From positions 2,356,001 to 2,420,000 of the forward strand of contig NZ_JARUND010000002.1 of NCBI RefSeq assembly GCF_036898825.1: 64,000 nt of DNA, read 5' to 3'. How positions within the stretch are numbered: position 1 is the stretch's first letter; each line of letters starts with the position of its first letter. A program made the position numbers and the translations under genes. This document shows positions 1-64,000 of the stretch, piece after piece. Source of the DNA: Streptomyces sp. B21-083. GTDB lineage: Bacteria > Actinomycetota > Actinomycetes > Streptomycetales > Streptomycetaceae. The notes under the pieces are model-generated. The model saw only the letters and a program-made list of their open reading frames with translations. It was not told where the DNA came from and searched no databases.

Positions 1-354
1 TACTCCCATGCGTCCGTCGTCGAGGCGGGCACGCGTCTCGCGTTTCTCGCCGGCTCCGTGCCGCTGGACGCGGAGGGGCAGATCGTCGGCGTGGGCGATC
101 CGGTGCGGCAGGCGGAGCAGGTGATCGCCAATCTGGGCGAGCAACTCCGGGCGGTGGGCAGCGACTTCGCGCATGTCCTGGCGACCGATGTGTATGTCGT
201 GAGCGGCGAGCCGGAGGTACTGGGCGCCGTCTGGGAGGTCGTCGAGGCGTCCGGCCTGTCCACCGGACCGCATTCGTCGACCCTGATCGGGGTGGCCTGC
301 CTCGGGTACTCCGGACAGCTGGTGGAGATCACGGCGACGGCCGCCGTCCCGTAA
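1..354 (+). CDS. RidA/YjgF-YER057c family protein (5' partial)
   Basis: The frame is open from base 1, so the gene starts outside the window; 117 residues and a TAA stop are visible. The visible part reads like the RidA fold: a beta strand with GSVP, an amphipathic helix with QVIANLGEQL, a strand with TDVYVV, and a C-terminal part with STLIGVACL and GQLVEITATA. RidA proteins are small trimeric deaminases that hydrolyse reactive enamine/imine intermediates; many paralogues in Streptomyces have unknown substrates. The GTG at base 58 is internal to the conserved domain and should not be taken as the true start. It sits 44 bp before a GNAT gene on the same strand. Confidence 0.8.
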   Translation, partial: YSHASVVEAGTRLAFLAGSVPLDAEGQIVGVGDPVRQAEQVIANLGEQLRAVGSDFAHVLATDVYVVSGEPEVLGAVWEVVEASGLSTGPHSSTLIGVACLGYSGQLVEITATAAVP

Positions 355-398
355 ATCCAGGTGCGTTCGGTACGGCACCTCTGCCAGGCTCCGCCCCC

Positions 399-881
399 GT
401 GACCCCCTCAGCCCCCGCCCCGAAGATCACCCTCCGCCGCGCGACGGCCGACGACGCCGGTGCCGCGGCCGACGTGCTGTTGCGGTCCAGATCCGCCGCC
501 CTACCCACGGTCGGCTGGCCACGGTCCGACAACGAGGTCCGCGACTACTTCCGGGACGTGGTGGTGCCGCACCGCGAGACCTGGATCGCGGAGGCGCCGT
601 ACGGGGGCGGGACGGTCGGTGTGCTGGTACTCGCCGGTGACGAGGTGTCCCAGTTGTATCTGCTCCCCGACTGGCGTGGGCACGGCATCGGTGACCTCTT
701 CGTCGCCCTCGCGAAGGAACGCAGCCCGGGCGGGCTGACCCTGTGGACCTTTCAGGTCAACAAGCCCGCCCACCGCTTCTACGAGCGCCACGGTTTCGTC
801 GCCGTCGAGCACACCGACGGCAGCGAGAACGAGGAGCGTGAGCCGGACGTGCGGTACGTCTGGCAGCCGAACCGCGCATAG
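399..881 (+). CDS. GNAT family N-acetyltransferase
   Basis: A 160-residue protein starting at GTG. The order of elements fits a single GNAT domain: an N-terminal ITLRRATADDAGA strand-helix, a central VGVLVLAGDEVSQLYLLP strand, the acetyl-CoA pyrophosphate loop as DWRGHGIG (Q/R-x-x-G-x-G/A type), and a C-terminal NKPAHRFYERHGF motif typical of motif B. GNAT enzymes move an acetyl group from acetyl-CoA to an amine; the substrate cannot be read from sequence. It follows the RidA-like gene closely and may be co-transcribed. The 292 bp behind it (882-1173) hold no gene that I can support. Confidence 0.85.
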   Translation: MTPSAPAPKITLRRATADDAGAAADVLLRSRSAALPTVGWPRSDNEVRDYFRDVVVPHRETWIAEAPYGGGTVGVLVLAGDEVSQLYLLPDWRGHGIGDLFVALAKERSPGGLTLWTFQVNKPAHRFYERHGFVAVEHTDGSENEEREPDVRYVWQPNRA

Positions 882-1173
882 GGGCGGCGGGCCCGGGCTC
901 ACTGCCGTGCGTTGCGGGCCAGGTCGAGGGCGCTTGCGCCGCCCACCTCTGCCCGGCCGGCGGCCCGACCCGGCAGGTGCAGTCGGACTCGCCCGGCCGT
1001 CCGAGCCACGGCCGGGCGTCGAACCACGCGTGACGGTGACCGTCCTGGGCGGCCTCCCCAAGCCCCCGGAGTCCCCCGGTCACCGGCGCTCCCGGCCCGC
1101 GGCACGTCACCCACCGCGCCGCCCCGACCGCACCCCACCGGCGCCATGAAGCTCCCGCCCATGAGCCGCTCCC

Positions 1174-1890
1174 TCACTCCGCCGGTCGCCCCCACCCCCG
1201 TCTCTTGGGCAACGGCTTCGCGTAGCTCCCCGCCCGGCTCGTCGTCAGCCCCAGGGCGACCAGTGACTCCGCCAGCTTGACCGCCGCGCCCACCCCGTCG
1301 ACCACCGGCAGCCCCAGCTTCTCCCCCACCGCCCGCTGCAGACCGGTCATCCCCGCGCAACCCAGGACCAGTACCTCGGCCCCCGCCGCCACCGCCCGCT
1401 CGGCCGCCGCGACGAACGCCTCCTCGGTGCGCCGGTCGTCGCCGAGTTCGAGGACGCCGAGGCCGGTGCCGACGACGGCGGCGCAGTTCCGGCCGACGCC
1501 GGCGATGTCGAGGCTGTCCTCGATCTGGCCGCACGAGCGTTCGAGGGTGGTGACGACCCCGTAGCGCCGCCCGAGCAGACACGCGAGGTGCGCGGCGGCC
1601 TCGGTGATGTCGACGACGGGTACGTCCATCAACTCCCGTACGCCTTCCCGCCCGTGCTCACCGAACCCGGCCATGACGACGGCGTCGCAGGGGCCCTCGT
1701 ACGTTCGCAGCGTGTCGAGGACGGCGGCGGCCGAGAGGTAGCTGTCGAGCCAGCCTTCCGCCGACTCGGGGCCCCACCCGGGGGTGAGACCATGCACGGA
1801 GGTGCCGGGGCCTGCGGCGGCCCGGGCACCTCGTACGATCTCCTCGGTCATCGTCCGCGTCGTATTGCAGTTGGTGACGACGATCCGCAC
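1174..1890 (-). CDS. Asp/Glu/hydantoin (allantoin) racemase family protein
   Basis: A 238-residue protein with GTG start at 1890, three bases past the stop of the upstream permease, so translation is probably coupled. It begins RIVVTNCNTT, the usual first strand of the hydantoin/allantoin racemase group, has the PVVDITEAA segment around the first catalytic cysteine position, and the second catalytic cysteine in VLGCAGMTGL. These cofactor-independent racemases use two cysteines or cysteine-like residues; here the C-terminal one is clear, the first is less so. Pairing with an NCS1 permease suggests uptake and isomerisation of a hydantoin, allantoin or related ureide. The substrate is inferred from context only. 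Confidence 0.8.
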   Translation of the reverse strand: MRIVVTNCNTTRTMTEEIVRGARAAAGPGTSVHGLTPGWGPESAEGWLDSYLSAAAVLDTLRTYEGPCDAVVMAGFGEHGREGVRELMDVPVVDITEAAAHLACLLGRRYGVVTTLERSCGQIEDSLDIAGVGRNCAAVVGTGLGVLELGDDRRTEEAFVAAAERAVAAGAEVLVLGCAGMTGLQRAVGEKLGLPVVDGVGAAVKLAESLVALGLTTSRAGSYAKPLPKRRGWGRPAE

Positions 1891-1892
1891 GC

Positions 1893-3386
1893 TCAGCCCG
1901 CCGCGGACGCGGTATCGGAAGCGGATGACGTTTCGGCTCCGACCGACTCGGCCCGCTCGTCCCGGCACAGGAGCGCGTACAGCCCCGCCGCCAGCGCCGT
2001 GCCGATGAACCACGAGTACGGGGCCACATCATGGAAGTCCTTCACCAGGGCGAGCACCGCCGCGACACCGGCCGCGGGCAGAAAGGCCCACAGAGCCTTG
2101 GGATTGACGCCCTTGCGGTAGTAATAGCGCGATCCGGGCTCGCCGTTGAAGAGTTCGTCGACGTCGATGCGGCCCTTCTTGACCCAGAAGTAGTCGAGCA
2201 TGATCACGCCGAACAGCGGTCCCAGGAAGGCGCCGAGACCGCCGAGGAAGTACTGGACGACCGTGGGGTTGGAGAAGAGGTTCCACGGGGTCACCACCAG
2301 CGCGGCCACCGTGCTGATCATTCCGCCGATCCTGAAGCTGATCTTCTGCGGCCAGACGTTGGCCAGGTCGTACGCGGGTGAGACGAAGTTGGCGACGATG
2401 TTGACGCCCATGGTGGCGACGGCGAAGGTCAGGGCCGCCAGGACGAGCACCCAGGTGTTGCCGACCTTGGCGACCAGCTCCGCCGGGTCGGTGATGGCCT
2501 CGCCGAACACCTCGATGGAGCCGGCCGTGACGATGACCGAAACGATCACGAAGGCGGTCGAGTTGAAGGGCAGTCCCCAGAAGTTGCCGCGCTTGACGGT
2601 CTTGTAGTCGGGCGCGAAGCGGGAGAAGTCGCAGAAGTTGAGCATCAGCGTGCCGTACGTGGCGATGATCAGCCCGATCGCGCCGAACCACTGCCGCCAC
2701 TGCTCGCCGACGGAGACCGGGTGCGGGGTGGAGGTGAGCGAGATGGTCCAGCCCGCCTTGGAGAGGACCCAGACGGCGAGCGCGATCATGACCAGCCAGA
2801 TGGCCGGACCGCAGAAGTCCTGGAACTTCCGTACGGACTCCATGCCCTGGCTGATGATCAACGCCTGGATCAGCCACAGCGAGACGAAGGAGAGCCAGCC
2901 GAGCGCGTCGAGCCCGAGGAACGAGCTGTGCGTCCAGGATTCGAGGTTCGGCCAGGCCGCGAGGAGCATGACGTTGACGGCGACGGAGGCCAGGTAGGTC
3001 TGGATGCCGTACCACATGATGGCAATGACGGCCCTGATGAGCGCGGGGATGTTGGCGCCCCAGACGCCGAAACTGATCCGGCTGATGACGGGGAACGGGA
3101 CGCCGTGCCGCTGGCCGATCCTCCCCATCCAGTTCATGCCGACGTAGATGATCACGAAGCCTACGAGGAGGGAGGTGAAGATCTGCCAGACGTTCATGCC
3201 GAGGACCAACAGGCCGGCCGCGAACGTGTAGTTGCCGAGGTTGTGGACGTCCGACATCCACATCGCGAAGAGGTCGAAGACCTTCCAGTTGCGCTTGCCC
3301 GCAGGCGCGAGGTCCTCGTTGGTGAGCCGGGGATCGGGGACGAAGGCTGGGGTACCGGTGACTTCGGCACGGTCGGCTAGGGACAC
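1893..3386 (-). CDS. NCS1 family nucleobase/hydantoin/allantoin:cation symporter
   Basis: A 497-residue membrane protein with about 12 hydrophobic segments. The N-terminal soluble stretch with RLTNEDLAPAG and KRNWKVFDLFAMWMSDVH is typical of NCS1 carriers (Mhp1, PucI, cytosine permease), as is GMNWMGRIGQRHGVPFPV in the third segment region and FCDFSRFAPD near segment 8. The start is set at GTG 3386, which has GGAG six bases upstream; a longer in-frame reading to 3491 would cross the palindrome at 3454-3467 and is rejected. It lies in the plasma membrane and probably imports a hydantoin or purine breakdown product driven by Na+ or H+. The racemase gene follows directly. Confidence 0.88.
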   Translation of the reverse strand: MSLADRAEVTGTPAFVPDPRLTNEDLAPAGKRNWKVFDLFAMWMSDVHNLGNYTFAAGLLVLGMNVWQIFTSLLVGFVIIYVGMNWMGRIGQRHGVPFPVISRISFGVWGANIPALIRAVIAIMWYGIQTYLASVAVNVMLLAAWPNLESWTHSSFLGLDALGWLSFVSLWLIQALIISQGMESVRKFQDFCGPAIWLVMIALAVWVLSKAGWTISLTSTPHPVSVGEQWRQWFGAIGLIIATYGTLMLNFCDFSRFAPDYKTVKRGNFWGLPFNSTAFVIVSVIVTAGSIEVFGEAITDPAELVAKVGNTWVLVLAALTFAVATMGVNIVANFVSPAYDLANVWPQKISFRIGGMISTVAALVVTPWNLFSNPTVVQYFLGGLGAFLGPLFGVIMLDYFWVKKGRIDVDELFNGEPGSRYYYRKGVNPKALWAFLPAAGVAAVLALVKDFHDVAPYSWFIGTALAAGLYALLCRDERAESVGAETSSASDTASAAG

Positions 3387-3453
3387 GGTGACTCCAGGGG
3401 CGAGGGGACGAGGGCGGCGGGGGTGGGGGGATGGAGGAGCGAGAGCGGATTTT

Positions 3454-3467
3454 TTTGGTATACCAAA
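3454..3467. promoter_or_regulatory. 14-bp perfect palindrome, candidate GntR operator
   Basis: TTTGGTATACCAAA lies in the space between the divergent permease (start 3386) and GntR regulator (start 3559). Its TGGT-centre-ACCA shape matches operators of FadR/FCD-type GntR proteins. It is AT-rich in a very GC-rich surround. Inferred to let the neighbouring regulator control both directions. Confidence 0.65.
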
Positions 3468-3558
3468 CTGCCGCCATGGTCCCTCCGTCAAGAGTCCGGT
3501 CCGATATCCGCTCTGTTACGGCTCCGTAAATCACCCCCGGGTCGGCGAAGATGGGGCC

Positions 3559-4215
3559 ATGACGAAGATCGAACCGCTCGGAGCGGTGCGCGAGCGGGTC
3601 CTGGCCGCCCTGCGGGAGGAGATCATCGCGGGCGGGCTCGGACCCGGGGACCGGCTCGTCGAGCGCGAGCTGGCCGAGCGTTTCGGGGTCTCCCGGGTCC
3701 CCGTCCGCGAGGCGATCCGGGCCCTGGTCGCCGAGGGCTTCGTCCTCTTCGAGACCCCGCGGCGGTCGGTCGTACGCCGTCTCACCCGGACCGACGTGGC
3801 CGAACTCTTCGAACTGCGCGAGGCGTTGGAGGTCTACGCGTCCGGCCTCGCCGCGACCCGCGCGACCTCGGCGGACCTGGCGGAACTGGCGGAACTCCTC
3901 GACCGGGCCGCCGCGGCGACTGCGGCGGACGACGCCGAGACCATCACCGACGTCAACACCCGCTTCCACGACCGCATCCTGGCCACGGCCGGCAACAGCC
4001 TGCTGATCTCGGTCATGGAACCGGTCGACGGCCGACTGCGCTGGCTCACCCGCCGCAACGAGGAGTGGCCCCATCTGCTCACCGAACACCGCGAGTTGTA
4101 CGACGCGATCGCGTCCGGCGACCCGGCGCGGGCCCGCGCCCACGCCCTGACCCACGTCCAGGCCAACCACCGCTCGACGGTACGGCACCTCTTCGGAACG
4201 GAAGGCGACCTGTGA
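3559..4215 (+). CDS. GntR family transcriptional regulator, FCD (FadR) subfamily
   Basis: A 218-residue protein starting at ATG 3559. Residues about 8-75 form the winged helix: LREEIIAGGLGPGDRL, then ERELAERFGVSRVPVREAIRAL, the GntR hallmark. Residues about 85-210 form the all-helical FCD effector domain, with the metal-site pattern of acidic/His residues in NTRFHDRIL, LTEHRELYDAI and HALTHV. It is divergent from the permease-racemase pair and most likely represses or senses a metabolite for them through the palindrome at 3454-3467. The following ferredoxin-like gene overlaps its stop by four bases (GTGA), so the two are translated together. Effector unknown. Confidence 0.9.
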   Translation: MTKIEPLGAVRERVLAALREEIIAGGLGPGDRLVERELAERFGVSRVPVREAIRALVAEGFVLFETPRRSVVRRLTRTDVAELFELREALEVYASGLAATRATSADLAELAELLDRAAAATAADDAETITDVNTRFHDRILATAGNSLLISVMEPVDGRLRWLTRRNEEWPHLLTEHRELYDAIASGDPARARAHALTHVQANHRSTVRHLFGTEGDL

Positions 4216-4631
4216 GCGCCCGTACGGTGATCGGCGCCGCCCGCACCCGCCCCTGCACACTGGTCGTCTGCCGTGGCTGCTGCTGCGGCGACCCGCGCAA
4301 GTACCCCGGCTACGACCATGACTGGCAGCTGGACCGGCTGCGCGCGGCGGCCACGGCCTCCGCCGGACGCCTCGCGGTCCGTACGACGGACTGCCTCGGC
4401 CCCTGCGACCAGGCGAACGTCATCGTCGTACAGCCGTCCGGCGAGGGCCGCAGGCGTGGCGGGAAAGCCGTGTGGATCGGCTGGTCGATGGGCGACGACT
4501 GCACCGACGAGATACTCCGCTGGGCGGAGGCGGGCGGCCCGGGAGTCGCCCCTCCCCCACCCTCGCTGGAACTACAGTTCGTCCAGTCCTCGGGCGAGCG
4601 CACCCGGGACCGCACCCGACGTAGTCGCTAG
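4212..4631 (+). CDS. (2Fe-2S) ferredoxin domain protein, thioredoxin-like fold
   Basis: A 139-residue protein whose GTG start overlaps the stop of the GntR gene. The N-terminal half has CRGCCCGDP and, about 40 residues later, DCLGPCDQANV; this spacing of cysteines is that of thioredoxin-like [2Fe-2S] ferredoxins. The middle KAVWIGWSMGDDCTDEIL is also usual for the actinobacterial family. The C-terminal 30 residues are proline- and charge-rich and probably disordered. It should be a cytoplasmic electron carrier or Fe-S sensor, but its partner is not evident. The stop lies 21 bp from the stop of the convergent aminopeptidase gene. Confidence 0.75.
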   Translation: MSARTVIGAARTRPCTLVVCRGCCCGDPRKYPGYDHDWQLDRLRAAATASAGRLAVRTTDCLGPCDQANVIVVQPSGEGRRRGGKAVWIGWSMGDDCTDEILRWAEAGGPGVAPPPPSLELQFVQSSGERTRDRTRRSR

Positions 4632-4652
4632 CCGACAGCAGACCCCCACGGC

Positions 4653-5624
4653 TCAACCGCGGGCGGCGTACCGGTCCGTGGACGCCACCAGCTCGTCCAC
4701 CATGCCGGGCGCCCCCGCGTTGTGGCCCACCTCGTCGACGACGATCAACTCACTGCCGGGCCAGGCGTGATGGAGCCGCCACACCGTGCCCAGCAGGTTC
4801 CCGGGGTCGAGGCTGCCCTGGACGAGGGTGCCGGGGATGTTCTTCAGCAGGTGGGCGTCGCGCAGTACGACGCCGTGCGCGCCCTCGTTGCCCTCGCCCA
4901 GGAAGTGGTCGGCGCCCCAGTAGTGGGTGACGGTCCGGGCGAAGCCCATACGGAACACCGAATCCTCGTATCGCGGTACGGAACGGGGCGGCGCCGGGAC
5001 CATGGCCGTCTCCCAGTCGGTCCACGCCCGCGCGGCGCGCTCGCGCACCTCGGGGTCGGGCGACTCCAGCAGCCGGTTGTACGCGGCGGCCAGGTTCCCG
5101 TCCCGCTCATCCTCGGGCACCCCGGCGCGGAACTTCTCGAACCCCTCGGGGAACAGTTGCCCAAGTCCCCTGGTCAGCAGGGCCACTTCGGCGTCGGAGC
5201 CGGTGGCGACGGCGGTGAGCACCAGCTCGGACACGACCTCCGGATGCGTCTGCGCGTACCGCAGCCCGAGCACCGATCCCCACGACACCCCCCACACCAG
5301 CCACCGCTCGATCCCCAAGTGCCGCCGCAGCAGCTCCAGATCGGCGATGATGTGGCCCGTCGTATTGACGCTCATATCGGTGTCGTACGCGCTCGCGTGC
5401 GGTGTCGAACGCCCGGCGCCACGCTGATCGAGCAGCACGATCCGATACGCGGCCGGATCGAAGTACCGCCGGGAGAACGCGCTCGCCCCGGACCCAGGCC
5501 CACCGTGCAGGAACACCGCCGGTTTGCCTCGCGGGTTGCCGCAGACCTCCCAGTAGACGTGGTTGCCGTCCCCGACGTCGAGCATGCCGTGGTCGTACGG
5601 TTCGATCTCCGGATACAGGCCCAT
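4653..5624 (-). CDS. pip: prolyl aminopeptidase (alpha/beta hydrolase, S33)
   Basis: 323 residues from ATG 5624, the normal length of bacterial proline iminopeptidase. HGGPGSGAS (residues 40-48) is the oxyanion-hole signature, DQRGAGRSTPH follows, and GVSWGS (112-117) holds the catalytic serine S114 in place of the more usual GGSWGS. The later GSLDPGN stands at the acid position, where GRYD is common, and VDEVGHNAG supplies the histidine. The enzyme removes N-terminal proline from peptides in the cytoplasm. The G-to-V change before the nucleophile and the GSLDP variant suggest a subfamily member; other small-substrate hydrolase activities cannot be excluded. Confidence 0.88.
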   Translation of the reverse strand: MGLYPEIEPYDHGMLDVGDGNHVYWEVCGNPRGKPAVFLHGGPGSGASAFSRRYFDPAAYRIVLLDQRGAGRSTPHASAYDTDMSVNTTGHIIADLELLRRHLGIERWLVWGVSWGSVLGLRYAQTHPEVVSELVLTAVATGSDAEVALLTRGLGQLFPEGFEKFRAGVPEDERDGNLAAAYNRLLESPDPEVRERAARAWTDWETAMVPAPPRSVPRYEDSVFRMGFARTVTHYWGADHFLGEGNEGAHGVVLRDAHLLKNIPGTLVQGSLDPGNLLGTVWRLHHAWPGSELIVVDEVGHNAGAPGMVDELVASTDRYAARG

Positions 5625-5699
5625 CAGGGCAACGTAACGCGCGTACGCCGGTTCGGTCGCGCGAATTTCGAGCGGGCGCCGGTCCTGGCGCCGGCGCGC

Positions 5700-6401
5700 T
5701 CACCGCTCATGCGGGAGGCCGGCCGCGCTCGCCGCGTCCCGCAGCACATCCCGGAGCATCGCGGGGGTGAGGCGGCCGGTGAAGGTGTTGCGCTGGCTGA
5801 CGTGGAAGCAGCCGAAGAGGCGCAGCCCGTCGCCGAGCGTGACCCGCGCCCCGTGTCCGAAGGCGGGGCGCGGACGAGGCACGCTCCAGCCGGCCGCGTC
5901 GAGGGCGGGCAGGGCCGCCTGCCAGCCGAACGCCCCGAGGACCACGACGGCCCGCAGGGTCGGCCGCAGCAGCTCCAGTTCGCTCACCAGCCACGGCCGG
6001 CACGCGTCCCGCTCCTCGGGCGTCGGCTTGTTGGCGGGCGGGGCGCAGTGCACGGGCGAGGTGATGCGTACGCCGTACAGTTCGAGCCCGTCGTCGACGC
6101 TCACCGAGCCGGCCTGCGAGGCGAGCCCGACGTCGTGCAGCGCCGCGTACAGCACATCTCCGGAGCGGTCCCCGGTGAACATCCGGCCGGTGCGGTTCCC
6201 GCCGTGGGCGGCGGGCGCCAGCCCGACGATCAGCAGCCGGGCGTCCGCCGGCCCGAACCCCGGCACCGGCCGCTCCCAGTAGTCCCAGTCCGCGAAGCCG
6301 GCCCGCTTGGTACGGGCGACCTCCTCCCGCCAGGCAACCAGCCGAGGGCAGGTCCGGCACCCTGCGATCCGCTCGTCGAGCCCCGAGAGACTGGTGTCCA
6401 T
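5700..6401 (-). CDS. type-5 uracil-DNA glycosylase (UdgB-like)
   Basis: 233 residues from ATG 6401. Four cysteines, C15 and C18 in AGCRTCPR, C119 in SPVHCAPP and C134 in RDACRPW, match the [4Fe-4S] ligands of family 4/5 UDGs. GLAPAAHGGNRTGRMFTGD (60-78) is the motif A of family 5, which lacks the usual catalytic Asp, and HVSQRNTFTGRLT near the end is the DNA-intercalating motif B. It removes uracil and other deaminated bases from DNA as part of base-excision repair. The reading frame stays open upstream of 6401, but the conserved protein starts at MDTSLSGLDERI. Confidence 0.88.
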   Translation of the reverse strand: MDTSLSGLDERIAGCRTCPRLVAWREEVARTKRAGFADWDYWERPVPGFGPADARLLIVGLAPAAHGGNRTGRMFTGDRSGDVLYAALHDVGLASQAGSVSVDDGLELYGVRITSPVHCAPPANKPTPEERDACRPWLVSELELLRPTLRAVVVLGAFGWQAALPALDAAGWSVPRPRPAFGHGARVTLGDGLRLFGCFHVSQRNTFTGRLTPAMLRDVLRDAASAAGLPHER

Positions 6402-6518
6402 ACGTCCACGGTAGAGCGGCCGGGCAGGAGCGTCGGACCATGGTCGCCACCAGGGACCAGAAAACCCGTCCGGGCCGTCCGGCCCGGAGCAGTAATCCGG
6501 AGTACTAAGGTCGAGGGC

Positions 6519-7031
6519 ATGGCATCTGGCAGGGCTCCCGAGGACGCGGACACCGAAGGCAGCGCGCACACCGAGGACGGCACCGTGGCAGGCTCCGCGC
6601 CGGCCTCCCCTGCGGTGGCCGCGGCCGACGCCGCCCGTCCGGCGAGCGGTGAGAGCGTCCGTATCGACAGCTGGATCTGGTCCGTGCGTCTCGTCAAGAC
6701 CCGTTCCATGGGCGCGAGCGCCTGCCGAGGCGGCCACGTACGCGTCAACGGCGAGCGTGTGAAGCCCGCGTACGCCGTGCGTGTCGGCGACGAGGTTCGC
6801 TACCGCCACGCCGGTCACGAGCGGATCGTCGTGGTGAAACGTCTGATCCGCAAGCGGGTCGGAGCCCCGGTGGCCGTCGAGTGCTACGTCGACAACAGCC
6901 CTCCGCCGCCGCCCCGCGAGGCGGTCGCCCCGGCCGGCATCCGCGACCGCGGCACGGGCCGCCCGACGAAGCGTGACCGCCGCGAGATGGAACGCCTCCG
7001 AGGCATCACCGGACCCGACGACGACTCGTAG
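6519..7031 (+). CDS. RNA-binding S4 domain protein (Hsp15/RqcP-like)
   Basis: 170 residues from ATG 6519. The first 45 residues are Ala/acidic and low in complexity; the S4 domain follows with RIDSWIWSVRLVKTRSMG, ACRGGHVRVNGERVKPAYAV and VGDEVRY. The C-terminal tail is basic with TKRDRREMERLRG. This layout fits the Hsp15 group, which binds peptidyl-tRNA on stalled 50S subunits, or a general RNA-binding relative. A shorter start close to VRIDSWIW is possible but no better site is seen. It is divergent from the UDG gene. Confidence 0.82.
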   Translation: MASGRAPEDADTEGSAHTEDGTVAGSAPASPAVAAADAARPASGESVRIDSWIWSVRLVKTRSMGASACRGGHVRVNGERVKPAYAVRVGDEVRYRHAGHERIVVVKRLIRKRVGAPVAVECYVDNSPPPPPREAVAPAGIRDRGTGRPTKRDRREMERLRGITGPDDDS

Positions 7032-7161
7032 CGGCCGCAAGGTTCCGTCTCCGCACAAAGCCCTCGGGGGTGCGACCTCGCACGGCCCCGGGGACGCGGC
7101 AGCGGCGTCCGGCAGGGTCCCCATGACCCGCCGAACGCCACCCCAGCCGTACGCCGGCACC

Positions 7162-7632
7162 TCACGCCCGTCGCCGCAGCAGCCGCAGCAGGTCAGCGTT
7201 GTGTCCTCGGCGGGCCCAGGCGATGAGGGTGAGCGGCACGATGAGGATCAGGGGCGTCGCCGCGTACTGCCCGTCGAAGACAGTCACCTGCACGACGAAC
7301 GCGCCCACCATCAGCGCGCTCAGTGCCACCGCGGCCACCGACTGCAGCACCGGAATCAACAGCGCGACCCCTCCGGCCAGTTCGAGCAGTCCGATGGTGT
7401 ACATCCCCGCGCTGCCCCAGCCCATCTTGTCGAAGGACTCGACGGCCGACGGGTGCGCGATCAGCTTGGGCAGCGCGCTCGCGAACCCGTAGAACAGCGC
7501 CAGCACCACCTGAAGCGCCCGCAGCGCGATCCTGGCGCGCCGCCCACGAGCGGACACGGACTTGGCGGAAGCGACCTGTGTGGTGGACGCGTCGGCGGTG
7601 AGGGACGTGACGGGAGCGGTGGTCTCGGACAT
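7162..7632 (-). CDS. DoxX family membrane protein
   Basis: 156 residues from ATG 7632, preceded by CACAGGAG as ribosome-binding site. A short N-terminal tail (SETTAPVTSLTADAST) leads to four hydrophobic segments, starting at ALRALQVVLALFYGFASALPK, the DoxX signature region, and ending in LILIVPLTLIAWARR. DoxX proteins are four-helix membrane proteins often linked to redox or thiol stress; this one has no partner gene here. The start, leader and first 23 codons are inside a perfect 141-bp tandem duplication, so a second ATG with the same ribosome-binding site lies in frame at 7773 and would give a longer protein of 203 residues. The proximal ATG is preferred. Confidence 0.8.
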   Translation of the reverse strand: MSETTAPVTSLTADASTTQVASAKSVSARGRRARIALRALQVVLALFYGFASALPKLIAHPSAVESFDKMGWGSAGMYTIGLLELAGGVALLIPVLQSVAAVALSALMVGAFVVQVTVFDGQYAATPLILIVPLTLIAWARRGHNADLLRLLRRRA

Positions 7633-7846
7633 GGAGGTCTCCTGTGTGAAGCGGTTCGTTCGCGTTGCTGTCACAGAGGTAGACCATCCGCCGGCCCAGA
7701 ACTCAGCGGAAGCGACCTGTGTGGTGGACGCGTCGGCGGTGAGGGACGTGACGGGAGCGGTGGTCTCGGACATGGAGGTCTCCTGTGTGAAGCGGTTCGT
7801 TCGCGTTGCTGTCACAGAGGTAGACCATCCGCCGGCCCAGAACTCA
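7565..7846. repeat. perfect 141-bp tandem duplication over the DoxX start
   Basis: Bases 7565-7705 and 7706-7846 are identical by eye, head to tail. Each copy carries the DoxX ribosome-binding site, ATG and the first 22-23 codons. As 141 is 47 codons, the frame stays open through both copies. The bases flanking the two copies differ, so the unit ends are sharp. The right edge lies 20 bp from the MOSC stop codon. A recent event, or an assembly error, would explain the absence of any difference. Confidence 0.95.
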
Positions 7847-7866
7847 TCGGCACCCGGCGGGACTTC

Positions 7867-8409
7867 TCAGACCGGACCAAGAGCCTGGTGCGGCCCGTCG
7901 GGAAGCTCGACCTTGACCGTGTCCCCGGGACACACCTCGCCTCCTTCCGTCACGATGCTCATGATTCCGGCCTTGCGGACGACGTTCCCGGCGGCGTCCC
8001 GTCCGACCATCCGTTTCAGCAGCCCGCCCTCGAAGTGGTCGATCTGCGGACAGGGGTTGCGCAGGCCGGTCACCGTCAGCACCACGTCGTCGCCGATGTG
8101 CAGCAGGGTGCCGACCGGAAGCGCGAGCAGATCGACCCCCCGGGTGGTGATGTTCTCGCCGAGTTGGCCGGGAGCCACCTCGAACCCTTCCTCACCGACC
8201 TCGGTGAAGAGCTCCTCGTGGATGAGATGGACCTGGCGCAGATTCGGCAGCGTGGGGTCCTTCGCCATCCGCGATCGATGCTTCACGGTCGTCCCGGCGT
8301 GCACGTCACCCTCCACGCCGAGCCCCGCCAGCAGTCTGACGCTGTCCCTGTTCGGCTTGCTGAACGAATACCCGCCGTTGCTGCTGACCGCCACCACTGT
8401 GCCGCTCAT
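7867..8409 (-). CDS. MOSC domain-containing protein
   Basis: 180 residues from ATG 8409; an ATG at 8430 in frame is an alternative. The MOSC features are visible in order: GTVVAVSSNGGYSFSKP, then LGVEGDVHAG, HLIHEELF, PGQLGENITTRGVDLLALPVGT and TGLRNPCPQI, the last with the conserved cysteine that binds the molybdenum cofactor. MOSC proteins carry or sulfurate Mo cofactor, or act as small Mo enzymes reducing N-hydroxylated or oxidised substrates. No Mo-cofactor gene is adjacent; a molybdopterin oxidoreductase is encoded at 26673. Confidence 0.87.
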   Translation of the reverse strand: MSGTVVAVSSNGGYSFSKPNRDSVRLLAGLGVEGDVHAGTTVKHRSRMAKDPTLPNLRQVHLIHEELFTEVGEEGFEVAPGQLGENITTRGVDLLALPVGTLLHIGDDVVLTVTGLRNPCPQIDHFEGGLLKRMVGRDAAGNVVRKAGIMSIVTEGGEVCPGDTVKVELPDGPHQALGPV

Positions 8410-8456
8410 CCCCAGAACCCCCTGCCTCATGTCTCCCGGTGCGTTACACCCTTCCC

Positions 8457-9146
8457 CTACCCACTGACCGCCCTCACCCAGACCCCGTCCTCCGTCAGAT
8501 ACCGGTCGACCCTCAGCCCCGCCTCCCCCAGAGCCTCCTCGAACTGCTCCGGTGTCAACGGCCGGGCCAGGAAGGTCTGGGTCCACACCGCGTCCGGGAA
8601 CTCGTACTCCGCGCGCACCGAGTTGACGCCGTCCCCGACCGGCTCCGACGACACCAGCCGTATCGTGGAACCACTAGGGCCGACCCGCTCGCGGGGCAGG
8701 TTCGTGTGGTAGTCCGCGCCCTCCCGCTGGATCAGCACCTGCCCGCCCTCCGCCAGATGCCGGGCACAGGTGCGCAGCAGCCCCCGCCGCACCTCGGGAT
8801 CCCCGGCGTGCACGAGGAAAGACGCGAGCATCACCACGTCGAACTTCTCTCCCAGATCGAGATCCTCGATCGGGCCGCATATCGTGCGCGCTCCCCGGAC
8901 GCGCTCCAGCATCTCGGCCGACTCGTCGACCGCCGTGACCGTGAATCCGCGCTCCAAGAGCGGATGGGTCATACGTCCCACGCCACTGCCCAGCTCCAGA
9001 ATGTGCGCGCCTCCCGGCGCCGACGCGGCGATGATGTCGGGCTCGTCCCCGATCGGCAGCCGCGAGTAGAGCTCGACCGCGCAGCCGTCCGGGGTGATAG
9101 CACCGGGTCCCGTGCCCTCATGTCCTTCACGCATTTCCAGTCGCAT
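8457..9146 (-). CDS. class I SAM-dependent methyltransferase
   Basis: 229 residues from ATG 9146, with a second ATG four codons on. The SAM-binding glycine loop is ILELGSGVGRMTHPL, followed by VTAVDESAEML (acidic residue for the ribose) and a DVVMLASFLVHAG motif where family members recognise the methyl acceptor side. The C-terminal part FLARPLTPEQFEEALGEAGL is usual in small-molecule methyltransferases. Substrate unknown. Stop is 47 bp from the start side of the MOSC gene on the same strand, so co-expression with it is possible. Confidence 0.82.
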   Translation of the reverse strand: MRLEMREGHEGTGPGAITPDGCAVELYSRLPIGDEPDIIAASAPGGAHILELGSGVGRMTHPLLERGFTVTAVDESAEMLERVRGARTICGPIEDLDLGEKFDVVMLASFLVHAGDPEVRRGLLRTCARHLAEGGQVLIQREGADYHTNLPRERVGPSGSTIRLVSSEPVGDGVNSVRAEYEFPDAVWTQTFLARPLTPEQFEEALGEAGLRVDRYLTEDGVWVRAVSG

Positions 9147-9208
9147 GCCCGTACAACGGCCCGCGGCCGCACGGGCGTTCCGGCCCTGCGTCTGTTCACC
9201 CGTTCGAG

Positions 9209-10171
9209 TCAAACCGGCGGGAGCGGGAACCATCCGTGCCCGATGTACCAGTGGCCGCCCGCCCGCAGATGGTCCCCGACGGCCCGTTCCACCGTGGTCC
9301 GCCGGGGCAGCTCGGCGACCGGAAGGTCCGGGTCCCCGAACACGAACTGGACCGGTTCGGTGTCGGCCGGCTCTCCCGCCTCCGGCGCGATCCGGAAGCG
9401 TTCCTGGAACCGCACGATGTTGGAGTCCGCACCCAGATACCGCTTCAGCTGCGGATCCAGCAGCCAGGAGTGACAGACCCCGACCGTGTACCGCTCCCCC
9501 GGAAAATGCCGCGCGAAGAAGTCGAGGGCAAGATCCAGGGACCGGTCGCAGGCGGCCGCGGACAGCGGTCCGTGGAAGTCGGGGATGTGCACGCTGAGGC
9601 ACATGGCGTCGGCGTCCAGTGCCAGGCCGGTGGCGGCGAGCAGCCCCGCCGCCCGCTCTCCCACGCGTGCCCGCTGGAACTGCAGCCGCCCCAGCTGGAA
9701 CAGCTCCCCGTGAAAATGCAGGCGGAGCCACCATGGGGCCTGGGCACCGCCCCGGCCGTGCCTTCTGCGGTGCGCCGCCATGTTCCGCCCGACGTCGGCG
9801 AGCGTACGGCGGGACACCTCGGACGGGACCCCCAGGGCATGGTGATGGGCGCGTACGCGGGAAAGCGCCGCGACGTACACGTACACGGCGAAGTACCGGC
9901 CCAGCGCGGCCGACGCCCCGTCCACCCGTCCGTCCACCCGCCCCTCCGCTCGGCCGGTGAACAGCTCCGCGATCCGGCCGTCGGGCCAGGGCGCCGCCCC
10001 GCCGACCTCGCCCATGTTCCGGACCAGCCCCTCGACGCATTCCTCCAGGAGTCGCATCGCGGCGGGGTCACGGGTCAACAGGCTCCGCAGTGCGACCAGT
10101 TCGTTGATGTCCTCATGGGGTACGGCCAGGTCGAGCAGGATCTCGGGGAGGTCGTCGGCGTCCGGCAGCAC
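9209..10171 (-). CDS. acyltransferase-like protein (NAT_N / GNAT_C type)
   Basis: 320 residues from GTG 10171 with GAGGGAG about ten bases upstream. It has the two-part layout of a group of actinobacterial proteins called acyltransferase domain-containing: a helical N-terminal half (residues about 1-135) and a C-terminal half with CLSVHIPDFHGPLS, RYTVGVCHSWLLDPQL and VQFVFGDPDLP, which resembles a GNAT-like C-terminal domain. Assignment is from pattern memory of that group, and no catalytic residue can be named. It lies upstream of the methyltransferase on the same strand with a 62 bp gap. Confidence 0.6.
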   Translation of the reverse strand: MLPDADDLPEILLDLAVPHEDINELVALRSLLTRDPAAMRLLEECVEGLVRNMGEVGGAAPWPDGRIAELFTGRAEGRVDGRVDGASAALGRYFAVYVYVAALSRVRAHHHALGVPSEVSRRTLADVGRNMAAHRRRHGRGGAQAPWWLRLHFHGELFQLGRLQFQRARVGERAAGLLAATGLALDADAMCLSVHIPDFHGPLSAAACDRSLDLALDFFARHFPGERYTVGVCHSWLLDPQLKRYLGADSNIVRFQERFRIAPEAGEPADTEPVQFVFGDPDLPVAELPRRTTVERAVGDHLRAGGHWYIGHGWFPLPPV

Positions 10172-10274
10172 GGTGTGGTTCTCCCTCGTCGTCTTGTAGG
10201 CCGGCGGCCCGGCCTACGGCCCTTGGTCAACGTCCGGCGCGAAGAGTACGTTGCAGAGAGGAGTAGTGGTCCTG

Positions 10275-10541
10275 ATGCGTACAGGCAGTGAGCCCATGAC
10301 AGCGCGCAGTGCTCTGCGGGCGCGGCTGTGGCTGAGCGTGTGGGGGCTGGTCTGGGCGATCGCGGGAACGGCCGCGTTCGCGCTCGCCGGGCGTCCCGGG
10401 TGGGCGGCTGCCTGCGGTGTGCTGTGGCTGGTCGTCACGGTCGACATGACCATGATCCTGCGGCACATCCGACAGGGCCCGCACTACCAGCCCGGCCCCG
10501 ACATCCCGCCGTACCGGCCCCCTGAACAGCACGGCCGATGA
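10275..10541 (+). CDS. small two-helix membrane protein (possibly DUF6343)
   Basis: 88 residues from ATG 10275. Two hydrophobic stretches are clear: WLSVWGLVWAIAGTAAFALA and WAAACGVLWLVVTVDMTMI, joined by GRPG, then a short proline-rich tail HYQPGPDIPPYRPP. It resembles small actinobacterial membrane proteins of the DUF6343 type, but this is recalled, not searched. AGAGGAG lies 13 bases before the ATG and only a few bases before an in-frame GTG at 10266, so the exact start is uncertain. Function unknown. Confidence 0.6.
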   Translation: MRTGSEPMTARSALRARLWLSVWGLVWAIAGTAAFALAGRPGWAAACGVLWLVVTVDMTMILRHIRQGPHYQPGPDIPPYRPPEQHGR

Positions 10542-10591
10542 CCCCGCGCGCGTGTGCGCTGACCGAAGTCGAACCGTCCACCGCCGAGGGC

Positions 10592-10981
10592 TCAGGACGG
10601 CGAGTCGTCGAAGCGCGCCGCTTCCAGAAAGCGCGGGTTCGGGTCGAGTGCCGCCGCCAGCCGGAAGTGGCGCTTGGCCTGGTCGGGGCGGCGCTGGCGC
10701 TCGTAGGTGCGGGCGAGCGCGTAGTGCGCGAACGCGTTGTCCGGCTCGCGCTCCAGGACGATCGTGAACTCGAGCTCGGCGGGGCGCAGTTGGGCGGCGG
10801 CGAAGAAGGCACGCGCGCGCAGCAGCCGGGCGGCCGTGTTCTCGGGGTGCGCGGCGATCACGGAGTCGAGCAGTTTCACCGCGCCACGGGGATCGCGGGC
10901 TTCGAGCAGTCGCTCGGCCGCGCGGAAGTCGATGACATGCGTCTCCGGAGTACGTCCGGTCCATCCGCTGGTCTCGGGCAC
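10592..10981 (-). CDS. tetratricopeptide repeat protein
   Basis: 129 residues. Three TPR-like helix pairs are visible, the clearest being DNAFAHYALARTYERQRRPD followed by QAKRHFRLAAALDPNPR, with the standard small residues at positions 8 and 20 and Pro at 32. Preceding repeats lie in PRGAVKLLDSVIAAHPEN and ARAFFAAAQLRPAELEFTIV. No signal peptide. TPRs mediate protein contacts; no partner can be named. It is convergent with the small membrane protein gene and lies downstream of coaE on the same strand, an order kept in many Streptomyces. Confidence 0.85.
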   Translation of the reverse strand: MPETSGWTGRTPETHVIDFRAAERLLEARDPRGAVKLLDSVIAAHPENTAARLLRARAFFAAAQLRPAELEFTIVLEREPDNAFAHYALARTYERQRRPDQAKRHFRLAAALDPNPRFLEAARFDDSPS

Positions 10982-11031
10982 GGCTGAGTCCTTCCCTCAC
11001 TACGGCGGTTCAACGCCAGGACGCGGCAACG

Positions 11032-11640
11032 CTATTCCCGCGAGGCGCGCGTCCTGCGCACGAGTTCCGCCCATACGTCCGTTACACGCTGTTCCAGGTC
11101 GCGCAGCGGTACGTCGTTGTCGATGACGACGTCCGCGATCTCCAGGCGCTGCTCGCGGGTGGCCTGGGCGGCCATGCGCGCGCGTGCGTCGTGTTCCGTC
11201 ATGCCGCGCAGCCGGACCAGCCGGTCGAGCTGGGTTTCGGGGCTGGCGTCGACGACGATCACCAGGTCGTACAGCGACTTGAGGCCGTTTTCCGCAAGCA
11301 GCGGCACGTCATGGATCACGACGGCATCGTTCTCGGCGGCGGCTTCGAGAGCACGCGAACGGGCGCCCACCAAGGGGTGCACGATCGAGTTGAGCACGGC
11401 GAGCTTCTCCGGGTCGGCGAAGACGATCGAGCCCAGCCTGGGCCGGTCGAGGCCGCCGTCCTCGGCGAGCACCTCCGTACCGAAGGCGTCGACGACCGCA
11501 GCGAGGCCCTCGGTCCCCGGCGCGACGACCTCGCGCGCGATGCGGTCCGCGTCGATCAGGACGGCGCCGCGCGCGACGAGGAGCCGCGACACCTCGCTCT
11601 TGCCGGCCCCGATGCCGCCGGTCAGGCCCACTGTCAGCAT
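11032..11640 (-). CDS. coaE: dephospho-CoA kinase
   Basis: 202 residues, the usual CoaE length. It opens with the P-loop in [19 protein letters not shown], then [14 protein letters not shown] with the acid-rich substrate site, and later [11 protein letters not shown], all signature elements. It phosphorylates the 3'-OH of dephospho-CoA, the last step of coenzyme A synthesis, in the cytoplasm. The start is set at ATG 11640 since family members begin right at this strand; a GTG at 11664 in frame would add eight residues. Neither has a strong ribosome-binding site. Confidence 0.93.
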
Positions 11641-11727
11641 GACCGGCAGCTTAGGGCCTGGCACTGACAGCGGATGCGACAGGGCGCCCGTGCGGGCTCG
11701 CCCCCTGGCTGGTCGGCCGTCGGCGGC

Positions 11728-12666
11728 TCAGCCCTCACCCTCCCGCTCCGCGAGGAACCGCTCGAACTCCAGGCCGATCTCGTCGGCGGACGGGATGTCG
11801 ACGGGCTCCGCGAGCATGTTGCCCCGGCTCTCGGCGCCCGCAGCCGCGTCGTACTGGTGTTCAAGACCCTGAACGAGGGCGACGAGGTCCTCGTCACCCT
11901 CCTGGATCTGACGGTCGATCTCCGTCTGGGTGCGGTGGGCGTCCGTGCGCAGCGCGTGCGCGATGCCGGGCAGGACCAGACCGGTGGCGGCCGTGATGGC
12001 CTCCAGGACGGTCAGGGCGGCGTCCGGGTACGGGGAGCGGGCGATGTAGTGCGGGACGTGCGCGGCGACACCCAGGACGTCGTGGCCGGCCTCCATGAGG
12101 CGGTACTCGACGAGCGACTCGGCGCTGCCGGGAACCTGCGCCTCCTCGAAGGGGCTGCGGTGGCCCGGCACCAGTTCGTTGCGGTTGCCGTGCGGGGTGA
12201 GGCCCACGGGGCGCGTGTGCGGGACGCCCATGGGGATGCCGTGGAAGTTCACGGCGAGGCGGACACCGAGGCGCTCGATGATCTGCTGGACGGCCACGGC
12301 GAAGCGTTCCCACTCGACGTCCGGTTCGGGTCCGGACAGCAGCAGGAAGGGCGCCCCGGTGGCGTCCTGGACGAGCCGCACGTCGAGCGTGGGGACTTCG
12401 TAGTCGGTCCACCGGTCACGCTTGAACGTCAGCAGCGGGCGGCGCGCGCGGTAGTCCACGAGCCGGTCGTGATCGAAGCGGGCCACCACTTGGTGGGGCA
12501 GCGTGTCGAGCAGCCGGTCGACGATCTGGTCGCCGGTCTCGCCCGCGTCGATGTACCCATCGAAGTGGTAGAGCATGACAAGACCGGCCGACTCCTGCGC
12601 CAGCGCCATGTCGACGACGGCCAGGCCTTTCGGCTCCCATGCGTACAAACCCTGCGGATCAAGCAC
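11728..12666 (-). CDS. PAC2 family protein
   Basis: 312 residues from ATG 12666. The sequence has [22 protein letters not shown] near the N terminus, [32 protein letters not shown] and [25 protein letters not shown], characteristic of the actinobacterial branch of PAC2 (proteasome assembly chaperone 2) proteins. The C-terminal 70 residues ([20 protein letters not shown] onward) are helical and acidic. The function in bacteria is not settled; a role as chaperone for proteasome-type or other assemblies is only inferred from the eukaryotic family. Upstream of it, 12667-12940 holds no gene that I can support. Confidence 0.85.
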
Positions 12667-12940
12667 TGTGACCGCTCCTCCTCGTGTTCGTACTGCACAA
12701 CGTGAAACGGAGCGCGGGCATTCCCGCCCGACATCCGCTCACAGGTACGACTTACCCGCCTGGGACTCGCGCATGACCGCCGGACGGACACCACGCGCGC
12801 GGGGAGCGCTGTTAGGGCCGGGCGTCGGTGTGCCTGAGCCGGTCACCACTGAAGTGCCCTTGCCCGGCGCACTCGTTGTCGGGCAAGCCCCCCAAGGGCC
12901 GGTTACGTTCGGCCAGTTGCGGCCGGCAGCGCACAACACC

Positions 12941-12973
12941 GAGGGGCCCGCACCTTGTGGGTGCGGGCCCCTC
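12941..12973 (-). terminator. rpsA transcription terminator
   Basis: A 14-bp perfect stem (12941-12954 with 12960-12973, GAGGGGCCCGCACC type) with a five-base loop lies 37 bp after the rpsA stop on the minus strand. No long U-tract, as is common for Streptomyces terminators. The 343 bp between rpsA and the PAC2 gene otherwise hold nothing that I recognise. Confidence 0.75.
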
Positions 12974-13009
12974 GACTTTCTACCAGCTGCTATGCCTCAG
13001 CGGCAGCGA

Positions 13010-14515
13010 TCAGCTCTGGCCACCGGCCAGCTTCTCGCGGAGCGCCGCAAGGGCCTCGTCCGACGCCAGGGCACCGGACGTGTCGTCCGACTCCGAGGAG
13101 TACGAGCCGCCGCCACCGCCGGAGGCGGCCGGAGCCGCACCCGTGGTGCTGGTGCCCTCGGCCTCCGCCTGAGCGTCGGCCTCGCGGGACTTGATGACCT
13201 GAGCCTGGTGCTGCTCGAAGCGCTGCTGCGCCTCGGCGTACTGGTTCTCCCACACCTCACGCTGGGATTCGAAGCCCTCGAGCCAGTCGTTGGTCTCGGG
13301 GTCGAAGCCCTCGGGGTAGATGTAGTTGCCCTGGTCGTCGTACGACGCGGCCATGCCGTACAGCGTCGGGTCGAACTCGACCGAGGCCGGGTCGGAACCG
13401 AAGGACTCGTTGGCCTGCTTCAGGGACAGCGAGATCCGGCGACGCTCAAGGTCGATGTCGATGACCTTGACGAAGATCTCGTCGTTGACCTGGACGACCT
13501 GCTCCGGGATCTCCACGTGGCGCTCGGCCAGCTCGGAGATGTGGACCAGACCCTCGATGCCCTCGTCCACGCGGACGAACGCACCGAACGGAACGAGCTT
13601 CGTGACCTTACCGGGGACGACCTGACCGATCTGGTGCGTCCGGGCGAACTGCTGCCACGGGTCTTCCTGCGTCGCCTTCAGCGACAGGGAGACACGCTCG
13701 CGGTCCATGTCGACGTCGAGGACCTCGACGGTGACTTCCTGGCCGACCTCGACAACCTCGGAGGGGTGGTCGATGTGCTTCCAGGAGAGCTCGGAGACGT
13801 GCACGAGACCGTCGACGCCACCCAGGTCCACGAAGGCACCGAAGTTGACGATCGAGGAGACGACGCCGGAGCGGACCTGACCCTTCTGCAGGGTCGTGAG
13901 GAACGTCTGGCGCACCTCGGACTGGGTCTGCTCGAGCCAGGCGCGGCGGGACAGGACCACGTTGTTGCGGTTCTTGTCCAGCTCGATGATCTTCGCCTCG
14001 AGCTCCTTGCCCACGTAGGGCTGGAGGTCGCGGACTCGACGCATCTCGACGAGGGAGGCCGGCAGGAAGCCACGGAGGCCGATGTCGAGGATGAGACCAC
14101 CCTTGACGACCTCGATGACGGTACCGGTGACGATGCCGTCCTCTTCCTTGATCTTCTCGATGGTGCCCCAGGCGCGCTCGTACTGGGCGCGCTTCTTCGA
14201 GAGGATCAGGCGGCCTTCTTTGTCCTCCTTCTGGAGAACAAGGGCTTCGATCTCGTCGCCGACCTTGACGACCTCGTTCGGGTCGACGTCGTGCTTGATC
14301 GAGAGCTCACGGCTCGGGATGACACCTTCGGTCTTGTAACCGATGTCGAGGAGAACCTCGTCCCGGTCAACCTTGACGATGACGCCGTCGACGATGTCGC
14401 CATCGTTGAAGTACTTGATCGTCTCGTCGATAGCGGCGAGGAATGCTTCCTCGTCACCGATGTCGTTGACCGCAACCTGCGGAGTGGTGGCGGTGATCTC
14501 GGTGCTGCTCGTCAT
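13010..14515 (-). CDS. rpsA: 30S ribosomal protein S1
   Basis: 501 residues from ATG 14515. Four S1 RNA-binding domains follow each other: VDGVIVKVDRDEVLLDIGYK (from about residue 38), VTGTVIEVVKGGLILDIGL (about 120), RSGVVSSIVNFGAFVDLGG (about 210) and VPGKVTKLVPFGAFVRVDEG (about 297), each ending in a KVxxIDxxxxRISLSLK-like strand. Four domains is the actinobacterial form, against six in E. coli. The last 140 residues are low in complexity, rich in Glu, Gln, Ala and Gly and end in REKLAGGQS. S1 helps bring mRNA to the 30S subunit. A strong hairpin lies in the leader. Confidence 0.97.
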   Translation of the reverse strand: MTSSTEITATTPQVAVNDIGDEEAFLAAIDETIKYFNDGDIVDGVIVKVDRDEVLLDIGYKTEGVIPSRELSIKHDVDPNEVVKVGDEIEALVLQKEDKEGRLILSKKRAQYERAWGTIEKIKEEDGIVTGTVIEVVKGGLILDIGLRGFLPASLVEMRRVRDLQPYVGKELEAKIIELDKNRNNVVLSRRAWLEQTQSEVRQTFLTTLQKGQVRSGVVSSIVNFGAFVDLGGVDGLVHVSELSWKHIDHPSEVVEVGQEVTVEVLDVDMDRERVSLSLKATQEDPWQQFARTHQIGQVVPGKVTKLVPFGAFVRVDEGIEGLVHISELAERHVEIPEQVVQVNDEIFVKVIDIDLERRRISLSLKQANESFGSDPASVEFDPTLYGMAASYDDQGNYIYPEGFDPETNDWLEGFESQREVWENQYAEAQQRFEQHQAQVIKSREADAQAEAEGTSTTGAAPAASGGGGGSYSSESDDTSGALASDEALAALREKLAGGQS

Positions 14516-14604
14516 GTGGGAAAGGGCTCCGGTACGGACAGAGAGTCGTAGGTACTGCTTACGCCGGGAGCCCGTTTCGCTCTGCAGAAGGCCGGACAGC
14601 CAAG

Positions 14605-14643
14605 GAAGCGCCACACCAGGACCCGAAGATCCGGTGGCGCCTC
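14605..14643 (-). promoter_or_regulatory. UUCG-capped hairpin in the rpsA leader
   Basis: On the minus strand an outer stem of ten pairs (GAGGCGCCAC with GTGGCGCTTC, one G-T) encloses a small internal loop, then a five-pair stem GGATC/GGTCC closed by the stable TTCG loop. It ends 90 bp before the rpsA ATG and so is probably in the mRNA leader. It might serve autoregulation by S1 or mRNA stability; this is inference. The rest of 14516-14836 shows no gene. Confidence 0.55.
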
Positions 14644-14836
14644 GACAACCGAGGGGACATACATACAGATGCGAGCGCAACCTGCTACGTCTGAGGTGCG
14701 CAGGCCCGCAGCGCAACTTGTAGCATACGGGGGCAGCCGGGCAGGGTCAATGCGCGAAGGCGCACACCCGGGGCGGATCACCGCATACCCGGCACAAGAG
14801 GTGTCTCAGGAGGCCACGAGGGCGTGATGACGCCCC

Positions 14837-15712
14837 ATGGGTGACGACCTCAGGGGACAGGTCGGGCGGAAGAGCCCGCACACTAATACGAGGGAGCCGA
14901 TCATCCAAGAGCCCGAGTTGTTTGAGCCGGAGGCCACCCGGCGGTCCGCCGGAGTCACCGAGAGCTCCCGGGCCAACCGGGGCTGGTGGGACCGGAACGC
15001 GGACGACTACCAGAACGAGCACGGCACCTTCCTCGGCGACGACCGTTTCGTCTGGTGCCCCGAGGGCCTGGACGAGGTGGAGGCCGAACTCCTCGGCCCG
15101 GTCGAGGACCTCAAGGGCAAGGACATTCTGGAGATCGGCGCCGGCGCGGCCCAGTGCTCACGCTGGCTGGCCGCCCAGGGTGCCCGCCCGGTGGCCCTGG
15201 ACCTCTCCCACCGTCAGCTCCAGCACGCCCTGCGGATCGGGGGCAACGTCCCTCTGGTGGAGGCCGACGCGGGCGCCCTGCCCTTCGCGGACGGCTCCTT
15301 CGACCTGGTGTGCTCGGCCTACGGGGCCATGCCCTTCGTCGCCGATCCGGTGCTGGTGCTGCGCGACGTCCGCCGGGTGCTGCGCCCGGGCGGGCGTTTC
15401 GTCTTCTCGGTGACGCACCCGGTCCGCTGGGCGTTCCCCGACGAGCCCGGCCCCGAGGGCCTGTCCGTCTCGGGTTCGTACTTCGACCGCACGCCGTACG
15501 TCGAGCAGGACGACGACGGCGACGCGGTGTACGTCGAGCACCACAGGACGATCGGCGACCGCGTCCGGGACGTCGTCGCGGGCGGTTTCCGCCTGATCGA
15601 CCTGGTCGAGCCGGAGTGGCCGGCCTGGAACACCTCCGAGTGGGGCGGCTGGTCCCCGCTGCGCGGCAACCTCATCCCCGGAACGGCGATCTTCGTCTGC
15701 GAGCGCGACTGA
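14837..15712 (+). CDS. class I SAM-dependent methyltransferase
   Basis: 291 residues from ATG 14837. The domain begins at RANRGWWDRNADDYQNEHG, has the SAM loop in ILEIGAGAAQCSRWLAAQGA, the acidic residue in VALDLSHRQLQHA, VEADAGALPFADGSFD, and the usual motif RRVLRPGGRFVFSVTHPVRW. This is the UbiE/COQ5-like Methyltransf_11 group, conserved next to rpsA in Streptomyces. Acceptor unknown. A 16-bp perfect inverted repeat follows directly behind the stop. The first 45 residues are poorly conserved-looking, so the start may lie further in. Confidence 0.86.
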   Translation: MGDDLRGQVGRKSPHTNTREPIIQEPELFEPEATRRSAGVTESSRANRGWWDRNADDYQNEHGTFLGDDRFVWCPEGLDEVEAELLGPVEDLKGKDILEIGAGAAQCSRWLAAQGARPVALDLSHRQLQHALRIGGNVPLVEADAGALPFADGSFDLVCSAYGAMPFVADPVLVLRDVRRVLRPGGRFVFSVTHPVRWAFPDEPGPEGLSVSGSYFDRTPYVEQDDDGDAVYVEHHRTIGDRVRDVVAGGFRLIDLVEPEWPAWNTSEWGGWSPLRGNLIPGTAIFVCERD

Positions 15713-15725
15713 GACGACCGACATC

Positions 15726-15761
15726 GAAAGCGCCCTCCACGCACACGTGGAGGGCGCTTTC
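15726..15761 (+). terminator. terminator with 16-bp perfect stem
   Basis: GAAAGCGCCCTCCACG (15726-15741), loop CACA, and its exact complement at 15746-15761, 13 bp after the methyltransferase stop. The GAAAG at the base gives CTTTC on the 3' side. Confidence 0.85.
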
Positions 15762-15785
15762 CGTGGACGTACGACACTGGGGGGC

Positions 15786-18311
15786 GTGATCCGTTACGAC
15801 GCCCTGGACGTCCTGCCCGTACGCGGCGCCCTGCCCGACCTGACCGACGCGCTCGACGCGCACGGTGCCGCCGTCCTCGTGGCGCCGCCCGGGACCGGCA
15901 AGACGACGCTGGTGCCGCTGGCGCTGGCGGGGCTGCTGCAGGCCGGCGAGCCGGTGCGGCGGGTCGTGGTCGCGGAGCCGAGGCGGATCGCCGCGCGGGC
16001 GGCGGCGCGGCGGATGGCGTGGCTGCTGGGCGAGCAGGTCGGCGGGAGCGTGGGGTACACCGTGCGCGGAGAGCGGGTGGTCGGGCCACGCGCGCGCGTG
16101 GAGGTCGTCACGACCGGTGTGCTGCTGCAACGGTTGCAGCGGGACCAGGAGTTGCCGGGCGTCGACGTCGTCGTGCTCGACGAGTGCCACGAACGGCATC
16201 TGGACGCCGACACGACGGCGGCGTTCCTGGTCGACGTACGGGCGGCGCTGCGCCCCGAACTGCGGCTGGTGGCGGCGTCGGCGACGACCGACACCGAGGG
16301 CTGGGCGGGTCTGTTGGGGGGCGCGCCGGTGGTCGAGGCCGCAGGTGTGTCGTATCCGGTGGAGGTGGTGTGGGCGCCGCCGACGCGTCCGGTACGGCCC
16401 CCGCACGGTATGCGCGTCGACCCGGCGTTGCTGACGCAGGTGGCGTCGGTTGTCCGGCGGGCGCTGGCCGAGCGGGCGGGGGACGTCCTGTGTTTCCTGC
16501 CCGGCGTCGGGGAGATCGCGCGCGTGGCGAACCAGTTGCGGGACCTCGGGCCCGCCGTGGAGGTGCTCCAGGTGCACGGGCGGGCACCGGCGGCGGTGCA
16601 GGACGCGGTGCTGTCGGGCGGGGCGGGCCGCCGGGTGGTGCTGGCGACGTCCGTGGCGGAGTCGTCGCTGACGGTTCCGGGGGTGCGGGTGGTCGTGGAC
16701 TCCGGGCTGGCGCGGGAACCGAGGGTGGACCACGCGCGCGGGCTGAGCGCGCTGACGACGGTACGGGCCTCGCAGGCTGCCGGGCGGCAGCGGGCCGGGC
16801 GGGCGGGGCGTGAGGCGCCGGGCGCGGTGTACCGCTGCTGGGCGGAGGCCGAGGACGCCCGCCTGACGCGCTTTCCGTCTCCCGAGATCAAGGTGGCCGA
16901 CCTGACGGCGTTCGCCCTCCAGACGGCCTGCTGGGGTGATCCCGACGCCTCCGGGCTGGCGTTGCTGGATCCGCCGCCGGGCGGTGCGATGGCGGCGGCC
17001 CGGGCGGTGCTGACGGCGATCGGCGCGGTGGACACGGCGGGGCGGCCCACGGACCGGGGTGTGCGTATGTCCCGCCTCGGCCTGCACCCCCGGCTGGCCC
17101 GCGCCTTGCTGGACGCGGCGCCGGTGGTGGGCGCGGCCCGGGCCGCCGAGGTGGTCGCGCTGCTGAGCGAGGAGCCGCCCCGGGAGTACGGCGACGATCT
17201 GGCGGCGGCCTGGCGTGCGGCCCGGCGCGGGAACGACGCGTACGCGGCCCGCTGGCGGACGGAGGCCCGCAGGCTGCGCTCGGCGGCGCCGGACGCCGTG
17301 CGTCACGAATCCGCCGACGGCGACGCCGCGGCTGCCGGGGACGACCGTGCGGTCGGGCTCGTCGCCGCGCTCGCCTTTCCCGAGCGGGTCGCCAGGGCTC
17401 AGGGCGGTTCGTATCTGATGGTGTCCGGTACCCGTGCCGAGGCCGGTGAGGGTTCGGCTCTGCGGGGCGCCCCCTGGATCGCGGTCGCCGTGGCGGACCG
17501 GCCGGTCGGGGCCGGGCACGCGCGCGTGCGGCTCGCCGCCACCGTCGACGAGGACACCGCACGGTCGGCGGCCGGCGCCCTGCACGCCACGGGCGAGGAG
17601 GTCCACTGGGCGGACGGGGACGTCGTCGCCCGGCGGGTCGAGCGGCTCGGGGCGGTGGAACTGGCGGTGCGCCCCCTGCGAGAGCCCGACCCCGTACTCG
17701 TACGCGAGGCACTTCTTGAGGGCCTGCGGCGGGACGGGCTCGGGCTGTTGCGGTGGTCCGCGGACGCCGAGACCCTCCGGCAGCGGCTCGCCTTTCTTCA
17801 CCTGCGACTGGGTGATCCATGGCCCGACGTATCCGAAAGCGCCCTCCACGCGCGTGTGGACGCCTGGTTGGAGCCCGAGCTGAGCCGGGCACGGCGGCGG
17901 GCCGACCTCGGGCGGATCGAGGCGGGGCAGGCCCTCAACCGGCTTCTGCCGTGGGCCTCGGGGCAGGCCGGGCGCCTTGAGGAGCTGGCGCCCGAGCGGC
18001 TGGCGGTACCGAGCGGGTCCAGAATCCGGATCGACTACTCCGATCCCGAAAGACCCGTGCTCGCCGTGAAGTTGCAGGAGATGTTCGGACTGCGGGAGTC
18101 GCCCGCCGTGGCCGGTGTACCGATCGTCGTCCATCTGCTGTCGCCCGCCGGGCGGCCCGCCGCCGTCACCGCTGATCTCGCCTCGTTCTGGAAGGACGGC
18201 TACAAGGGCGTTCGCGCCGAGTTGCGCGGCCGGTATCCGAAGCATCCGTGGCCCGAGGACCCGGCGACCGCCGAGCCGACCCGGCACACCAACGCGCGGC
18301 TCAGGCGGTGA
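15786..18311 (+). CDS. hrpB: ATP-dependent helicase HrpB
   Basis: 841 residues from GTG 15786. It carries the DExH helicase motifs in order: Walker A APPGTGKTTLVPLAL (motif I), VVVAEPRRIAARAAARRMA (Ia), VEVVTTGVLLQRL, VVVLDECHERHLD (motif II, DECH), ASATTDTEGWAGLLG (III, SAT form), FLPGVGEIARV (IV), ATSVAESSLTVPGVRVVVDSG (V) and QAAGRQRAGRAGREAPGAVYR (VI, QRAGRAGR). A helicase-associated and the HrpB C-terminal domain follow to the end, where KAELRGRYPKHPWPEDP-like sequence (here VRAELRGRYPKHPWPED) is the family tail. Role in RNA metabolism is likely but unproven in bacteria. Its stop overlaps the convergent DUF3068 gene by 11 bp. Confidence 0.93.
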   Translation: MIRYDALDVLPVRGALPDLTDALDAHGAAVLVAPPGTGKTTLVPLALAGLLQAGEPVRRVVVAEPRRIAARAAARRMAWLLGEQVGGSVGYTVRGERVVGPRARVEVVTTGVLLQRLQRDQELPGVDVVVLDECHERHLDADTTAAFLVDVRAALRPELRLVAASATTDTEGWAGLLGGAPVVEAAGVSYPVEVVWAPPTRPVRPPHGMRVDPALLTQVASVVRRALAERAGDVLCFLPGVGEIARVANQLRDLGPAVEVLQVHGRAPAAVQDAVLSGGAGRRVVLATSVAESSLTVPGVRVVVDSGLAREPRVDHARGLSALTTVRASQAAGRQRAGRAGREAPGAVYRCWAEAEDARLTRFPSPEIKVADLTAFALQTACWGDPDASGLALLDPPPGGAMAAARAVLTAIGAVDTAGRPTDRGVRMSRLGLHPRLARALLDAAPVVGAARAAEVVALLSEEPPREYGDDLAAAWRAARRGNDAYAARWRTEARRLRSAAPDAVRHESADGDAAAAGDDRAVGLVAALAFPERVARAQGGSYLMVSGTRAEAGEGSALRGAPWIAVAVADRPVGAGHARVRLAATVDEDTARSAAGALHATGEEVHWADGDVVARRVERLGAVELAVRPLREPDPVLVREALLEGLRRDGLGLLRWSADAETLRQRLAFLHLRLGDPWPDVSESALHARVDAWLEPELSRARRRADLGRIEAGQALNRLLPWASGQAGRLEELAPERLAVPSGSRIRIDYSDPERPVLAVKLQEMFGLRESPAVAGVPIVVHLLSPAGRPAAVTADLASFWKDGYKGVRAELRGRYPKHPWPEDPATAEPTRHTNARLRR

Positions 18312-19293
18312 CCGGCTCGGGGGCCGAGGTCTCCGTGGGGACGGGGTCGGCGGGCCTGCGGCTTCGGGCCTCCAGCCAGAGGGCGAGGGCCAGCAGGAGC
18401 ACGCCCAGGGTCAGGAAGCCCCAGGGAAGGTACGAGGTCAGCATCAGGACCAGTACGCGCTGGGACTTGACGAGGGCGACCGTCGACTCGATGTAGTCCT
18501 CGCGCATTTTCACGTGTCCGGAGAAGGCCGTCACCTTGTCGCGCCCCTCCAGGAGAGAGCCGCCGCGCAGTTCCTCCTGGTGGATCTCCTCGCCGTAGAC
18601 GGGCGCCCCGGTGACCGGTTCCACCCAGAACTTGCGGACCGTGGTGTACCAGCGGGTCATACCGGTCGCGGCGACAGTCGCCGCGGTGACGCCCTTGATC
18701 GGCAGGTCCCTGGGAAAGGGAACCTTCGTCCACGGGATGGTCTGCTCGAAGTAGTAGACCGAGACGCCGCGGAAGTCCTGCGTGCCCTTGTAGTGGATGG
18801 GGGCGGTCGTCCGTGACTGCGCGTCGAAGTACTCGTAGTCCCGTTTCTCCGTCAGGAAGGGCCACTTGAACTCGATGCCCTCCCGCTTCACCGGCTCGCC
18901 GTCGACCATCTCCCCGGTGGCGTGCACGGGTTCCTGGGTGTGCGCGTCGAAGATGTAGCGCTCGGGGATCTTCGAGACCATTTTCCCGTCGGGCCCCTGG
19001 ATGTAGGAGAGGCCGTCCCAGACGACCACGTCCCGCCCCGCCGTCTTCTCGATCTTCTCCGAGGCCTCGACGTTGCCCTTGAGGGTCTGCACGATGGTGA
19101 CCTTGGAGACCTTTTTGGCGTGTAGCGAGTCGTAGTCGAGAAGGGTCGCGTCCTTCGCCTCCAGGACCATGTCCGTGTACTGGTTCGCCGGGACCTTGGC
19201 GAGGCGCGGGAAGGCGTACCAGCGCATCAGCGGGGACAGCGCCGCGAAGAACACGGCGAGGGCGAGCAGGATCAGGCCGGACTTTCGGCGCAT
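18301..19293 (-). CDS. DUF3068 / PorA family membrane protein
   Basis: 330 residues from ATG 19293. A signal-anchor helix (LILLALAVFFAALSPLMRWY) is followed by a large extracytoplasmic domain of about 250 residues with DYDSLHAKKVSKVTIVQTLKG-like strands and FEQTIPWTKVPFPRDLPIKG, and a second transmembrane helix near the C terminus (YLPWGFLTLGVLLLALALWL) with a short Pro/Thr/Glu tail inside. This is the DUF3068 layout, renamed PorA family in some catalogues, of actinobacterial surface proteins. Function in Streptomyces is unknown. It overlaps hrpB by 11 bp tail to tail. Confidence 0.85.
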   Translation of the reverse strand: MRRKSGLILLALAVFFAALSPLMRWYAFPRLAKVPANQYTDMVLEAKDATLLDYDSLHAKKVSKVTIVQTLKGNVEASEKIEKTAGRDVVVWDGLSYIQGPDGKMVSKIPERYIFDAHTQEPVHATGEMVDGEPVKREGIEFKWPFLTEKRDYEYFDAQSRTTAPIHYKGTQDFRGVSVYYFEQTIPWTKVPFPRDLPIKGVTAATVAATGMTRWYTTVRKFWVEPVTGAPVYGEEIHQEELRGGSLLEGRDKVTAFSGHVKMREDYIESTVALVKSQRVLVLMLTSYLPWGFLTLGVLLLALALWLEARSRRPADPVPTETSAPEPVTA

Positions 19294-19323
19294 CTCGGCC
19301 TCCCTCCCAAAGAGGTACGGCGG

Positions 19324-19458
19324 CTACGGATGTGGCGGGACGGTCGTGAGCAGCGGCTTCGGGGACGTCGTGCCCGTCGGCGTGCCCAGGGTCGTGATCG
19401 TGAGGACGAGCGCGAACGCGAGGGCGAGGCCGGTCGCGGCGGCGATCAGGGCTCGCAT
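19324..19458 (-). CDS. SPW_0924 family small membrane protein
   Basis: 44 residues from ATG 19458, with GGGAGG eight bases upstream. One hydrophobic helix (LIAAATGLALAFALVLTITTL) with MRA before it and a Thr/Pro-rich outer tail, matching a small Streptomyces family known as SPW_0924. It lies just upstream of the DUF3068 gene (30 bp gap) on the same strand, so the two are probably one transcript. Function unknown. A longer frame to 19542 has no good start signal. Confidence 0.7.
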   Translation of the reverse strand: MRALIAAATGLALAFALVLTITTLGTPTGTTSPKPLLTTVPPHP

Positions 19459-19556
19459 AGGGGGCCTCCCCGGCTGCCGGCGGTTAGCTGATGGGGTGTC
19501 AGGTCGGGGCACCGTAGCAACGGTCGGCCAAGATGAGAACAACTCGTACGCACGAA

Positions 19557-19589
19557 AGCGGCACCCCTCGCCGTGAACGGGGTGCCGCT
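19557..19589 (-). terminator. terminator behind the lytic transglycosylase gene
   Basis: AGCGGCACCCC (19557-19567) pairs exactly with 19579-19589 around an 11-base loop; on the minus strand TTTCGT follows the stem. It lies 43 bp behind the transglycosylase stop at 19632. Confidence 0.75.
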
Positions 19590-19631
19590 GTCCTGCGTAT
19601 GAGCGCGTGACGGCTGAACGAGTACGACGGC

Positions 19632-21410
19632 CTACGCGCTCGGGGAGGCGGAGGCCGAGGGGCCGGCCGACTCGGTCGGAGCCGCTGGTCCCGCCGATTC
19701 CGTCGGGGTGGGTGCCGCCGTCACCGTCAGCTCGACGGTCAGGGTTGCGCCGCCGGTGGTGGTGATGCGGAGCAGGAAGGTGCCGACCGTGTCGTCCGCG
19801 TACAGCTTGGGCAGCTTGAGCAGGCCGTTCGCGTCCGTTTCGAGCCCCGTGAGGGTGCGGACCGTCTTGCCGTCCGCGTCCTTGAAGTAGGGGCCCTTGG
19901 TGTTCACGGTCGCGTCGTCCGCCGAGGTGACCAGGGTCGCGGTGGCCGCGACGTTGTCCGCGAGGGCGCCGTCGTACGTCGCCCTGACCTCGACCTGGTC
20001 GGCGAACTCGCCGCCCGCCACGCAGGTGAGGGCGGTGGTGCCGGTGCGGGCGAGGGTGTCGGCGGCGCGGGCGGTGACGGTGGCCGTGTAGTCGACGCCG
20101 GTGACCGTACGGCCGACGACGATCGCGCGGACGGTGAAGTCGCCTGTCTTCTCGCCCGCCTTGAGCGCGGGCGCGACGGCGACTCCGGTGCTGCCGGTGA
20201 CGACCGTGGCGACGCTCTCACCGCCGGTGAAGGTGGTGTCGGTGTCGCCGACGACAGTGAATCGGATCCTGACCTTGCCGACCGCCTTGCCGTCGGAGGT
20301 CTCCGCGCGGGTGCTGATCTTCTTGGTGAACGCGTCCCCCGCCATCGCGGTGAGCTTGGCGGTCCCCGCGTCCTCCAGGTGGTCCACCGTGTCGGTGGGC
20401 GTGGGTGTGGGGACCGGGGTCGGGGTCGGCACCGTGGGTTTGCCCGGCTTCGCCGGGGCCGGGGTGCTCGTCCCCGGTGTGGTCGTCCCCGGCTTGTTCG
20501 GGGCGGGCCTCGGCGTCGTCGTGTCCGGTGACGGAGTGGGGCTCGCCCCGGAGTTGCCGTCGCTGCGGCCCGCGGGCAGCGTGCCCGTGCCGTCCGGGAC
20601 CTCGTGGATGCCCTTGCGGTAGTACTCCAGCCACGACAGGACGAGGTTCAGGTACTCCGTCGAGTTGTTGTAGCTGAGGATCGCCCGGTCGAGGTCGGCC
20701 TGCGTCGACAGGTCCCAGCCGAACCGGCACAGGTAGTGGCCGGCGGCGAGGGCCGCGTCGTAGACGTTGTTGGGGTCCTTCTTGCCGTCGCCGTTGCCGT
20801 CGCGGCCCGCCCACGCCCAGGTGGACGGGATGAACTGCATGGGCCCGACGGCGCTGTCGTAGCTGCTGTTGCCGTCGTAGGCGCCGTTGTCGGTGTCCTT
20901 GATGAGCGCGAAGCCGTTGCCGTCGAGCTGCGGGCCGAGGATCGGGCTGGTCGTGGTGCCGTTCGCGTCGACCCGGCCGCCACGGGCCTGACCGGACTCG
21001 ACCTTGCCGATGGCCGCGAGGAGCTGCCAGGGCAGGTTGCAGCCGGGCTTGGCCGTGCCGAGCGCCGCCTCGGCCTTCTTGTAGGCGTCGAGGACGGTCG
21101 CGGGTATGCCGGCCTCGGCCTCGCCGCGCGAGACAGGCGTGCCGATGGCCGACGACTGCGTCGGGCTCGGACTGGGGTTCGGGCTGTGGAGCGGCGGAAG
21201 GTCCGTGTAGTACGGCGAGTTGCCGGTCGCGCTCGCGCTGTCGTCGGTCGTCACCTCCGACGTGGGCTGGGAGTCGCTGGCGGTCCGTCTGCCCTGGTCG
21301 TCGACCGTCGCTCCCGGGGCCTGGGACGCGGACAGAGCCGCGACCGCGAGCGCGGCCACGGCGGTCGTCGCCGCCCCCTTGCGGAGCCTCCTGCCGATGT
21401 ACGCCGCCAT
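19632..21410 (-). CDS. secreted lytic transglycosylase with Ig-like repeats
   Basis: 592 residues from ATG 21410, with GGGAGGGG as ribosome-binding site. Residues 1 to about 42 are a signal peptide (RRLRKG, then AATTAVAALAVAALSAS, ending near APGA). A Ser/Pro-rich linker leads to the catalytic domain (about 100-290): NLPWQLLAAIGKVESGQARGG with the catalytic Glu, AVGPMQFIPSTWAWAGRDGN, and NVYDAALAAGHYLC, all of the SLT_2/MltB-like type. A Pro/Thr linker (about 295-345) follows, then two related beta-rich repeats starting GTAKLTAMAGDAFTKK and GTTALTCVAGGEFADQ, and an Ala/Pro/Ser tail. It cleaves peptidoglycan outside the cell. The leader holds four inverted repeats. Confidence 0.87.
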   Translation of the reverse strand: MAAYIGRRLRKGAATTAVAALAVAALSASQAPGATVDDQGRRTASDSQPTSEVTTDDSASATGNSPYYTDLPPLHSPNPSPSPTQSSAIGTPVSRGEAEAGIPATVLDAYKKAEAALGTAKPGCNLPWQLLAAIGKVESGQARGGRVDANGTTTSPILGPQLDGNGFALIKDTDNGAYDGNSSYDSAVGPMQFIPSTWAWAGRDGNGDGKKDPNNVYDAALAAGHYLCRFGWDLSTQADLDRAILSYNNSTEYLNLVLSWLEYYRKGIHEVPDGTGTLPAGRSDGNSGASPTPSPDTTTPRPAPNKPGTTTPGTSTPAPAKPGKPTVPTPTPVPTPTPTDTVDHLEDAGTAKLTAMAGDAFTKKISTRAETSDGKAVGKVRIRFTVVGDTDTTFTGGESVATVVTGSTGVAVAPALKAGEKTGDFTVRAIVVGRTVTGVDYTATVTARAADTLARTGTTALTCVAGGEFADQVEVRATYDGALADNVAATATLVTSADDATVNTKGPYFKDADGKTVRTLTGLETDANGLLKLPKLYADDTVGTFLLRITTTGGATLTVELTVTAAPTPTESAGPAAPTESAGPSASASPSA

Positions 21411-21428
21411 ACAGAGAACCCCTCCCGC

Positions 21429-21535
21429 GGGCGACAAGTCGCCCTGTTCCGCCTGTTTTCGCCCGGTCCCGGCCGATCTCGGCCAGCCCCGACCGATCTC
21501 GGTCAGTCTTGCGAATCGGCCATTTCGCCCGATTC
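21429..21535 (-). promoter_or_regulatory. four consecutive inverted repeats in the transglycosylase leader
   Basis: Upstream of the ATG at 21410 are: GGGCGAC/GTCGCCC (21429-21444, two-base loop, next to the ribosome-binding site); GGCCGA/TCGGCC (21471-21484); GACCGA/TCGGTC (21491-21504), the last two being variants of one 14-bp palindrome exactly 20 bp apart; and GAATCGG/CCGATTC (21513-21535, nine-base loop). This may be a structured leader RNA or a double operator. The remaining 21536-21839 shows no gene. Confidence 0.6.
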
Positions 21536-21839
21536 CACGCCTTGTTCGTGCGTTACGCCTTCATTACGCGCCCGTGTTCGTCCGTGCTCCCCAGCAGTCC
21601 GACCCAGGCGACCCTACGACAACTTGTGTTGCGCGAACACCCGTTCGTGCCCGATATTCACCGATTGACCAACTGTGATTCTGCCGTGTCGCGCGGACCC
21701 GGGTGGCCCGCATGCGTCTTTTCCCGCACCTCTCTACTGACCCGTAACACCCGCCGCAGGTTGTAGCCGTCCCGCATACTGGACGCCGGTGATCACCGGG
21801 ACGGTTCGCCGCCGCCAACATCCGCTCCAGGGAGCCCTT

Positions 21840-22793
21840 TTGCCGTTCACTCTCAGCCACGCGGCGGCCGTACTGCCCGCCGTACGCGCCGACGGAACCG
21901 GACGCGGCCGACTGATACCGGCGGTACTCGTCGCCGGCTCCTTCTCTCCCGACCTGACCTACTTCGCGGCGAGCGTCCTGCCCCAGGCAATGGAGTTCGG
22001 CGAAGTCACCCATTCCTTCCCGGGCGTCTTCACGATCGACGTGGTCGTCGCCTGGGCGCTGGTGGCCCTGTGGCTGTTCCTGCGCGAGCCGCTGGTGGCC
22101 CTGCTGCCCCGCGCCGGGCAGGGCCGGACGGCCACCCTGCTGCGCTGCGGCACACCCCGCGCGCGCGTGACACCGTCCCTGGCGCTGCGGTGGTACGCCT
22201 CGGCCGCCTTCGGCGCCCTCACCCATGTCGTCTGGGACGCGTTCACGCACCACGACCGGTGGGGGGTGCGGCTGTTCCCCGTCCTCGACAGCGATCTGCG
22301 GGGCTCACCTCTGTACTGGTACCTGCAGTACGGCAGTTCGGCGCTGGCCGCGGTGGTCATCGCGGGGTTCGTATACCACGCGCTACGGCGGACCGGCACG
22401 GGCGAACCGACGGGCGTACCGGTGCTGTCGGTACGGGACCGGTGGCTGGCCTGCGCCGTGATCGGCGGCTGCGCGGCGGTGGGAGCGGTACAGCGGGTGC
22501 TGCGCTGGTGGTCGTACTGGGGTGCGAAGGCAAAGCTCTGGGAGGTGATCCCGACGCTGTGCTTCGGAGTGGGTGCGGGTCTGCTGTCGGGGTTGGTCCT
22601 GTACGCGGTGGGCGTCAGGGTCAGGGCCTGGCGTCCCGGGGAGCGGACGGGGGCTCGCGCCGCTGAAGGCCATCACCTCCGTACGGAAGACCACGCAGAA
22701 GGTCGTGCAGGAGGTCCTTCAGAAGGTCTCTCGGCGGAGGATGCGGCGGATCACGCCGGTGGACGGGCCGGAGGCCGTGCGGGTTCCCGCTGA
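21840..22793 (+). CDS. DUF4184 family membrane protein
   Basis: 317 residues if translation starts at TTG 21840, which has AGGGAG six bases upstream and gives the family's normal beginning, (M)PFTLSHAAAVLP; an in-frame GTG at 21789 would add 17 residues. Features are LVAGSFSPDLTYF, then several hydrophobic helices (VVVAWALVALWLFL, LAAVVIAGFVYHAL, LACAVIGGCAAVGAV, GAGLLSGLVLYAVGV) and the conserved ALTHVVWDAFTHHDRWG, whose His and Asp residues recall membrane metal-dependent hydrolases. The tail is rich in Gly, Ala and charged residues. Function unknown. Confidence 0.8.
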   Translation: MPFTLSHAAAVLPAVRADGTGRGRLIPAVLVAGSFSPDLTYFAASVLPQAMEFGEVTHSFPGVFTIDVVVAWALVALWLFLREPLVALLPRAGQGRTATLLRCGTPRARVTPSLALRWYASAAFGALTHVVWDAFTHHDRWGVRLFPVLDSDLRGSPLYWYLQYGSSALAAVVIAGFVYHALRRTGTGEPTGVPVLSVRDRWLACAVIGGCAAVGAVQRVLRWWSYWGAKAKLWEVIPTLCFGVGAGLLSGLVLYAVGVRVRAWRPGERTGARAAEGHHLRTEDHAEGRAGGPSEGLSAEDAADHAGGRAGGRAGSR

Positions 22794-23086
22794 CCGCCGC
22801 GGAGCGGGCGGCGCGGCCAGCCTCGCCCCCAGCCGACCCAGAGGCGCCAGGTCTGGGCGCGGCCGGACACCGGCGGGCCGGAGCGTGGCCCGAGGTGGGC
22901 ACGGCGGGTGCGGCGGATGCGGGGGTGCGGTGCGAGCGCGTGCCGGAGGGCCTCCGCACGGCGTCCGAGGGGTTCGCCCGCCGGGCTGCTGCCGGGGCTG
23001 CGGGCGGTGCTCGCGTCGGCCGCGAATGCCGGTACCGGGGAGGGCCGCGTGGGAGCCGTCCGGCGGATGAGCGTGCGTATACCCAT
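22751..23086 (-). CDS. possible small hypothetical protein
   Basis: A 111-codon frame from ATG 23086 with CAGGA nine bases upstream. The beginning MGIRTLIRRTAPTRPSPV and FAADASTAR looks like true coding sequence and resembles short Streptomyces proteins that begin MGIR. After about residue 40 it is mostly Arg, Pro and Gly, as in many chance GC-rich frames, and another frame is open here as well. It overlaps the 3' end of the DUF4184 gene by 43 bp. It may be a real small gene, or one that lost its frame part-way. Weakly supported. Confidence 0.3.
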   Translation of the reverse strand: MGIRTLIRRTAPTRPSPVPAFAADASTARSPGSSPAGEPLGRRAEALRHALAPHPRIRRTRRAHLGPRSGPPVSGRAQTWRLWVGWGRGWPRRPLRGGQREPARPPARPPA

Positions 23087-23769
23087 GCCCGCATCCTGTC
23101 GGGCGGGCCCTGGCGAGGCGTGTTCGCGGGGGCCACGCGGGTGACGTACCCGGCGGGTCGGGGGAGAGTTGTCCGGGACCAGTTCATGGACCCGTGACGG
23201 GACACGGGCCGCACCGAACCCGGCGCCTGCCCGGGGCACCCGAAACGCCCCGGGACACTTCCGGCTGCCCCGGTGGCCCGGCCCGTCTGCCCGCCCAGCT
23301 GGCCAGGCACCACACACCTGTACCGAAGCCTTCGCCAAACCGCCTCGCACCGGCCCTGCGGTCCCCGCGCGCGCACCCACCCGACCCGCCACCAACACCT
23401 GGACCGAAGCCTTCGCCAAACCGCCTCGCACTGGCCCGGCGGTCCCCGCGCGCGCATCCACCCGGCTTGCCACCGCACACTTGAACCGAAGCCTGCGCCC
23501 CGCCCCCTCGCCGGGTCCGACGGTGCCGGCCCATCCGCCTCGCTCGGTACGGCACACCTCCGCCGGGGCTTCGCCCTCCCCCGCCCCCGGCCCTCTCACT
23601 CTGCGGCCGACGGGGCGGCTTCCCTGCCGGCGGCCGACCGGGGGCGGTACCGCGCCCTGTTGTCAGCCGCGTGGGCCTGGGTCGCGCGGGCACGCGGCTC
23701 AAACCCACCCGCCGACCGCCGTCCCGCAGACAACGAACCGTCTGCTCGACCGCCCACCCGGCGGAGCTG
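22794..23769. other. gene-poor GC-rich stretch downstream of polA
   Basis: Almost 1 kb between the DUF4184 and polA stops. Apart from the possible small gene at 22751-23086 and the 81-bp tandem repeats at 23322-23500, I see no conserved protein in any frame. Open frames on both strands encode Arg/Pro/Ala/Gly-rich chains, as expected from base composition alone. Confidence 0.6.
23322..23500. repeat. 81-bp tandem repeat, two and a part copies
   Basis: Units begin with ACCGAAGCC at 23322, 23403 and 23485. The first 30 bases of the first two units are identical (through CCTCGCAC) and the GCGGTCCCCGCGCGCGCA block is shared; the second halves differ at several places. The third copy breaks down after about 15 bases. 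The period is a multiple of three, so all frames show a 27-residue repeat. Confidence 0.8.
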
Positions 23770-26496
23770 CTAGTGCGCGGCCGACTCCCAGTCGAGCCCC
23801 GAGCCCACCGAAACGTCCAGGGGCGCCCGGAGGGTCACCGCGCCCGCCATCTCGCGGCGGACCAGCTCCTCCGTGGCCTCGCGCTCGCCCGGGGCGATCT
23901 CCAGGACGATTTCGTCGTGGACCTGGAGCAGCATGCGGGACTTGAGCTTCGTCTCCTCGAGCGCCCGGCCCACGTTCAGCATGGCGATCTTGACGATGTC
24001 CGCCGCCGTGCCCTGGATCGGGGCGTTCAGGGCCATGCGCTCGGCCATCTCGCGGCGCTGGCGGTTGTCGCTGTTCAGGTCGGGGAGGTACCGGCGGCGG
24101 CCGAACAGGGTCTCCGTGTAGCCCGTCGCCCGTGCCTCGTCGACCGCCCGGCGCAGATAGTCCCGTACGCCGCCGAAGCGTTCGAAGTACGTGTCCATCA
24201 GGCCGCGTGCCTCGCCGGCGTCGATGTTCAGCTGTCCGGACAGGCCGAAGGCCGACAGACCGTACGCCAGGCCGTACGACATCGCCTTGATCTTGCGGCG
24301 CATCTCCGCGTCCACCGCCGAGCGGTCCACCGCGAACACCTGGGAGGCGACCGTGGTGTGCAGGTCCTCACCGGACGTGAACGCCTCCAACAGGCCCTCG
24401 TCCTCGGAGAGATGGGCCATCACCCGGAGTTCGATCTGGCTGTAGTCCGCGGTCATCAGCGACTCGAAGCCCTCGCCGACCACGAAACCGCGACGGATGG
24501 CCCGGCCCTCGTCCGTGCGGACCGGGATGTTCTGGAGGTTGGGGTCCGTGGAGGACAGCCGGCCCGTCGCCGCCACCGTCTGGTTGAACGTCGTGTGGAT
24601 ACGGCCGTCCGCCGCGATCGTCTTGATCAGGCCCTCGACGGTGACGCGCAGCTTCGCCTGCTCGCGGTGGCGGAGCATGACGACCGGCAGTTCGTTGTCC
24701 GTCTGCGTCGCGAGCCACGCCAGGGCGTCCGCGTCCGTCGTGTAGCCCGTCTTCGTCTTCTTCGTCTTCGGCAGGCCCAGCTCCCCGAAGAGGACCTCCT
24801 GAAGCTGCTTGGGCGAGCCGAGGTTGAACTCGTGGCCGGCCGCCGCGTGCGCCTCCTTCACCGCCTGCTGCACCGCGCCCGCGAACATCTGCTCCATGGC
24901 TTCGAGGTGGGCCCGGTCCGCCGCGATGCCGTGCCGCTCCATGCGGGCCAGCAGTGCCGAAGTCGGCAGCTCCATGTCCCCCAGCAGATCCACCGCGCCG
25001 ACCTCCTGGACGCGCTCGCCGAACGCCTCGCCCAGGTCGACGATCGTGCGGGCCTGCACCATCAGGGAATCGGCCTCCGCTCCCTCGTCCGTACCGAAGG
25101 CCAGTTGGCCGTCCGCCGTCGCGGCGGGCGCCAGTTCACGGCCGAGGTACTCCAGGGACAGCGCGTCCAGGTCGAAGGAACGCCGGCCCGGCTTCACCAG
25201 GTACGCGGCGAGGGCCGTGTCCATGCTGACCCCGGCCACGGTCCAGCCGTGCTCCGCGAAGACCCGCATCGCGCCCTTGGCACTGTGGAACACCTTGGGC
25301 CGGTCCGCGTCGGCCAGCCAGGCCGCGAACGCGTTCTCGTCGGCCTCGTCAAGCTCCGCCGGGTCGAACCAGGCCGCCGCTCCCCCGGCCGCGGCGAGCG
25401 CGACCTCGGCGACCGAGCCGGTGCCCAGCGCCCAGGTGTCGACCGTGGCGACGCCGAGCACCTGTGTGCCGTGCTCGGTGAGCCAGGGGGCCAGCTCGCC
25501 CGCGCCGAGCACCGTCCCGTCCACCTCGACGCCGCCCTCGGCCACCGGTCCGGCCTCGACCTCCTCGGCGCCCGGGTCGACGGCCAGCAGGCGCTCGCGC
25601 AGCGAGGGGTTCCGGATCTCCAGGGTGTCGAGGACCACGGCCACCGCCGTACGGTCGTACGCCGCCCGCTCCAAGTCCGTGACCGTCTTCGGGAGTTCGA
25701 CGTCCCGGACCATCTCCGTGAGCCGGCGGTTGAGCTTCACGGCCTCCAGGTGGTCACGCAGGTTCTGCCCGACCTTGCCCTTGACCTCCTCGACCCGCTC
25801 CACCAGCTCCGCGAACGACCCGAACTGGTTGATCCACTTCGCCGCCGTCTTCTCACCGACCCCCGGAATGCCCGGCAGGTTGTCGGACGGGTCGCCGCGC
25901 AGCGCCGCGAAGTCCGGGTACTGGGCCGGCGTCAACCCGTACTTCTCGAAGACCTTCTCCGGGGTGAACCGGGTCAGCTCCGAGACCCCCTTCGTCGGAT
26001 ACAGCACCGTCGTGTTCTCGGTGACCAGCTGGAAGGAGTCCCGGTCGCCGGTGACGATCAGTACTTCGAAGCCCTCGGCCTCGGCCTGCGTGGTCAGCGT
26101 GGCGATGACGTCGTCGGCCTCGAAACCGTCGACGGCGAACCGCTCCGCGTGCATCGCGTCGAGCAGCTCGCCGATCAGCTCGACCTGGCCCTTGAACTCG
26201 TCCGGCGTCTTCGACCGGTTCGCCTTGTACTCCGTGAACTCCTCGGAGCGCCAGGTCTTGCGGGACACGTCGAACGCCACCGCGAAGTGCGTGGGCGCCT
26301 CGTCGCGCAGCGTGTTGGCGAGCATCGACGCGAAGCCGTAGATCGCGTTCGTCGGCTGGCCCGTCGCGGTCGTGAAGTTCTCCGCGGGCAGCGCGAAGAA
26401 CGCGCGGTACGCCAGCGAATGCCCATCCATGAGCATCAGCCGGGGGCGGCCCGTGCCGGAGGTCTTCTCGGTCTTCTTCGATGCTGTTTCTGCCAC
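23770..26496 (-). CDS. polA: DNA polymerase I
   Basis: 908 residues from GTG 26496 with AGGA nine bases upstream. The 5'-3' exonuclease domain comes first (LMLMDGHSLAYRAFFALP, then ADDVIATL, VTGDRDSFQLV, GDPSDNLPGIPGVGEKTAAK). The middle domain (about 315-500) lacks the acidic DxE motif of a working 3'-5' exonuclease; the expected place reads VGVATVDTWALG. The polymerase domain has motif A ADYSQIELR (D684), motif B RRKIKAMSYGLAYGLSAFG, and motif C QVHDEIVLE (D861). So it should do nick translation and gap filling without proofreading, as in other actinobacterial Pol I. Role: DNA repair and Okazaki fragment maturation. Confidence 0.97.
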   Translation of the reverse strand: MAETASKKTEKTSGTGRPRLMLMDGHSLAYRAFFALPAENFTTATGQPTNAIYGFASMLANTLRDEAPTHFAVAFDVSRKTWRSEEFTEYKANRSKTPDEFKGQVELIGELLDAMHAERFAVDGFEADDVIATLTTQAEAEGFEVLIVTGDRDSFQLVTENTTVLYPTKGVSELTRFTPEKVFEKYGLTPAQYPDFAALRGDPSDNLPGIPGVGEKTAAKWINQFGSFAELVERVEEVKGKVGQNLRDHLEAVKLNRRLTEMVRDVELPKTVTDLERAAYDRTAVAVVLDTLEIRNPSLRERLLAVDPGAEEVEAGPVAEGGVEVDGTVLGAGELAPWLTEHGTQVLGVATVDTWALGTGSVAEVALAAAGGAAAWFDPAELDEADENAFAAWLADADRPKVFHSAKGAMRVFAEHGWTVAGVSMDTALAAYLVKPGRRSFDLDALSLEYLGRELAPAATADGQLAFGTDEGAEADSLMVQARTIVDLGEAFGERVQEVGAVDLLGDMELPTSALLARMERHGIAADRAHLEAMEQMFAGAVQQAVKEAHAAAGHEFNLGSPKQLQEVLFGELGLPKTKKTKTGYTTDADALAWLATQTDNELPVVMLRHREQAKLRVTVEGLIKTIAADGRIHTTFNQTVAATGRLSSTDPNLQNIPVRTDEGRAIRRGFVVGEGFESLMTADYSQIELRVMAHLSEDEGLLEAFTSGEDLHTTVASQVFAVDRSAVDAEMRRKIKAMSYGLAYGLSAFGLSGQLNIDAGEARGLMDTYFERFGGVRDYLRRAVDEARATGYTETLFGRRRYLPDLNSDNRQRREMAERMALNAPIQGTAADIVKIAMLNVGRALEETKLKSRMLLQVHDEIVLEIAPGEREATEELVRREMAGAVTLRAPLDVSVGSGLDWESAAH

Positions 26497-26672
26497 GACC
26501 CCGATCCTGCCACGTGCCACTGACAACGCGGGCCGCCCGGGCCCTCCAGGACCCGGTACGCCGTTGTCACTGCCCCGTGCGAGGATCGAACAGGTGGCAC
26601 ATACGCAGGCGAACCATGCGCACGCCCACCACGTGCAAGCGGAGACACACGTGCAAGCGAAGGGGCTCAGCC

Positions 26673-28947
<2,275 letters not shown>

Positions 28948-28952
<5 letters not shown>

Positions 28953-28965
28953 GCGTTTGCTCAGT
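28948..28965 (+). terminator. small hairpin over the oxidoreductase stop codon
   Basis: ACTGAGC, loop GTTT, GCTCAGT: a seven-base-pair stem that includes the TGA stop. Too weak to be sure of termination; the next gene starts 59 bp on. Confidence 0.3.
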
Positions 28966-29023
28966 GGACGAGGACACAGGCGTGCGGACACCGCACCGAT
29001 CACGACGAACGGAGCCGGGCCCC

Positions 29024-29488
29024 ATGGGCGAGCAGCAGCACGTGAAGTTCCCGCAGCAGGTCATCGACGAGTACACGGCACTGGGTATCGACGTGATCGC
29101 CATGTTCTCCGCGGGCCACCTCGGCAACCGGATGGGCGTGCAGATCGTGGAGGCGTCGGCCGACCGGGTCGTCGGCACGATGCCCGTCGAGGGCAACACA
29201 CAGCCGTACGGCCTGCTGCACGGCGGCGCTTCCGCGGTGCTGGCCGAGACGCTCGGGTCGGTCGGGGCGATGCTGCACGGGGGCAGCGCGAAGATCGCCG
29301 TCGGCGTGGACCTGAACTGCACCCACCATCGCGGGGCCCGCTCCGGCCTGGTCACCGGCGTGGCCACACCGGTGCACCGGGGGCGGTCGACAGCGACGTA
29401 CGAGATCGTGATCACGGACGAGGCCGACAAGCGCGTATGCACGGCGCGTCTGACGTGCCTGCTGCGTGACGCGCCCGCGGCGGCATGA
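29024..29488 (+). CDS. PaaI family hotdog-fold thioesterase
   Basis: 154 residues from ATG 29024. The hotdog core shows ADRVVGTMPVEGNTQPYGLLHGG, whose LLHGG segment with an Asn/Gln and His is typical of the PaaI active site, followed by the long helix ASAVLAETLGSVGAML, GVDLNCTHHRGARSG and a last strand ICTARLTCLL-like (VCTARLTCLLRD). It hydrolyses acyl-CoA thioesters, perhaps aromatic or medium-chain. It sits 71 bp behind the oxidoreductase gene on the same strand; no metabolic link is evident. Confidence 0.88.
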   Translation: MGEQQHVKFPQQVIDEYTALGIDVIAMFSAGHLGNRMGVQIVEASADRVVGTMPVEGNTQPYGLLHGGASAVLAETLGSVGAMLHGGSAKIAVGVDLNCTHHRGARSGLVTGVATPVHRGRSTATYEIVITDEADKRVCTARLTCLLRDAPAAA

Positions 29489-29500
29489 GGGCGCTTCCTC

Positions 29501-29595
29501 ACCCCCTCCGCCCTTTACCCCTCCTGCCCCAGGAGGCTGCGCCCCCGGACCCCCAGCGGCCCCGACCGGGCATCGCCCTCGAACGCCGGACAGGC
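29501..29595 (-). repeat. Streptomyces dispersed intergenic repeat, copy A
   Basis: Read on the minus strand it runs from CCTGTCCGGCGTTCGAGGGCG-like sequence through GGGGTCCGGGGGCGCAGCC to GGGGTAAAGGGCGGAGGGGG. The same order of blocks is found, degenerate, at 53101-53220 on the plus strand, and this type of sequence is common between Streptomyces genes. The remaining bases to 29734 show no gene. Confidence 0.6.
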
Positions 29596-29734
29596 CGGAG
29601 GCGCGGTTCGACGCCGGAAGGGCGCAAACCCCGCCGGGGCCGCACCGGCCCCGACCTGCCGCCCCACCCTTGCCGAAGGTCCCCGTTGCCTGCCCGGCCA
29701 CCCCCCACTACCGTTCCCGCATGAGGCTGCGACC

Positions 29735-30415
29735 ATGACCGGCATCGGCCCCGTCGAACCCGTCAACTCGCCGGACGCGCAAGAGACTTACGAAATCATC
29801 GGTGCCGACACACCACGTCTCGCACACCGCTGGAAGGCCGCGTCGCCGCGCGTCCGCAGAGCCACTCTCTGCGCCGCCGCGCTCGCCGCCGCGACAGCCG
29901 GAGTCATCGCCCTACTGCCCCCGAAGCCGTCCGGGCCGACCAGCACCCTCATCCCCATCCCGTGGCCCTCGACCGTCACCACGTTCCGGTACACCGGACT
30001 CGCCGCGACCTTCGACTCCGCGCCCGCCAGCGGCCTCTTCCGGTTCGCGGTGACCGTACACAGCGGGCCCCCCGTGACCCTGCGCGTCGACGGCGCCGCC
30101 GTCGCCGGTCTCACCGCCCGCATCTCACCCGCCCAGACCACCACCACCATCAACGCGGGGACCACCCGTCGGATCACCGTCCAGATATCCGTGATCCGCT
30201 GCACCGGCCTCCCCCTCGACAGGCATCGACCCTCGCTCGCCGTAACGCTGCGTAACACACGCGCAATACAACATCACCGCTTCATCTTCGGCGGCACCTA
30301 CCCCGACGACCTCGCCACGCTGCTCCACACCGCCTGCGACCCTTTGCCCCCGCGGCCAAGCACGAGGACACAGGCAGAGGCAATCGAAGCTCCATATTCT
30401 CAAAATATGGACTGA
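29735..30415 (+). CDS. hypothetical membrane-anchored protein
   Basis: 226 residues from ATG 29735, with GAGG seven bases upstream. A cytoplasmic N-terminal part of about 40 residues is followed by one hydrophobic helix (ATLCAAALAAATAGVIALLP) and an extracytoplasmic beta-rich domain of about 150 residues with FRYTGLAATFDSAP, FRFAVTVHSGPPVTLRV and TTTTINAGTTRRITVQISV, an alternation typical of Ig-like folds, plus two cysteines (IRCTG and TACDP) that could pair. I do not recognise the family. An AT-rich inverted repeat covers the last codons. Confidence 0.65.
   Translation: MTGIGPVEPVNSPDAQETYEIIGADTPRLAHRWKAASPRVRRATLCAAALAAATAGVIALLPPKPSGPTSTLIPIPWPSTVTTFRYTGLAATFDSAPASGLFRFAVTVHSGPPVTLRVDGAAVAGLTARISPAQTTTTINAGTTRRITVQISVIRCTGLPLDRHRPSLAVTLRNTRAIQHHRFIFGGTYPDDLATLLHTACDPLPPRPSTRTQAEAIEAPYSQNMD
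30392..30410. repeat. AT-rich inverted repeat at the end of the hypothetical gene
   Basis: CCATATT, loop CTCAA, AATATGG: seven paired bases at the 3' end of the gene at 29735, unusually AT-rich here. It could be a weak terminator or a protein-binding site ahead of the liv operon. The space 30416-30655 must hold the liv promoter; no clear -35/-10 pair can be named. Confidence 0.45.
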
Positions 30416-30655
30416 GAGTAATTCCGGCCAAACTGGCCGAGATCAACTTCCGCCAAGGATCATCAACCGGCACGTCATAACAAGAAAGTCACAAGCCAGC
30501 CCTCCAAGATGCTCCCGTGCACAGAGGGGCTTAGAGTCACGGCCAGTCACCGCGCCGCCGGGCGCGTCTGCAGCACGGTTTGCTCCACCCCAGTACGGCC
30601 CGGCGAGACACACGGCAGCCCAGCAGGGCCGCTGCGCCAGGGAGAGGATTTAATC

Positions 30656-31873
30656 GTGCGTCAGCGTTCTTTGGTCGTACTCACCTCCATGCTCACCACC
30701 GGAGCACTCGCACTGACCGCCTGCGGTTCGCGCGACAACAGTGGAGACAAGAGCAGCGACAAGACCGAGATCATCATCGGCGTCGACGCCCCGCTGACCG
30801 GCCAGAACTCCGCCACGGGCCTCGGCATCCAGGGTGGCGTGCAGATCGCCGTCGATGACGCCAACAAGAACAACACCGTCCCCGGCGTGACCTTCAAGGT
30901 CCTGGCGCTGGACGACAAGGCGATCCCGGCCCAGGGCCAGTCGAACGCCACCCAACTGGTCAGCAACGACAAGGTTCTCGGCGTCGTCGGCCCGCTGAAC
31001 TCCGGTGTCGCCACCCAGATGCAGCAGGTCTTCGCCACCGCCAACCTGGTCGAGGTCTCGCCCTCCAACACGGCGCCCGAGCTCACCCAGGGCAAGAACT
31101 GGCAGACGGCGAAGTCGCGTCCCTTCAAGACGTACTTCCGCACCGCCACCACCGACGCCCTCCAGGGCGGCTTCGCGGCCGAATACGCGTCCACCACGCT
31201 CAAGAAGCGCAACGTCTTCATCGTCGACGACAAGCAGACCTACGGCGCCGGCCTGGCCAAGCTCTTCAAGGCCGGCTTCACCAAGTCCGGCGGCAAGGTC
31301 GCGGGCGAGGACCACGTCAACACCGGCGACACCGACTTCTCGGCCCTCGTCACCAAGATCAAGAACTCCAAGGCCGACCTCGTCTACTACGGCGGCCAGT
31401 ACGACGAGTCGGAGAAGCTGACCAAGCAGCTCAAGGACGGCGGCGCCAAGATCCCGCTGTTCGGCGGCGACGGCATGTTCTCCGACACCTACATCCAGAC
31501 CTCCGGCAAGACCTCCGAAGGCGACCTCGTCACCTCCGTCGGCCAGCCCGTCGACTCCCTGCCCTCCGCCGCGGACTTCATCAAGAAGTACAAGGCCTCC
31601 GGCCTCAAGGGCGACTACGGCACCTACGGTGGCTACTCCTACGACGCCGCGACCGCCATCATCAAGGCGATCGGCAACGTCGTGAAGGACGGCAAGATCC
31701 CGGACGGCGCCCGCGCCAAGATCGTCGACGAGGTCCAGAAGACCAAGTTCGACGGCATCGCCGGCCCCGTCTCGTTCGACGAGTACGGCGACACCACCAA
31801 CAAGCAGCTCACCGTCTACCAGGTCGTCGACGGTAAGTGGAAGGCCGTCAAGAGCGGCACGTTCAACGGCTGA
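30656..31873 (+). CDS. branched-chain amino acid ABC transporter substrate-binding lipoprotein
   Basis: 405 residues from GTG 30656 with GGGAGAGGA upstream. The signal peptide ends in the lipobox ALTAC, so the mature protein is a lipoprotein at the outer face of the membrane. The mature part is a LivJ-type periplasmic-binding fold: IIIGVDAPLTGQNSATGLG, GVVGPLNSGVATQMQQV, PFKTYFRTATTDALQGG, VFIVDDKQTYGAGLAKLF, YYGGQYDESEKL and YGGYSYDAATAIIKAI. It leads a five-gene operon (this gene, two permeases, two ATPases). The ligand, Leu/Ile/Val or another hydrophobic amino acid, is inferred from the family. Confidence 0.93.
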   Translation: MRQRSLVVLTSMLTTGALALTACGSRDNSGDKSSDKTEIIIGVDAPLTGQNSATGLGIQGGVQIAVDDANKNNTVPGVTFKVLALDDKAIPAQGQSNATQLVSNDKVLGVVGPLNSGVATQMQQVFATANLVEVSPSNTAPELTQGKNWQTAKSRPFKTYFRTATTDALQGGFAAEYASTTLKKRNVFIVDDKQTYGAGLAKLFKAGFTKSGGKVAGEDHVNTGDTDFSALVTKIKNSKADLVYYGGQYDESEKLTKQLKDGGAKIPLFGGDGMFSDTYIQTSGKTSEGDLVTSVGQPVDSLPSAADFIKKYKASGLKGDYGTYGGYSYDAATAIIKAIGNVVKDGKIPDGARAKIVDEVQKTKFDGIAGPVSFDEYGDTTNKQLTVYQVVDGKWKAVKSGTFNG

Positions 31874-31898
31874 TCCCCACCGCCGCTAGCACCACCCA

Positions 31899-31939
31899 CG
31901 GGCCGCGCGGCCACGACCACACCGTCACCGCGCGGCCCG
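31899..31939 (+). promoter_or_regulatory. intercistronic hairpin between the binding protein and permease genes
   Basis: CGGGCCGCGCGG (31899-31910) pairs exactly with 31928-31939, 17-base loop, in the 111-bp gap behind the binding-protein gene. No T-tract follows. Such hairpins usually protect or partly terminate the upstream message, so that more binding protein than permease is made. Confidence 0.6.
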
Positions 31940-31984
31940 CTTCACGCCCTGCTCACTCCCCACCACCCACATGGAGGCCACGCG

Positions 31985-32917
31985 GTGAACACTCTGCCGC
32001 AGCAGCTGGCCAACGGGCTGTTCCTCGGCTCGATGTACGGGCTGATCGCCATCGGTTACACGATGGTGTACGGCATCGTCCAGCTCATCAACTTCGCCCA
32101 TGGCGAGATCTTCATGACCGGAGGCTTCGGCGCACTCACGGTCTACCTCTTCGTCCTGCCCGACGGCACATCCATGTGGATAGCCCTACCAGCGATGCTC
32201 ATCGGCGGCGGAATCGTCTCCGTCCTCATCGCCGTCGGGGCGGAACGCTTCGCCTACCGACCACTACGCGGAGCGCCACGCCTCGCACCCCTCATCACCG
32301 CCATCGGCCTCTCCCTCGCCCTCCAGCAGGCCGTCTTCAACTGGTACCCCGACGCCAAGACCGACCGCAACTTCCCGCAGTTGGACTTCGGCCCCTGGCA
32401 CCTCGGCTCCATCAGCATCAGCAGCGGCTCCGTCTTCGTCATCGTCGCCGCCCCGCTCTGTATGGCGGCCCTCGCCCTCTTCGTCAGCCTCTCCCGCACC
32501 GGCCGCGCCATGCAGGCCACCGCGCAGGACCCCGACACCGCCCAGCTCATGGGCATCGACACCAACCGCATCATCGTGATCGCCTTCGCCATCGGCGGCT
32601 TCTTCGCCGCGGTCGCCGCCGTCGCCTACGGCCTGCGCTACGGCTCGGTCAAGTACGACATGGGCTTCCAGATGGGACTCAAGGCGTTCACCGCCGCCGT
32701 CCTCGGCGGCATCGGCAACATCTACGGTGCGATGATCGGCGGCCTCGTCCTCGGCCTCGCCGAAACCATGGCCACCTCCTACATCGACGGCATCCCCGGC
32801 ATGCAGCAGCTCGGAGGCGGCGGCTGGGCGTCCGTATGGGCCTTCGTCCTCCTCATCCTCGTACTGCTGTTCAGGCCACAAGGCCTGGTCGGCGAACGCG
32901 TCGCGGACAGGGCGTGA
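31985..32917 (+). CDS. livH: branched-chain amino acid ABC transporter permease (LivH type)
   Basis: 310 residues from GTG 31985 (GGAGG upstream in ATGGAGGCCACGCG). It has about eight hydrophobic segments and the LivH hallmarks NGLFLGSMYGLIAIGYTMVYG at the start, QLINFAHGEIFMTGGF, RAMQATAQDPDTAQLMGID with the coupling loop to the ATPase, and VLGGIGNIYGAMIGGLVLGL. It forms half of the membrane channel. Its stop overlaps the GTG of the next permease (GTGA). Confidence 0.94.
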   Translation: MNTLPQQLANGLFLGSMYGLIAIGYTMVYGIVQLINFAHGEIFMTGGFGALTVYLFVLPDGTSMWIALPAMLIGGGIVSVLIAVGAERFAYRPLRGAPRLAPLITAIGLSLALQQAVFNWYPDAKTDRNFPQLDFGPWHLGSISISSGSVFVIVAAPLCMAALALFVSLSRTGRAMQATAQDPDTAQLMGIDTNRIIVIAFAIGGFFAAVAAVAYGLRYGSVKYDMGFQMGLKAFTAAVLGGIGNIYGAMIGGLVLGLAETMATSYIDGIPGMQQLGGGGWASVWAFVLLILVLLFRPQGLVGERVADRA

Positions 32918-34691
32918 CCACCATGGCAACCACCGAGAAGACCACAGCCACCCCACGCGGCCTCATCGCACTCCCCCAGAGCGCAGCCCGCGCCCTCATC
33001 GCCGTCGGCGCCGTCGGCACCATCGCCAGCACGTTCATGTCCTGGACCTACACGTCCGACTTCCCCGGGGACCTCACCTACTACGGCTCCCCGGCCGGAC
33101 TCCAGATCCTCGCCCTCGTCGCCGGCGCACTCACCCTCCTGTACGCGCTCACCCTCTGGAACGTACGCGGCCTCAACTGGCTCAACCCGGCAGGCGCCAC
33201 CGCACCCGTCGTCCTCGCCGCCACCTCCGCCTTCGCCGTCAGCTGGTTCAGCGCCATCGCCATCGCCGTCGACCTCAAGGGCCTCGTGGCCCTCGACCCC
33301 GGCGCCTACATCGCCGCCATCGCCTCACTGGTGGCCCTCATCGGCGCCCTCGCGCTCCCCCGGCCCGGCGACACGTTCAAGAGCTACGTCACCAAGCCCC
33401 AGAACATCCCCGCGGCGCACAGCCTCCCCGCCTGGGTCGAGCGCCTGGTGATCTCCGCCGCCACCGCTCTCGCCCTGGTCGTCTTCGCCTACGGCATCGG
33501 CGTCGACCCGGACGCCAGCGAAACGTTCCTCGGCTACCTGCTGCTGGTCGTCTTCGGCGCCTGGGCACTGCTCACCGCCGGCCTCTTCGACCGCATCTCA
33601 GAGCTGAACGCCCGCCACAAGGGATTCGCCACCTCCATGGCCTTCCTCGCCGCGGCACTCTTCCCCTTCGTCGAGAACGACGAGCACAACGCCAACCTCG
33701 GCGTGAACATCCTCGTCGTCGCCACCGTCGCCCTCGGCCTCAACATCGTCGTCGGCCTCACCGGACTCCTCGACCTCGGATACGTCGCCTTCCTCGGCGT
33801 CGGCGCCTACGCCGCGGCCCTGGTCTCCGGCTCCGAGTTCTCCCGGTTCTCCGGCGTCCAGTTCCCCTTCTGGGCCGCCATGCTCACCGGCATGCTCGCC
33901 TCACTCGTCTTCGGCGTCCTCATCGGCGCCCCCACCCTGCGACTGCGCGGCGACTACCTCGCCATCGTCACCCTGGGCTTCGGAGAGATCTTCCGCATCA
34001 CCGTCAACAACCTCGACGGCACCTCCGGCCCCAACATCACCAACGGCCCCAACGGCATCTCGATGATCCCCGACCTGGAGATCTTCGGCTTCAACTTCGG
34101 AACGTCCCACGACATCGGCTCGATCACCCTCGGCCGATTCGCGAACTACTTCCTGCTGATGCTGATCATCACCGCGATCGTCGTGGTCGTCTTCAACCGG
34201 GCAGCGGACTCCCGCATCGGCCGCTCCTGGATCGCCATCCGCGAGGACGAGACCGCCGCCACCGCCATGGGCATCAACGGCTTCCGCGTCAAGCTCATCG
34301 CCTTCGCACTCGGCGCCTCCCTCGCCGGCCTCGCCGGCACGGTCAGCGCCCACGTCGGCTACAGCGTCAACCCCGCCCCCTACCAGTTCGCCGGCTCCGT
34401 CCCGCCGAACTCGGCCTTCCTGCTCGCCGCGGTCGTCCTCGGCGGCATGGGCACCGTCAACGGCCCCATCCTCGGCGCCACACTCCTCTACCTCCTCCCC
34501 GAGAAGCTCGGCTTCCTCAAGGAGTACCAGCTCTTCGCCTTCGGCATCGCCCTCGTGGTCCTCATGCGCTTCAGGCCCGAAGGCATCATCGCCAACCGGC
34601 GCCGCCAACTCGAATTCCACGAGACAGACCAACTCGACATCCCCGAGACCGGCCTCCCCGACACCACCGTCGGCGTCACCAAGGCAGGGGC

Positions 34692-34695
<4 letters not shown>
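32914..34695 (+). CDS. livM: branched-chain amino acid ABC transporter permease (LivM type)
   Basis: 593 residues from GTG 32914, or 590 from ATG 32923. Longer than E. coli LivM (about 425): the first 270 residues hold additional transmembrane helices (for example LIAVGAVGTIASTFMSW and LQILALVAGALTLLYALTLW), usual for Streptomyces members. The classical part begins near VNILVVATVALGLNIVVGLTGLLDLGY and contains LRLRGDYLAIVTLGFGEIFR, RSWIAIREDETAATAMGIN (the ATPase-coupling loop) and FLLAAVVLGGMGTVNGPILG. Start overlaps livH and end overlaps livG by four bases each. Confidence 0.93.
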
Positions 34696-36286
<1,591 letters not shown>

Positions 36287-36299
36287 GTCCTTCGACAGC

Positions 36300-36349
36300 A
36301 CGTACGAGAGGCCCGCGCCCCCGGCCAGGGGTGCGGGCCTCTCGTACGT
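36300..36349. terminator. bidirectional terminator between livF and the ANTAR regulator
   Basis: A 22-bp stem (ACGTACGAGAGGCCCGCGCC type, one G-T pair) with a six-base loop lies between the two convergent stops, 13 bp after livF and 22 bp from the regulator's stop. Confidence 0.85.
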
Positions 36350-36371
36350 CTACGTCCGTCCGTGGGCCGCG

Positions 36372-37028
36372 TCAGCCCTTGGCGGCCTTCTTCTCCTCGG
36401 CGTCCGCGATGACCGCCTCGGCGACCTGCTGCATGGACATACGGCGGTCCATCGACGTCTTCTGGATCCACCGGAACGCGGCGGGCTCGGACAGGCCGTA
36501 CTCCGTCTGCAGGACCGACTTCGCACGGTCGACGAGCTTGCGGGTCTCCAGCCGCAGAGTGAGATCCGCGATCTCCTTCTCCAGGGTCCGCATCTCGTTG
36601 AACCGCGAAACCGCCATCTCGATCGCCGGCACGACGTCGCTCTTGCTGAACGGCTTCACGAGGTACGCCATGGCCCCGGCGTCCCGGGCCCGCTCGACGA
36701 GGTCGCGCTGCGAGAAGGCGGTCAGCATCAGCACCGGCGCGATGGACTCCGCGGCGATCTTCTCCGCCGCCGAGATGCCGTCGAGCTTCGGCATCTTCAC
36801 ATCGAGGATGACGAGATCGGGGCGGTGCTCACGGGCAAGCTCCACGGCCTGCTCACCGTCACCGGCCTCACCGACGACGGTGTAGCCCTCCTCTTCGAGC
36901 ATCTCCTTGAGATCGAGCCGAATGAGCGCCTCGTCCTCGGCAATGACGACACGGGTCGTCAGCGGAGGCACGTGCGACTTGTCGTCGTCGGGCGCGTCTA
37001 CGGGCTGGGGCGACTCGGGGGCGGTCAC
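36372..37028 (-). CDS. ANTAR-domain response regulator (PdtaR-like)
   Basis: 218 residues from GTG 37028, with GAGGAG upstream. Residues about 25-140 are a receiver domain: VVIAEDEALIRLDLKEML with the acidic pair, LVILDVKMPKLDG with the phospho-accepting Asp, LTAFS and YLVKPF with the conserved Lys. Residues about 155-215 are an ANTAR RNA-binding domain (ETRKLVDRAKSVLQTEYGLS, EPAAFRWIQKTSMDRRMSM). ANTAR proteins bind paired hexaloop hairpins in nascent RNA and prevent termination; M. tuberculosis PdtaR is the closest well-known relative. The partner histidine kinase is not in this window. Confidence 0.93.
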   Translation of the reverse strand: MTAPESPQPVDAPDDDKSHVPPLTTRVVIAEDEALIRLDLKEMLEEEGYTVVGEAGDGEQAVELAREHRPDLVILDVKMPKLDGISAAEKIAAESIAPVLMLTAFSQRDLVERARDAGAMAYLVKPFSKSDVVPAIEMAVSRFNEMRTLEKEIADLTLRLETRKLVDRAKSVLQTEYGLSEPAAFRWIQKTSMDRRMSMQQVAEAVIADAEEKKAAKG

Positions 37029-37122
37029 GGGGAGCTCCTCGTTCAGGGCAGAATGCTGCTGGCAAGAGCCTACCTAGATGATGCCGACTGTGGTCACCGG
37101 GTACACTCCCAACAGCACTCAG

Positions 37123-37206
37123 GCCGGGTTGGCGCAATTGGCTGACGCGGAGGTCTCAAACACCTCTGTCCGAAAGGACATGTGGGTTCGAATCCCATAC
37201 CCGGCA
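37123..37206 (+). tRNA. tRNA-Leu (CAA)
   Basis: 84 bases with a perfect 7-bp acceptor stem (GCCGGGT with ACCCGGC), discriminator A at 37206 and no encoded CCA. The anticodon stem GAGGT/ACCTC closes the loop CTCAAAC, giving anticodon CAA, which reads UUG. A long variable arm (CTGTCCGAAAGGACATG) and GTGGGTTCGAATCCCAT as T-arm confirm a class II leucine tRNA. It is intact, with no intron. A terminator follows at 37211. Confidence 0.96.
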
Positions 37207-37210
37207 CTCC

Positions 37211-37247
37211 AAGCGGATGTCCACGTCCTGGTGAACATCCGCTTTTT
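37211..37247 (+). terminator. tRNA-Leu terminator
   Basis: AAGCGGATGT (37211-37220) pairs with ACATCCGCTT (37235-37244), a 10-bp stem followed by a T run (CTTTTTG), a classical intrinsic terminator. It separates the tRNA from the next gene. Confidence 0.85.
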
Positions 37248-37285
37248 GCTGCGTGTCGTCGCGATCAGTGACACAGAGTGTTCGC

Positions 37286-38062
37286 ATGAACTTTCACGGC
37301 ACCGACGTGCGACAGAAGGCGGTCGCGCTCTTGCGTGGTGGCATGCGGAACGCGGATGTCGCCCGGCAACTCAACGTCCCCGTGGGCACTGTCGGCAAGT
37401 GGCTCCACGTGGACCGTTCAAAGCACGGCGAATGCCCTGGGAGACCAGTGCCGATGTGTCCCCGGTGCGACGATCGGCCCCTCGACGAGGTCGCGTACTC
37501 GTACCTGCTGGGCCTCTATTTGGGCGATGGCTACATCGCCAATTGGTCTGGTCACCGGAGTCCCAGTCTCGTAATCACCTGCGACGACTCCTGGCCCGGC
37601 CTCATGGACGAGTGCGAGCTGGCCATGCGCACGGTCTTTCCGAACAACGCCGTCTGCCGCGCCCCCAAGATCGGTTGCCACGACGTGAAGCTCTATTCCA
37701 ACCATCTTCGCTGCCTGTTCCCCCAGCACGGCACCGGCAAGAAGCACGAACGCCTCATAGCTCTCGAACCATGGCAACAGGCGATCGTCGATTCCAGCCC
37801 CTGGCAGTTCATCCGAGGGCTCATCCACTCAGACGGTTGCCGCATGATCAACTGGACCACGCGCCTCATCTCGGGCGAGAAGAAGCGCTACGAATACCCG
37901 CGCTACTTCTTCACGAACCTCTCGTCCGACATCAGAGAGCTCTACACCGACACCCTCGACAAGGTCGGCGTCGATTGGAAGCGAGCGAACGCCAAGAACA
38001 TCTCCGTAGCCCGCAAAGCCTCCGTAGCCCTCATGGACACCCACGTAGGCCCGAAGTACTGA
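37286..38062 (+). CDS. free-standing HTH-LAGLIDADG protein (homing endonuclease-like)
   Basis: 258 residues from ATG 37286; GTG codons at 37253 and 37268 are in frame and the ribosome-binding site is poor, so the start is uncertain. Residues 7-42 form a helix-turn-helix (KAVALLRGGMRNADVARQLN, VPVGTVGKWLH). CPRC at 58-61 may bind zinc. Two LAGLIDADG motifs follow, YLLGLYLGDGYI (73-84, D81) and FIRGLIHSDGCR (175-186, D183), each ending in the metal-binding Asp, with about 90 residues between them as in monomeric enzymes. It is neither in an intron nor an intein. Codon use is less GC-strict than in the neighbours. DNA cleavage is inferred; a regulator derived from such an enzyme is the alternative. 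Confidence 0.8.
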   Translation: MNFHGTDVRQKAVALLRGGMRNADVARQLNVPVGTVGKWLHVDRSKHGECPGRPVPMCPRCDDRPLDEVAYSYLLGLYLGDGYIANWSGHRSPSLVITCDDSWPGLMDECELAMRTVFPNNAVCRAPKIGCHDVKLYSNHLRCLFPQHGTGKKHERLIALEPWQQAIVDSSPWQFIRGLIHSDGCRMINWTTRLISGEKKRYEYPRYFFTNLSSDIRELYTDTLDKVGVDWKRANAKNISVARKASVALMDTHVGPKY

Positions 38063-38073
38063 CCGGGGAAACA

Positions 38074-38097
38074 GGGCCCCTCCGCCAAGAGGGGCCC
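38074..38097. terminator. bidirectional terminator between the LAGLIDADG gene and pyk
   Basis: GGGCCCCTC (38074-38082), six-base loop, GAGGGGCCC (38089-38097), between the convergent stops at 38062 and 38106. Confidence 0.75.
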
Positions 38098-38105
38098 CGC
38101 TCACG

Positions 38106-39542
38106 CTACTTGGGGCTGTCGTCCTCGCCGATGTGGTGGACGCGGACCAGGTTGGTGGAGCCGGAGACGCCGGGCGGGGAGCCGGCGGTGATCACGACCA
38201 CGTCGCCCTGCCGGCAGCGCCCGTACTGCAGGAGCAGTTCGTCCACCTGGTCGACCATCGCGTCCGTGGAGTCGACATGAGGGCCGAGGAAGGTTTCCAC
38301 GCCCCACGTCAGCGTCAGCTGGGACCGGGTCGCCGGGTCCGGGGTGAAGGCCAGGAGGGGGATCGGGGAGCGGTAGCGGGACAGGCGTTTCACCGTGTCG
38401 CCGGACTGGGTGAACGCCACCAGGAACTTCGCGCCGAGGAAGTCGCCCATCTCGGCCGCCGCCCGGGCCACGGCGCCGCCCTGCGTGCGGGGCTTGTTGC
38501 GATCCGTCAGGGGAGGCAGGCCCTTGGCCAGCATGTCCTCCTCGGCCGCTTCCACGATCTTCGCCATCGTGCGGACCGTCTCGATGGCGTACTTGCCCAC
38601 GCTCGTCTCGCCGGACAGCATCACCGCGTCCGTGCCGTCGATGACCGCGTTCGCGACATCGGACGCCTCCGCCCTGGTCGGGCGCGAGTTCTCGATCATC
38701 GAGTCGAGCATCTGCGTGGCGACGATGACCGGCTTGGCGTTGCGCTTCGCCAGCTTGATCGCACGCTTCTGGACGATCGGGACCTGTTCCAGGGGCATTT
38801 CGACGCCGAGGTCACCGCGGGCGACCATGATGCCGTCGAAGGCGGCGACGATGTCGTCGATCGCGTCGACGGCCTGGGGCTTCTCGACCTTGGCGATGAC
38901 CGGGAGGCGGCGGTGTTCCTCGTCCATGATGCGGTGGACGTCGTCGATGTCGCGTCCGCTGCGGACGAAGGAGAGGGCGATGACGTCGAAGCCCGTGCGC
39001 AGCGCCCAGCGCAGGTCCGCTTCGTCCTTGTCGGAAAGGGCGGGGACGGACACCGCCACGCCGGGGAGGTTGAGGCCCTTGTGGTCGGAGATCACTCCGC
39101 CTTCGACGACCTTGGTGTGGACGCGGGGTTCGTCGACGGCGGTGACTTCGAGGCAGACCTTTCCGTCGTCGACGAGGATGCGTTCGCCGGGGGTGACGTC
39201 GGCGGCGAGGCCCGCGTAGGTGGTGCCGCAGGTCTGGCGGTCGCCTTCGACGCCCTCCTCGACGGTGATGGTGAAGGTGTCGTCGCGTTCGAGGAGTACG
39301 GGGCCTTCGGCGAAGCGGCCGAGTCGGATCTTCGGGCCTTGAAGGTCGGCGAGGAGGCCGATGCTGCGGCCGGTTTCGTCGGCGGCCTTTCGAACGTGCT
39401 GGTATCGCGCCTCGTGTTCGGCGTAGGTGCCGTGGCTGAGGTTGAAGCGGGCTACGTCCATTCCGGCGTCGACCAGTGCCTTGATCCGGTCGTAGGAGTC
39501 GGTGGCGGGGCCCAAAGTACAGACGATCTTTGCTCGGCGCAT
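38106..39542 (-). CDS. pyk: pyruvate kinase
   Basis: 478 residues from ATG 39542. Signature regions are MRRAKIVCTLGPATDS, MDVARFNLSHG with the substrate-binding Arg-Asn-Ser-His, LLADLQGPKIRLG, VIAKVEKPQAVDAID with the catalytic Lys and Glu, DGIMVARGDLGVEMP (metal and phosphate binding), VATQMLDSMIENSRPTRAE and VMLSGETSVGKY. The C-terminal regulatory domain follows to GEDDSPK. It makes ATP and pyruvate from phosphoenolpyruvate and ADP in glycolysis. The VEKP (Lys) context points to a K+-dependent or independent form that cannot be decided by eye. Confidence 0.97.
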   Translation of the reverse strand: MRRAKIVCTLGPATDSYDRIKALVDAGMDVARFNLSHGTYAEHEARYQHVRKAADETGRSIGLLADLQGPKIRLGRFAEGPVLLERDDTFTITVEEGVEGDRQTCGTTYAGLAADVTPGERILVDDGKVCLEVTAVDEPRVHTKVVEGGVISDHKGLNLPGVAVSVPALSDKDEADLRWALRTGFDVIALSFVRSGRDIDDVHRIMDEEHRRLPVIAKVEKPQAVDAIDDIVAAFDGIMVARGDLGVEMPLEQVPIVQKRAIKLAKRNAKPVIVATQMLDSMIENSRPTRAEASDVANAVIDGTDAVMLSGETSVGKYAIETVRTMAKIVEAAEEDMLAKGLPPLTDRNKPRTQGGAVARAAAEMGDFLGAKFLVAFTQSGDTVKRLSRYRSPIPLLAFTPDPATRSQLTLTWGVETFLGPHVDSTDAMVDQVDELLLQYGRCRQGDVVVITAGSPPGVSGSTNLVRVHHIGEDDSPK

Positions 39543-39675
39543 ACTTCGAGCGTAGGCCTTACCGGTGGGTAGCGAATTGGCGCCGCATGACGACTCAACA
39601 ACCGTTGTATGAAGGGTCGTTGACATCCGTTTAAGTGTGCGAGGCATCGCTCCGATGAGCATTTGAGTGACCTGA

Positions 39676-40398
39676 TCACAGCTGTGGCGGCACCATGGTG
39701 AAGCGGGCGTTCACCTGTGCGTAGACCTGCTGGCGCTGGGGTTCGAGGTCGAGCGGTGCCGCCTCGTCCGTGACCTCGGCGCCTGCGAAGGCCGCGCGGC
39801 GCAGGGAACGGGACTGGACCCCGTAGTCCATGGGCTGTGCGGCCTCCGCGCCCAGGTCCGCCAGTTCGACGAGGGCTGCCAGTGAGGTGCCGAGGGCTTC
39901 GGCGTATTCGCGGGCTCGTTGTACCGCTTCTCGTACCGCTTGTCTGCGGGCGTCGCGGTGGGCCGGGGAGTCGGGGCGCAGGGCCCACCAGGGGCCGTCG
40001 ACCCCGGTGAGGTCCAGGTCGGCGAGTTTGCCGGCCAGCTCGCCGAGGGCCGTGAAGTCGGTGAGTTCGGCGGTGAGGTGGACGCGGCCGTGGTAGGCGC
40101 GGACGCGTTCGCCGCGGCCGTGTTTGGTGAGTTCCGGGGCGATGGAGAAGGCTCCCGTTTCGAGGCGTTCCACTGCCTCGCCGTACGATTTCACCAGGTC
40201 GAGGACGGTGGCGTTGCGGCGGGTGAGGTCGTCCAGTGCCGAGCGGCGGTCCGTGCCCCTCGCTCCGACCGTGATGCCGATGCGGGCGATCTCGGGGTCG
40301 ACTTCGAGGTGGGCTTCGCCGCGGACGGCGATGCGGGGGGCGTCGGGGGTGCCGTAGGGGACGGCGGGGGTGGTGGGGTGCTCCGGGCTGGAGGTCAT
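39676..40398 (-). CDS. SIMPL domain-containing protein
   Basis: 240 residues from ATG 40398; the open frame extends to 40458 but without a better start. The SIMPL (DUF541) pattern is visible: RIAVRGEAHLEVDPEIARIGITV, a helix with RRNATVLDLVKSYG, then VRAYHGRVHLTAELTDF, ARRQAVREAVQRAREYAEALG and a final strand VYAQVNARFTMV. No signal peptide, so it is probably cytoplasmic, unlike many secreted SIMPL proteins. Function is unknown. It is divergent from the 5'-nucleotidase gene. Confidence 0.85.
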   Translation of the reverse strand: MTSSPEHPTTPAVPYGTPDAPRIAVRGEAHLEVDPEIARIGITVGARGTDRRSALDDLTRRNATVLDLVKSYGEAVERLETGAFSIAPELTKHGRGERVRAYHGRVHLTAELTDFTALGELAGKLADLDLTGVDGPWWALRPDSPAHRDARRQAVREAVQRAREYAEALGTSLAALVELADLGAEAAQPMDYGVQSRSLRRAAFAGAEVTDEAAPLDLEPQRQQVYAQVNARFTMVPPQL

Positions 40399-40548
40399 AC
40401 GTCCCACTCTGTCAGCCGTAGGGCGGTCGCGGACGGTGTTCCGGAGTCTGCCGGTCACCAGATCGAAACCTTTGGGGGCTGTTGCGGCCGGTCATGCTCG
40501 GGTCAGAATCTACGCGCGTCGTTGACCATTCCCCAAGGAGCCCTAACC

Positions 40549-42354
40549 ATGCCGTTGAACCGCCGGAAGTTCCTGAAGAAGTCCGCCGTGACCGGTGCGG
40601 GGGTGGCGCTGACCAGTGCTGTCGTGGCTCCGGCGGCGCAGGCCGCGGAGGCGAGGAAGCCCGTGAAGCCGGTGAAGCGGTACTCCCTGACCGTGATGGG
40701 CACGACCGATCTGCACGGTCATGTCTTCAACTGGGACTACTTCAAGAACGCGGAGTACTCCGACGCGCAGGGCAACGCGCAGGGGCTGGCCCGTATCTCG
40801 ACGCTGGTGGAGCAGGTCCGCAGGGAGAAGGGGCGCTGCAACACACTGCTGCTCGACGCGGGCGACACGATTCAGGGCACCCCGCTGACGTACTACTACG
40901 CGAAGGTCGACCCGATCACCGCCAAGGGTGGTCCGGTGCACCCGATGGCGCAGGCGATGAACGCGATCGGGTACGACGCGGTGGCGCTGGGCAACCACGA
41001 GTTCAACTACGGCATCGAGACGCTGCGCAAGTTCGAGTCGCAGTGCCGTTTCCCGCTGCTGGGTGCGAACGCGCTGGACGCGAAGACGCTGAAGCCGGCG
41101 TTTCCGCCCTTCTTGATGAAGACGTTTCATGTGAAGGGTGCTCCGCCGGTCAAGGTGGCGGTGCTGGGGCTGACGAACCCGGGTATCGCGATCTGGGACA
41201 AGGCGTATGTGCAGGGGAAGCTGACGTTCCCGGGTCTGGAGGAGCAGGCGGCGAAGTGGGTGCCGAAGCTGCGTTCGATGGGCGCGGATGTGGTGGTGGT
41301 GTCGGCGCACTCGGGGTCTTCGGGTACGTCTTCGTACGGGGACCAGCTGCCGTACGTCGAGAACTCGGCGGCGCTCGTGGCGCAGCAGGTGCCGGGTATC
41401 GACGCGATTCTGGTCGGGCACGCGCACACGGAGATCGCCGAGCTGAAGGTCACGAACACGGCGACCGGGAAGACGGTGGTGCTGTCGGAGCCGCTGGCGT
41501 ATGCGGAGCGGCTGTCGTTGTTCGATGTCGAGCTGGTTTTCGAGAAGGGCAAGTGGGCGGTCGAGTCGGTCTCGGCGACCGTGCGTGACTCGAAGACGGT
41601 CGCGGACGACCCGAAGATCACCAAGCTGTTGAAGGACGAGCACGCCGTTGTCGTGGCGTACGTCAATCAGGTGGTCGGTACGGCGACGGCCACGTTGACG
41701 ACGGTGGAGGCGCGTTACAAGGACGCTCCGATCATCGACCTGATCACGAAGGTTCAGGAGGACGTGGTCAGGGCGGCGCTGGTGGGGACGCCGTACGCGT
41801 CGCTGCCGGTGATCGCGCAGGCGTCGCCGTTCTCGCGGACGTCGGAGATCCCGGCCGGCGAGGTGACCATCCGGGATCTGTCGAGTCTGTATGTGTACGA
41901 CAACACGCTGGTCGCGAAGTTGCTGACGGGCGCGCAGGTGCGGGCGTACCTGGAGCACTCGGCGCAGTACTTCGTGCGGACGGCGCCGGGCGCGGTGGTC
42001 GACGTGGAGAAGTTGACGAACGCGGAGAACCGGCCGGACTACAACTACGACTATGTGTCGGGGCTGACGTACGACATCGACATCGCGCAGGCGGCCGGTT
42101 CGCGGATCAAGAACCTGGCGTTCGACGGTGTCGCTCTGGATGACGCCCAGCAGTTCGTGTTCGCGGTGAACAACTACCGTGCCAACGGTGGCGGGGCGTT
42201 CCCGCATGTGGCGTCGGCGCAGGAGTTGTGGTCGGAGTCGACGGAGATCCGGACCCGGATCTCCGAGTGGGTGACGGCGAAGGGTGTGCTTGATCCGAAG
42301 GAGTTCGCGTCGGTGGACTGGAAGTTGACGCGCGACGGTACACCGGTGTTCTAG
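40549..42354 (+). CDS. Tat-exported 5'-nucleotidase / metallophosphatase
   Basis: 601 residues from ATG 40549 with AAGGAG ten bases upstream. The N terminus NRRKFLKKSAVTGAGVAL is a twin-arginine signal, ending near AQAAEA. The calcineurin-like domain has the metal ligands in GTTDLHGHVF, DAGDTIQGTPL, LGNHEFNYG, VVSAHSG and VGHAHTEI. The 5'-nucleotidase C-terminal domain starts about residue 365 and has NTLVAKLLTGAQV and FAVNNYRANGGGAFP, the substrate-binding Phe/Asn region. It should hydrolyse nucleotides or 2',3'-cyclic nucleotides outside the cell for phosphate or nucleoside recovery. No clear PHO box is seen upstream. Confidence 0.93.
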   Translation: MPLNRRKFLKKSAVTGAGVALTSAVVAPAAQAAEARKPVKPVKRYSLTVMGTTDLHGHVFNWDYFKNAEYSDAQGNAQGLARISTLVEQVRREKGRCNTLLLDAGDTIQGTPLTYYYAKVDPITAKGGPVHPMAQAMNAIGYDAVALGNHEFNYGIETLRKFESQCRFPLLGANALDAKTLKPAFPPFLMKTFHVKGAPPVKVAVLGLTNPGIAIWDKAYVQGKLTFPGLEEQAAKWVPKLRSMGADVVVVSAHSGSSGTSSYGDQLPYVENSAALVAQQVPGIDAILVGHAHTEIAELKVTNTATGKTVVLSEPLAYAERLSLFDVELVFEKGKWAVESVSATVRDSKTVADDPKITKLLKDEHAVVVAYVNQVVGTATATLTTVEARYKDAPIIDLITKVQEDVVRAALVGTPYASLPVIAQASPFSRTSEIPAGEVTIRDLSSLYVYDNTLVAKLLTGAQVRAYLEHSAQYFVRTAPGAVVDVEKLTNAENRPDYNYDYVSGLTYDIDIAQAAGSRIKNLAFDGVALDDAQQFVFAVNNYRANGGGAFPHVASAQELWSESTEIRTRISEWVTAKGVLDPKEFASVDWKLTRDGTPVF

Positions 42355-42386
42355 TCACCGGTTGCCGACGGGGGCGGGTGGCTGCC

Positions 42387-43859
42387 TCAGATTCCGTCCA
42401 CGAGGGGGGTCAGCACATGGTGCTGGCCCTTTTCGCGTTTGTCTCGCTCCTGGCTCTGGCGGGGTGTCGGGACCCCGGGCAGTGGCCGGTCGAGGCCGAA
42501 GGTGGTGAAGGCGGTTCTGGTCGGCTGGGGGTAGGGGGCGCTGCCGGTGAGGGAGTTGAGGATGGCGGCGCTGCGCCAGGCGACGAGTCCGAGGTCGGGG
42601 GTGCCGACGCCGTGGGTGTGGAGTTCGGCGTTCTGGACGTAGACGTGGCTGCCGGAGCCGGTGATGGCGGGGTCGAGGACGAGTCTGAACTGTTCGTCGA
42701 TGCGGGGGCGTTCGGAGTTGTCGCGGCGGAGGTAGGGGTCGAGTCCGGCGAGGACGCGGTCGAGGGGGCGGTCTCGGTAGCCGGTGGCGAGGACGACGGC
42801 GTCGGTGGTGAGGCGGGAGCGGGTGCCCTGCTGGGTGTGTTCGAGGTGGAGTTCGACCTTGGTGGTGGCGACGCGGCCTGCGGTGCGGACGTGGACGCCG
42901 GGGGTGAGGACGGCTTCGGGCCAGCCGCCGTGGAGGGTGCGCTGGTAGAGCTCGTCGTGGATGGCGGCGATGGTGTCGGCGCCGATGCCTTTGTGGAGTT
43001 GCCATTGCGCGGCGACGAGGCGGTCGCGTACGGGTTCGGCGAGGGCGTGGAAGTAGCGGGTGTGGTCGGGGGTGAAGTGTTCGAGGCCGAGTTTGGAGTA
43101 CTCCATGGGGGCGAAGGCCTCGGTGCGTCCCAGCCAGTGGATCTTGTCGCGTCCGGCGGGGCGGTGGCGCAGGAGGTCGAGGAAGATCTCGGCGCCGGTC
43201 TGTCCTGAGCCGATGACGGTGACGTGTTCGGCGGTGAGGAGCCGGTCGCGGTGGGCGAGGTAGTCGGCCGCGTGCAGGACGGGCACGGTGGGGGCTTCGA
43301 CGAGGGGTTTGAGGGGGTCGGGGACGTAGGGCTCGCTGCCGATGCCGAGGACGACGTTCTTCGTGTAGGTCCGGCCGAGGGCCTCGGCTTCTCCTTCGGC
43401 GTCGAGTTGGGTGAAGTCGACTTCGAACACGTCGCGTTCGGGGTTCCAGCGGACGGCGTCGACCTGGTGCCCGAAGTGGAGTCGGGGCAGGTTCTCGCTG
43501 ACCCAGCGGCAGTAGGCGTCGTATTCGGCGCGTCGGATCTGGAAGCGCTCGGCGAAGTAGAACGGGAAGAGCCGGTCGCGGCTCTTGAGGTAGCTGAGGA
43601 AGGACCAGGGGCTGGCGGGGTCGGCGAGGGTGACCAGGTCGGCGAGGAAGGGGACTTGGACGGTGGCGCCGTCGAGGAGGAGTCCGGGGTGCCAGTCGAA
43701 GCGCGGGTGTTGTTCGTAGAAGACGGTGTCGAGGTCGGTGAGGGGGTGGGCGAGCGCGGCGAGGGAGAGGTTGCAGGGGCCGATACCGATGCCGACGAGG
43801 TCGTGGGGGGTGTCGGGGGTGGAGGCGGCGGGGTTGTCGTTGGGCGTGGGGGGTGTCAT
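42387..43859 (-). CDS. lysine/ornithine N-monooxygenase (siderophore type)
   Basis: 490 residues from ATG 43859, overlapping the decarboxylase stop (ATGA). It has DLVGIGIGPCNLSLAALA as FAD-binding loop, HPGLLLDGATVQVPFLADLV and DPASPWSFLSYLKSRDRLFPFY (the substrate-binding stretch shared by IucD, PvdA and DesB), VTVIGSGQTGAEIFLDLL for NADPH, and LATGYRDRP near the end. It hydroxylates the terminal amine of lysine, ornithine or cadaverine with O2 and NADPH. Coupling to a decarboxylase suggests cadaverine as substrate, as in desferrioxamine synthesis. The acyltransferase and synthetase genes that should follow are absent. Confidence 0.9.
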   Translation of the reverse strand: MTPPTPNDNPAASTPDTPHDLVGIGIGPCNLSLAALAHPLTDLDTVFYEQHPRFDWHPGLLLDGATVQVPFLADLVTLADPASPWSFLSYLKSRDRLFPFYFAERFQIRRAEYDAYCRWVSENLPRLHFGHQVDAVRWNPERDVFEVDFTQLDAEGEAEALGRTYTKNVVLGIGSEPYVPDPLKPLVEAPTVPVLHAADYLAHRDRLLTAEHVTVIGSGQTGAEIFLDLLRHRPAGRDKIHWLGRTEAFAPMEYSKLGLEHFTPDHTRYFHALAEPVRDRLVAAQWQLHKGIGADTIAAIHDELYQRTLHGGWPEAVLTPGVHVRTAGRVATTKVELHLEHTQQGTRSRLTTDAVVLATGYRDRPLDRVLAGLDPYLRRDNSERPRIDEQFRLVLDPAITGSGSHVYVQNAELHTHGVGTPDLGLVAWRSAAILNSLTGSAPYPQPTRTAFTTFGLDRPLPGVPTPRQSQERDKREKGQHHVLTPLVDGI

Positions 43860-45220
43860 CGGGGGGTGTTTCCTTCCACCAGCTTCAGAAGTGCGGCCAG
43901 GTCTTCGGGCCGCGTGTGGGGGTTGAGGAGGGTGACCTTGAGCCAGAGGTGGCCGTCTACGTGGGCGCGGCCGAGGACGGCGCGTCCGTCGTGGAGGAGT
44001 TGTCTGCGTACGGCGGCGACGGTGTCGTCGGATGCCCCGGCGGGCCGGAAGAGGACGGTGCTGATGGTGGGTGTGTCGTGGAGTTCGAAGCCGGGGTGGG
44101 TGTCGACGAGTCGGGCGAACTCGTGGGCGTGTGCGCAGACCTGGTCGACGAGGGCGCCGAGGCCTTCGCGGCCGAGGGTTTTGAGGGTGACGGCGATCTT
44201 GAGGATGTCGGGGCGCCGGGTGGTGCGCGGGGAGCGGCCTAGGAGGTCGGGGAGGCCTGCTTCGGTGTCGTCGTCGGCGTTGAGGTAGTCGGCGCGGTGG
44301 GCGAGCGCCGTCAGGTCGTGGGGGTTCTTGACGGTGAGGAGGCCTGCGGCGACGGGTTGCCAGCCGAGTTTGTGCAGGTCGAGGGTGACGGTGTCGGCGT
44401 GTTCGAGGCCGGTCAGTCTGGTGCGGTGGCGCCCGCTGAAGAGGAGTCCGCCGCCGTAGGCGGCGTCGATGTGGAGCCGGGCGCCGTGGGCGGCGCAGAG
44501 GGCGGCGATCTGGGGCAGTGGGTCGATGAGTCCGGCGTCGGTGGTGCCGGCGGTGGCGGCGACGAGGAGCGAGCCGCGGGGGCCTGACAGTTCGGTGAGG
44601 GCCTCGTCGAGGGCGGCCGGGTCGAGGGTGCCGGCGGGGGCGGGGACGGTGACGGGTTCGGGGAGTCCGAGGAGCCAGGCGGCGCGGGGCAGCGAGTGGT
44701 GGGCGTTGGCTCCGTGGAGGAGGCGGACGCCGGGGTGTGTCTCGCGGGCGAGGAGCAGGGCGAGTTGGTTGGACTCGGTGCCGCCGGTGGTGACGAGGGC
44801 GTCCGCGGCGCCGGTCTCGGCGGCGAGGGCGCGTGTGACGAGGGTTTCCAGCTCGGAGGCGGCCGGGGACTGGTCCCAGGAGTCGAGAGACGGATTGAGG
44901 GCACTGACTGCGAGGTCGGCGGCGGTGGCGACGGCGAGGGGCGGGCAGTGCAGATGGGCGGCGCAGTGGGGGTGGGCCGGGTCGGCGGCGCCTTCGGCGA
45001 GGGCGCGTACGAGGTCGTACAGGGCGTTGTCGTCGCCCTTGTCGGGCAGTACGTCCCCGGCGGCGTCGCGGACCCGCTGGGCGACGGCCGCCGGGCCGCC
45101 GGCCGGGAGGGGACCGCCGCGCGCGTGTCCGCCGTCCACGAGGGCGCTGAGGACCGTGTCGAGCAACGGCCGCAGGGCGTCGGGGCCTTCGGCGCCGGAG
45201 GCGAGGGGCGGCGTGCGCAT
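43856..45220 (-). CDS. PLP-dependent decarboxylase (DesA-like)
   Basis: 454 residues from ATG 45220 with GGGAGGACC upstream. It is a fold-type I group II decarboxylase: HLHCPPLAVATAADLAVSALNPS, VTTGGTESNQLALLLA, ANAHHSLPRAAWLLG, AATAGTTDAGLIDPL, LHIDAAYGGGLLFS, and the PLP-binding lysine in TLDLHKLGWQPVAAG. Family members decarboxylate L-lysine, 2,4-diaminobutyrate or aromatic amino acids. With the N-monooxygenase next to it, lysine to cadaverine is the best guess. No DmdR1-type iron box (TTAGGTTAGGCT) is visible in 45221-45456. Confidence 0.88.
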   Translation of the reverse strand: MRTPPLASGAEGPDALRPLLDTVLSALVDGGHARGGPLPAGGPAAVAQRVRDAAGDVLPDKGDDNALYDLVRALAEGAADPAHPHCAAHLHCPPLAVATAADLAVSALNPSLDSWDQSPAASELETLVTRALAAETGAADALVTTGGTESNQLALLLARETHPGVRLLHGANAHHSLPRAAWLLGLPEPVTVPAPAGTLDPAALDEALTELSGPRGSLLVAATAGTTDAGLIDPLPQIAALCAAHGARLHIDAAYGGGLLFSGRHRTRLTGLEHADTVTLDLHKLGWQPVAAGLLTVKNPHDLTALAHRADYLNADDDTEAGLPDLLGRSPRTTRRPDILKIAVTLKTLGREGLGALVDQVCAHAHEFARLVDTHPGFELHDTPTISTVLFRPAGASDDTVAAVRRQLLHDGRAVLGRAHVDGHLWLKVTLLNPHTRPEDLAALLKLVEGNTPR

Positions 45221-45340
45221 GGTGGTCCTCCCGGGGCGCGTGGCTGGGGAGTTCCAGCTTGGACGGGACGGGGGCGACGCGCCCGGGAAGACCAACGATC
45301 GGAACCCGAAAGGGGGTACGGGGCTTGCCGTGGGGAGGGT

Positions 45341-45372
45341 GTGTGGGGCAGGGGTGTCCCCGTGCCCCACAC
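45341..45372 (-). terminator. strong hairpin between pepN and the decarboxylase gene
   Basis: GTGTGGGGCA (45341-45350) pairs with TGCCCCACAC (45363-45372), enclosing GGGG-TGT-CCCC with a single bulged G. It lies 85 bp after the pepN stop and 120 bp before the decarboxylase ATG, so it probably ends the pepN message. Confidence 0.7.
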
Positions 45373-45456
45373 GTGCCCACGCGTGCCGCTGTGCTCCTAC
45401 GCGTTACCCGTACGCGTTTCCCTGTCCGTTACCCGTTCCGGGCGCTGTAGGGGGCG

Positions 45457-47964
45457 TTACGCCCGTTCCTGTGCCCCTTCCCGGACGCGCAGTGCGCGGC
45501 CCAGGTCGTCGAGCTGGTCGACGAGTTTGCGGCGCAGGCCCGGTATCGGCGCGGCGTCGCGCAGGCACTTCTCGCCGAGGCGGAGGGTGTCGGAGGTGAC
45601 GGAGTGGGCCGGGAAGGCCCAGCGGCCGGCGGCGTCGGCCATGGCGGGGCCCCGGCGGGCGGCGAGGGCGACCGCGTCGGTCCAGTACCGCTTGACGTAC
45701 TCCTCGGTGAGGTCGGTCTGTTCGGGCTGCCAGAAGCCCTGGGCGGTGGCGACGAAGAGGTAGTTGGAGAGCGCGTCCGAGGTGAACATCTGTTCCCAGG
45801 CCCGGAGTTTGGTCTCGGGGTCGGGCAGGGCGGCCCGGCAGCGGGCGGCGCCTTCCTGTCCGGAGGCGCTGGGGTCGCGGGCGAGTTCGGCGTCGATGTC
45901 GGCTTCGTCGGTGGCGCCGAGTACCGCGAGCCGGGCAAGGACGCGCCAGCGCAGTTCGGGGTCGAGTTCGGGACCGCCGGGGACGGTGCCGTCGGCGAGC
46001 CAGGCGGCGATGGTGTCGGGGTGGGCGGCGACGGCGATGAAGTGGCGTACGGCGATGAGGCGCAGGCCGGGGTGGTCACCGTCCTCGGTGCGGCGGATGA
46101 GGTCGCGGCACAGGGAGGCGAGGGCTGCGAGCGCGGCGGGGCGTTCCCGCGGGGGCAGGTAGCGGTCGGCGACGACGGTCGAGGCGAAGGTGAGGACGCC
46201 TTGGACGAGGGCCAGGTCGGTCTCGCGCGGCAGGTGGGCGCGGACGGTCTCCAGGTAGTCGGCGGGCGGGAGTTGGCCGTCGCGTACGGCGTCGCGCAGG
46301 GCGTTCCAGACGACCGCGCGGGTGAGCGGGTCGGGGAGGCCGGAGAGGGCGGTGCGGACGGTCTTGAAGGACTCGGGGTCGAAGCGGACCTTGGCGTACG
46401 TCAGGTCGCCGTCGTTGACTAGGAGGAGGGCGGGGCGCTTGCCGATGGGCTGCGGGGCGTCCTGGGGGACGTCGACGTCGAGACGCTCGCGCAGGGCGAG
46501 GGTGCCGTCGCCGGCGACGTCGTGGTCGTAGAGGCCCACGGCGACGCGGTGGGGGCGGCTGCCGTCGTGGCGGACGCTGAGGGTGCAGACGCCGGCGTCG
46601 CCGTTGGTGAGACGGGGGGTGAGGGTGTCGACGCCGGTGGTGCGCAGCCAGGCGTCGGCCCACGCGTGGACGTCGCGTTCGGTGGCGGCGGCGAGGGAGT
46701 CGATGAAGTCGGCGAGGGTGGCGTTGCCGAAGCGGTGGCGGGCGAAGTGGGTGTTGATGCCGGCGAGGAAGTCCTTCTCGCCGAGCCAGGCGACGAGTTG
46801 GCGCAGGGCGGAGGCGCCCTTGGCGTAGGAGATGCCGTCGAAGTTGACGAGGGCGGCGGCGGTGTCGTCGACGGACTCGGGGGCGACGGGGTGGGTGGAG
46901 GGGCGCTGGTCGGCGTCGTAGCCCCAGGCCTTGCGGGAGACACCGAAGTCGGTCCAGGTGTCCGTGTAGCGGGTGGCTTCGGTGAGGGTCTGGTAGCCCA
47001 TGTACTCGGCGAAGGACTCGTTGAGCCAGATGTCGTCCCACCATTGGAGGGTGACGAGGTCGCCGAACCACATGTGGGCCATCTCGTGGGCGATGACCAT
47101 GGCGCGGGTCTGGCGTTCGGTGTCGGTGACGGCGGAGCGGTAGACGAACTCGTCGCGGAAGGTGACGAGACCGGGGTTCTCCATGGCGCCGAAGTTGAAC
47201 TCGGGGACGAACGCCTGGTCGTAGGAGTCGAAGGGGTAGGGCTCCTCGAACTTCTCGTGGTAGCGGTCGTAGCACGCGCGCGTGATGCCGAGGAGTTCGT
47301 CGGCGTCGGCGTCGAGGTGGGGGGCGAGGGAGCGGCGGCAGTGCAGGCCGAAGGGGAGGCCGCGGTGTTCGCTGCGGACGGAGTGCCAGGGGCCGGCGGC
47401 GACGGCGACGAGGTAGGTGGAGATGCGGGGGGTGGGGGCGGCCTGCCAGAGGCCGTCGGCGGTTTCGGTGGTGACGCCGTTGGCGAGGACGGTCCAGCCC
47501 TCGGGGGCGCGCACGGTGAACTCGAAGACGGCCTTGAGGTCGGGCTGGTTGAAGTTGGCGAAGACGGCTGCCGCGTCCTCCAGGGACATCTGGGTGTAGA
47601 GATAGGTCTCGTCGTCGACGGGGTCGGTGAAGCGGTGCATGCCCTCGCCGGTGCGGGAGTAGCGCATCGCGGCGTCCACGCGCAGTTCGTGCTCGCCTTC
47701 GGCGAGGTCCTTCAGGGGCAGCCGGCCGTCGGCGAGGGCGCCGGTGTCCAGGGGGTGGCCGTCGAGGGTGGCGGAGCGCAGCTCGGCGGGCCTGACCTCG
47801 ACGAACGTGTCCGCGCCGCTGTGGCCCGCCGTCACCGCGAAGCGGATCACGGTACGGGAGTCGAAGGTGTCGTCCCCGGTGGTGAGGTCGAGTTCGACCG
47901 TGTACCGGTGGACGTCCAGGAGGGTGGCACGGGCTTGCGCTTCGTCGCGCGTCAGTACGGACAT
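45457..47964 (-). CDS. pepN: aminopeptidase N (M1 zinc metallopeptidase)
   Basis: 835 residues from ATG 47964; ATG 47973 is three codons longer. The M1 features are NFNQPDLKAVFEFTVRAP, the exopeptidase motif FNFGAMENPGLVTFRDE, the zinc site VIAHEMAHMWFGD with the third ligand Glu in WLNESFAEYMGY, and the transition-state Tyr in NFDGISYAKGASALRQL. The C-terminal ERAP1-like helical domain takes up the last 330 residues. It removes N-terminal amino acids from peptides in the cytoplasm. Streptomyces carry several such genes. Confidence 0.95.
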   Translation of the reverse strand: MSVLTRDEAQARATLLDVHRYTVELDLTTGDDTFDSRTVIRFAVTAGHSGADTFVEVRPAELRSATLDGHPLDTGALADGRLPLKDLAEGEHELRVDAAMRYSRTGEGMHRFTDPVDDETYLYTQMSLEDAAAVFANFNQPDLKAVFEFTVRAPEGWTVLANGVTTETADGLWQAAPTPRISTYLVAVAAGPWHSVRSEHRGLPFGLHCRRSLAPHLDADADELLGITRACYDRYHEKFEEPYPFDSYDQAFVPEFNFGAMENPGLVTFRDEFVYRSAVTDTERQTRAMVIAHEMAHMWFGDLVTLQWWDDIWLNESFAEYMGYQTLTEATRYTDTWTDFGVSRKAWGYDADQRPSTHPVAPESVDDTAAALVNFDGISYAKGASALRQLVAWLGEKDFLAGINTHFARHRFGNATLADFIDSLAAATERDVHAWADAWLRTTGVDTLTPRLTNGDAGVCTLSVRHDGSRPHRVAVGLYDHDVAGDGTLALRERLDVDVPQDAPQPIGKRPALLLVNDGDLTYAKVRFDPESFKTVRTALSGLPDPLTRAVVWNALRDAVRDGQLPPADYLETVRAHLPRETDLALVQGVLTFASTVVADRYLPPRERPAALAALASLCRDLIRRTEDGDHPGLRLIAVRHFIAVAAHPDTIAAWLADGTVPGGPELDPELRWRVLARLAVLGATDEADIDAELARDPSASGQEGAARCRAALPDPETKLRAWEQMFTSDALSNYLFVATAQGFWQPEQTDLTEEYVKRYWTDAVALAARRGPAMADAAGRWAFPAHSVTSDTLRLGEKCLRDAAPIPGLRRKLVDQLDDLGRALRVREGAQERA

Positions 47965-48361
47965 GGAGGACATGCTGCCCGATGCCGCTGGCAGGGCACA
48001 GGGGCGGATCGGTACACGGCCTTTGTCCCTGCGTGCGCCCCTGCCTCCGGTCCGGCCCGTGGGGCCGTTTACGCGGCCTGGGCACGGCATAGGTGCGGCG
48101 GCCTTCCTCCAGGCGCGGGAGGGCGGGGCGCAGGGTGTGACGCCCATCGCGGCCCGGCCGCGGGTTCCTGTTTCACAGGTCTCCGCCGACCGGTGAGGGC
48201 CGGCCTTACGTGGCCTCCGCAGGACTGACTTCCCGCCCGTCCGGCGGTAGGTCGGACGCCAGGTCCCCTCCCGTGTGGACAGCCGGCAGGCACCCGTGGC
48301 GCTGACGCGCCGTGCTCGTCAGCTGCCTACGGGTGCACGTGGAGTGCACACGCCCCGAGGG
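47965..48361. other. intergenic stretch between chorismate mutase and pepN
   Basis: About 400 bp with no coding frame that I can support. It must hold the pepN promoter. At 48331-48354 GTGCAC-GTGGA-GTGCAC with outer GGG/CCC could be the chorismate mutase terminator, but it is weak. Confidence 0.5.
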
Positions 48362-48706
48362 TCAGTTCACCGGTGGTTTCCCGCCGTTCAGGGCGTCGTC
48401 GGCGATGCGCTCATGGTGTCTGATCACCTCGGCGATGATGAAGTTGAGGAGTTTCTCGGCGAACGCGGGGTCGAGGTTGGCGCTTTCGGCCAGGCGGCGC
48501 AGCCGGGCGATCTGCTGGGCCTCGCGGTCCGGGTCGGCGGGCGGCAGTTGGTGCGCGGCTTTGAGGTGGCCGACCTGCTGGGTGCACTTGAAGCGCTCGG
48601 CGAGCATGTGGACGACGGCGGCGTCGATGTTGTCGATGCTCTCGCGCAGCCGGCCGAGTTCCGCGCGGATCGCGGGGTCGACTTCACGGTTGTTGCTGGT
48701 GGTCAT
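48362..48706 (-). CDS. chorismate mutase (AroQ type)
   Basis: 114 residues from ATG 48706. One AroQ helical domain: LGRLRESIDNIDAAVVHMLAERF, KCTQQVGHLKA, PPADPDREAQQIARLRRLAE and FAEKLLNFIIAEVIRHHE. The first-helix Arg, the second-helix Lys (HLKA) and the DREAQQ region give the active-site residues. It converts chorismate to prephenate for Phe and Tyr synthesis. No signal peptide and no fused prephenate dehydratase, so it is a single-domain cytoplasmic enzyme. The frame runs open upstream to 49057 by chance. Confidence 0.92.
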   Translation of the reverse strand: MTTSNNREVDPAIRAELGRLRESIDNIDAAVVHMLAERFKCTQQVGHLKAAHQLPPADPDREAQQIARLRRLAESANLDPAFAEKLLNFIIAEVIRHHERIADDALNGGKPPVN

Positions 48707-48792
48707 GGGCGTCCACATTACGTGGCGCGGTCGGGCGGCCTCGTGGGGCGTCGGGGTTTCGCGGGGTGGGTGAGGCAGGCGGGATCTCGGCG

Positions 48793-49683
48793 TCAACCGG
48801 TGTACGGGTGTTCGATCATCGGTGGGTCGGCGGGATCGGGCACCCGGTCGCTCCAGCCGCCGGGAACCGTGCGTCCCTGTTGGGCGCGGAAGTGGACGGG
48901 GGCCATGCCGACGCGGCGGGTGAAGAGGCGGGAGAAGTACGCGGGATCGTCGTAGCCGACGCGGCGGGCGACCGCGGCGACGGGCAGTTCGGTGGCGGCG
49001 AGGAGTTCCTTGGCGCGGCTCAGCCGGATGCCGAGGAGGTAGTCCTTGGGGCTGCATCCGGCGCCGCGTCGTACCGCGGTGCGCAGTTCCGCGGGGGTCA
49101 TGCCGTGCCGGGCGGCGTGTTCGGCGACTGTCAGGGGACGGCAGGCGTCGTGGGCGAGGGCCGCGAGGACCTGGTCGCCGTCGGGGGCGAGGTCGGCGCG
49201 GGTACGGCGCAGGGCGACGAGCAGTTCGTGGACGGCGGCGGCCGTCTCGACCTCCAGGATGGGGTTGTCGCGGCGTGCGGCGCGGGCCATGCGCCCGATC
49301 ACGGCCCGGGCGGGTCCGGCGTCGGTGAGGGGCACGAGGGGCCGCTCGGGCTCGATGTAGCCGAGTTCGGCGTACGTGGCGGTGGCGGGCCCGGTGAAGT
49401 CGACGAACGCCTCGTCCCAGCCGGTGTCGGGGTCGGGCCCGTAGTGGTGGGTCGTACCGGGGGTGAGCCAGATCAGGGCGGGCGCGGTGACGGGCCGGCG
49501 GTGTCCGTCGGTGCCCTGGAACCAGCCTCGGCCACTGCTCACGACGACGGCCACATGGTGGTCGAGGACGCGCGGGCCGACGGTGGGCAGGGCGCCGTGC
49601 TGGAGGCCGACGCCGAGGCAGACGAGGCCGAGCCGGTGGTGGGCGGGCGCGGGGCTGAAGAAGCGCATCCAGGTGCGGTACAT
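48793..49683 (-). CDS. AraC family transcriptional regulator
   Basis: 296 residues from ATG 49683 with GGGAGGAAC upstream. The N-terminal AraC-type cupin (about 15-150) has LDHHVAVVVSSGRGWFQ and ALIWLTPGTTHHYGPDPDTGWDEAFVDFTG, the sugar-binding barrel pattern. The C-terminal part has two helix-turn-helices: PLTVAEHAARHGMTPAELRTAV and LPVAAVARRVGYDDPAYFSRLF, followed by RRVGMAPVHFRAQ. It is divergent from a GH35 beta-galactosidase remnant, whose regulator it probably was. If the target enzyme is lost, it may be an orphan. Confidence 0.92.
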   Translation of the reverse strand: MYRTWMRFFSPAPAHHRLGLVCLGVGLQHGALPTVGPRVLDHHVAVVVSSGRGWFQGTDGHRRPVTAPALIWLTPGTTHHYGPDPDTGWDEAFVDFTGPATATYAELGYIEPERPLVPLTDAGPARAVIGRMARAARRDNPILEVETAAAVHELLVALRRTRADLAPDGDQVLAALAHDACRPLTVAEHAARHGMTPAELRTAVRRGAGCSPKDYLLGIRLSRAKELLAATELPVAAVARRVGYDDPAYFSRLFTRRVGMAPVHFRAQQGRTVPGGWSDRVPDPADPPMIEHPYTG

Positions 49684-49833
49684 CCGCGTTCCTCCCGCCT
49701 GTGCCGTGATCGTCCCTCCCGACCGACGTTCGAGAGCGGTCGAGAGGTGTCGAGGACCGTGGAGAGCCCGGTCCAACTGGCGCTGATCTTTGTCCATGGA
49801 CGCTGTCCGCCGCCAGAGGTGGGGGTGCGGAGC

Positions 49834-50220
49834 ATGAGCGAGTTCACCGGGGGGACACGGACTTTCCGCCGGCCGGCCGGCCGGTTCGGTCGCGATCTGG
49901 GGGTGGCGTACGTCGACGGCGTGCGGGCCGGGGTGCTCGGCGAGGGGTATGTGCGGCTCACCGAGCCGGTCGCGGGGCACGCGCGCGTGGGGCTGTGGGT
50001 GGAGTCCCTGGGGAGGGTCGGCTACGGGCCGCGCATCGGCGAGCCGGAGGACATCACCCGGGGGCGTGTGCCCGCGCTTCCCGCCGAGGACGCCCCGAGG
50101 CTGTACCGGGGGGCCGTGACAGTGCGCGAGGCCGGGGACTCCCGGCTCGAACTGCCGGTGTGGGCACGGGGGTTCGCATGGGTCAACGGGTTCGACCTGG
50201 GGCGCTACCGGGGTTCGGGT
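49834..50220 (+). pseudogene. internally deleted GH35 beta-galactosidase remnant
   Basis: The frame starts at ATG 49834 with MSEFTGGTRTFRR, like the first residues of Streptomyces GH35 enzymes, and after about 15 residues goes straight to what is normally the C-terminal beta-domain: GVAYVDGVRAGVLGEG, RVGLWVESLGRVGYGPRIGEP, LYRGAVTVREAGDSRLELP and ARGFAWVNGFDLGRY. The whole catalytic barrel of roughly 400 residues, with both catalytic Glu, is missing, and the end runs into a terminator hairpin without a family-like finish. About 130 codons remain. The fusion is in frame, so a short protein could still be made. Homology is from memory of the family. Confidence 0.65.
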
Positions 50221-50242
50221 GCTGGAGCTGGAGCTGGAGTGC

Positions 50243-50298
50243 GCACAGGTCAGGCCCTGCCCGGAGCTCCGTGGAGCCGGGCAGGGCCTGACCTGTGC
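50243..50298. terminator. 22-bp perfect hairpin, bidirectional terminator
   Basis: 50243-50264 is the exact inverted complement of 50277-50298, with a 12-base loop. It follows the GH35 remnant and lies 78 bp behind the stop of the convergent protease gene. Confidence 0.85.
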
Positions 50299-50376
50299 GT
50301 GCTGCTGCTGACGCCCCCGCACGCGCGCGTGCCCGCGTTGCCGGCGAGGCCGTGCGGCCCCGCCGGAGTCGGGGCC

Positions 50377-51327
<951 letters not shown>

Positions 51328-51351
51328 TCAGGGCGTCTTGGGGGTACGGAC

Positions 51352-52278
51352 GTGGCGAACGGCGGACCGGTCGAGCACGGCTACCCACACCTGGAGACGG
51401 TGCGGGCCGCGATCAACGCGCTCTACAAGAGGCTGTCGTACGACACCGTCCAGACCTTCGCGACCAGCGTGGCCCCGGTCGACGTGGCCTTCTGCGACAC
51501 CGACGACCTGCATCTGGGCGCACAGCGTGTGGCCCGTGAGATGGTGCGCCACTACCGGCTCCCTGACGCCCGCATGATCATCGGCTTCCGCGAGATGACC
51601 CACGCGGCGAACGTCGAACTGGCGGCGGGGCCCGAGTACTTCATCGAGCTGAACGACCGTTTCCGCACCCATCGCGGGGACATCGGCGCGGCCCTCGCGC
51701 ACGAGGTGATGCACGTCTATCTGCACCGCCTCGACCTGTCCTTCCCCGGGACCCGCGACAACGAGATCCTCACGGACACGGCGGCGGCGTATCTGGGCGC
51801 GGGCTGGCTCCTCCTCGACGCGTTCCGCGAGGACGCGACCTCCTCGCAGAAGCTCGGCTATCTCACGCCGGAGGAGTTCGGGTACGTCCTGGCCAAGCGT
51901 GCGCTGGTCTTCGACGAGGACCCGGCGATCTGGTTCACCAGCCCGCAGGCGTACACGGCGTACACGGCGGGCATGGAGCTGGCCCGCCGCGACACGCGCC
52001 AGCCCCCGCTCACGGCGGCGGGCTGGGCGGGCCGCCGCCGCTACGCCCGCGACCGTCGCCATGCCCAGGACCACCAAGCGCCGGACGCGTCGCGGCCGGC
52101 CGGTGTCCCGTACAGCTTCACCCCCGGTTCCCCCGGCTCCTCCCCCGGCGACCACGGTCCACTGCTGCGGGTCTCGTTCCCCTGCCCCACCTGCCACCAG
52201 CGCATCAGGGTGCCGGTACGGGGGCGGGTACGGGCACGGTGCGGGGTGTGCCGGACAGTGCTGGAGTGCGACACATGA
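51352..52278 (+). CDS. HExxH protein with C-terminal zinc ribbon
   Basis: 308 residues from GTG 51352 with GGGGG seven bases upstream; the frame is open from 51253. Residues about 20-210 look like a minimal zincin: LAHEVMHVYLHRL (HEVMH at 117-121) and, 20 residues on, DNEILTDTAAAYLGAGWLLL, where a further metal-binding Glu would be expected. A polar linker rich in Arg, Gly and Pro leads to a zinc ribbon at the C terminus (CPTC, then CGVC about 18 residues later). No signal peptide, so it acts in the cytoplasm. I do not know a named family; a protease or a protease-derived binding protein is possible. Confidence 0.7.
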   Translation: MANGGPVEHGYPHLETVRAAINALYKRLSYDTVQTFATSVAPVDVAFCDTDDLHLGAQRVAREMVRHYRLPDARMIIGFREMTHAANVELAAGPEYFIELNDRFRTHRGDIGAALAHEVMHVYLHRLDLSFPGTRDNEILTDTAAAYLGAGWLLLDAFREDATSSQKLGYLTPEEFGYVLAKRALVFDEDPAIWFTSPQAYTAYTAGMELARRDTRQPPLTAAGWAGRRRYARDRRHAQDHQAPDASRPAGVPYSFTPGSPGSSPGDHGPLLRVSFPCPTCHQRIRVPVRGRVRARCGVCRTVLECDT

Positions 52279-52353
52279 CGGCGGGGAAGCGTGGGGCATT
52301 TCACCCCGAAACCCTTTGCCTCACCGACCCTTCGGGAGCGAAGGTCGGAAGGT

Positions 52354-53091
52354 ATGAACGGGCAAGAACCTCCGAACGGCAGAGAGCGTGATCTCTTCAC
52401 CGCGGTGTACGAAGGTGACGAGGACGCGGTCGTACGGCTGCTGCGCCTCGGGGCGAGCCCGGAAGCGGTGGACGAGGACGGGCAGACCGCCCTGTACGTG
52501 GCCGCGGTGAGCGACGCGCCCGGCATCGTACGGCTGCTGCTGTCCGCCGGTGCCGCGCCCGACCGGCTGAGCACGGGCTCGGACCTCCCTCTGTGCGGGG
52601 CGGCCTGCGGCGGGCACACCGAGGTCGTTCGCGCGCTGCTGGCTTCGGGCGCCGTGCCCGACGCGGTGGAGGCGTTCGGTTTCACGGCCCTGCACTGGGC
52701 CCTGCGTCGCGGTCACGCGGCGGTGTCCGCAGCCCTGCTGGCGGCGGGCGCCGACCCGAACCGCCCCGGCCCGACCGGCGAGTTCCCACTGGTCACGGCC
52801 GCCCGCCGGGGCGCCCCCGCCTGCGTACGGTCCCTGCTGGCGCACGGCGCCGGATCCAGGGCTCAGGCGCTGACGGAGGCCCGCCGGTGGACGCGGCTGG
52901 ACGTGGCGTCAGAGCTCCGGGCGGGGCTGGAGCGTGCGCATGGCTTCGGCGGGGAGTACGTGACGCGGCGCTGGGCGGAGGGGGTGGCCGTGGAACTGGT
53001 GCGGGACGGAAACGTGGTGGCGGGCGCCGATCAGGGGACCGGGCACGCGGTGATCGTGACGGTGCTGGAAGAGGTACTGGGGGTGGGGTAG
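52354..53091 (+). CDS. ankyrin repeat protein
   Basis: 245 residues from ATG 52354 with GGAAGG upstream. About five ankyrin repeats: RDLFTAVYEGDEDAVVRLLRLGA, DGQTALYVAAVSDAPGIVRLLL, DLPLCGAACGGHTEVVRALL, GFTALHWALRRGHAAVSAALL and EFPLVTAARRGAPACVRSLL, each with the A-hairpin Asp/Gly and TALH-type start. The last 70 residues are a separate part (VTRRWAEGVAVELVRDGNVVAGADQ). Cytoplasmic; a protein-binding role is likely, the partner is unknown. It is 75 bp behind the HExxH gene, probably in one transcript. Confidence 0.85.
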   Translation: MNGQEPPNGRERDLFTAVYEGDEDAVVRLLRLGASPEAVDEDGQTALYVAAVSDAPGIVRLLLSAGAAPDRLSTGSDLPLCGAACGGHTEVVRALLASGAVPDAVEAFGFTALHWALRRGHAAVSAALLAAGADPNRPGPTGEFPLVTAARRGAPACVRSLLAHGAGSRAQALTEARRWTRLDVASELRAGLERAHGFGGEYVTRRWAEGVAVELVRDGNVVAGADQGTGHAVIVTVLEEVLGVG

Positions 53092-53100
53092 GAGGCCGGG

Positions 53101-53220
53101 ATTTCAGCCCGTCTGGGGGCCTCTCTGGCGGGGGGGTGAGGACAAGCCCCTACCGGGCCGGAGCAGGGGTCTGGGGGCGGCAGCCCCAGGGATGGGATGG
53201 GTAAGGGCGGCGGGGGCGAA
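53101..53220 (+). repeat. Streptomyces dispersed intergenic repeat, copy B
   Basis: ATTTCAGCCCGTCTGGGGG, then GTGAGGACAAGCCCC, GGGGTCTGGGGGCGGCAGCC and GGGTAAGGGCGGCGGGGG, in that order. Copy A lies at 29501-29595 in the other orientation. The block after CCCGTC is disturbed by about 15 bases of G/C/T-rich sequence. Confidence 0.6.
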
Positions 53221-53231
53221 AACCCCCGCCC

Positions 53232-54053
53232 TCACCCGCCACCCCTGTTCGCCGTAGCCGCGTCCAGGAACGCCGGTCGCTCTCCCCCGCCGTGCATCAG
53301 CAGACTCGCCCCGCTGATGTACGCCGCCTCGTCGGAGGCGAGGAACACCGTTGCGGCGCCGATGTCGGACGGGTCGGCCAGGCGGCCCGCCGGGACCGTG
53401 CGGGCGACGGCGTCGAGGCCTTCGCTGCCGCCGTAGTGCAGATGGGACAGTTCGGTGTGGACCATGCCGACGACGAGGGTGTTGACCCGTACGTCGGGGG
53501 CCCACTCCACGGCCATCGAACGGGCGAGGTGCTCCAGCCCCGCCTTCGCCGCGCCGTACACGGCGGTCCCCGGCGAGGGACGGCTCCCGCTGACGCTGCC
53601 GATCATCACGACGGATCCCCGGGCCCGTTTCAGGTGCTCGTACGCGGCGAGGGAGACGGTGAGCGGCGTGATCAGGTTCAGCTCGATGACCCGGGCATGC
53701 CGCTCGACATCACCGCCGCCCAGCGGCCGGTAAGGACTGCCCCCCACGTTGTTGACGAGGACGTCGAGGCGGGGCAGACCCCCGACGAAGTCGAACACGG
53801 CAGTCCGGTCGCGCAGGTCGACAGCCCTGAACCCCACGCCGGGCAAAGGGACTGCAGGCGGTCGACGAGCGCAGACCAGCACCTCCGCCCCCGCCTCGAC
53901 AAGGGCTCGGGCGATGCCCGCGCCGACTCCCCGGGTGCCGCCGGTGACAAGGGCGAGCCGCCCGCGCAGACGACCACTCACGGTGCCGTTCCCAACGCCG
54001 TCTCCAACGCCGTCCCCAGTGCCGTTCACCGTCCTGCCCGCTGGACTGTCCAT
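53232..54053 (-). CDS. SDR family oxidoreductase (steroid catabolism operon)
   Basis: 273 residues from ATG 54053; a TTG at 54065 overlaps the thiolase stop (TTGA) and would add four residues. After a Gly/Val-rich leader of about 30 residues comes the Rossmann fold: ALVTGGTRGVGAGIARAL (TGxxxGxG), VLVNNVGGSPYRPLGG (NNxG), MIGSVSG with the catalytic Ser, and YGAAKAGL (YxxxK). The C-terminal part has GRLADPSDIGAATVFLASD, standard for classical SDRs. NAD(P)-dependent dehydrogenation of a hydroxy- or beta-hydroxyacyl-CoA substrate is expected. As last gene of the KstR2-type operon it may correspond to one of the SDRs of the HIP pathway, but the exact match cannot be told. Confidence 0.88.
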   Translation of the reverse strand: MDSPAGRTVNGTGDGVGDGVGNGTVSGRLRGRLALVTGGTRGVGAGIARALVEAGAEVLVCARRPPAVPLPGVGFRAVDLRDRTAVFDFVGGLPRLDVLVNNVGGSPYRPLGGGDVERHARVIELNLITPLTVSLAAYEHLKRARGSVVMIGSVSGSRPSPGTAVYGAAKAGLEHLARSMAVEWAPDVRVNTLVVGMVHTELSHLHYGGSEGLDAVARTVPAGRLADPSDIGAATVFLASDEAAYISGASLLMHGGGERPAFLDAATANRGGG

Positions 54054-54061
54054 CGGGCTGT

Positions 54062-55219
54062 TCAAAGCCGTTCGATGATCGTCACGTTCGCCTGTCCCCC
54101 GCCCTCGCACATCGTCTGGAGACCGAACCGCCCGCCCGTACGCTCCAGTTCGTGCAGCAGGGTCGTCATCAGCTTGACGCCGGTCGCGCCGAGGGGATGG
54201 CCAAGGGCTATCGCGCCGCCGTTGACGTTGACCCTGGCCGGATCGGCGCCCGTCTCCTTCAGCCAGGCCAGGACGACCGGGGCGAAGGCCTCGTTGATCT
54301 CGACGAGGTCGATGTCGTCGATGGACATGCCGGTCTTCTTGAGGGCGTGGGCGGTGGCCGGGATCGGCGCCGTCAGCATCCGGATCGGGTCCTCGCCCCG
54401 TACGGACAGGTGGTGGATGCGGGCCCGGGGTCGCAGCCCGTGTTCGCGGACCGCCCGCTCGGAGGCGATCAGCATCGCGGCGGCGCCGTCGGACACCTGG
54501 GAGGAGACGGCGGCGGTGATGGTGCCGCCCTCGATCACGGGCTTCAGCCCGGCCATCTTCGCCAGAGAGGTGTCCCGGCGCGGACCCTCGTCGACGGTCA
54601 CCGTCTCGTAGGCCACGGTCTCGCGGGCGAACCGGCCCTCGTCGATGGCACGTACCGCTCGCTCGTGCGAGCGCAGCGCGTACTCCTCCTGGTCCTGCCT
54701 GCTGATGCCCCACTTTGCGGCGATCATCTCGGCGCCGGCGAACTGGTTCACCGGTCGTTCCCCGTACCGCGCCCGCCAGCCCGCGCTGCCCGCGAAGGGG
54801 CCCTCCGTGAGGCCCAGGGGCAGGGCCGCCTGCCGGGAGGCGAACGCGATCGGGATCATCGACATGTTCTGGACGCCGCCCGCGACAACCAGGTCCTGGG
54901 TGCCGGACAGCACGGCCTGCGCGGCGAAGTGCACGGCCTGCTGGGAGGAGCCGCACTGCCGGTCGACGGTCACGCCCGGCACCTCCTCTGGCAGTCCGGC
55001 GGCCAGCCAGGAGGTGCGGGCGATGTCACCGGCCTGCGGCCCCACCGTGTCCAGGCACCCGAAGACGACGTCCTCCACGGCGGCCGGGTCCACCCCGGCC
55101 CGCGTCATGAGCGCCGCCAGCGCGTGCGCGCCCAGGTCCGCCGGATGGACACCGCTCAGACCACCTCCGCGCCGCCCGACGGGCGTACGAACCGCTTCGA
55201 CGACATAGGCCTCGGCCAT
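54062..55219 (-). CDS. acetyl-CoA acetyltransferase / thiolase (FadA6-like)
   Basis: 385 residues from ATG 55219, the typical thiolase length. The acyl-accepting cysteine is C89 in TVDRQCGSSQQ; the other active-site motifs are EINEAFAPVVLAWL, GGAIALGHPLGATG (His) and TMCEGGGQANVTIIE (Cys). The RQCGSSQQAVHFA form is common in the steroid and other large-substrate thiolases such as FadA5/FadA6. It cleaves a 3-ketoacyl-CoA with CoA. It lies between the KstR2-like gene (36 bp) and an SDR gene (overlap or 8 bp), so the role in ring C/D degradation is inferred from context. Confidence 0.9.
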   Translation of the reverse strand: MAEAYVVEAVRTPVGRRGGGLSGVHPADLGAHALAALMTRAGVDPAAVEDVVFGCLDTVGPQAGDIARTSWLAAGLPEEVPGVTVDRQCGSSQQAVHFAAQAVLSGTQDLVVAGGVQNMSMIPIAFASRQAALPLGLTEGPFAGSAGWRARYGERPVNQFAGAEMIAAKWGISRQDQEEYALRSHERAVRAIDEGRFARETVAYETVTVDEGPRRDTSLAKMAGLKPVIEGGTITAAVSSQVSDGAAAMLIASERAVREHGLRPRARIHHLSVRGEDPIRMLTAPIPATAHALKKTGMSIDDIDLVEINEAFAPVVLAWLKETGADPARVNVNGGAIALGHPLGATGVKLMTTLLHELERTGGRFGLQTMCEGGGQANVTIIERL

Positions 55220-55255
55220 GGCAACTCCCTCACATAAAAGGGCTGTTCACATCGG

Positions 55256-55870
55256 CTACTCACGTACTGCGATGCCGTCCAGCACCATCGACAGGTACTG
55301 GCGGGCGATCTCCTCCGGGCTGTGCTGTCCGCCGGGCCGGTACCAGGACGCGGCGACCCAGACGGTGTCGCGCACGAAGCGGTAGGTGAGGCGGATGTCC
55401 AGGTCGGCGCGGAAGACCTCGGCGGCGACTCCGCGTTCCAGCGTGGACAGCCACGCCTTCTCGAATCTGCGCTGCGACTCGGCGAGGAACGCGAACCGCT
55501 CCTGCACGACGAGTTGCCTGGACTCCTTCTGGTAGATCGCGACGGCGGCGCGATGCCGGTCGATCTCCCGGAACGACTCGGTGACCAGCGCCTCCAGTGT
55601 TTCGCGCGGTCCGGACTCGGCGTCCAGGACCGTGTCGTACCCGGCCCACAGCTCGTCGAGGAACGTGCGCAGGATCTCCTCCAGCATCGATTCCTTGGAG
55701 TCGAAGTGGTAGTAGAGGCTGCCCGCGAGCATGCCGGCGTGGTCCGCGATCTTGCGTACGGTGGTGGCGTTGTAGCCCTGTTCGGCGAACACCTCGGCGG
55801 CGGTGTCGAGGAGTTCGCGGCGACGGGCCGGCGCGGCGGTCACCTGGAGCTTCTTCTTCGTAGGAGGCAC
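55256..55870 (-). CDS. kstR2: TetR family regulator, KstR2-like
   Basis: 204 residues from GTG 55870. The N-terminal HTH reads RRRELLDTAAEVFAEQGYNA, TTVRKIADHAGMLAGSLYYHFDSKESM. The ligand domain includes ESFREIDRHRAAVAIYQKESRQL, RADLDIRLTYRFVRDTVWVAA and SWYRPGGQHSPEEIARQYL, which are close to mycobacterial KstR2, especially the FxRDTxWV...WYRPGG part. KstR2 represses genes for the methylhexahydroindanedione propionate (HIP) steps of steroid breakdown and is released by HIP-CoA. It is the second gene in its own operon, 16 bp behind the IpdF-like gene. Confidence 0.8.
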   Translation of the reverse strand: MPPTKKKLQVTAAPARRRELLDTAAEVFAEQGYNATTVRKIADHAGMLAGSLYYHFDSKESMLEEILRTFLDELWAGYDTVLDAESGPRETLEALVTESFREIDRHRAAVAIYQKESRQLVVQERFAFLAESQRRFEKAWLSTLERGVAAEVFRADLDIRLTYRFVRDTVWVAASWYRPGGQHSPEEIARQYLSMVLDGIAVRE

Positions 55871-55886
55871 GGTTCCATTGTTGGTC

Positions 55887-56678
55887 CTAGGGGTGCTGGC
55901 TGCTGACGGAGACGACCTCTCCGGTCAGGTACGAGGAGTAGCCGGACGCCAGGAACACGATCACGTTGGCCACCTCCCAGGGCTCGGCATACCGCCCGAA
56001 GGCCTCACGGGCCGTCAGTTCGGCCAGCAGTTCGGGGGTGGTCACTTTCACGAGGTGGGGATGCATGGCCAGGCTCGGTGACACCGCGTTGACCCGGACC
56101 CCGTACTCCGCGGCCTCTATCGCCGCGGTCCGGGTCAGCGCCATCACGCCCGCCTTCGCGGCGGCGTAGTGCGCCTGCCCGGCCTGGGCCCGCCAGCCGA
56201 CGACGGACGCGTTGTTGACGATCACGCCGGACCCACCCGAACCGCTCTCCCGAAAGGCCCGCAGCGCCGCCCGCACGCACCGGAAGGTGCCGCCCAACGT
56301 CACGTCCAGCACCCTCGACCACTGCTCGTCCGTCATGTCGACGAGGGTCGAAGTGCCGCCCAGGCCCGCGTTGTTGACGACGATGTCGAGCCGCCCGTGT
56401 GCTTCCACGGCAGTGTCGAAGAGGGCCCGCACCTGGTGTTCGTCGGTGACGTCGCAGGGCAGCGAGCCGACACCCTCGAACTCCCCGGCCAGCTCCTCCT
56501 CGTACTCCTTGAGCCGCCGTGCGTGCGCGTCGCTGATCAGCACGCGCGCGCCCTCCTCCAGGAACCGGCGCGCGGTCGCCCCGCCGATCCCCGCGCCCGC
56601 GGCTGCCGTGATGACGGCGGTGCGGCCCTTCAGCAGCCCGTGTCCGGCCACGTATGCCGGACTGTCGACGTCTCCCAT
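55887..56678 (-). CDS. SDR family oxidoreductase, IpdF-like
   Basis: 263 residues from ATG 56678. The cofactor site is AVITAAAGAGIGGATARRFL, then LISDAHARRLKEYEEELAG, LPCDVTDEHQV, IVVNNAGLGGTSTLVDMTD, VIVNNASVVGWRAQAGQAHYAAAKAG (Ser and YxxxK) and SSYLTGEVVSVSSQHP at the end. The AAAGAGIG loop in place of TGxxxGIG, the GWRAQ segment and the SSYLTGEVVSVS end recall IpdF of the actinobacterial KstR2 regulon, which oxidises the hydroxyl of reduced HIP-CoA. First gene of the operon; a KstR2-type operator lies 16 bp upstream of its ATG. A weak ribosome-binding site hints at a leaderless or very short leader. Confidence 0.85.
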   Translation of the reverse strand: MGDVDSPAYVAGHGLLKGRTAVITAAAGAGIGGATARRFLEEGARVLISDAHARRLKEYEEELAGEFEGVGSLPCDVTDEHQVRALFDTAVEAHGRLDIVVNNAGLGGTSTLVDMTDEQWSRVLDVTLGGTFRCVRAALRAFRESGSGGSGVIVNNASVVGWRAQAGQAHYAAAKAGVMALTRTAAIEAAEYGVRVNAVSPSLAMHPHLVKVTTPELLAELTAREAFGRYAEPWEVANVIVFLASGYSSYLTGEVVSVSSQHP

Positions 56679-56693
56679 GGACCCACAGTACCT

Positions 56694-56707
56694 ACCAAAC
56701 ACTTGTT
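56694..56707. promoter_or_regulatory. candidate KstR2 operator
   Basis: ACCAAACACTTGTT agrees with the published KstR2 palindrome AnCAAGnnCTTGnT at nine of ten fixed positions (A for G at the sixth). It lies 16 bp before the IpdF-like ATG, in the 53-bp gap to the vWA gene. Confidence 0.65.
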
Positions 56708-56731
56708 AGGGAAGAGGGGTCCGCAGGCGTT

Positions 56732-57451
56732 TCAGCCGACGATTCCCTCGGCCCGGGCGGCGACCAGCCACTTCGGGAACTCGCCCACCAGCCGGTCGTA
56801 CAACTCGTCGTCGGACACGGCGCGCGGATCCGATCCGGCGTGGAAGAACCCCGCGTTGTCGACGACCCGCCGCTGCGGCACCGTCAGTTCGTCGAGCTTG
56901 CGCAGGAAGTCGAACTGCTTGCTGCCGGCGTCCCCGAAGCCGATGAACTGCCAGAACAGCGGCAGCCGGGCCGACTTGCACACGTACCGTTCGGCGGCGG
57001 GTCTGCTCGTCGGGCCGCCGTCGGTCTGGAAGACGACGAGGGCGGGGTCGCTCGCCCCGCTGTCGAGGTAGTGCTCGATGACCGCGTCCATGGCGAGGTG
57101 GTAGTTGGTTCTGCCCATGTGACCCAGGCCGGTCACGATCCGTTCGATGTGCCCCTGGTAGTTGTCGAGCGCGATGTCCGTCGTAGCGTCGATGTCGGTG
57201 GAGAAGAAGAAGACCGGAACGGTCCCGTCGTCGTCCAGGTGTGCGGAGAGCCCCAGCACCCGGTCAGCCAGCGACTGCACGCTGCCGTCCTTGAAGTAGG
57301 GCCTCATGGAACCGGAGTGGTCGACCACCAGATAGACGGCGGCCCGCTGACCGTCGAGCCCGTGCCGTTCGACAGCCGCTCCGGCGCTCTTGTACAGGCT
57401 GACCAGTGCGGGCGCGGTCTCCTGCACCTTGGTGAGACTGATCGCCACCAT
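56732..57451 (-). CDS. vWA domain protein (TerF/TerY type)
   Basis: 239 residues from ATG 57451 with GAGGGAG upstream. After a 35-residue helix (SLTKVQETAPALVSLYKSAG) the vWA domain shows the MIDAS motif DHSGSM (D44, S46, S48), later GRTNYHLAMDAVIEHYL (Thr) and VFQTDGGPTS (Asp). The ending with FPKWLVAARAEGI is typical of the vWA proteins that accompany TerD-family genes in actinobacteria. Metal-dependent protein binding in the cytoplasm is expected. No TerD gene is in the window. Confidence 0.88.
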   Translation of the reverse strand: MVAISLTKVQETAPALVSLYKSAGAAVERHGLDGQRAAVYLVVDHSGSMRPYFKDGSVQSLADRVLGLSAHLDDDGTVPVFFFSTDIDATTDIALDNYQGHIERIVTGLGHMGRTNYHLAMDAVIEHYLDSGASDPALVVFQTDGGPTSRPAAERYVCKSARLPLFWQFIGFGDAGSKQFDFLRKLDELTVPQRRVVDNAGFFHAGSDPRAVSDDELYDRLVGEFPKWLVAARAEGIVG

Positions 57452-57558
57452 GTCTGACTCCCTCGCAGGGCGGACGGGATTGCTGAGGATACGTCACCCG
57501 TACGGCCGCCCGGGCGGCATATGACCGTTGTGCACCCCGGCCCGTACCCTTGTGCCCC

Positions 57559-58401
57559 ATGAAACGACCCGGCGTTCTCCTCCTCGCCGTTGTCCCGCTG
57601 CTGGCGGCGACCGCGTGTCTGTCCGTCGCGTCGGACGACTCCCGCGGCCCCGACGTCAGACGGGTGAGGGCCGGCTCGCTGGACGCGGAGGTCACGCTCG
57701 CCGACCCGGCGAAGAAGGAGCTGGCCCAGCAGCTCGTGGCGAGCGCCGAGAACGGCACGCTCGACTGGCGCAGCGCGTACGGCTATGTCGAGGACATCGG
57801 CGACGGGCAGGGCTACACGGCCGGCATCATCGGTTTCTGCACGGGCACCCACGACCTGCTCGCCCTCGTCGAGGACTACACGAAGAAGCACCCGGACAAC
57901 GCTCTCGCGCCCTACCTGCCCGCGCTGCGCGAGGTCGACGGCACGGACTCGCACAGGGGGCTGGATCCGGGGTTCCCTGCGGCCTGGAAGCAGGAGTCGA
58001 AGGTCGCCGCCTTCCGCGAGGCCCAGGATGCGAAGCGGGACAACGCCTACTTCGTACCGGCGCTGCGTCTCGCCGTCCGCGACGGGCTGGGCCTGCTGGG
58101 TCAGTTCGTCTACTACGACGCGATGGTCTACCACGGCCCGGGCAGCGACCGGTTCAGCATGGGCGGCATCCGCGCCGCCGCCCTGCGGAAGGCCGACAGT
58201 CCGGCGGAGGGCGGCGACGAGAAGGCGTACCTGAGCGCGTTCCTCGACGCCCGTCGCACGGCGATGCTGACCAAGAGGCCGGGCGTGAACACCAGCCGCG
58301 TGGACACGGCCCAGCGGCGCTTCCTCGACGAGGGGAACCTCGACCTCCGTCCACCGCTGGAGTGGAAGGTGTACGGGGACACGTACAAGGTGTCCCAGTG
58401 A
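57559..58401 (+). CDS. GH46 chitosanase
   Basis: 280 residues from ATG 57559. The signal peptide (KRPGVLLLAVVPLLAATAC) ends at C20, so a lipoprotein is possible, though Ala at -3 is unusual. The GH46 active site is clear: the acid Glu in ASAENGTLDW (E64) and the base Asp in DIGDGQGYTAG (D82), as in Streptomyces N174 chitosanase (E22, D40). Further family sequence is IIGFCTGTHDLLALVEDY, QFVYYDAMVYHGPG and YLSAFLDARRTAM. It endo-hydrolyses chitosan outside the cell. Most GH46 enzymes are fully secreted; a membrane-anchored form would be uncommon. Confidence 0.92.
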   Translation: MKRPGVLLLAVVPLLAATACLSVASDDSRGPDVRRVRAGSLDAEVTLADPAKKELAQQLVASAENGTLDWRSAYGYVEDIGDGQGYTAGIIGFCTGTHDLLALVEDYTKKHPDNALAPYLPALREVDGTDSHRGLDPGFPAAWKQESKVAAFREAQDAKRDNAYFVPALRLAVRDGLGLLGQFVYYDAMVYHGPGSDRFSMGGIRAAALRKADSPAEGGDEKAYLSAFLDARRTAMLTKRPGVNTSRVDTAQRRFLDEGNLDLRPPLEWKVYGDTYKVSQ

Positions 58402-58406
58402 GGTCC

Positions 58407-58432
58407 GTTCGGCGCCGAACGCGCCGCGGCGC
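58407..58432. repeat. two adjacent short palindromes between chitosanase and gltD
   Basis: GTTCGGCGCCGAAC (58407-58420) and GCGCCGCGGCGC (58421-58432), directly after the chitosanase stop. They may form hairpins that end the chitosanase or gltD message. The rest of 58402-58518 shows nothing. Confidence 0.4.
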
Positions 58433-58518
58433 CCGCCATTGTCCGGTCGGGGACTGTGGCGAGCGCCGTGGTGTATCCGTTCCGTACGCCGTTGTACGGG
58501 ACGTCTTTGGGGGGACCG

Positions 58519-59979
58519 TCAGACCATCAGGGAACGGTCCGTCGGGCGGATCGGGGCCGGGAGGTCGCTCGCACCGGTGAGGAAGCGGTCGACTCCGCGG
58601 GCCGCCGAGCGGCCCTCGGCGATGGCCCACACGATGAGCGACTGGCCGCGGCCGGCGTCACCGGCGACGTACACGCCGGGGACGTTGGTCTGGAAGTCGG
58701 CGTCGCGGGCGATGTTGCCGCGCTCGTCGAGGTCCAGGCCGAACTGGTCGACCAGGCCGTTGTCGCGGTCGGTGCCGGTGAAGCCCATGGCGAGGGTGAC
58801 CAGCTGGGCGGGGATCTTGCGCTCCGTGCCCGGCTTCTGGGTCAGCTTGCCGTCGACGAACTCGACCTCGGTGAGGTGCAGCCACTGCACGTTGCCGTGC
58901 TCGTCACCCTCGAAGTGGGTCGTCGAGACGGAGTAGACGCGCTCGCCGCCCTCCTCGTGCGCCGAGGTGACCTTGTAGAGCATCGGGAAGGTCGGCCAGG
59001 GCTGACCGGGGCTGCGGTCCTCGCCCGGGCGGGGCATGATCTCCAGCTGGGTGACGGAGGCCGCGCCCTGACGGTGGGCGGTGCCCACGCAGTCCGCGCC
59101 CGTGTCGCCGCCGCCGATGACCACGACGTGCTTGCCCTCGGCGGTGACCGGCGGGGCCACGAAGTCGCCCTCCTGGACCTTGTTCGCCAGGGGCAGGTAC
59201 TCCATCGCCTGGTAGACGCCCTTGAGCTCGCGGCCGGGGACCGGGAGATCACGGGCGGTGGTCGCACCGGCGGCGATCACGACGGCGTCGTACCGCTTGC
59301 GCAGGTCCGTCGCCTTGAGGTCGCGGCCGATCTCGATGCCCGTACGGAAGCGGGTGCCCTCCGCGCGCATCTGCTCGATACGGCGGTTGATGTGCCGCTT
59401 CTCCATCTTGAACTCGGGGATGCCGTAGCGCAGGAGGCCGCCGATGCGGTCCGCGCGCTCGTACACCGCGACCGTGTGACCGGCCCGTGTCAGCTGCTGG
59501 GCGGCGGCGAGACCCGCCGGGCCCGAGCCGATGACCGCGACCGTCTTGCCGGAGAGGCGCTCCGGGGACTGGGGGGCGACATCGCCCGTCTCCCAGGCCT
59601 TGTCGATGATCGAGACCTCGACGTTCTTGATGGTGACCGCGGGCTGGTTGATGCCCAGCACGCACGCCGACTCACACGGAGCCGGGCACAGGCGGCCGGT
59701 GAACTCCGGGAAGTTGTTCGTGGCGTGCAGCCGCTCGGACGCCGACGTCCAGTCCTCGCGGTAGGCGTAGTCGTTCCACTCGGGGATCAGGTTCCCCAGC
59801 GGACAGCCGTTGTGGCAGAACGGGATACCGCAGTCCATGCAGCGGCCGGCCTGCTTGCTGATGATCGGCAGCAGGGAGCCGGGAACGTAGACCTCGTTCC
59901 AGTCCTTGAGACGGACGTCCACCGGACGGGACTTGGCGACCTCACGGCCGTGGTTCAGAAAGCCCTTGGGATCAGCCAT
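58519..59979 (-). CDS. gltD: glutamate synthase small (beta) subunit
   Basis: 486 residues from ATG 59979, overlapping the gltB stop by eight bases. Two Fe-S cysteine groups are at the N terminus: [17 protein letters not shown] and [13 protein letters not shown]. Next is the FAD loop [17 protein letters not shown] and the NADPH loop [18 protein letters not shown], with the final FAD motif [23 protein letters not shown]. It takes electrons from NADPH and passes them to the large subunit, which makes two glutamate from glutamine and 2-oxoglutarate. The stop is 117 bp from the convergent chitosanase stop. Confidence 0.97.
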
Positions 59980-62900
59980 TGGTCGCCGCCTCCATCATCT
60001 TCTCGGTGATCTCGGACTCGGTGAGTCCGGCCCGCTCGGCGGCGTCCTTGGCGGCGAGCACTGCCTTGTACGTGCTGGGGATGATCTTGCTGAAGCGCTC
60101 GACCGCGACATCCCACTCGGCCAGGAGCTTCTCGGCGACCGTCGAGGCGCTCTCCTCCTGGTGGCGGCGCACGACATCGTGCAGCCACTCCTTGTCGGAG
60201 TCGTCGAGGGCCTCGATCGCGTCCACGTTGCCGACGTTGACGTTGTCGCGGTTCAGGTCGATGACGTACGCGACGCCGCCCGACATACCGGCCGCGAAGT
60301 TGCGGCCCGTCTCGCCGAGGACGACCGCGCGACCGCCGGTCATGTACTCGCAGCCGTGGTCGCCCACGCCCTCGGACACCACCGTGGCACCGGAGTTGCG
60401 GACACAGAACCGCTCGCCCGTACGGCCGCGCAGGAACAGCTCGCCGCCGGTCGCGCCGTACGCGATGGTGTTGCCCGCGATCGTCGAGAACTCGGCGAGG
60501 TGGTCGGCGCCCCGGTCGGGACGGACGATCACCCGGCCGCCGGAGAGGCCCTTGCCGACGTAGTCGTTGGCGTCGCCTTCGAGGCGGAGCGTGACACCGC
60601 GCGGCAGGAAGGCGCCGAAGGACTGGCCCGCGCTGCCCGTGAAGGTGATGTCGATGGTGTCGTCGGGCAGACCGGCCCCGCCGAACTTCTTCGTCACCTC
60701 GTGGCCGAGCATCGTGCCGACCGTGCGGTTGATGTTGCGAATGGCGACCTGGGCGCGGACCGGCTGGGCGTCGGTCGCGCTGTTCGCGGCGAGGGCGTCG
60801 GCGGCGAGCTTGATCAGCTCGTTGTCGAGCGCCTTCTCCAGGCCGTGGTCCTGCTTGATGACCTGGTGCAGCGGGGCGCCCTCGGGCAGCTCCGGCACGT
60901 AGAAGAGCGGGGACAGGTCCAGGCCCTGCGCCTTCCAGTGGGTGATCGCCCGCTCCACGTCGAGGGACTCGGCGTGGCCGACGGCCTCCTGGATGGTGCG
61001 GAAGCCCAGCTCGGCGAGGATCTCGCGGACCTCTTCGGCGATGAACTGGAAGAAGTTCACGACGTACTCGGCCTTGCCGGCGAACCGGTCGCGGAGCACC
61101 GGGTTCTGGGTGGCGATGCCGACCGGGCAGGTGTCGAGGTGGCAGACGCGCATCATGACGCAGCCGGAGACGACGAGCGGCGCGGTCGCGAAACCGAACT
61201 CCTCGGCGCCCAGCAGCGCGGCGATGACGACGTCACGGCCGGTCTTCAGCTGGCCGTCGGTCTGCACGACGATGCGGTCGCGCAGGCCGTTGAGCAGCAG
61301 CGTCTGCTGGGTCTCGGCGAGGCCGAGCTCCCAGGGACCACCGGCGTGCTTGAGGGAGGTGAGCGGCGAGGCGCCCGTTCCGCCGTCGTGGCCGGAGATG
61401 AGGACGACGTCCGCGTGGGCCTTCGACACACCGGCGGCGACCGTGCCGACGCCGACCTCCGAGACCAGCTTCACGTGGATCCGCGCCTGCGGGTTCGCGT
61501 TCTTCAGGTCGTGGATGAGCTGGGCGAGGTCCTCGATGGAGTAGATGTCGTGGTGCGGCGGCGGCGAGATGAGGCCGACACCGGGGGTGCTGTGGCGGGT
61601 CTTGGCGACCCACGGGTACACCTTGTGGCCGGGCAGCTGGCCGCCCTCGCCGGGCTTGGCGCCCTGGGCCATCTTGATCTGGATGTCGTCCGCGTTGACC
61701 AGGTACTCGGAGGTGACTCCGAAGCGGCCGGACGCGACCTGCTTGATCGCCGAGCGGCGCGCGGGGTCGTACAGGCGCTCGGCGTCCTCGCCGCCCTCAC
61801 CGGTGTTGGACTTGGCGCCCAGCTGGTTCATGGCGATGGCGAGGGTCTCGTGCGCCTCCAGGGAGATGGAGCCGTACGACATGGCGCCGGTGGAGAACCG
61901 CTTGACGATCTCGCTGACGGGCTCGACCTCGTCGATGGAGATCGACGGGCGGTCCGACTTGAAGCCGAACAGACCACGCAGCGTCATCAGCCGCTCGGAC
62001 TGCTCGTTCACACGGTCCGTGTACTTCTTGAAGATGTCGTAGCGGCGGGTGCGCGTGGAGTGCTGGAGCCGGAAGACCGTCTCCGGGTCGAACAGGTGCG
62101 GCTCGCCCTCGCGGCGCCACTGGTACTCGCCGCCTATGTCGAGGGCACGGTGTGCCGGGGCGATGCCGGAGGCGGGGTACGCCTTGGCGTGCCGGGCGGC
62201 GACCTCCTTGGCGATGACGTCGATGCCGACGCCGCCGATCTTGGTGGCGGTGCCGTTGAAGTACTTCTCGACGAAGGCCGTGTCGAGACCGACGGCCTCG
62301 AAGACCTGGGCGCCCCGGTAGGAGGCGACGGTCGAGATGCCCATCTTGGACATGACCTTGAGGACGCCCTTGCCGAGCGCGTAGATCAGGTTGCGGATGG
62401 CCTGCTCGGGCTCGCTGCCTGGCAGGAAGGTGCCCGCGCGGACCAGGTCCTCGACGGACTCCATCGCCAGGTACGGGTTCACCGCGGCGGCGCCGAACCC
62501 TATGAGCAGGGCGACGTGGTGGACCTCGCGGACGTCACCGGCCTCGACCAGCAGGCCCACCTGGGTGCGCTGCTTGGTGCGGATGAGGTGGTGGTGGACG
62601 GCGGAGGTGAGCAGCAGCGACGGGATCGGCGCGTGCTCGGCGTCCGAGTGGCGGTCCGACAGGACGATGAGACGGGCGCCGTTGTCTATGGCCGCGTCGG
62701 CCTCGGCGCAGATCTCGTCGATACGGGCGGCGAGGGAGTCACCGCCGCCGCTGACCCGGTAGAGGCCGGAGAGGGTCGCGGCCTTCATGCCGGGCATGTC
62801 GCCGTCGGCGTTGATGTGGATGAGCTTGGCCAGTTCGTCGTTGTCGATCACCGGGAAGGGCAGGGTGACGCTGCGACAGGAGGCGGCGGTCGGCTCCAGC

Positions 62901-64000
62901 AGGTTGCTGGCGGGGCCGAGGGAGGAGCGCAGGCTGGTGACCAGTTCCTCGCGGATGGCGTCCAGCGGCGGGTTGGTGACCTGCGCGAACAGCTGGGTGA
63001 AGTAGTCGAAGAGCAGTCGCGGACGCTCGCTCAGCGCGGCGATCGGCGAGTCGGTGCCCATGGAACCGAGCGGCTCGCCGCCGGTCTTGGCCATCGGCGC
63101 GATGATGACGCGCAGCTCTTCCTCGGTGTAGCCGAAGGTCTGCTGGCGGCGGGTGACCGAGGCGTGCGTGTGCACGATGTGCTCGCGCTCGGGCAGGTCG
63201 GACAGTTCGATCTCGCCGGCCTCCAGCCACTCCGCGTAGGGCTGCTCGGCGGCGAGGCCGGCCTTGATCTCGTCGTCCTCGATGATGCGGTGCTCGGCGG
63301 TGTCGACGAGGAACATCTTGCCGGGCTGGAGGCGGCCCTTGCGGACGACCTTCGCGGGGTCGATGTCGAGGACGCCGACCTCGGAGCCGAGGACGACGAG
63401 GCCGTCGTCGGTGACCCAGTAGCGGCCGGGGCGCAGTCCGTTGCGGTCGAGGACCGCGCCGACCTGGACGCCGTCGGTGAAGGTGACACAGGCCGGGCCG
63501 TCCCAGGGCTCCATCATCGTGGCGTGGAACTGGTAGAAGGCGCGCCGGGCCGGGTCCATGGTGGTGTGGTTCTCCCACGCCTCCGGGATCATCATCAGCA
63601 CGGAGTGCGGCAGCGAACGTCCGCCGAGGTGGAGCAGCTCGAGCACCTCGTCGAAGGACGCGGAGTCGGAGGCGTCCGGCGTACAGATCGGGAAGACGCG
63701 CTCCAGCGCCTTGTCCGAGTCACCGAAGAGGTCGGACACGAGCTGCGACTCACGCGCCCGCATCCAGTTCCGGTTGCCCTTGACCGTGTTGATCTCGCCG
63801 TTGTGCGCGACGAAGCGGTACGGGTGGGCGAGCGGCCACGACGGGAAGGTGTTCGTGGAGAAGCGCGAGTGGACGAGCGCGACGGCCGACGCGAAGCGGC
63901 GGTCGGACAGGTCCGGGAAGAAGGGCTCCAGCTGGCCGGTGGTCAGCATGCCCTTGTAGACGATGGTCCGCGCGGAGAGCGAGGGGAAGTAGACGCCGAC
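59972..64000 (-). CDS. gltB: glutamate synthase large (alpha) subunit (5' partial)
   Basis: The frame is open to base 64000, so the start is outside; 1342 residues are visible of an expected 1500 or so. The missing part includes the N-terminal nucleophile cysteine of the glutamine amidotransferase domain. Visible are the rest of that domain ([25 protein letters not shown]), the central domain ([31 protein letters not shown]), the FMN synthase domain ([20 protein letters not shown], here [38 protein letters not shown]), the 3Fe-4S site [17 protein letters not shown], and the C-terminal beta-helix ([24 protein letters not shown]). It makes glutamate with GltD. Confidence 0.97.

Follow-up and report, generated by a model that had tools for sequence, protein, structure and literature searches.

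A tRNA-Leu(CAA) gene co-inherited with a free-standing HTH-LAGLIDADG nuclease in Streptomyces: a candidate natural home-and-rescue cassette

Introduction

Homing endonuclease genes normally interrupt, and thereby protect, the sites that their products cut. Within the window, i.e. the whole 64,000-nt stretch of Streptomyces DNA that was analysed, a gene for a helix-turn-helix (HTH) protein with two LAGLIDADG motifs instead stands directly behind an intact leucine tRNA gene, which raises the question of what ties the nuclease to the tRNA and how such a gene could persist there. A sequence-only reading of this DNA had proposed that the tRNA serves as a safe, conserved landing site, or that the protein has turned into a regulator. 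Here the locus is compared across Streptomyces, other actinobacteria and viral contigs, and the competing explanations are weighed. The features of the locus are as follows.

36372..37028, minus strand: ANTAR response-regulator gene, left host flank (Response_reg 8.2e-30, ANTAR 1.3e-20)
37078..37996, plus strand: exchanged cassette relative to G091/L147 (pairwise alignment; same picture in 31 close-flank pairs)
37123..37207, plus strand: tRNA-Leu(CAA), long-variable-arm form, intron-less (ARAGORN)
37211..37244, plus strand: terminator-like hairpin followed by a T-run, 3' of the tRNA (folding against shuffles)
37286..38062, plus strand: HTH-LAGLIDADG nuclease gene, 258 aa (own ORF, profiles, fold model)
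37301..37423, plus strand: N-terminal HTH, predicted helices 6-17, 22-29 and 33-46 (model)
37499..37531, plus strand: LAGLIDADG motif 1, D81 (motif/alignment)
37808..37837, plus strand: LAGLIDADG motif 2, D183 (motif/alignment)
37997..38062, plus strand: last 21 codons and stop, host-like rather than cassette-like (identity and correlation)
38106..39662, minus strand: pyruvate kinase gene, right host flank (PK 1.4e-118)

Results and discussion

The locus and its nuclease

The nuclease gene begins 78 bp 3' of the intron-less tRNA-Leu(CAA) and is free-standing, with its own ORF after an intact tRNA and outside any intron or intein, which confirms the arrangement first read from the sequence (37286-38062). 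The tRNA has the lowest Infernal score among the 67 Rfam tRNAs of the genome, and the hairpin that follows it (-20.1 kcal/mol, z -3.15) was matched in stability by 0/200 shuffles. Aligned with its relative G091/L147, the cassette has its left end at about 37078 (37077 is the end of the last shared block) and its right end at about codon 237 of the nuclease. The response-regulator gene tracks the species and not the cassette in flank comparisons, and pyruvate kinase lies closely 3' of the nuclease in 119 of the 132 loci in which it was seen.

Against the curated LAGLIDADG profile the window nuclease scores 14.8 bits (cut-off 22.5) and its relative L266 33.5 bits, and a PDB sequence search with the nuclease returned no relative at useful significance. 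The modelled fold is I-DmoI-like, with the double alpha-beta-beta-alpha-beta-beta-alpha arrangement of the LAGLIDADG type; the two acidic motifs and this predicted double-repeat fold are those of the LAGLIDADG superfamily, and cleavage activity is putative. As the sequence-only reading anticipated, the catalytic aspartates are retained in intact ORFs (D183 in 124/124, D81 in 122/124), and the nuclease is under purifying selection (dN/dS 0.19). A chance or annotation artefact was rejected on the strength of dN/dS, the 124 intact ORFs and the predicted fold. Six loci (L109, L133, L258, L260, L371 and L372) carry two nuclease genes in tandem after one tRNA-Leu(CAA).

Distribution within Streptomyces

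A nuclease homologue is present in 150 of 199 sampled Streptomyces genomes (E <= 1e-3). The locus was fetched for 197 of the 199 genomes, G032 and G079 being left out as they lack a response-regulator match. By tblastn, 149/197 loci have a match (125 near-full query, 2 tandem pairs and 22 partial) and 48/197 have none; by a stricter intact-ORF criterion the same 197 loci comprise 122 intact copies, 27 decayed or partial copies and 48 without a nuclease. In all 149 resolved loci the nuclease follows tRNA-Leu(CAA) in the same orientation, with a spacer of 30-118 bp (median 99) in intact copies, so that the suspected constant link with one tRNA holds in each of them. Empty sites exist as well, and at least 7 of the loci without a match retain, as seen by eye, a remnant of the nuclease 3' end immediately ahead of the stop codon of pyruvate kinase. 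Intact, decayed and absent copies together form the pattern of gain, decay and loss expected for a homing gene. The tRNA itself is at the locus in 196/197 cases; the sole locus without it, L078 (G168), has a 317-aa gene of another kind between the flanks. An integrase-type mobile element with the tRNA as its attachment site was also considered, but no integrase was noticed among the ORFs listed for a set of large-gap loci.

These counts bear on the idea that the protein, much like WhiA or the LAGLIDADG maturases, has been domesticated as a regulator or RNA maturase and affects how tRNA-Leu is transcribed or processed. The catalytic aspartates are near-invariant, the nuclease is absent or decayed in 75/197 loci while the tRNA is mostly kept, the tRNA has no intron, and the alleles swap freely, as described below. 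WhiA (DUF199) is a regulator with a C-terminal HTH in which the catalytic residues have been lost, whereas the HTH here is N-terminal (residues 6-46) and the catalytic aspartates are kept. The conversion into a regulator that had been raised from the sequence is thus not favoured, and this is the least probable of the explanations considered, to the point of being highly improbable.

Two forms of tRNA-Leu(CAA)

The tRNA at the locus occurs in two forms, one with a short variable arm (74-77 nt; 125/196 Streptomyces loci) and one with a long variable arm (83-88 nt; 71/196), and all 196 tRNAs have a 7-bp acceptor stem and A73. The combination of a leucine anticodon with a short variable arm is also seen at the viral loci L412, L417, L419 and L420. 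Across the Actinomycetes loci compared, CAA tRNAs are short in 33 cases and long in 19; given this occurrence, both forms are old. Nuclease aside, the tRNA is the most variable portion of the locus, the figure of 126 distinct tRNA strings including variation in the gene end called by ARAGORN. A small CCTT...AAGG hairpin lies directly 3' of the tRNA in 57/67 short-form and 0/53 long-form loci with an intact nuclease.

As a control, bldA (tRNA-Leu UAA) was matched in 199/199 genomes and is 93-100% identical among the matches listed, the best match being weak in six genomes (E about 4e-4 to 7e-4). The variability of the CAA tRNA is not unique, as tRNA-Leu(UAG), which lacks a LAGLIDADG neighbour in Streptomyces, is variable too; the UAG control scored 4 candidates per genome, and its count of 47/199 overstates absence. 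In 4 of 12 fetched tRNA-Leu(UAG) loci (L360, L362, L368 and L369), bcp and the tRNA are separated by an HNH nuclease gene (PF01844/PF13392), which may be a separate instance involving a different nuclease family. In nine fully listed genomes (eight short-form and one long-form, the window genome not among them), no second CAA tRNA was seen by eye with a pattern that is sensitive to short forms; the window genome might hold a second short-form copy. tRNA-Leu(UAA) might be an alternative reader of UUG.

The tRNA form follows the nuclease, not the species

Mapped on the tree built from both flanking genes of 195 loci, the tRNA form requires 55 changes (shuffles: mean 57.7, minimum 53), and on the nuclease tree (124 proteins) it requires 8 (shuffles: mean 40, minimum 29), both trees being FastTree trees without branch support, compared with 30 shuffles. 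The form is shared with the nearest flank neighbour in 51/120 cases and with the nearest neighbour by nuclease N-half in 103/120, chance being about one half, and it differs in about 27 of 62 pairs with a flank distance below 5%, against an all-pair baseline of 0.46. In some species pairs near-identical flanks and near-identical rph coexist with different tRNAs and nucleases. The window and G091, whose tRNA is of the short form, differ by 5.1% in the flanks, 4.6% in rph and 64% in the nuclease N-half; such individual pairs were picked for being different, and the unselected rate is the 62-pair count. In 29 of the 30 genomes queried, rph, which is 1.5 Mb away in the window genome, has a rho of 0.77 with the flanks and of -0.07 with the nuclease N-half. 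It is therefore the flanks that track species descent, and not the cassette; recombination of the flank genes around a vertically inherited cassette was rejected on this evidence.

Within the nuclease, tRNA distance correlates with residues 1-160 (0.25-0.62) and not with residues 161-258 (about 0), and the closest coupling to the tRNA form is that of the HTH (0.58-0.62 with tRNA distance). Two-way clustering of HTH class by tRNA form gives 58/1 versus 11/52, the sequences being related and Fisher p descriptive only; 11 of the 69 short-form loci carry the other HTH class, and L154 and L186 differ in tRNA form, yet have fairly similar nuclease N-halves (0.31). The tRNA-Leu and the nuclease N-half, consisting of the HTH and the first repeat, are thus co-inherited independently of the species tree. 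The passive conserved landing site was rejected: far from being conserved, the tRNA is highly variable in form and moves with the nuclease. The sequence-only interpretation as a whole is therefore partly supported, standing in the tRNA link, the catalytic residues and the empty sites, and failing in the passive role given to the tRNA. A search for recent transfers, taken as near-identical nucleases across distant flanks, found 0 pairs; the nuclease copies are old and diverged, not freshly spread.

The edges of the exchanged block

Among 92 loci, the tRNA correlates with the nuclease core (r 0.56) and not with the flank (r 0.01), the genes for the response regulator and for pyruvate kinase vary with the flank, and the left switch point falls about 60-75 alignment columns inside the left intergenic region. 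On the right, similarity over codons 1-236 is no higher in 31 pairs with close flanks and different cassettes than in distant pairs (600 sampled from 3893), and the last 20 codons are 0.90-0.93 identical in the former versus 0.77-0.81 in the latter. Since the last ~20 codons resemble each other in close-flank pairs, the 3' end of the nuclease belongs to the chromosome; correspondingly, r over the last 21 codons is 0.25-0.34 with the flank and about 0 with the nuclease. The exchange tract is thus sharply bounded on both sides, on the left upstream of the tRNA and on the right about 20 codons short of the nuclease stop. The main change point within the nuclease is at about residue 140, where it is confounded by the stronger conservation of the C-half.

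The interior of the tract is less regular. Similarity over the 75 bp 5' of the nuclease start is 0.656 between short-form loci, 0.720 between long-form loci and 0.667 between loci of different form (shuffled 0.585), and the window spacer is shared in large part with the short-form L147. As these 75 bp are unstructured by tRNA form, the cassette does not always form a continuous unit. Either the spacer, being short and gappy, is too noisy, or the tRNA and HTH are matched across an unmatched spacer; the second reading is cautiously preferred, and would point to selection against mismatches.

The most serious alternative is that ordinary homologous recombination, together with diversifying selection on the tRNA (e.g. 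escape from tRNA-cleaving toxins or phages), keeps up the two tRNA forms, with the nuclease as a linked passenger. The age of both tRNA forms across the Actinomycetes, the old and diverged rather than fresh nuclease copies and the variability of tRNA-Leu(UAG) would all fit a passenger. Against a passenger speak the coupling of the tRNA to the nuclease N-half with none for the C-half, the sharp outer edges with untouched flanks, the retention of the catalytic aspartates, and the recurrence of the family beside tRNA-Leu across other anticodons, other loci and viral contigs (see below), and we consider this explanation unlikely. The presence of alleles with and without the nuclease, together with co-exchanged flanking sequence, is the pattern of free-standing homing, which is the process that we infer.

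Relatives outside Streptomyces

A class-level search gave matches in 90/394 genomes and 26/137 genera, 34 of the 90 being Streptomyces, and a family-level search in 109/150 genomes and 15/17 genera. Fifty of the 56 class-level matches outside the genus were inspected in two sets (17 CAA and 3 UAG of 20; 27 CAA, 2 UAG and one contig end of 30), in sum 44 beside tRNA-Leu(CAA), 5 beside tRNA-Leu(UAG) and 1 at a contig end, and in other genera of the same family tRNA-Leu(CAA) is the neighbour in 8/8 loci. In L266-268, L271, L272, L399, L401, L405 and L407 the orientation is divergent, with the nuclease start facing the tRNA. L266-L268, L405 and L407 form a branch in one actinobacterial family (f4), in which the divergent neighbour is tRNA-Leu(UAG), not CAA.

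Viral contigs contributed 14 loci, with 12 clear relatives, several of them near-identical. All 12 are in tRNA arrays with a tRNA-Leu (UAA, CAA or UAG) within 1 kb, tRNA-Met directly adjoining the nuclease gene in L414-416; the two weakest viral loci (24%) have no tRNA. In L417 a strongly Streptomyces-like, short-form tRNA-Leu(CAA) lies 8 nt behind the nuclease, and the other Leu tRNAs of this contig are long. In L420 (3001-3732) a short-form tRNA-Leu(CAA) was called within the nuclease frame (3127-3200), in the linker between the HTH and the LAGLIDADG core. The adjacency of nuclease and tRNA-Leu thus extends from Streptomyces through other actinobacteria, and the viral relatives are in tRNA arrays.

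The viral relatives are relevant to two further alternatives. In the first, the cut made by the nuclease would fall elsewhere in or near the rival cassette, be it in the nuclease gene, in the promoter region or at the shared 3' end, and co-conversion would just bring the tRNA along. The tRNA is physically within the converted tract, and for free-standing nucleases of phages the cut site can be distant from the gene that encodes them (PMC2988022); but the link with tRNA-Leu persists through changes of anticodon, locus, orientation and host, and co-conversion alone would not keep it, which makes this alternative a shade less probable than a passenger nuclease. In the second, the nuclease would serve in non-self defence, cleaving incoming phage or plasmid DNA with a different tRNA-Leu allele, its own allele being the self mark. 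Long maintenance under purifying selection, old balanced tRNA forms and relatives of both target and nuclease in viral tRNA arrays would suit such a role, against which stand the frequent decay and absence of the nuclease and a search of 50,697 phage and 72,556 plasmid records, none of which matched as a close relative at the thresholds applied. A defence function therefore appears very unlikely.

Proposed mechanism

The reading that we prefer, with a probability of roughly 0.58, is a selfish single-locus homing cassette, consisting of a tRNA-Leu and a free-standing HTH-LAGLIDADG nuclease, with its own tRNA-Leu as the rescue. The nuclease would then be the cause of the co-inheritance. On meeting the DNA of another strain, it would cut the rival cassette, most likely at the tRNA-Leu gene or nearby, and donor-templated repair would swap in the tRNA and the nuclease N-half, with crossover where donor and recipient become alike. 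The incoming tRNA, being different at the presumed cut site, would be both immune and a functional replacement, so that the host would survive the attack on its tRNA gene; fixed copies would later decay and become open to reinvasion. Protection by interruption of the target would be unnecessary in this scheme, as a different tRNA sequence could supply it. Several observations speak against the cassette reading: the 75-bp spacer unstructured by tRNA form, the 11 short-form loci with the other HTH class, the pair L154/L186, the confounded change point within the nuclease, the 0 pairs indicating a recent transfer, and the variability of tRNA-Leu(UAG), which has no LAGLIDADG neighbour in Streptomyces.

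A broader version is offered more tentatively, as a possibility that we hold to be somewhat short of even: a natural home-and-rescue drive shaping a core translation gene, in which one nuclease family attacks tRNA-Leu across actinobacteria and phages, the tRNA repeatedly gives way to others of different structure, among them a leucine tRNA that lacks the long variable arm, and HTH class and tRNA form are matched across the unmatched spacer as mismatched recombinants get cut.

If true, the preferred reading would account for a nuclease that attacks a useful gene and yet leaves its host alive. A core tRNA switches between two structural classes within one genus, independently of species descent, which bears on the use of tRNA genes as stable markers and on tRNA identity, namely how LeuRS might charge a CAA tRNA without a long arm. 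The pairing of each HTH class with a tRNA form leads to direct predictions of who cuts whom, and well over a hundred natural allele pairs are at hand for testing.

Comparison with known systems

LAGLIDADG nucleases as a kind, and intronless homing, are already known. New, as far as the open-access literature shows, are an HTH-LAGLIDADG family bound to tRNA-Leu, the exchange of a resident chromosomal tRNA along with a nuclease, and the switching of two tRNA structural forms at one locus; a description of such a cassette was not found in that literature, most subscription journals being outside the search and novelty therefore unproven. The monomeric double-repeat fold predicted here is common to the archaeal I-DmoI and I-Tsp061I, which are intron-encoded, lack an N-terminal HTH and are 14-19% identical to the nuclease.

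Precedents for the proposed mechanism come from phages, in which markers are locally excluded through the action of free-standing endonucleases (PMC2988022). Among them, SegB of T4/T6, a GIY-YIG enzyme, is encoded among phage tRNA genes, cuts within them and favours the inheritance of its own tRNA region (PMC13096335, PMC2988022); its motif is RAWTSGAAC (PMC13096335), the complement of which, by our own reading, resembles the tRNA T-arm. The nuclease described here likewise sits beside tRNA genes, but it is a LAGLIDADG protein with an HTH, its tRNA is a chromosomal, single-locus one, tied to tRNA-Leu rather than to the many isotypes of a phage genome, and the tRNA that takes over differs in structure. 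Another actinobacterial case of tRNA genes that have moved horizontally in linkage with nuclease genes is that of the mycobacterial tRNA clusters, where the nucleases are of the HNH type (PMC6582537); these clusters involve extra tRNAs, likely of phage origin, and not allele replacement of a resident tRNA.

A parallel in logic is the synthetic home-and-rescue (HomeR) drive, in which the gene under attack by a nuclease is also supplied by the drive as a functional, resistant copy (PMC7968924), and the proposed scheme would work in the same way. HomeR is engineered, based on Cas9 and used in insects (PMC7968924), whereas the present system is natural and bacterial, with a presumed target and rescue. 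A sequence-divergent tRNA-Leu is co-inherited with the nuclease here; should the nuclease attack tRNA-Leu as proposed, the cassette would be the natural equivalent, on a bacterial chromosome, of these synthetic drives.
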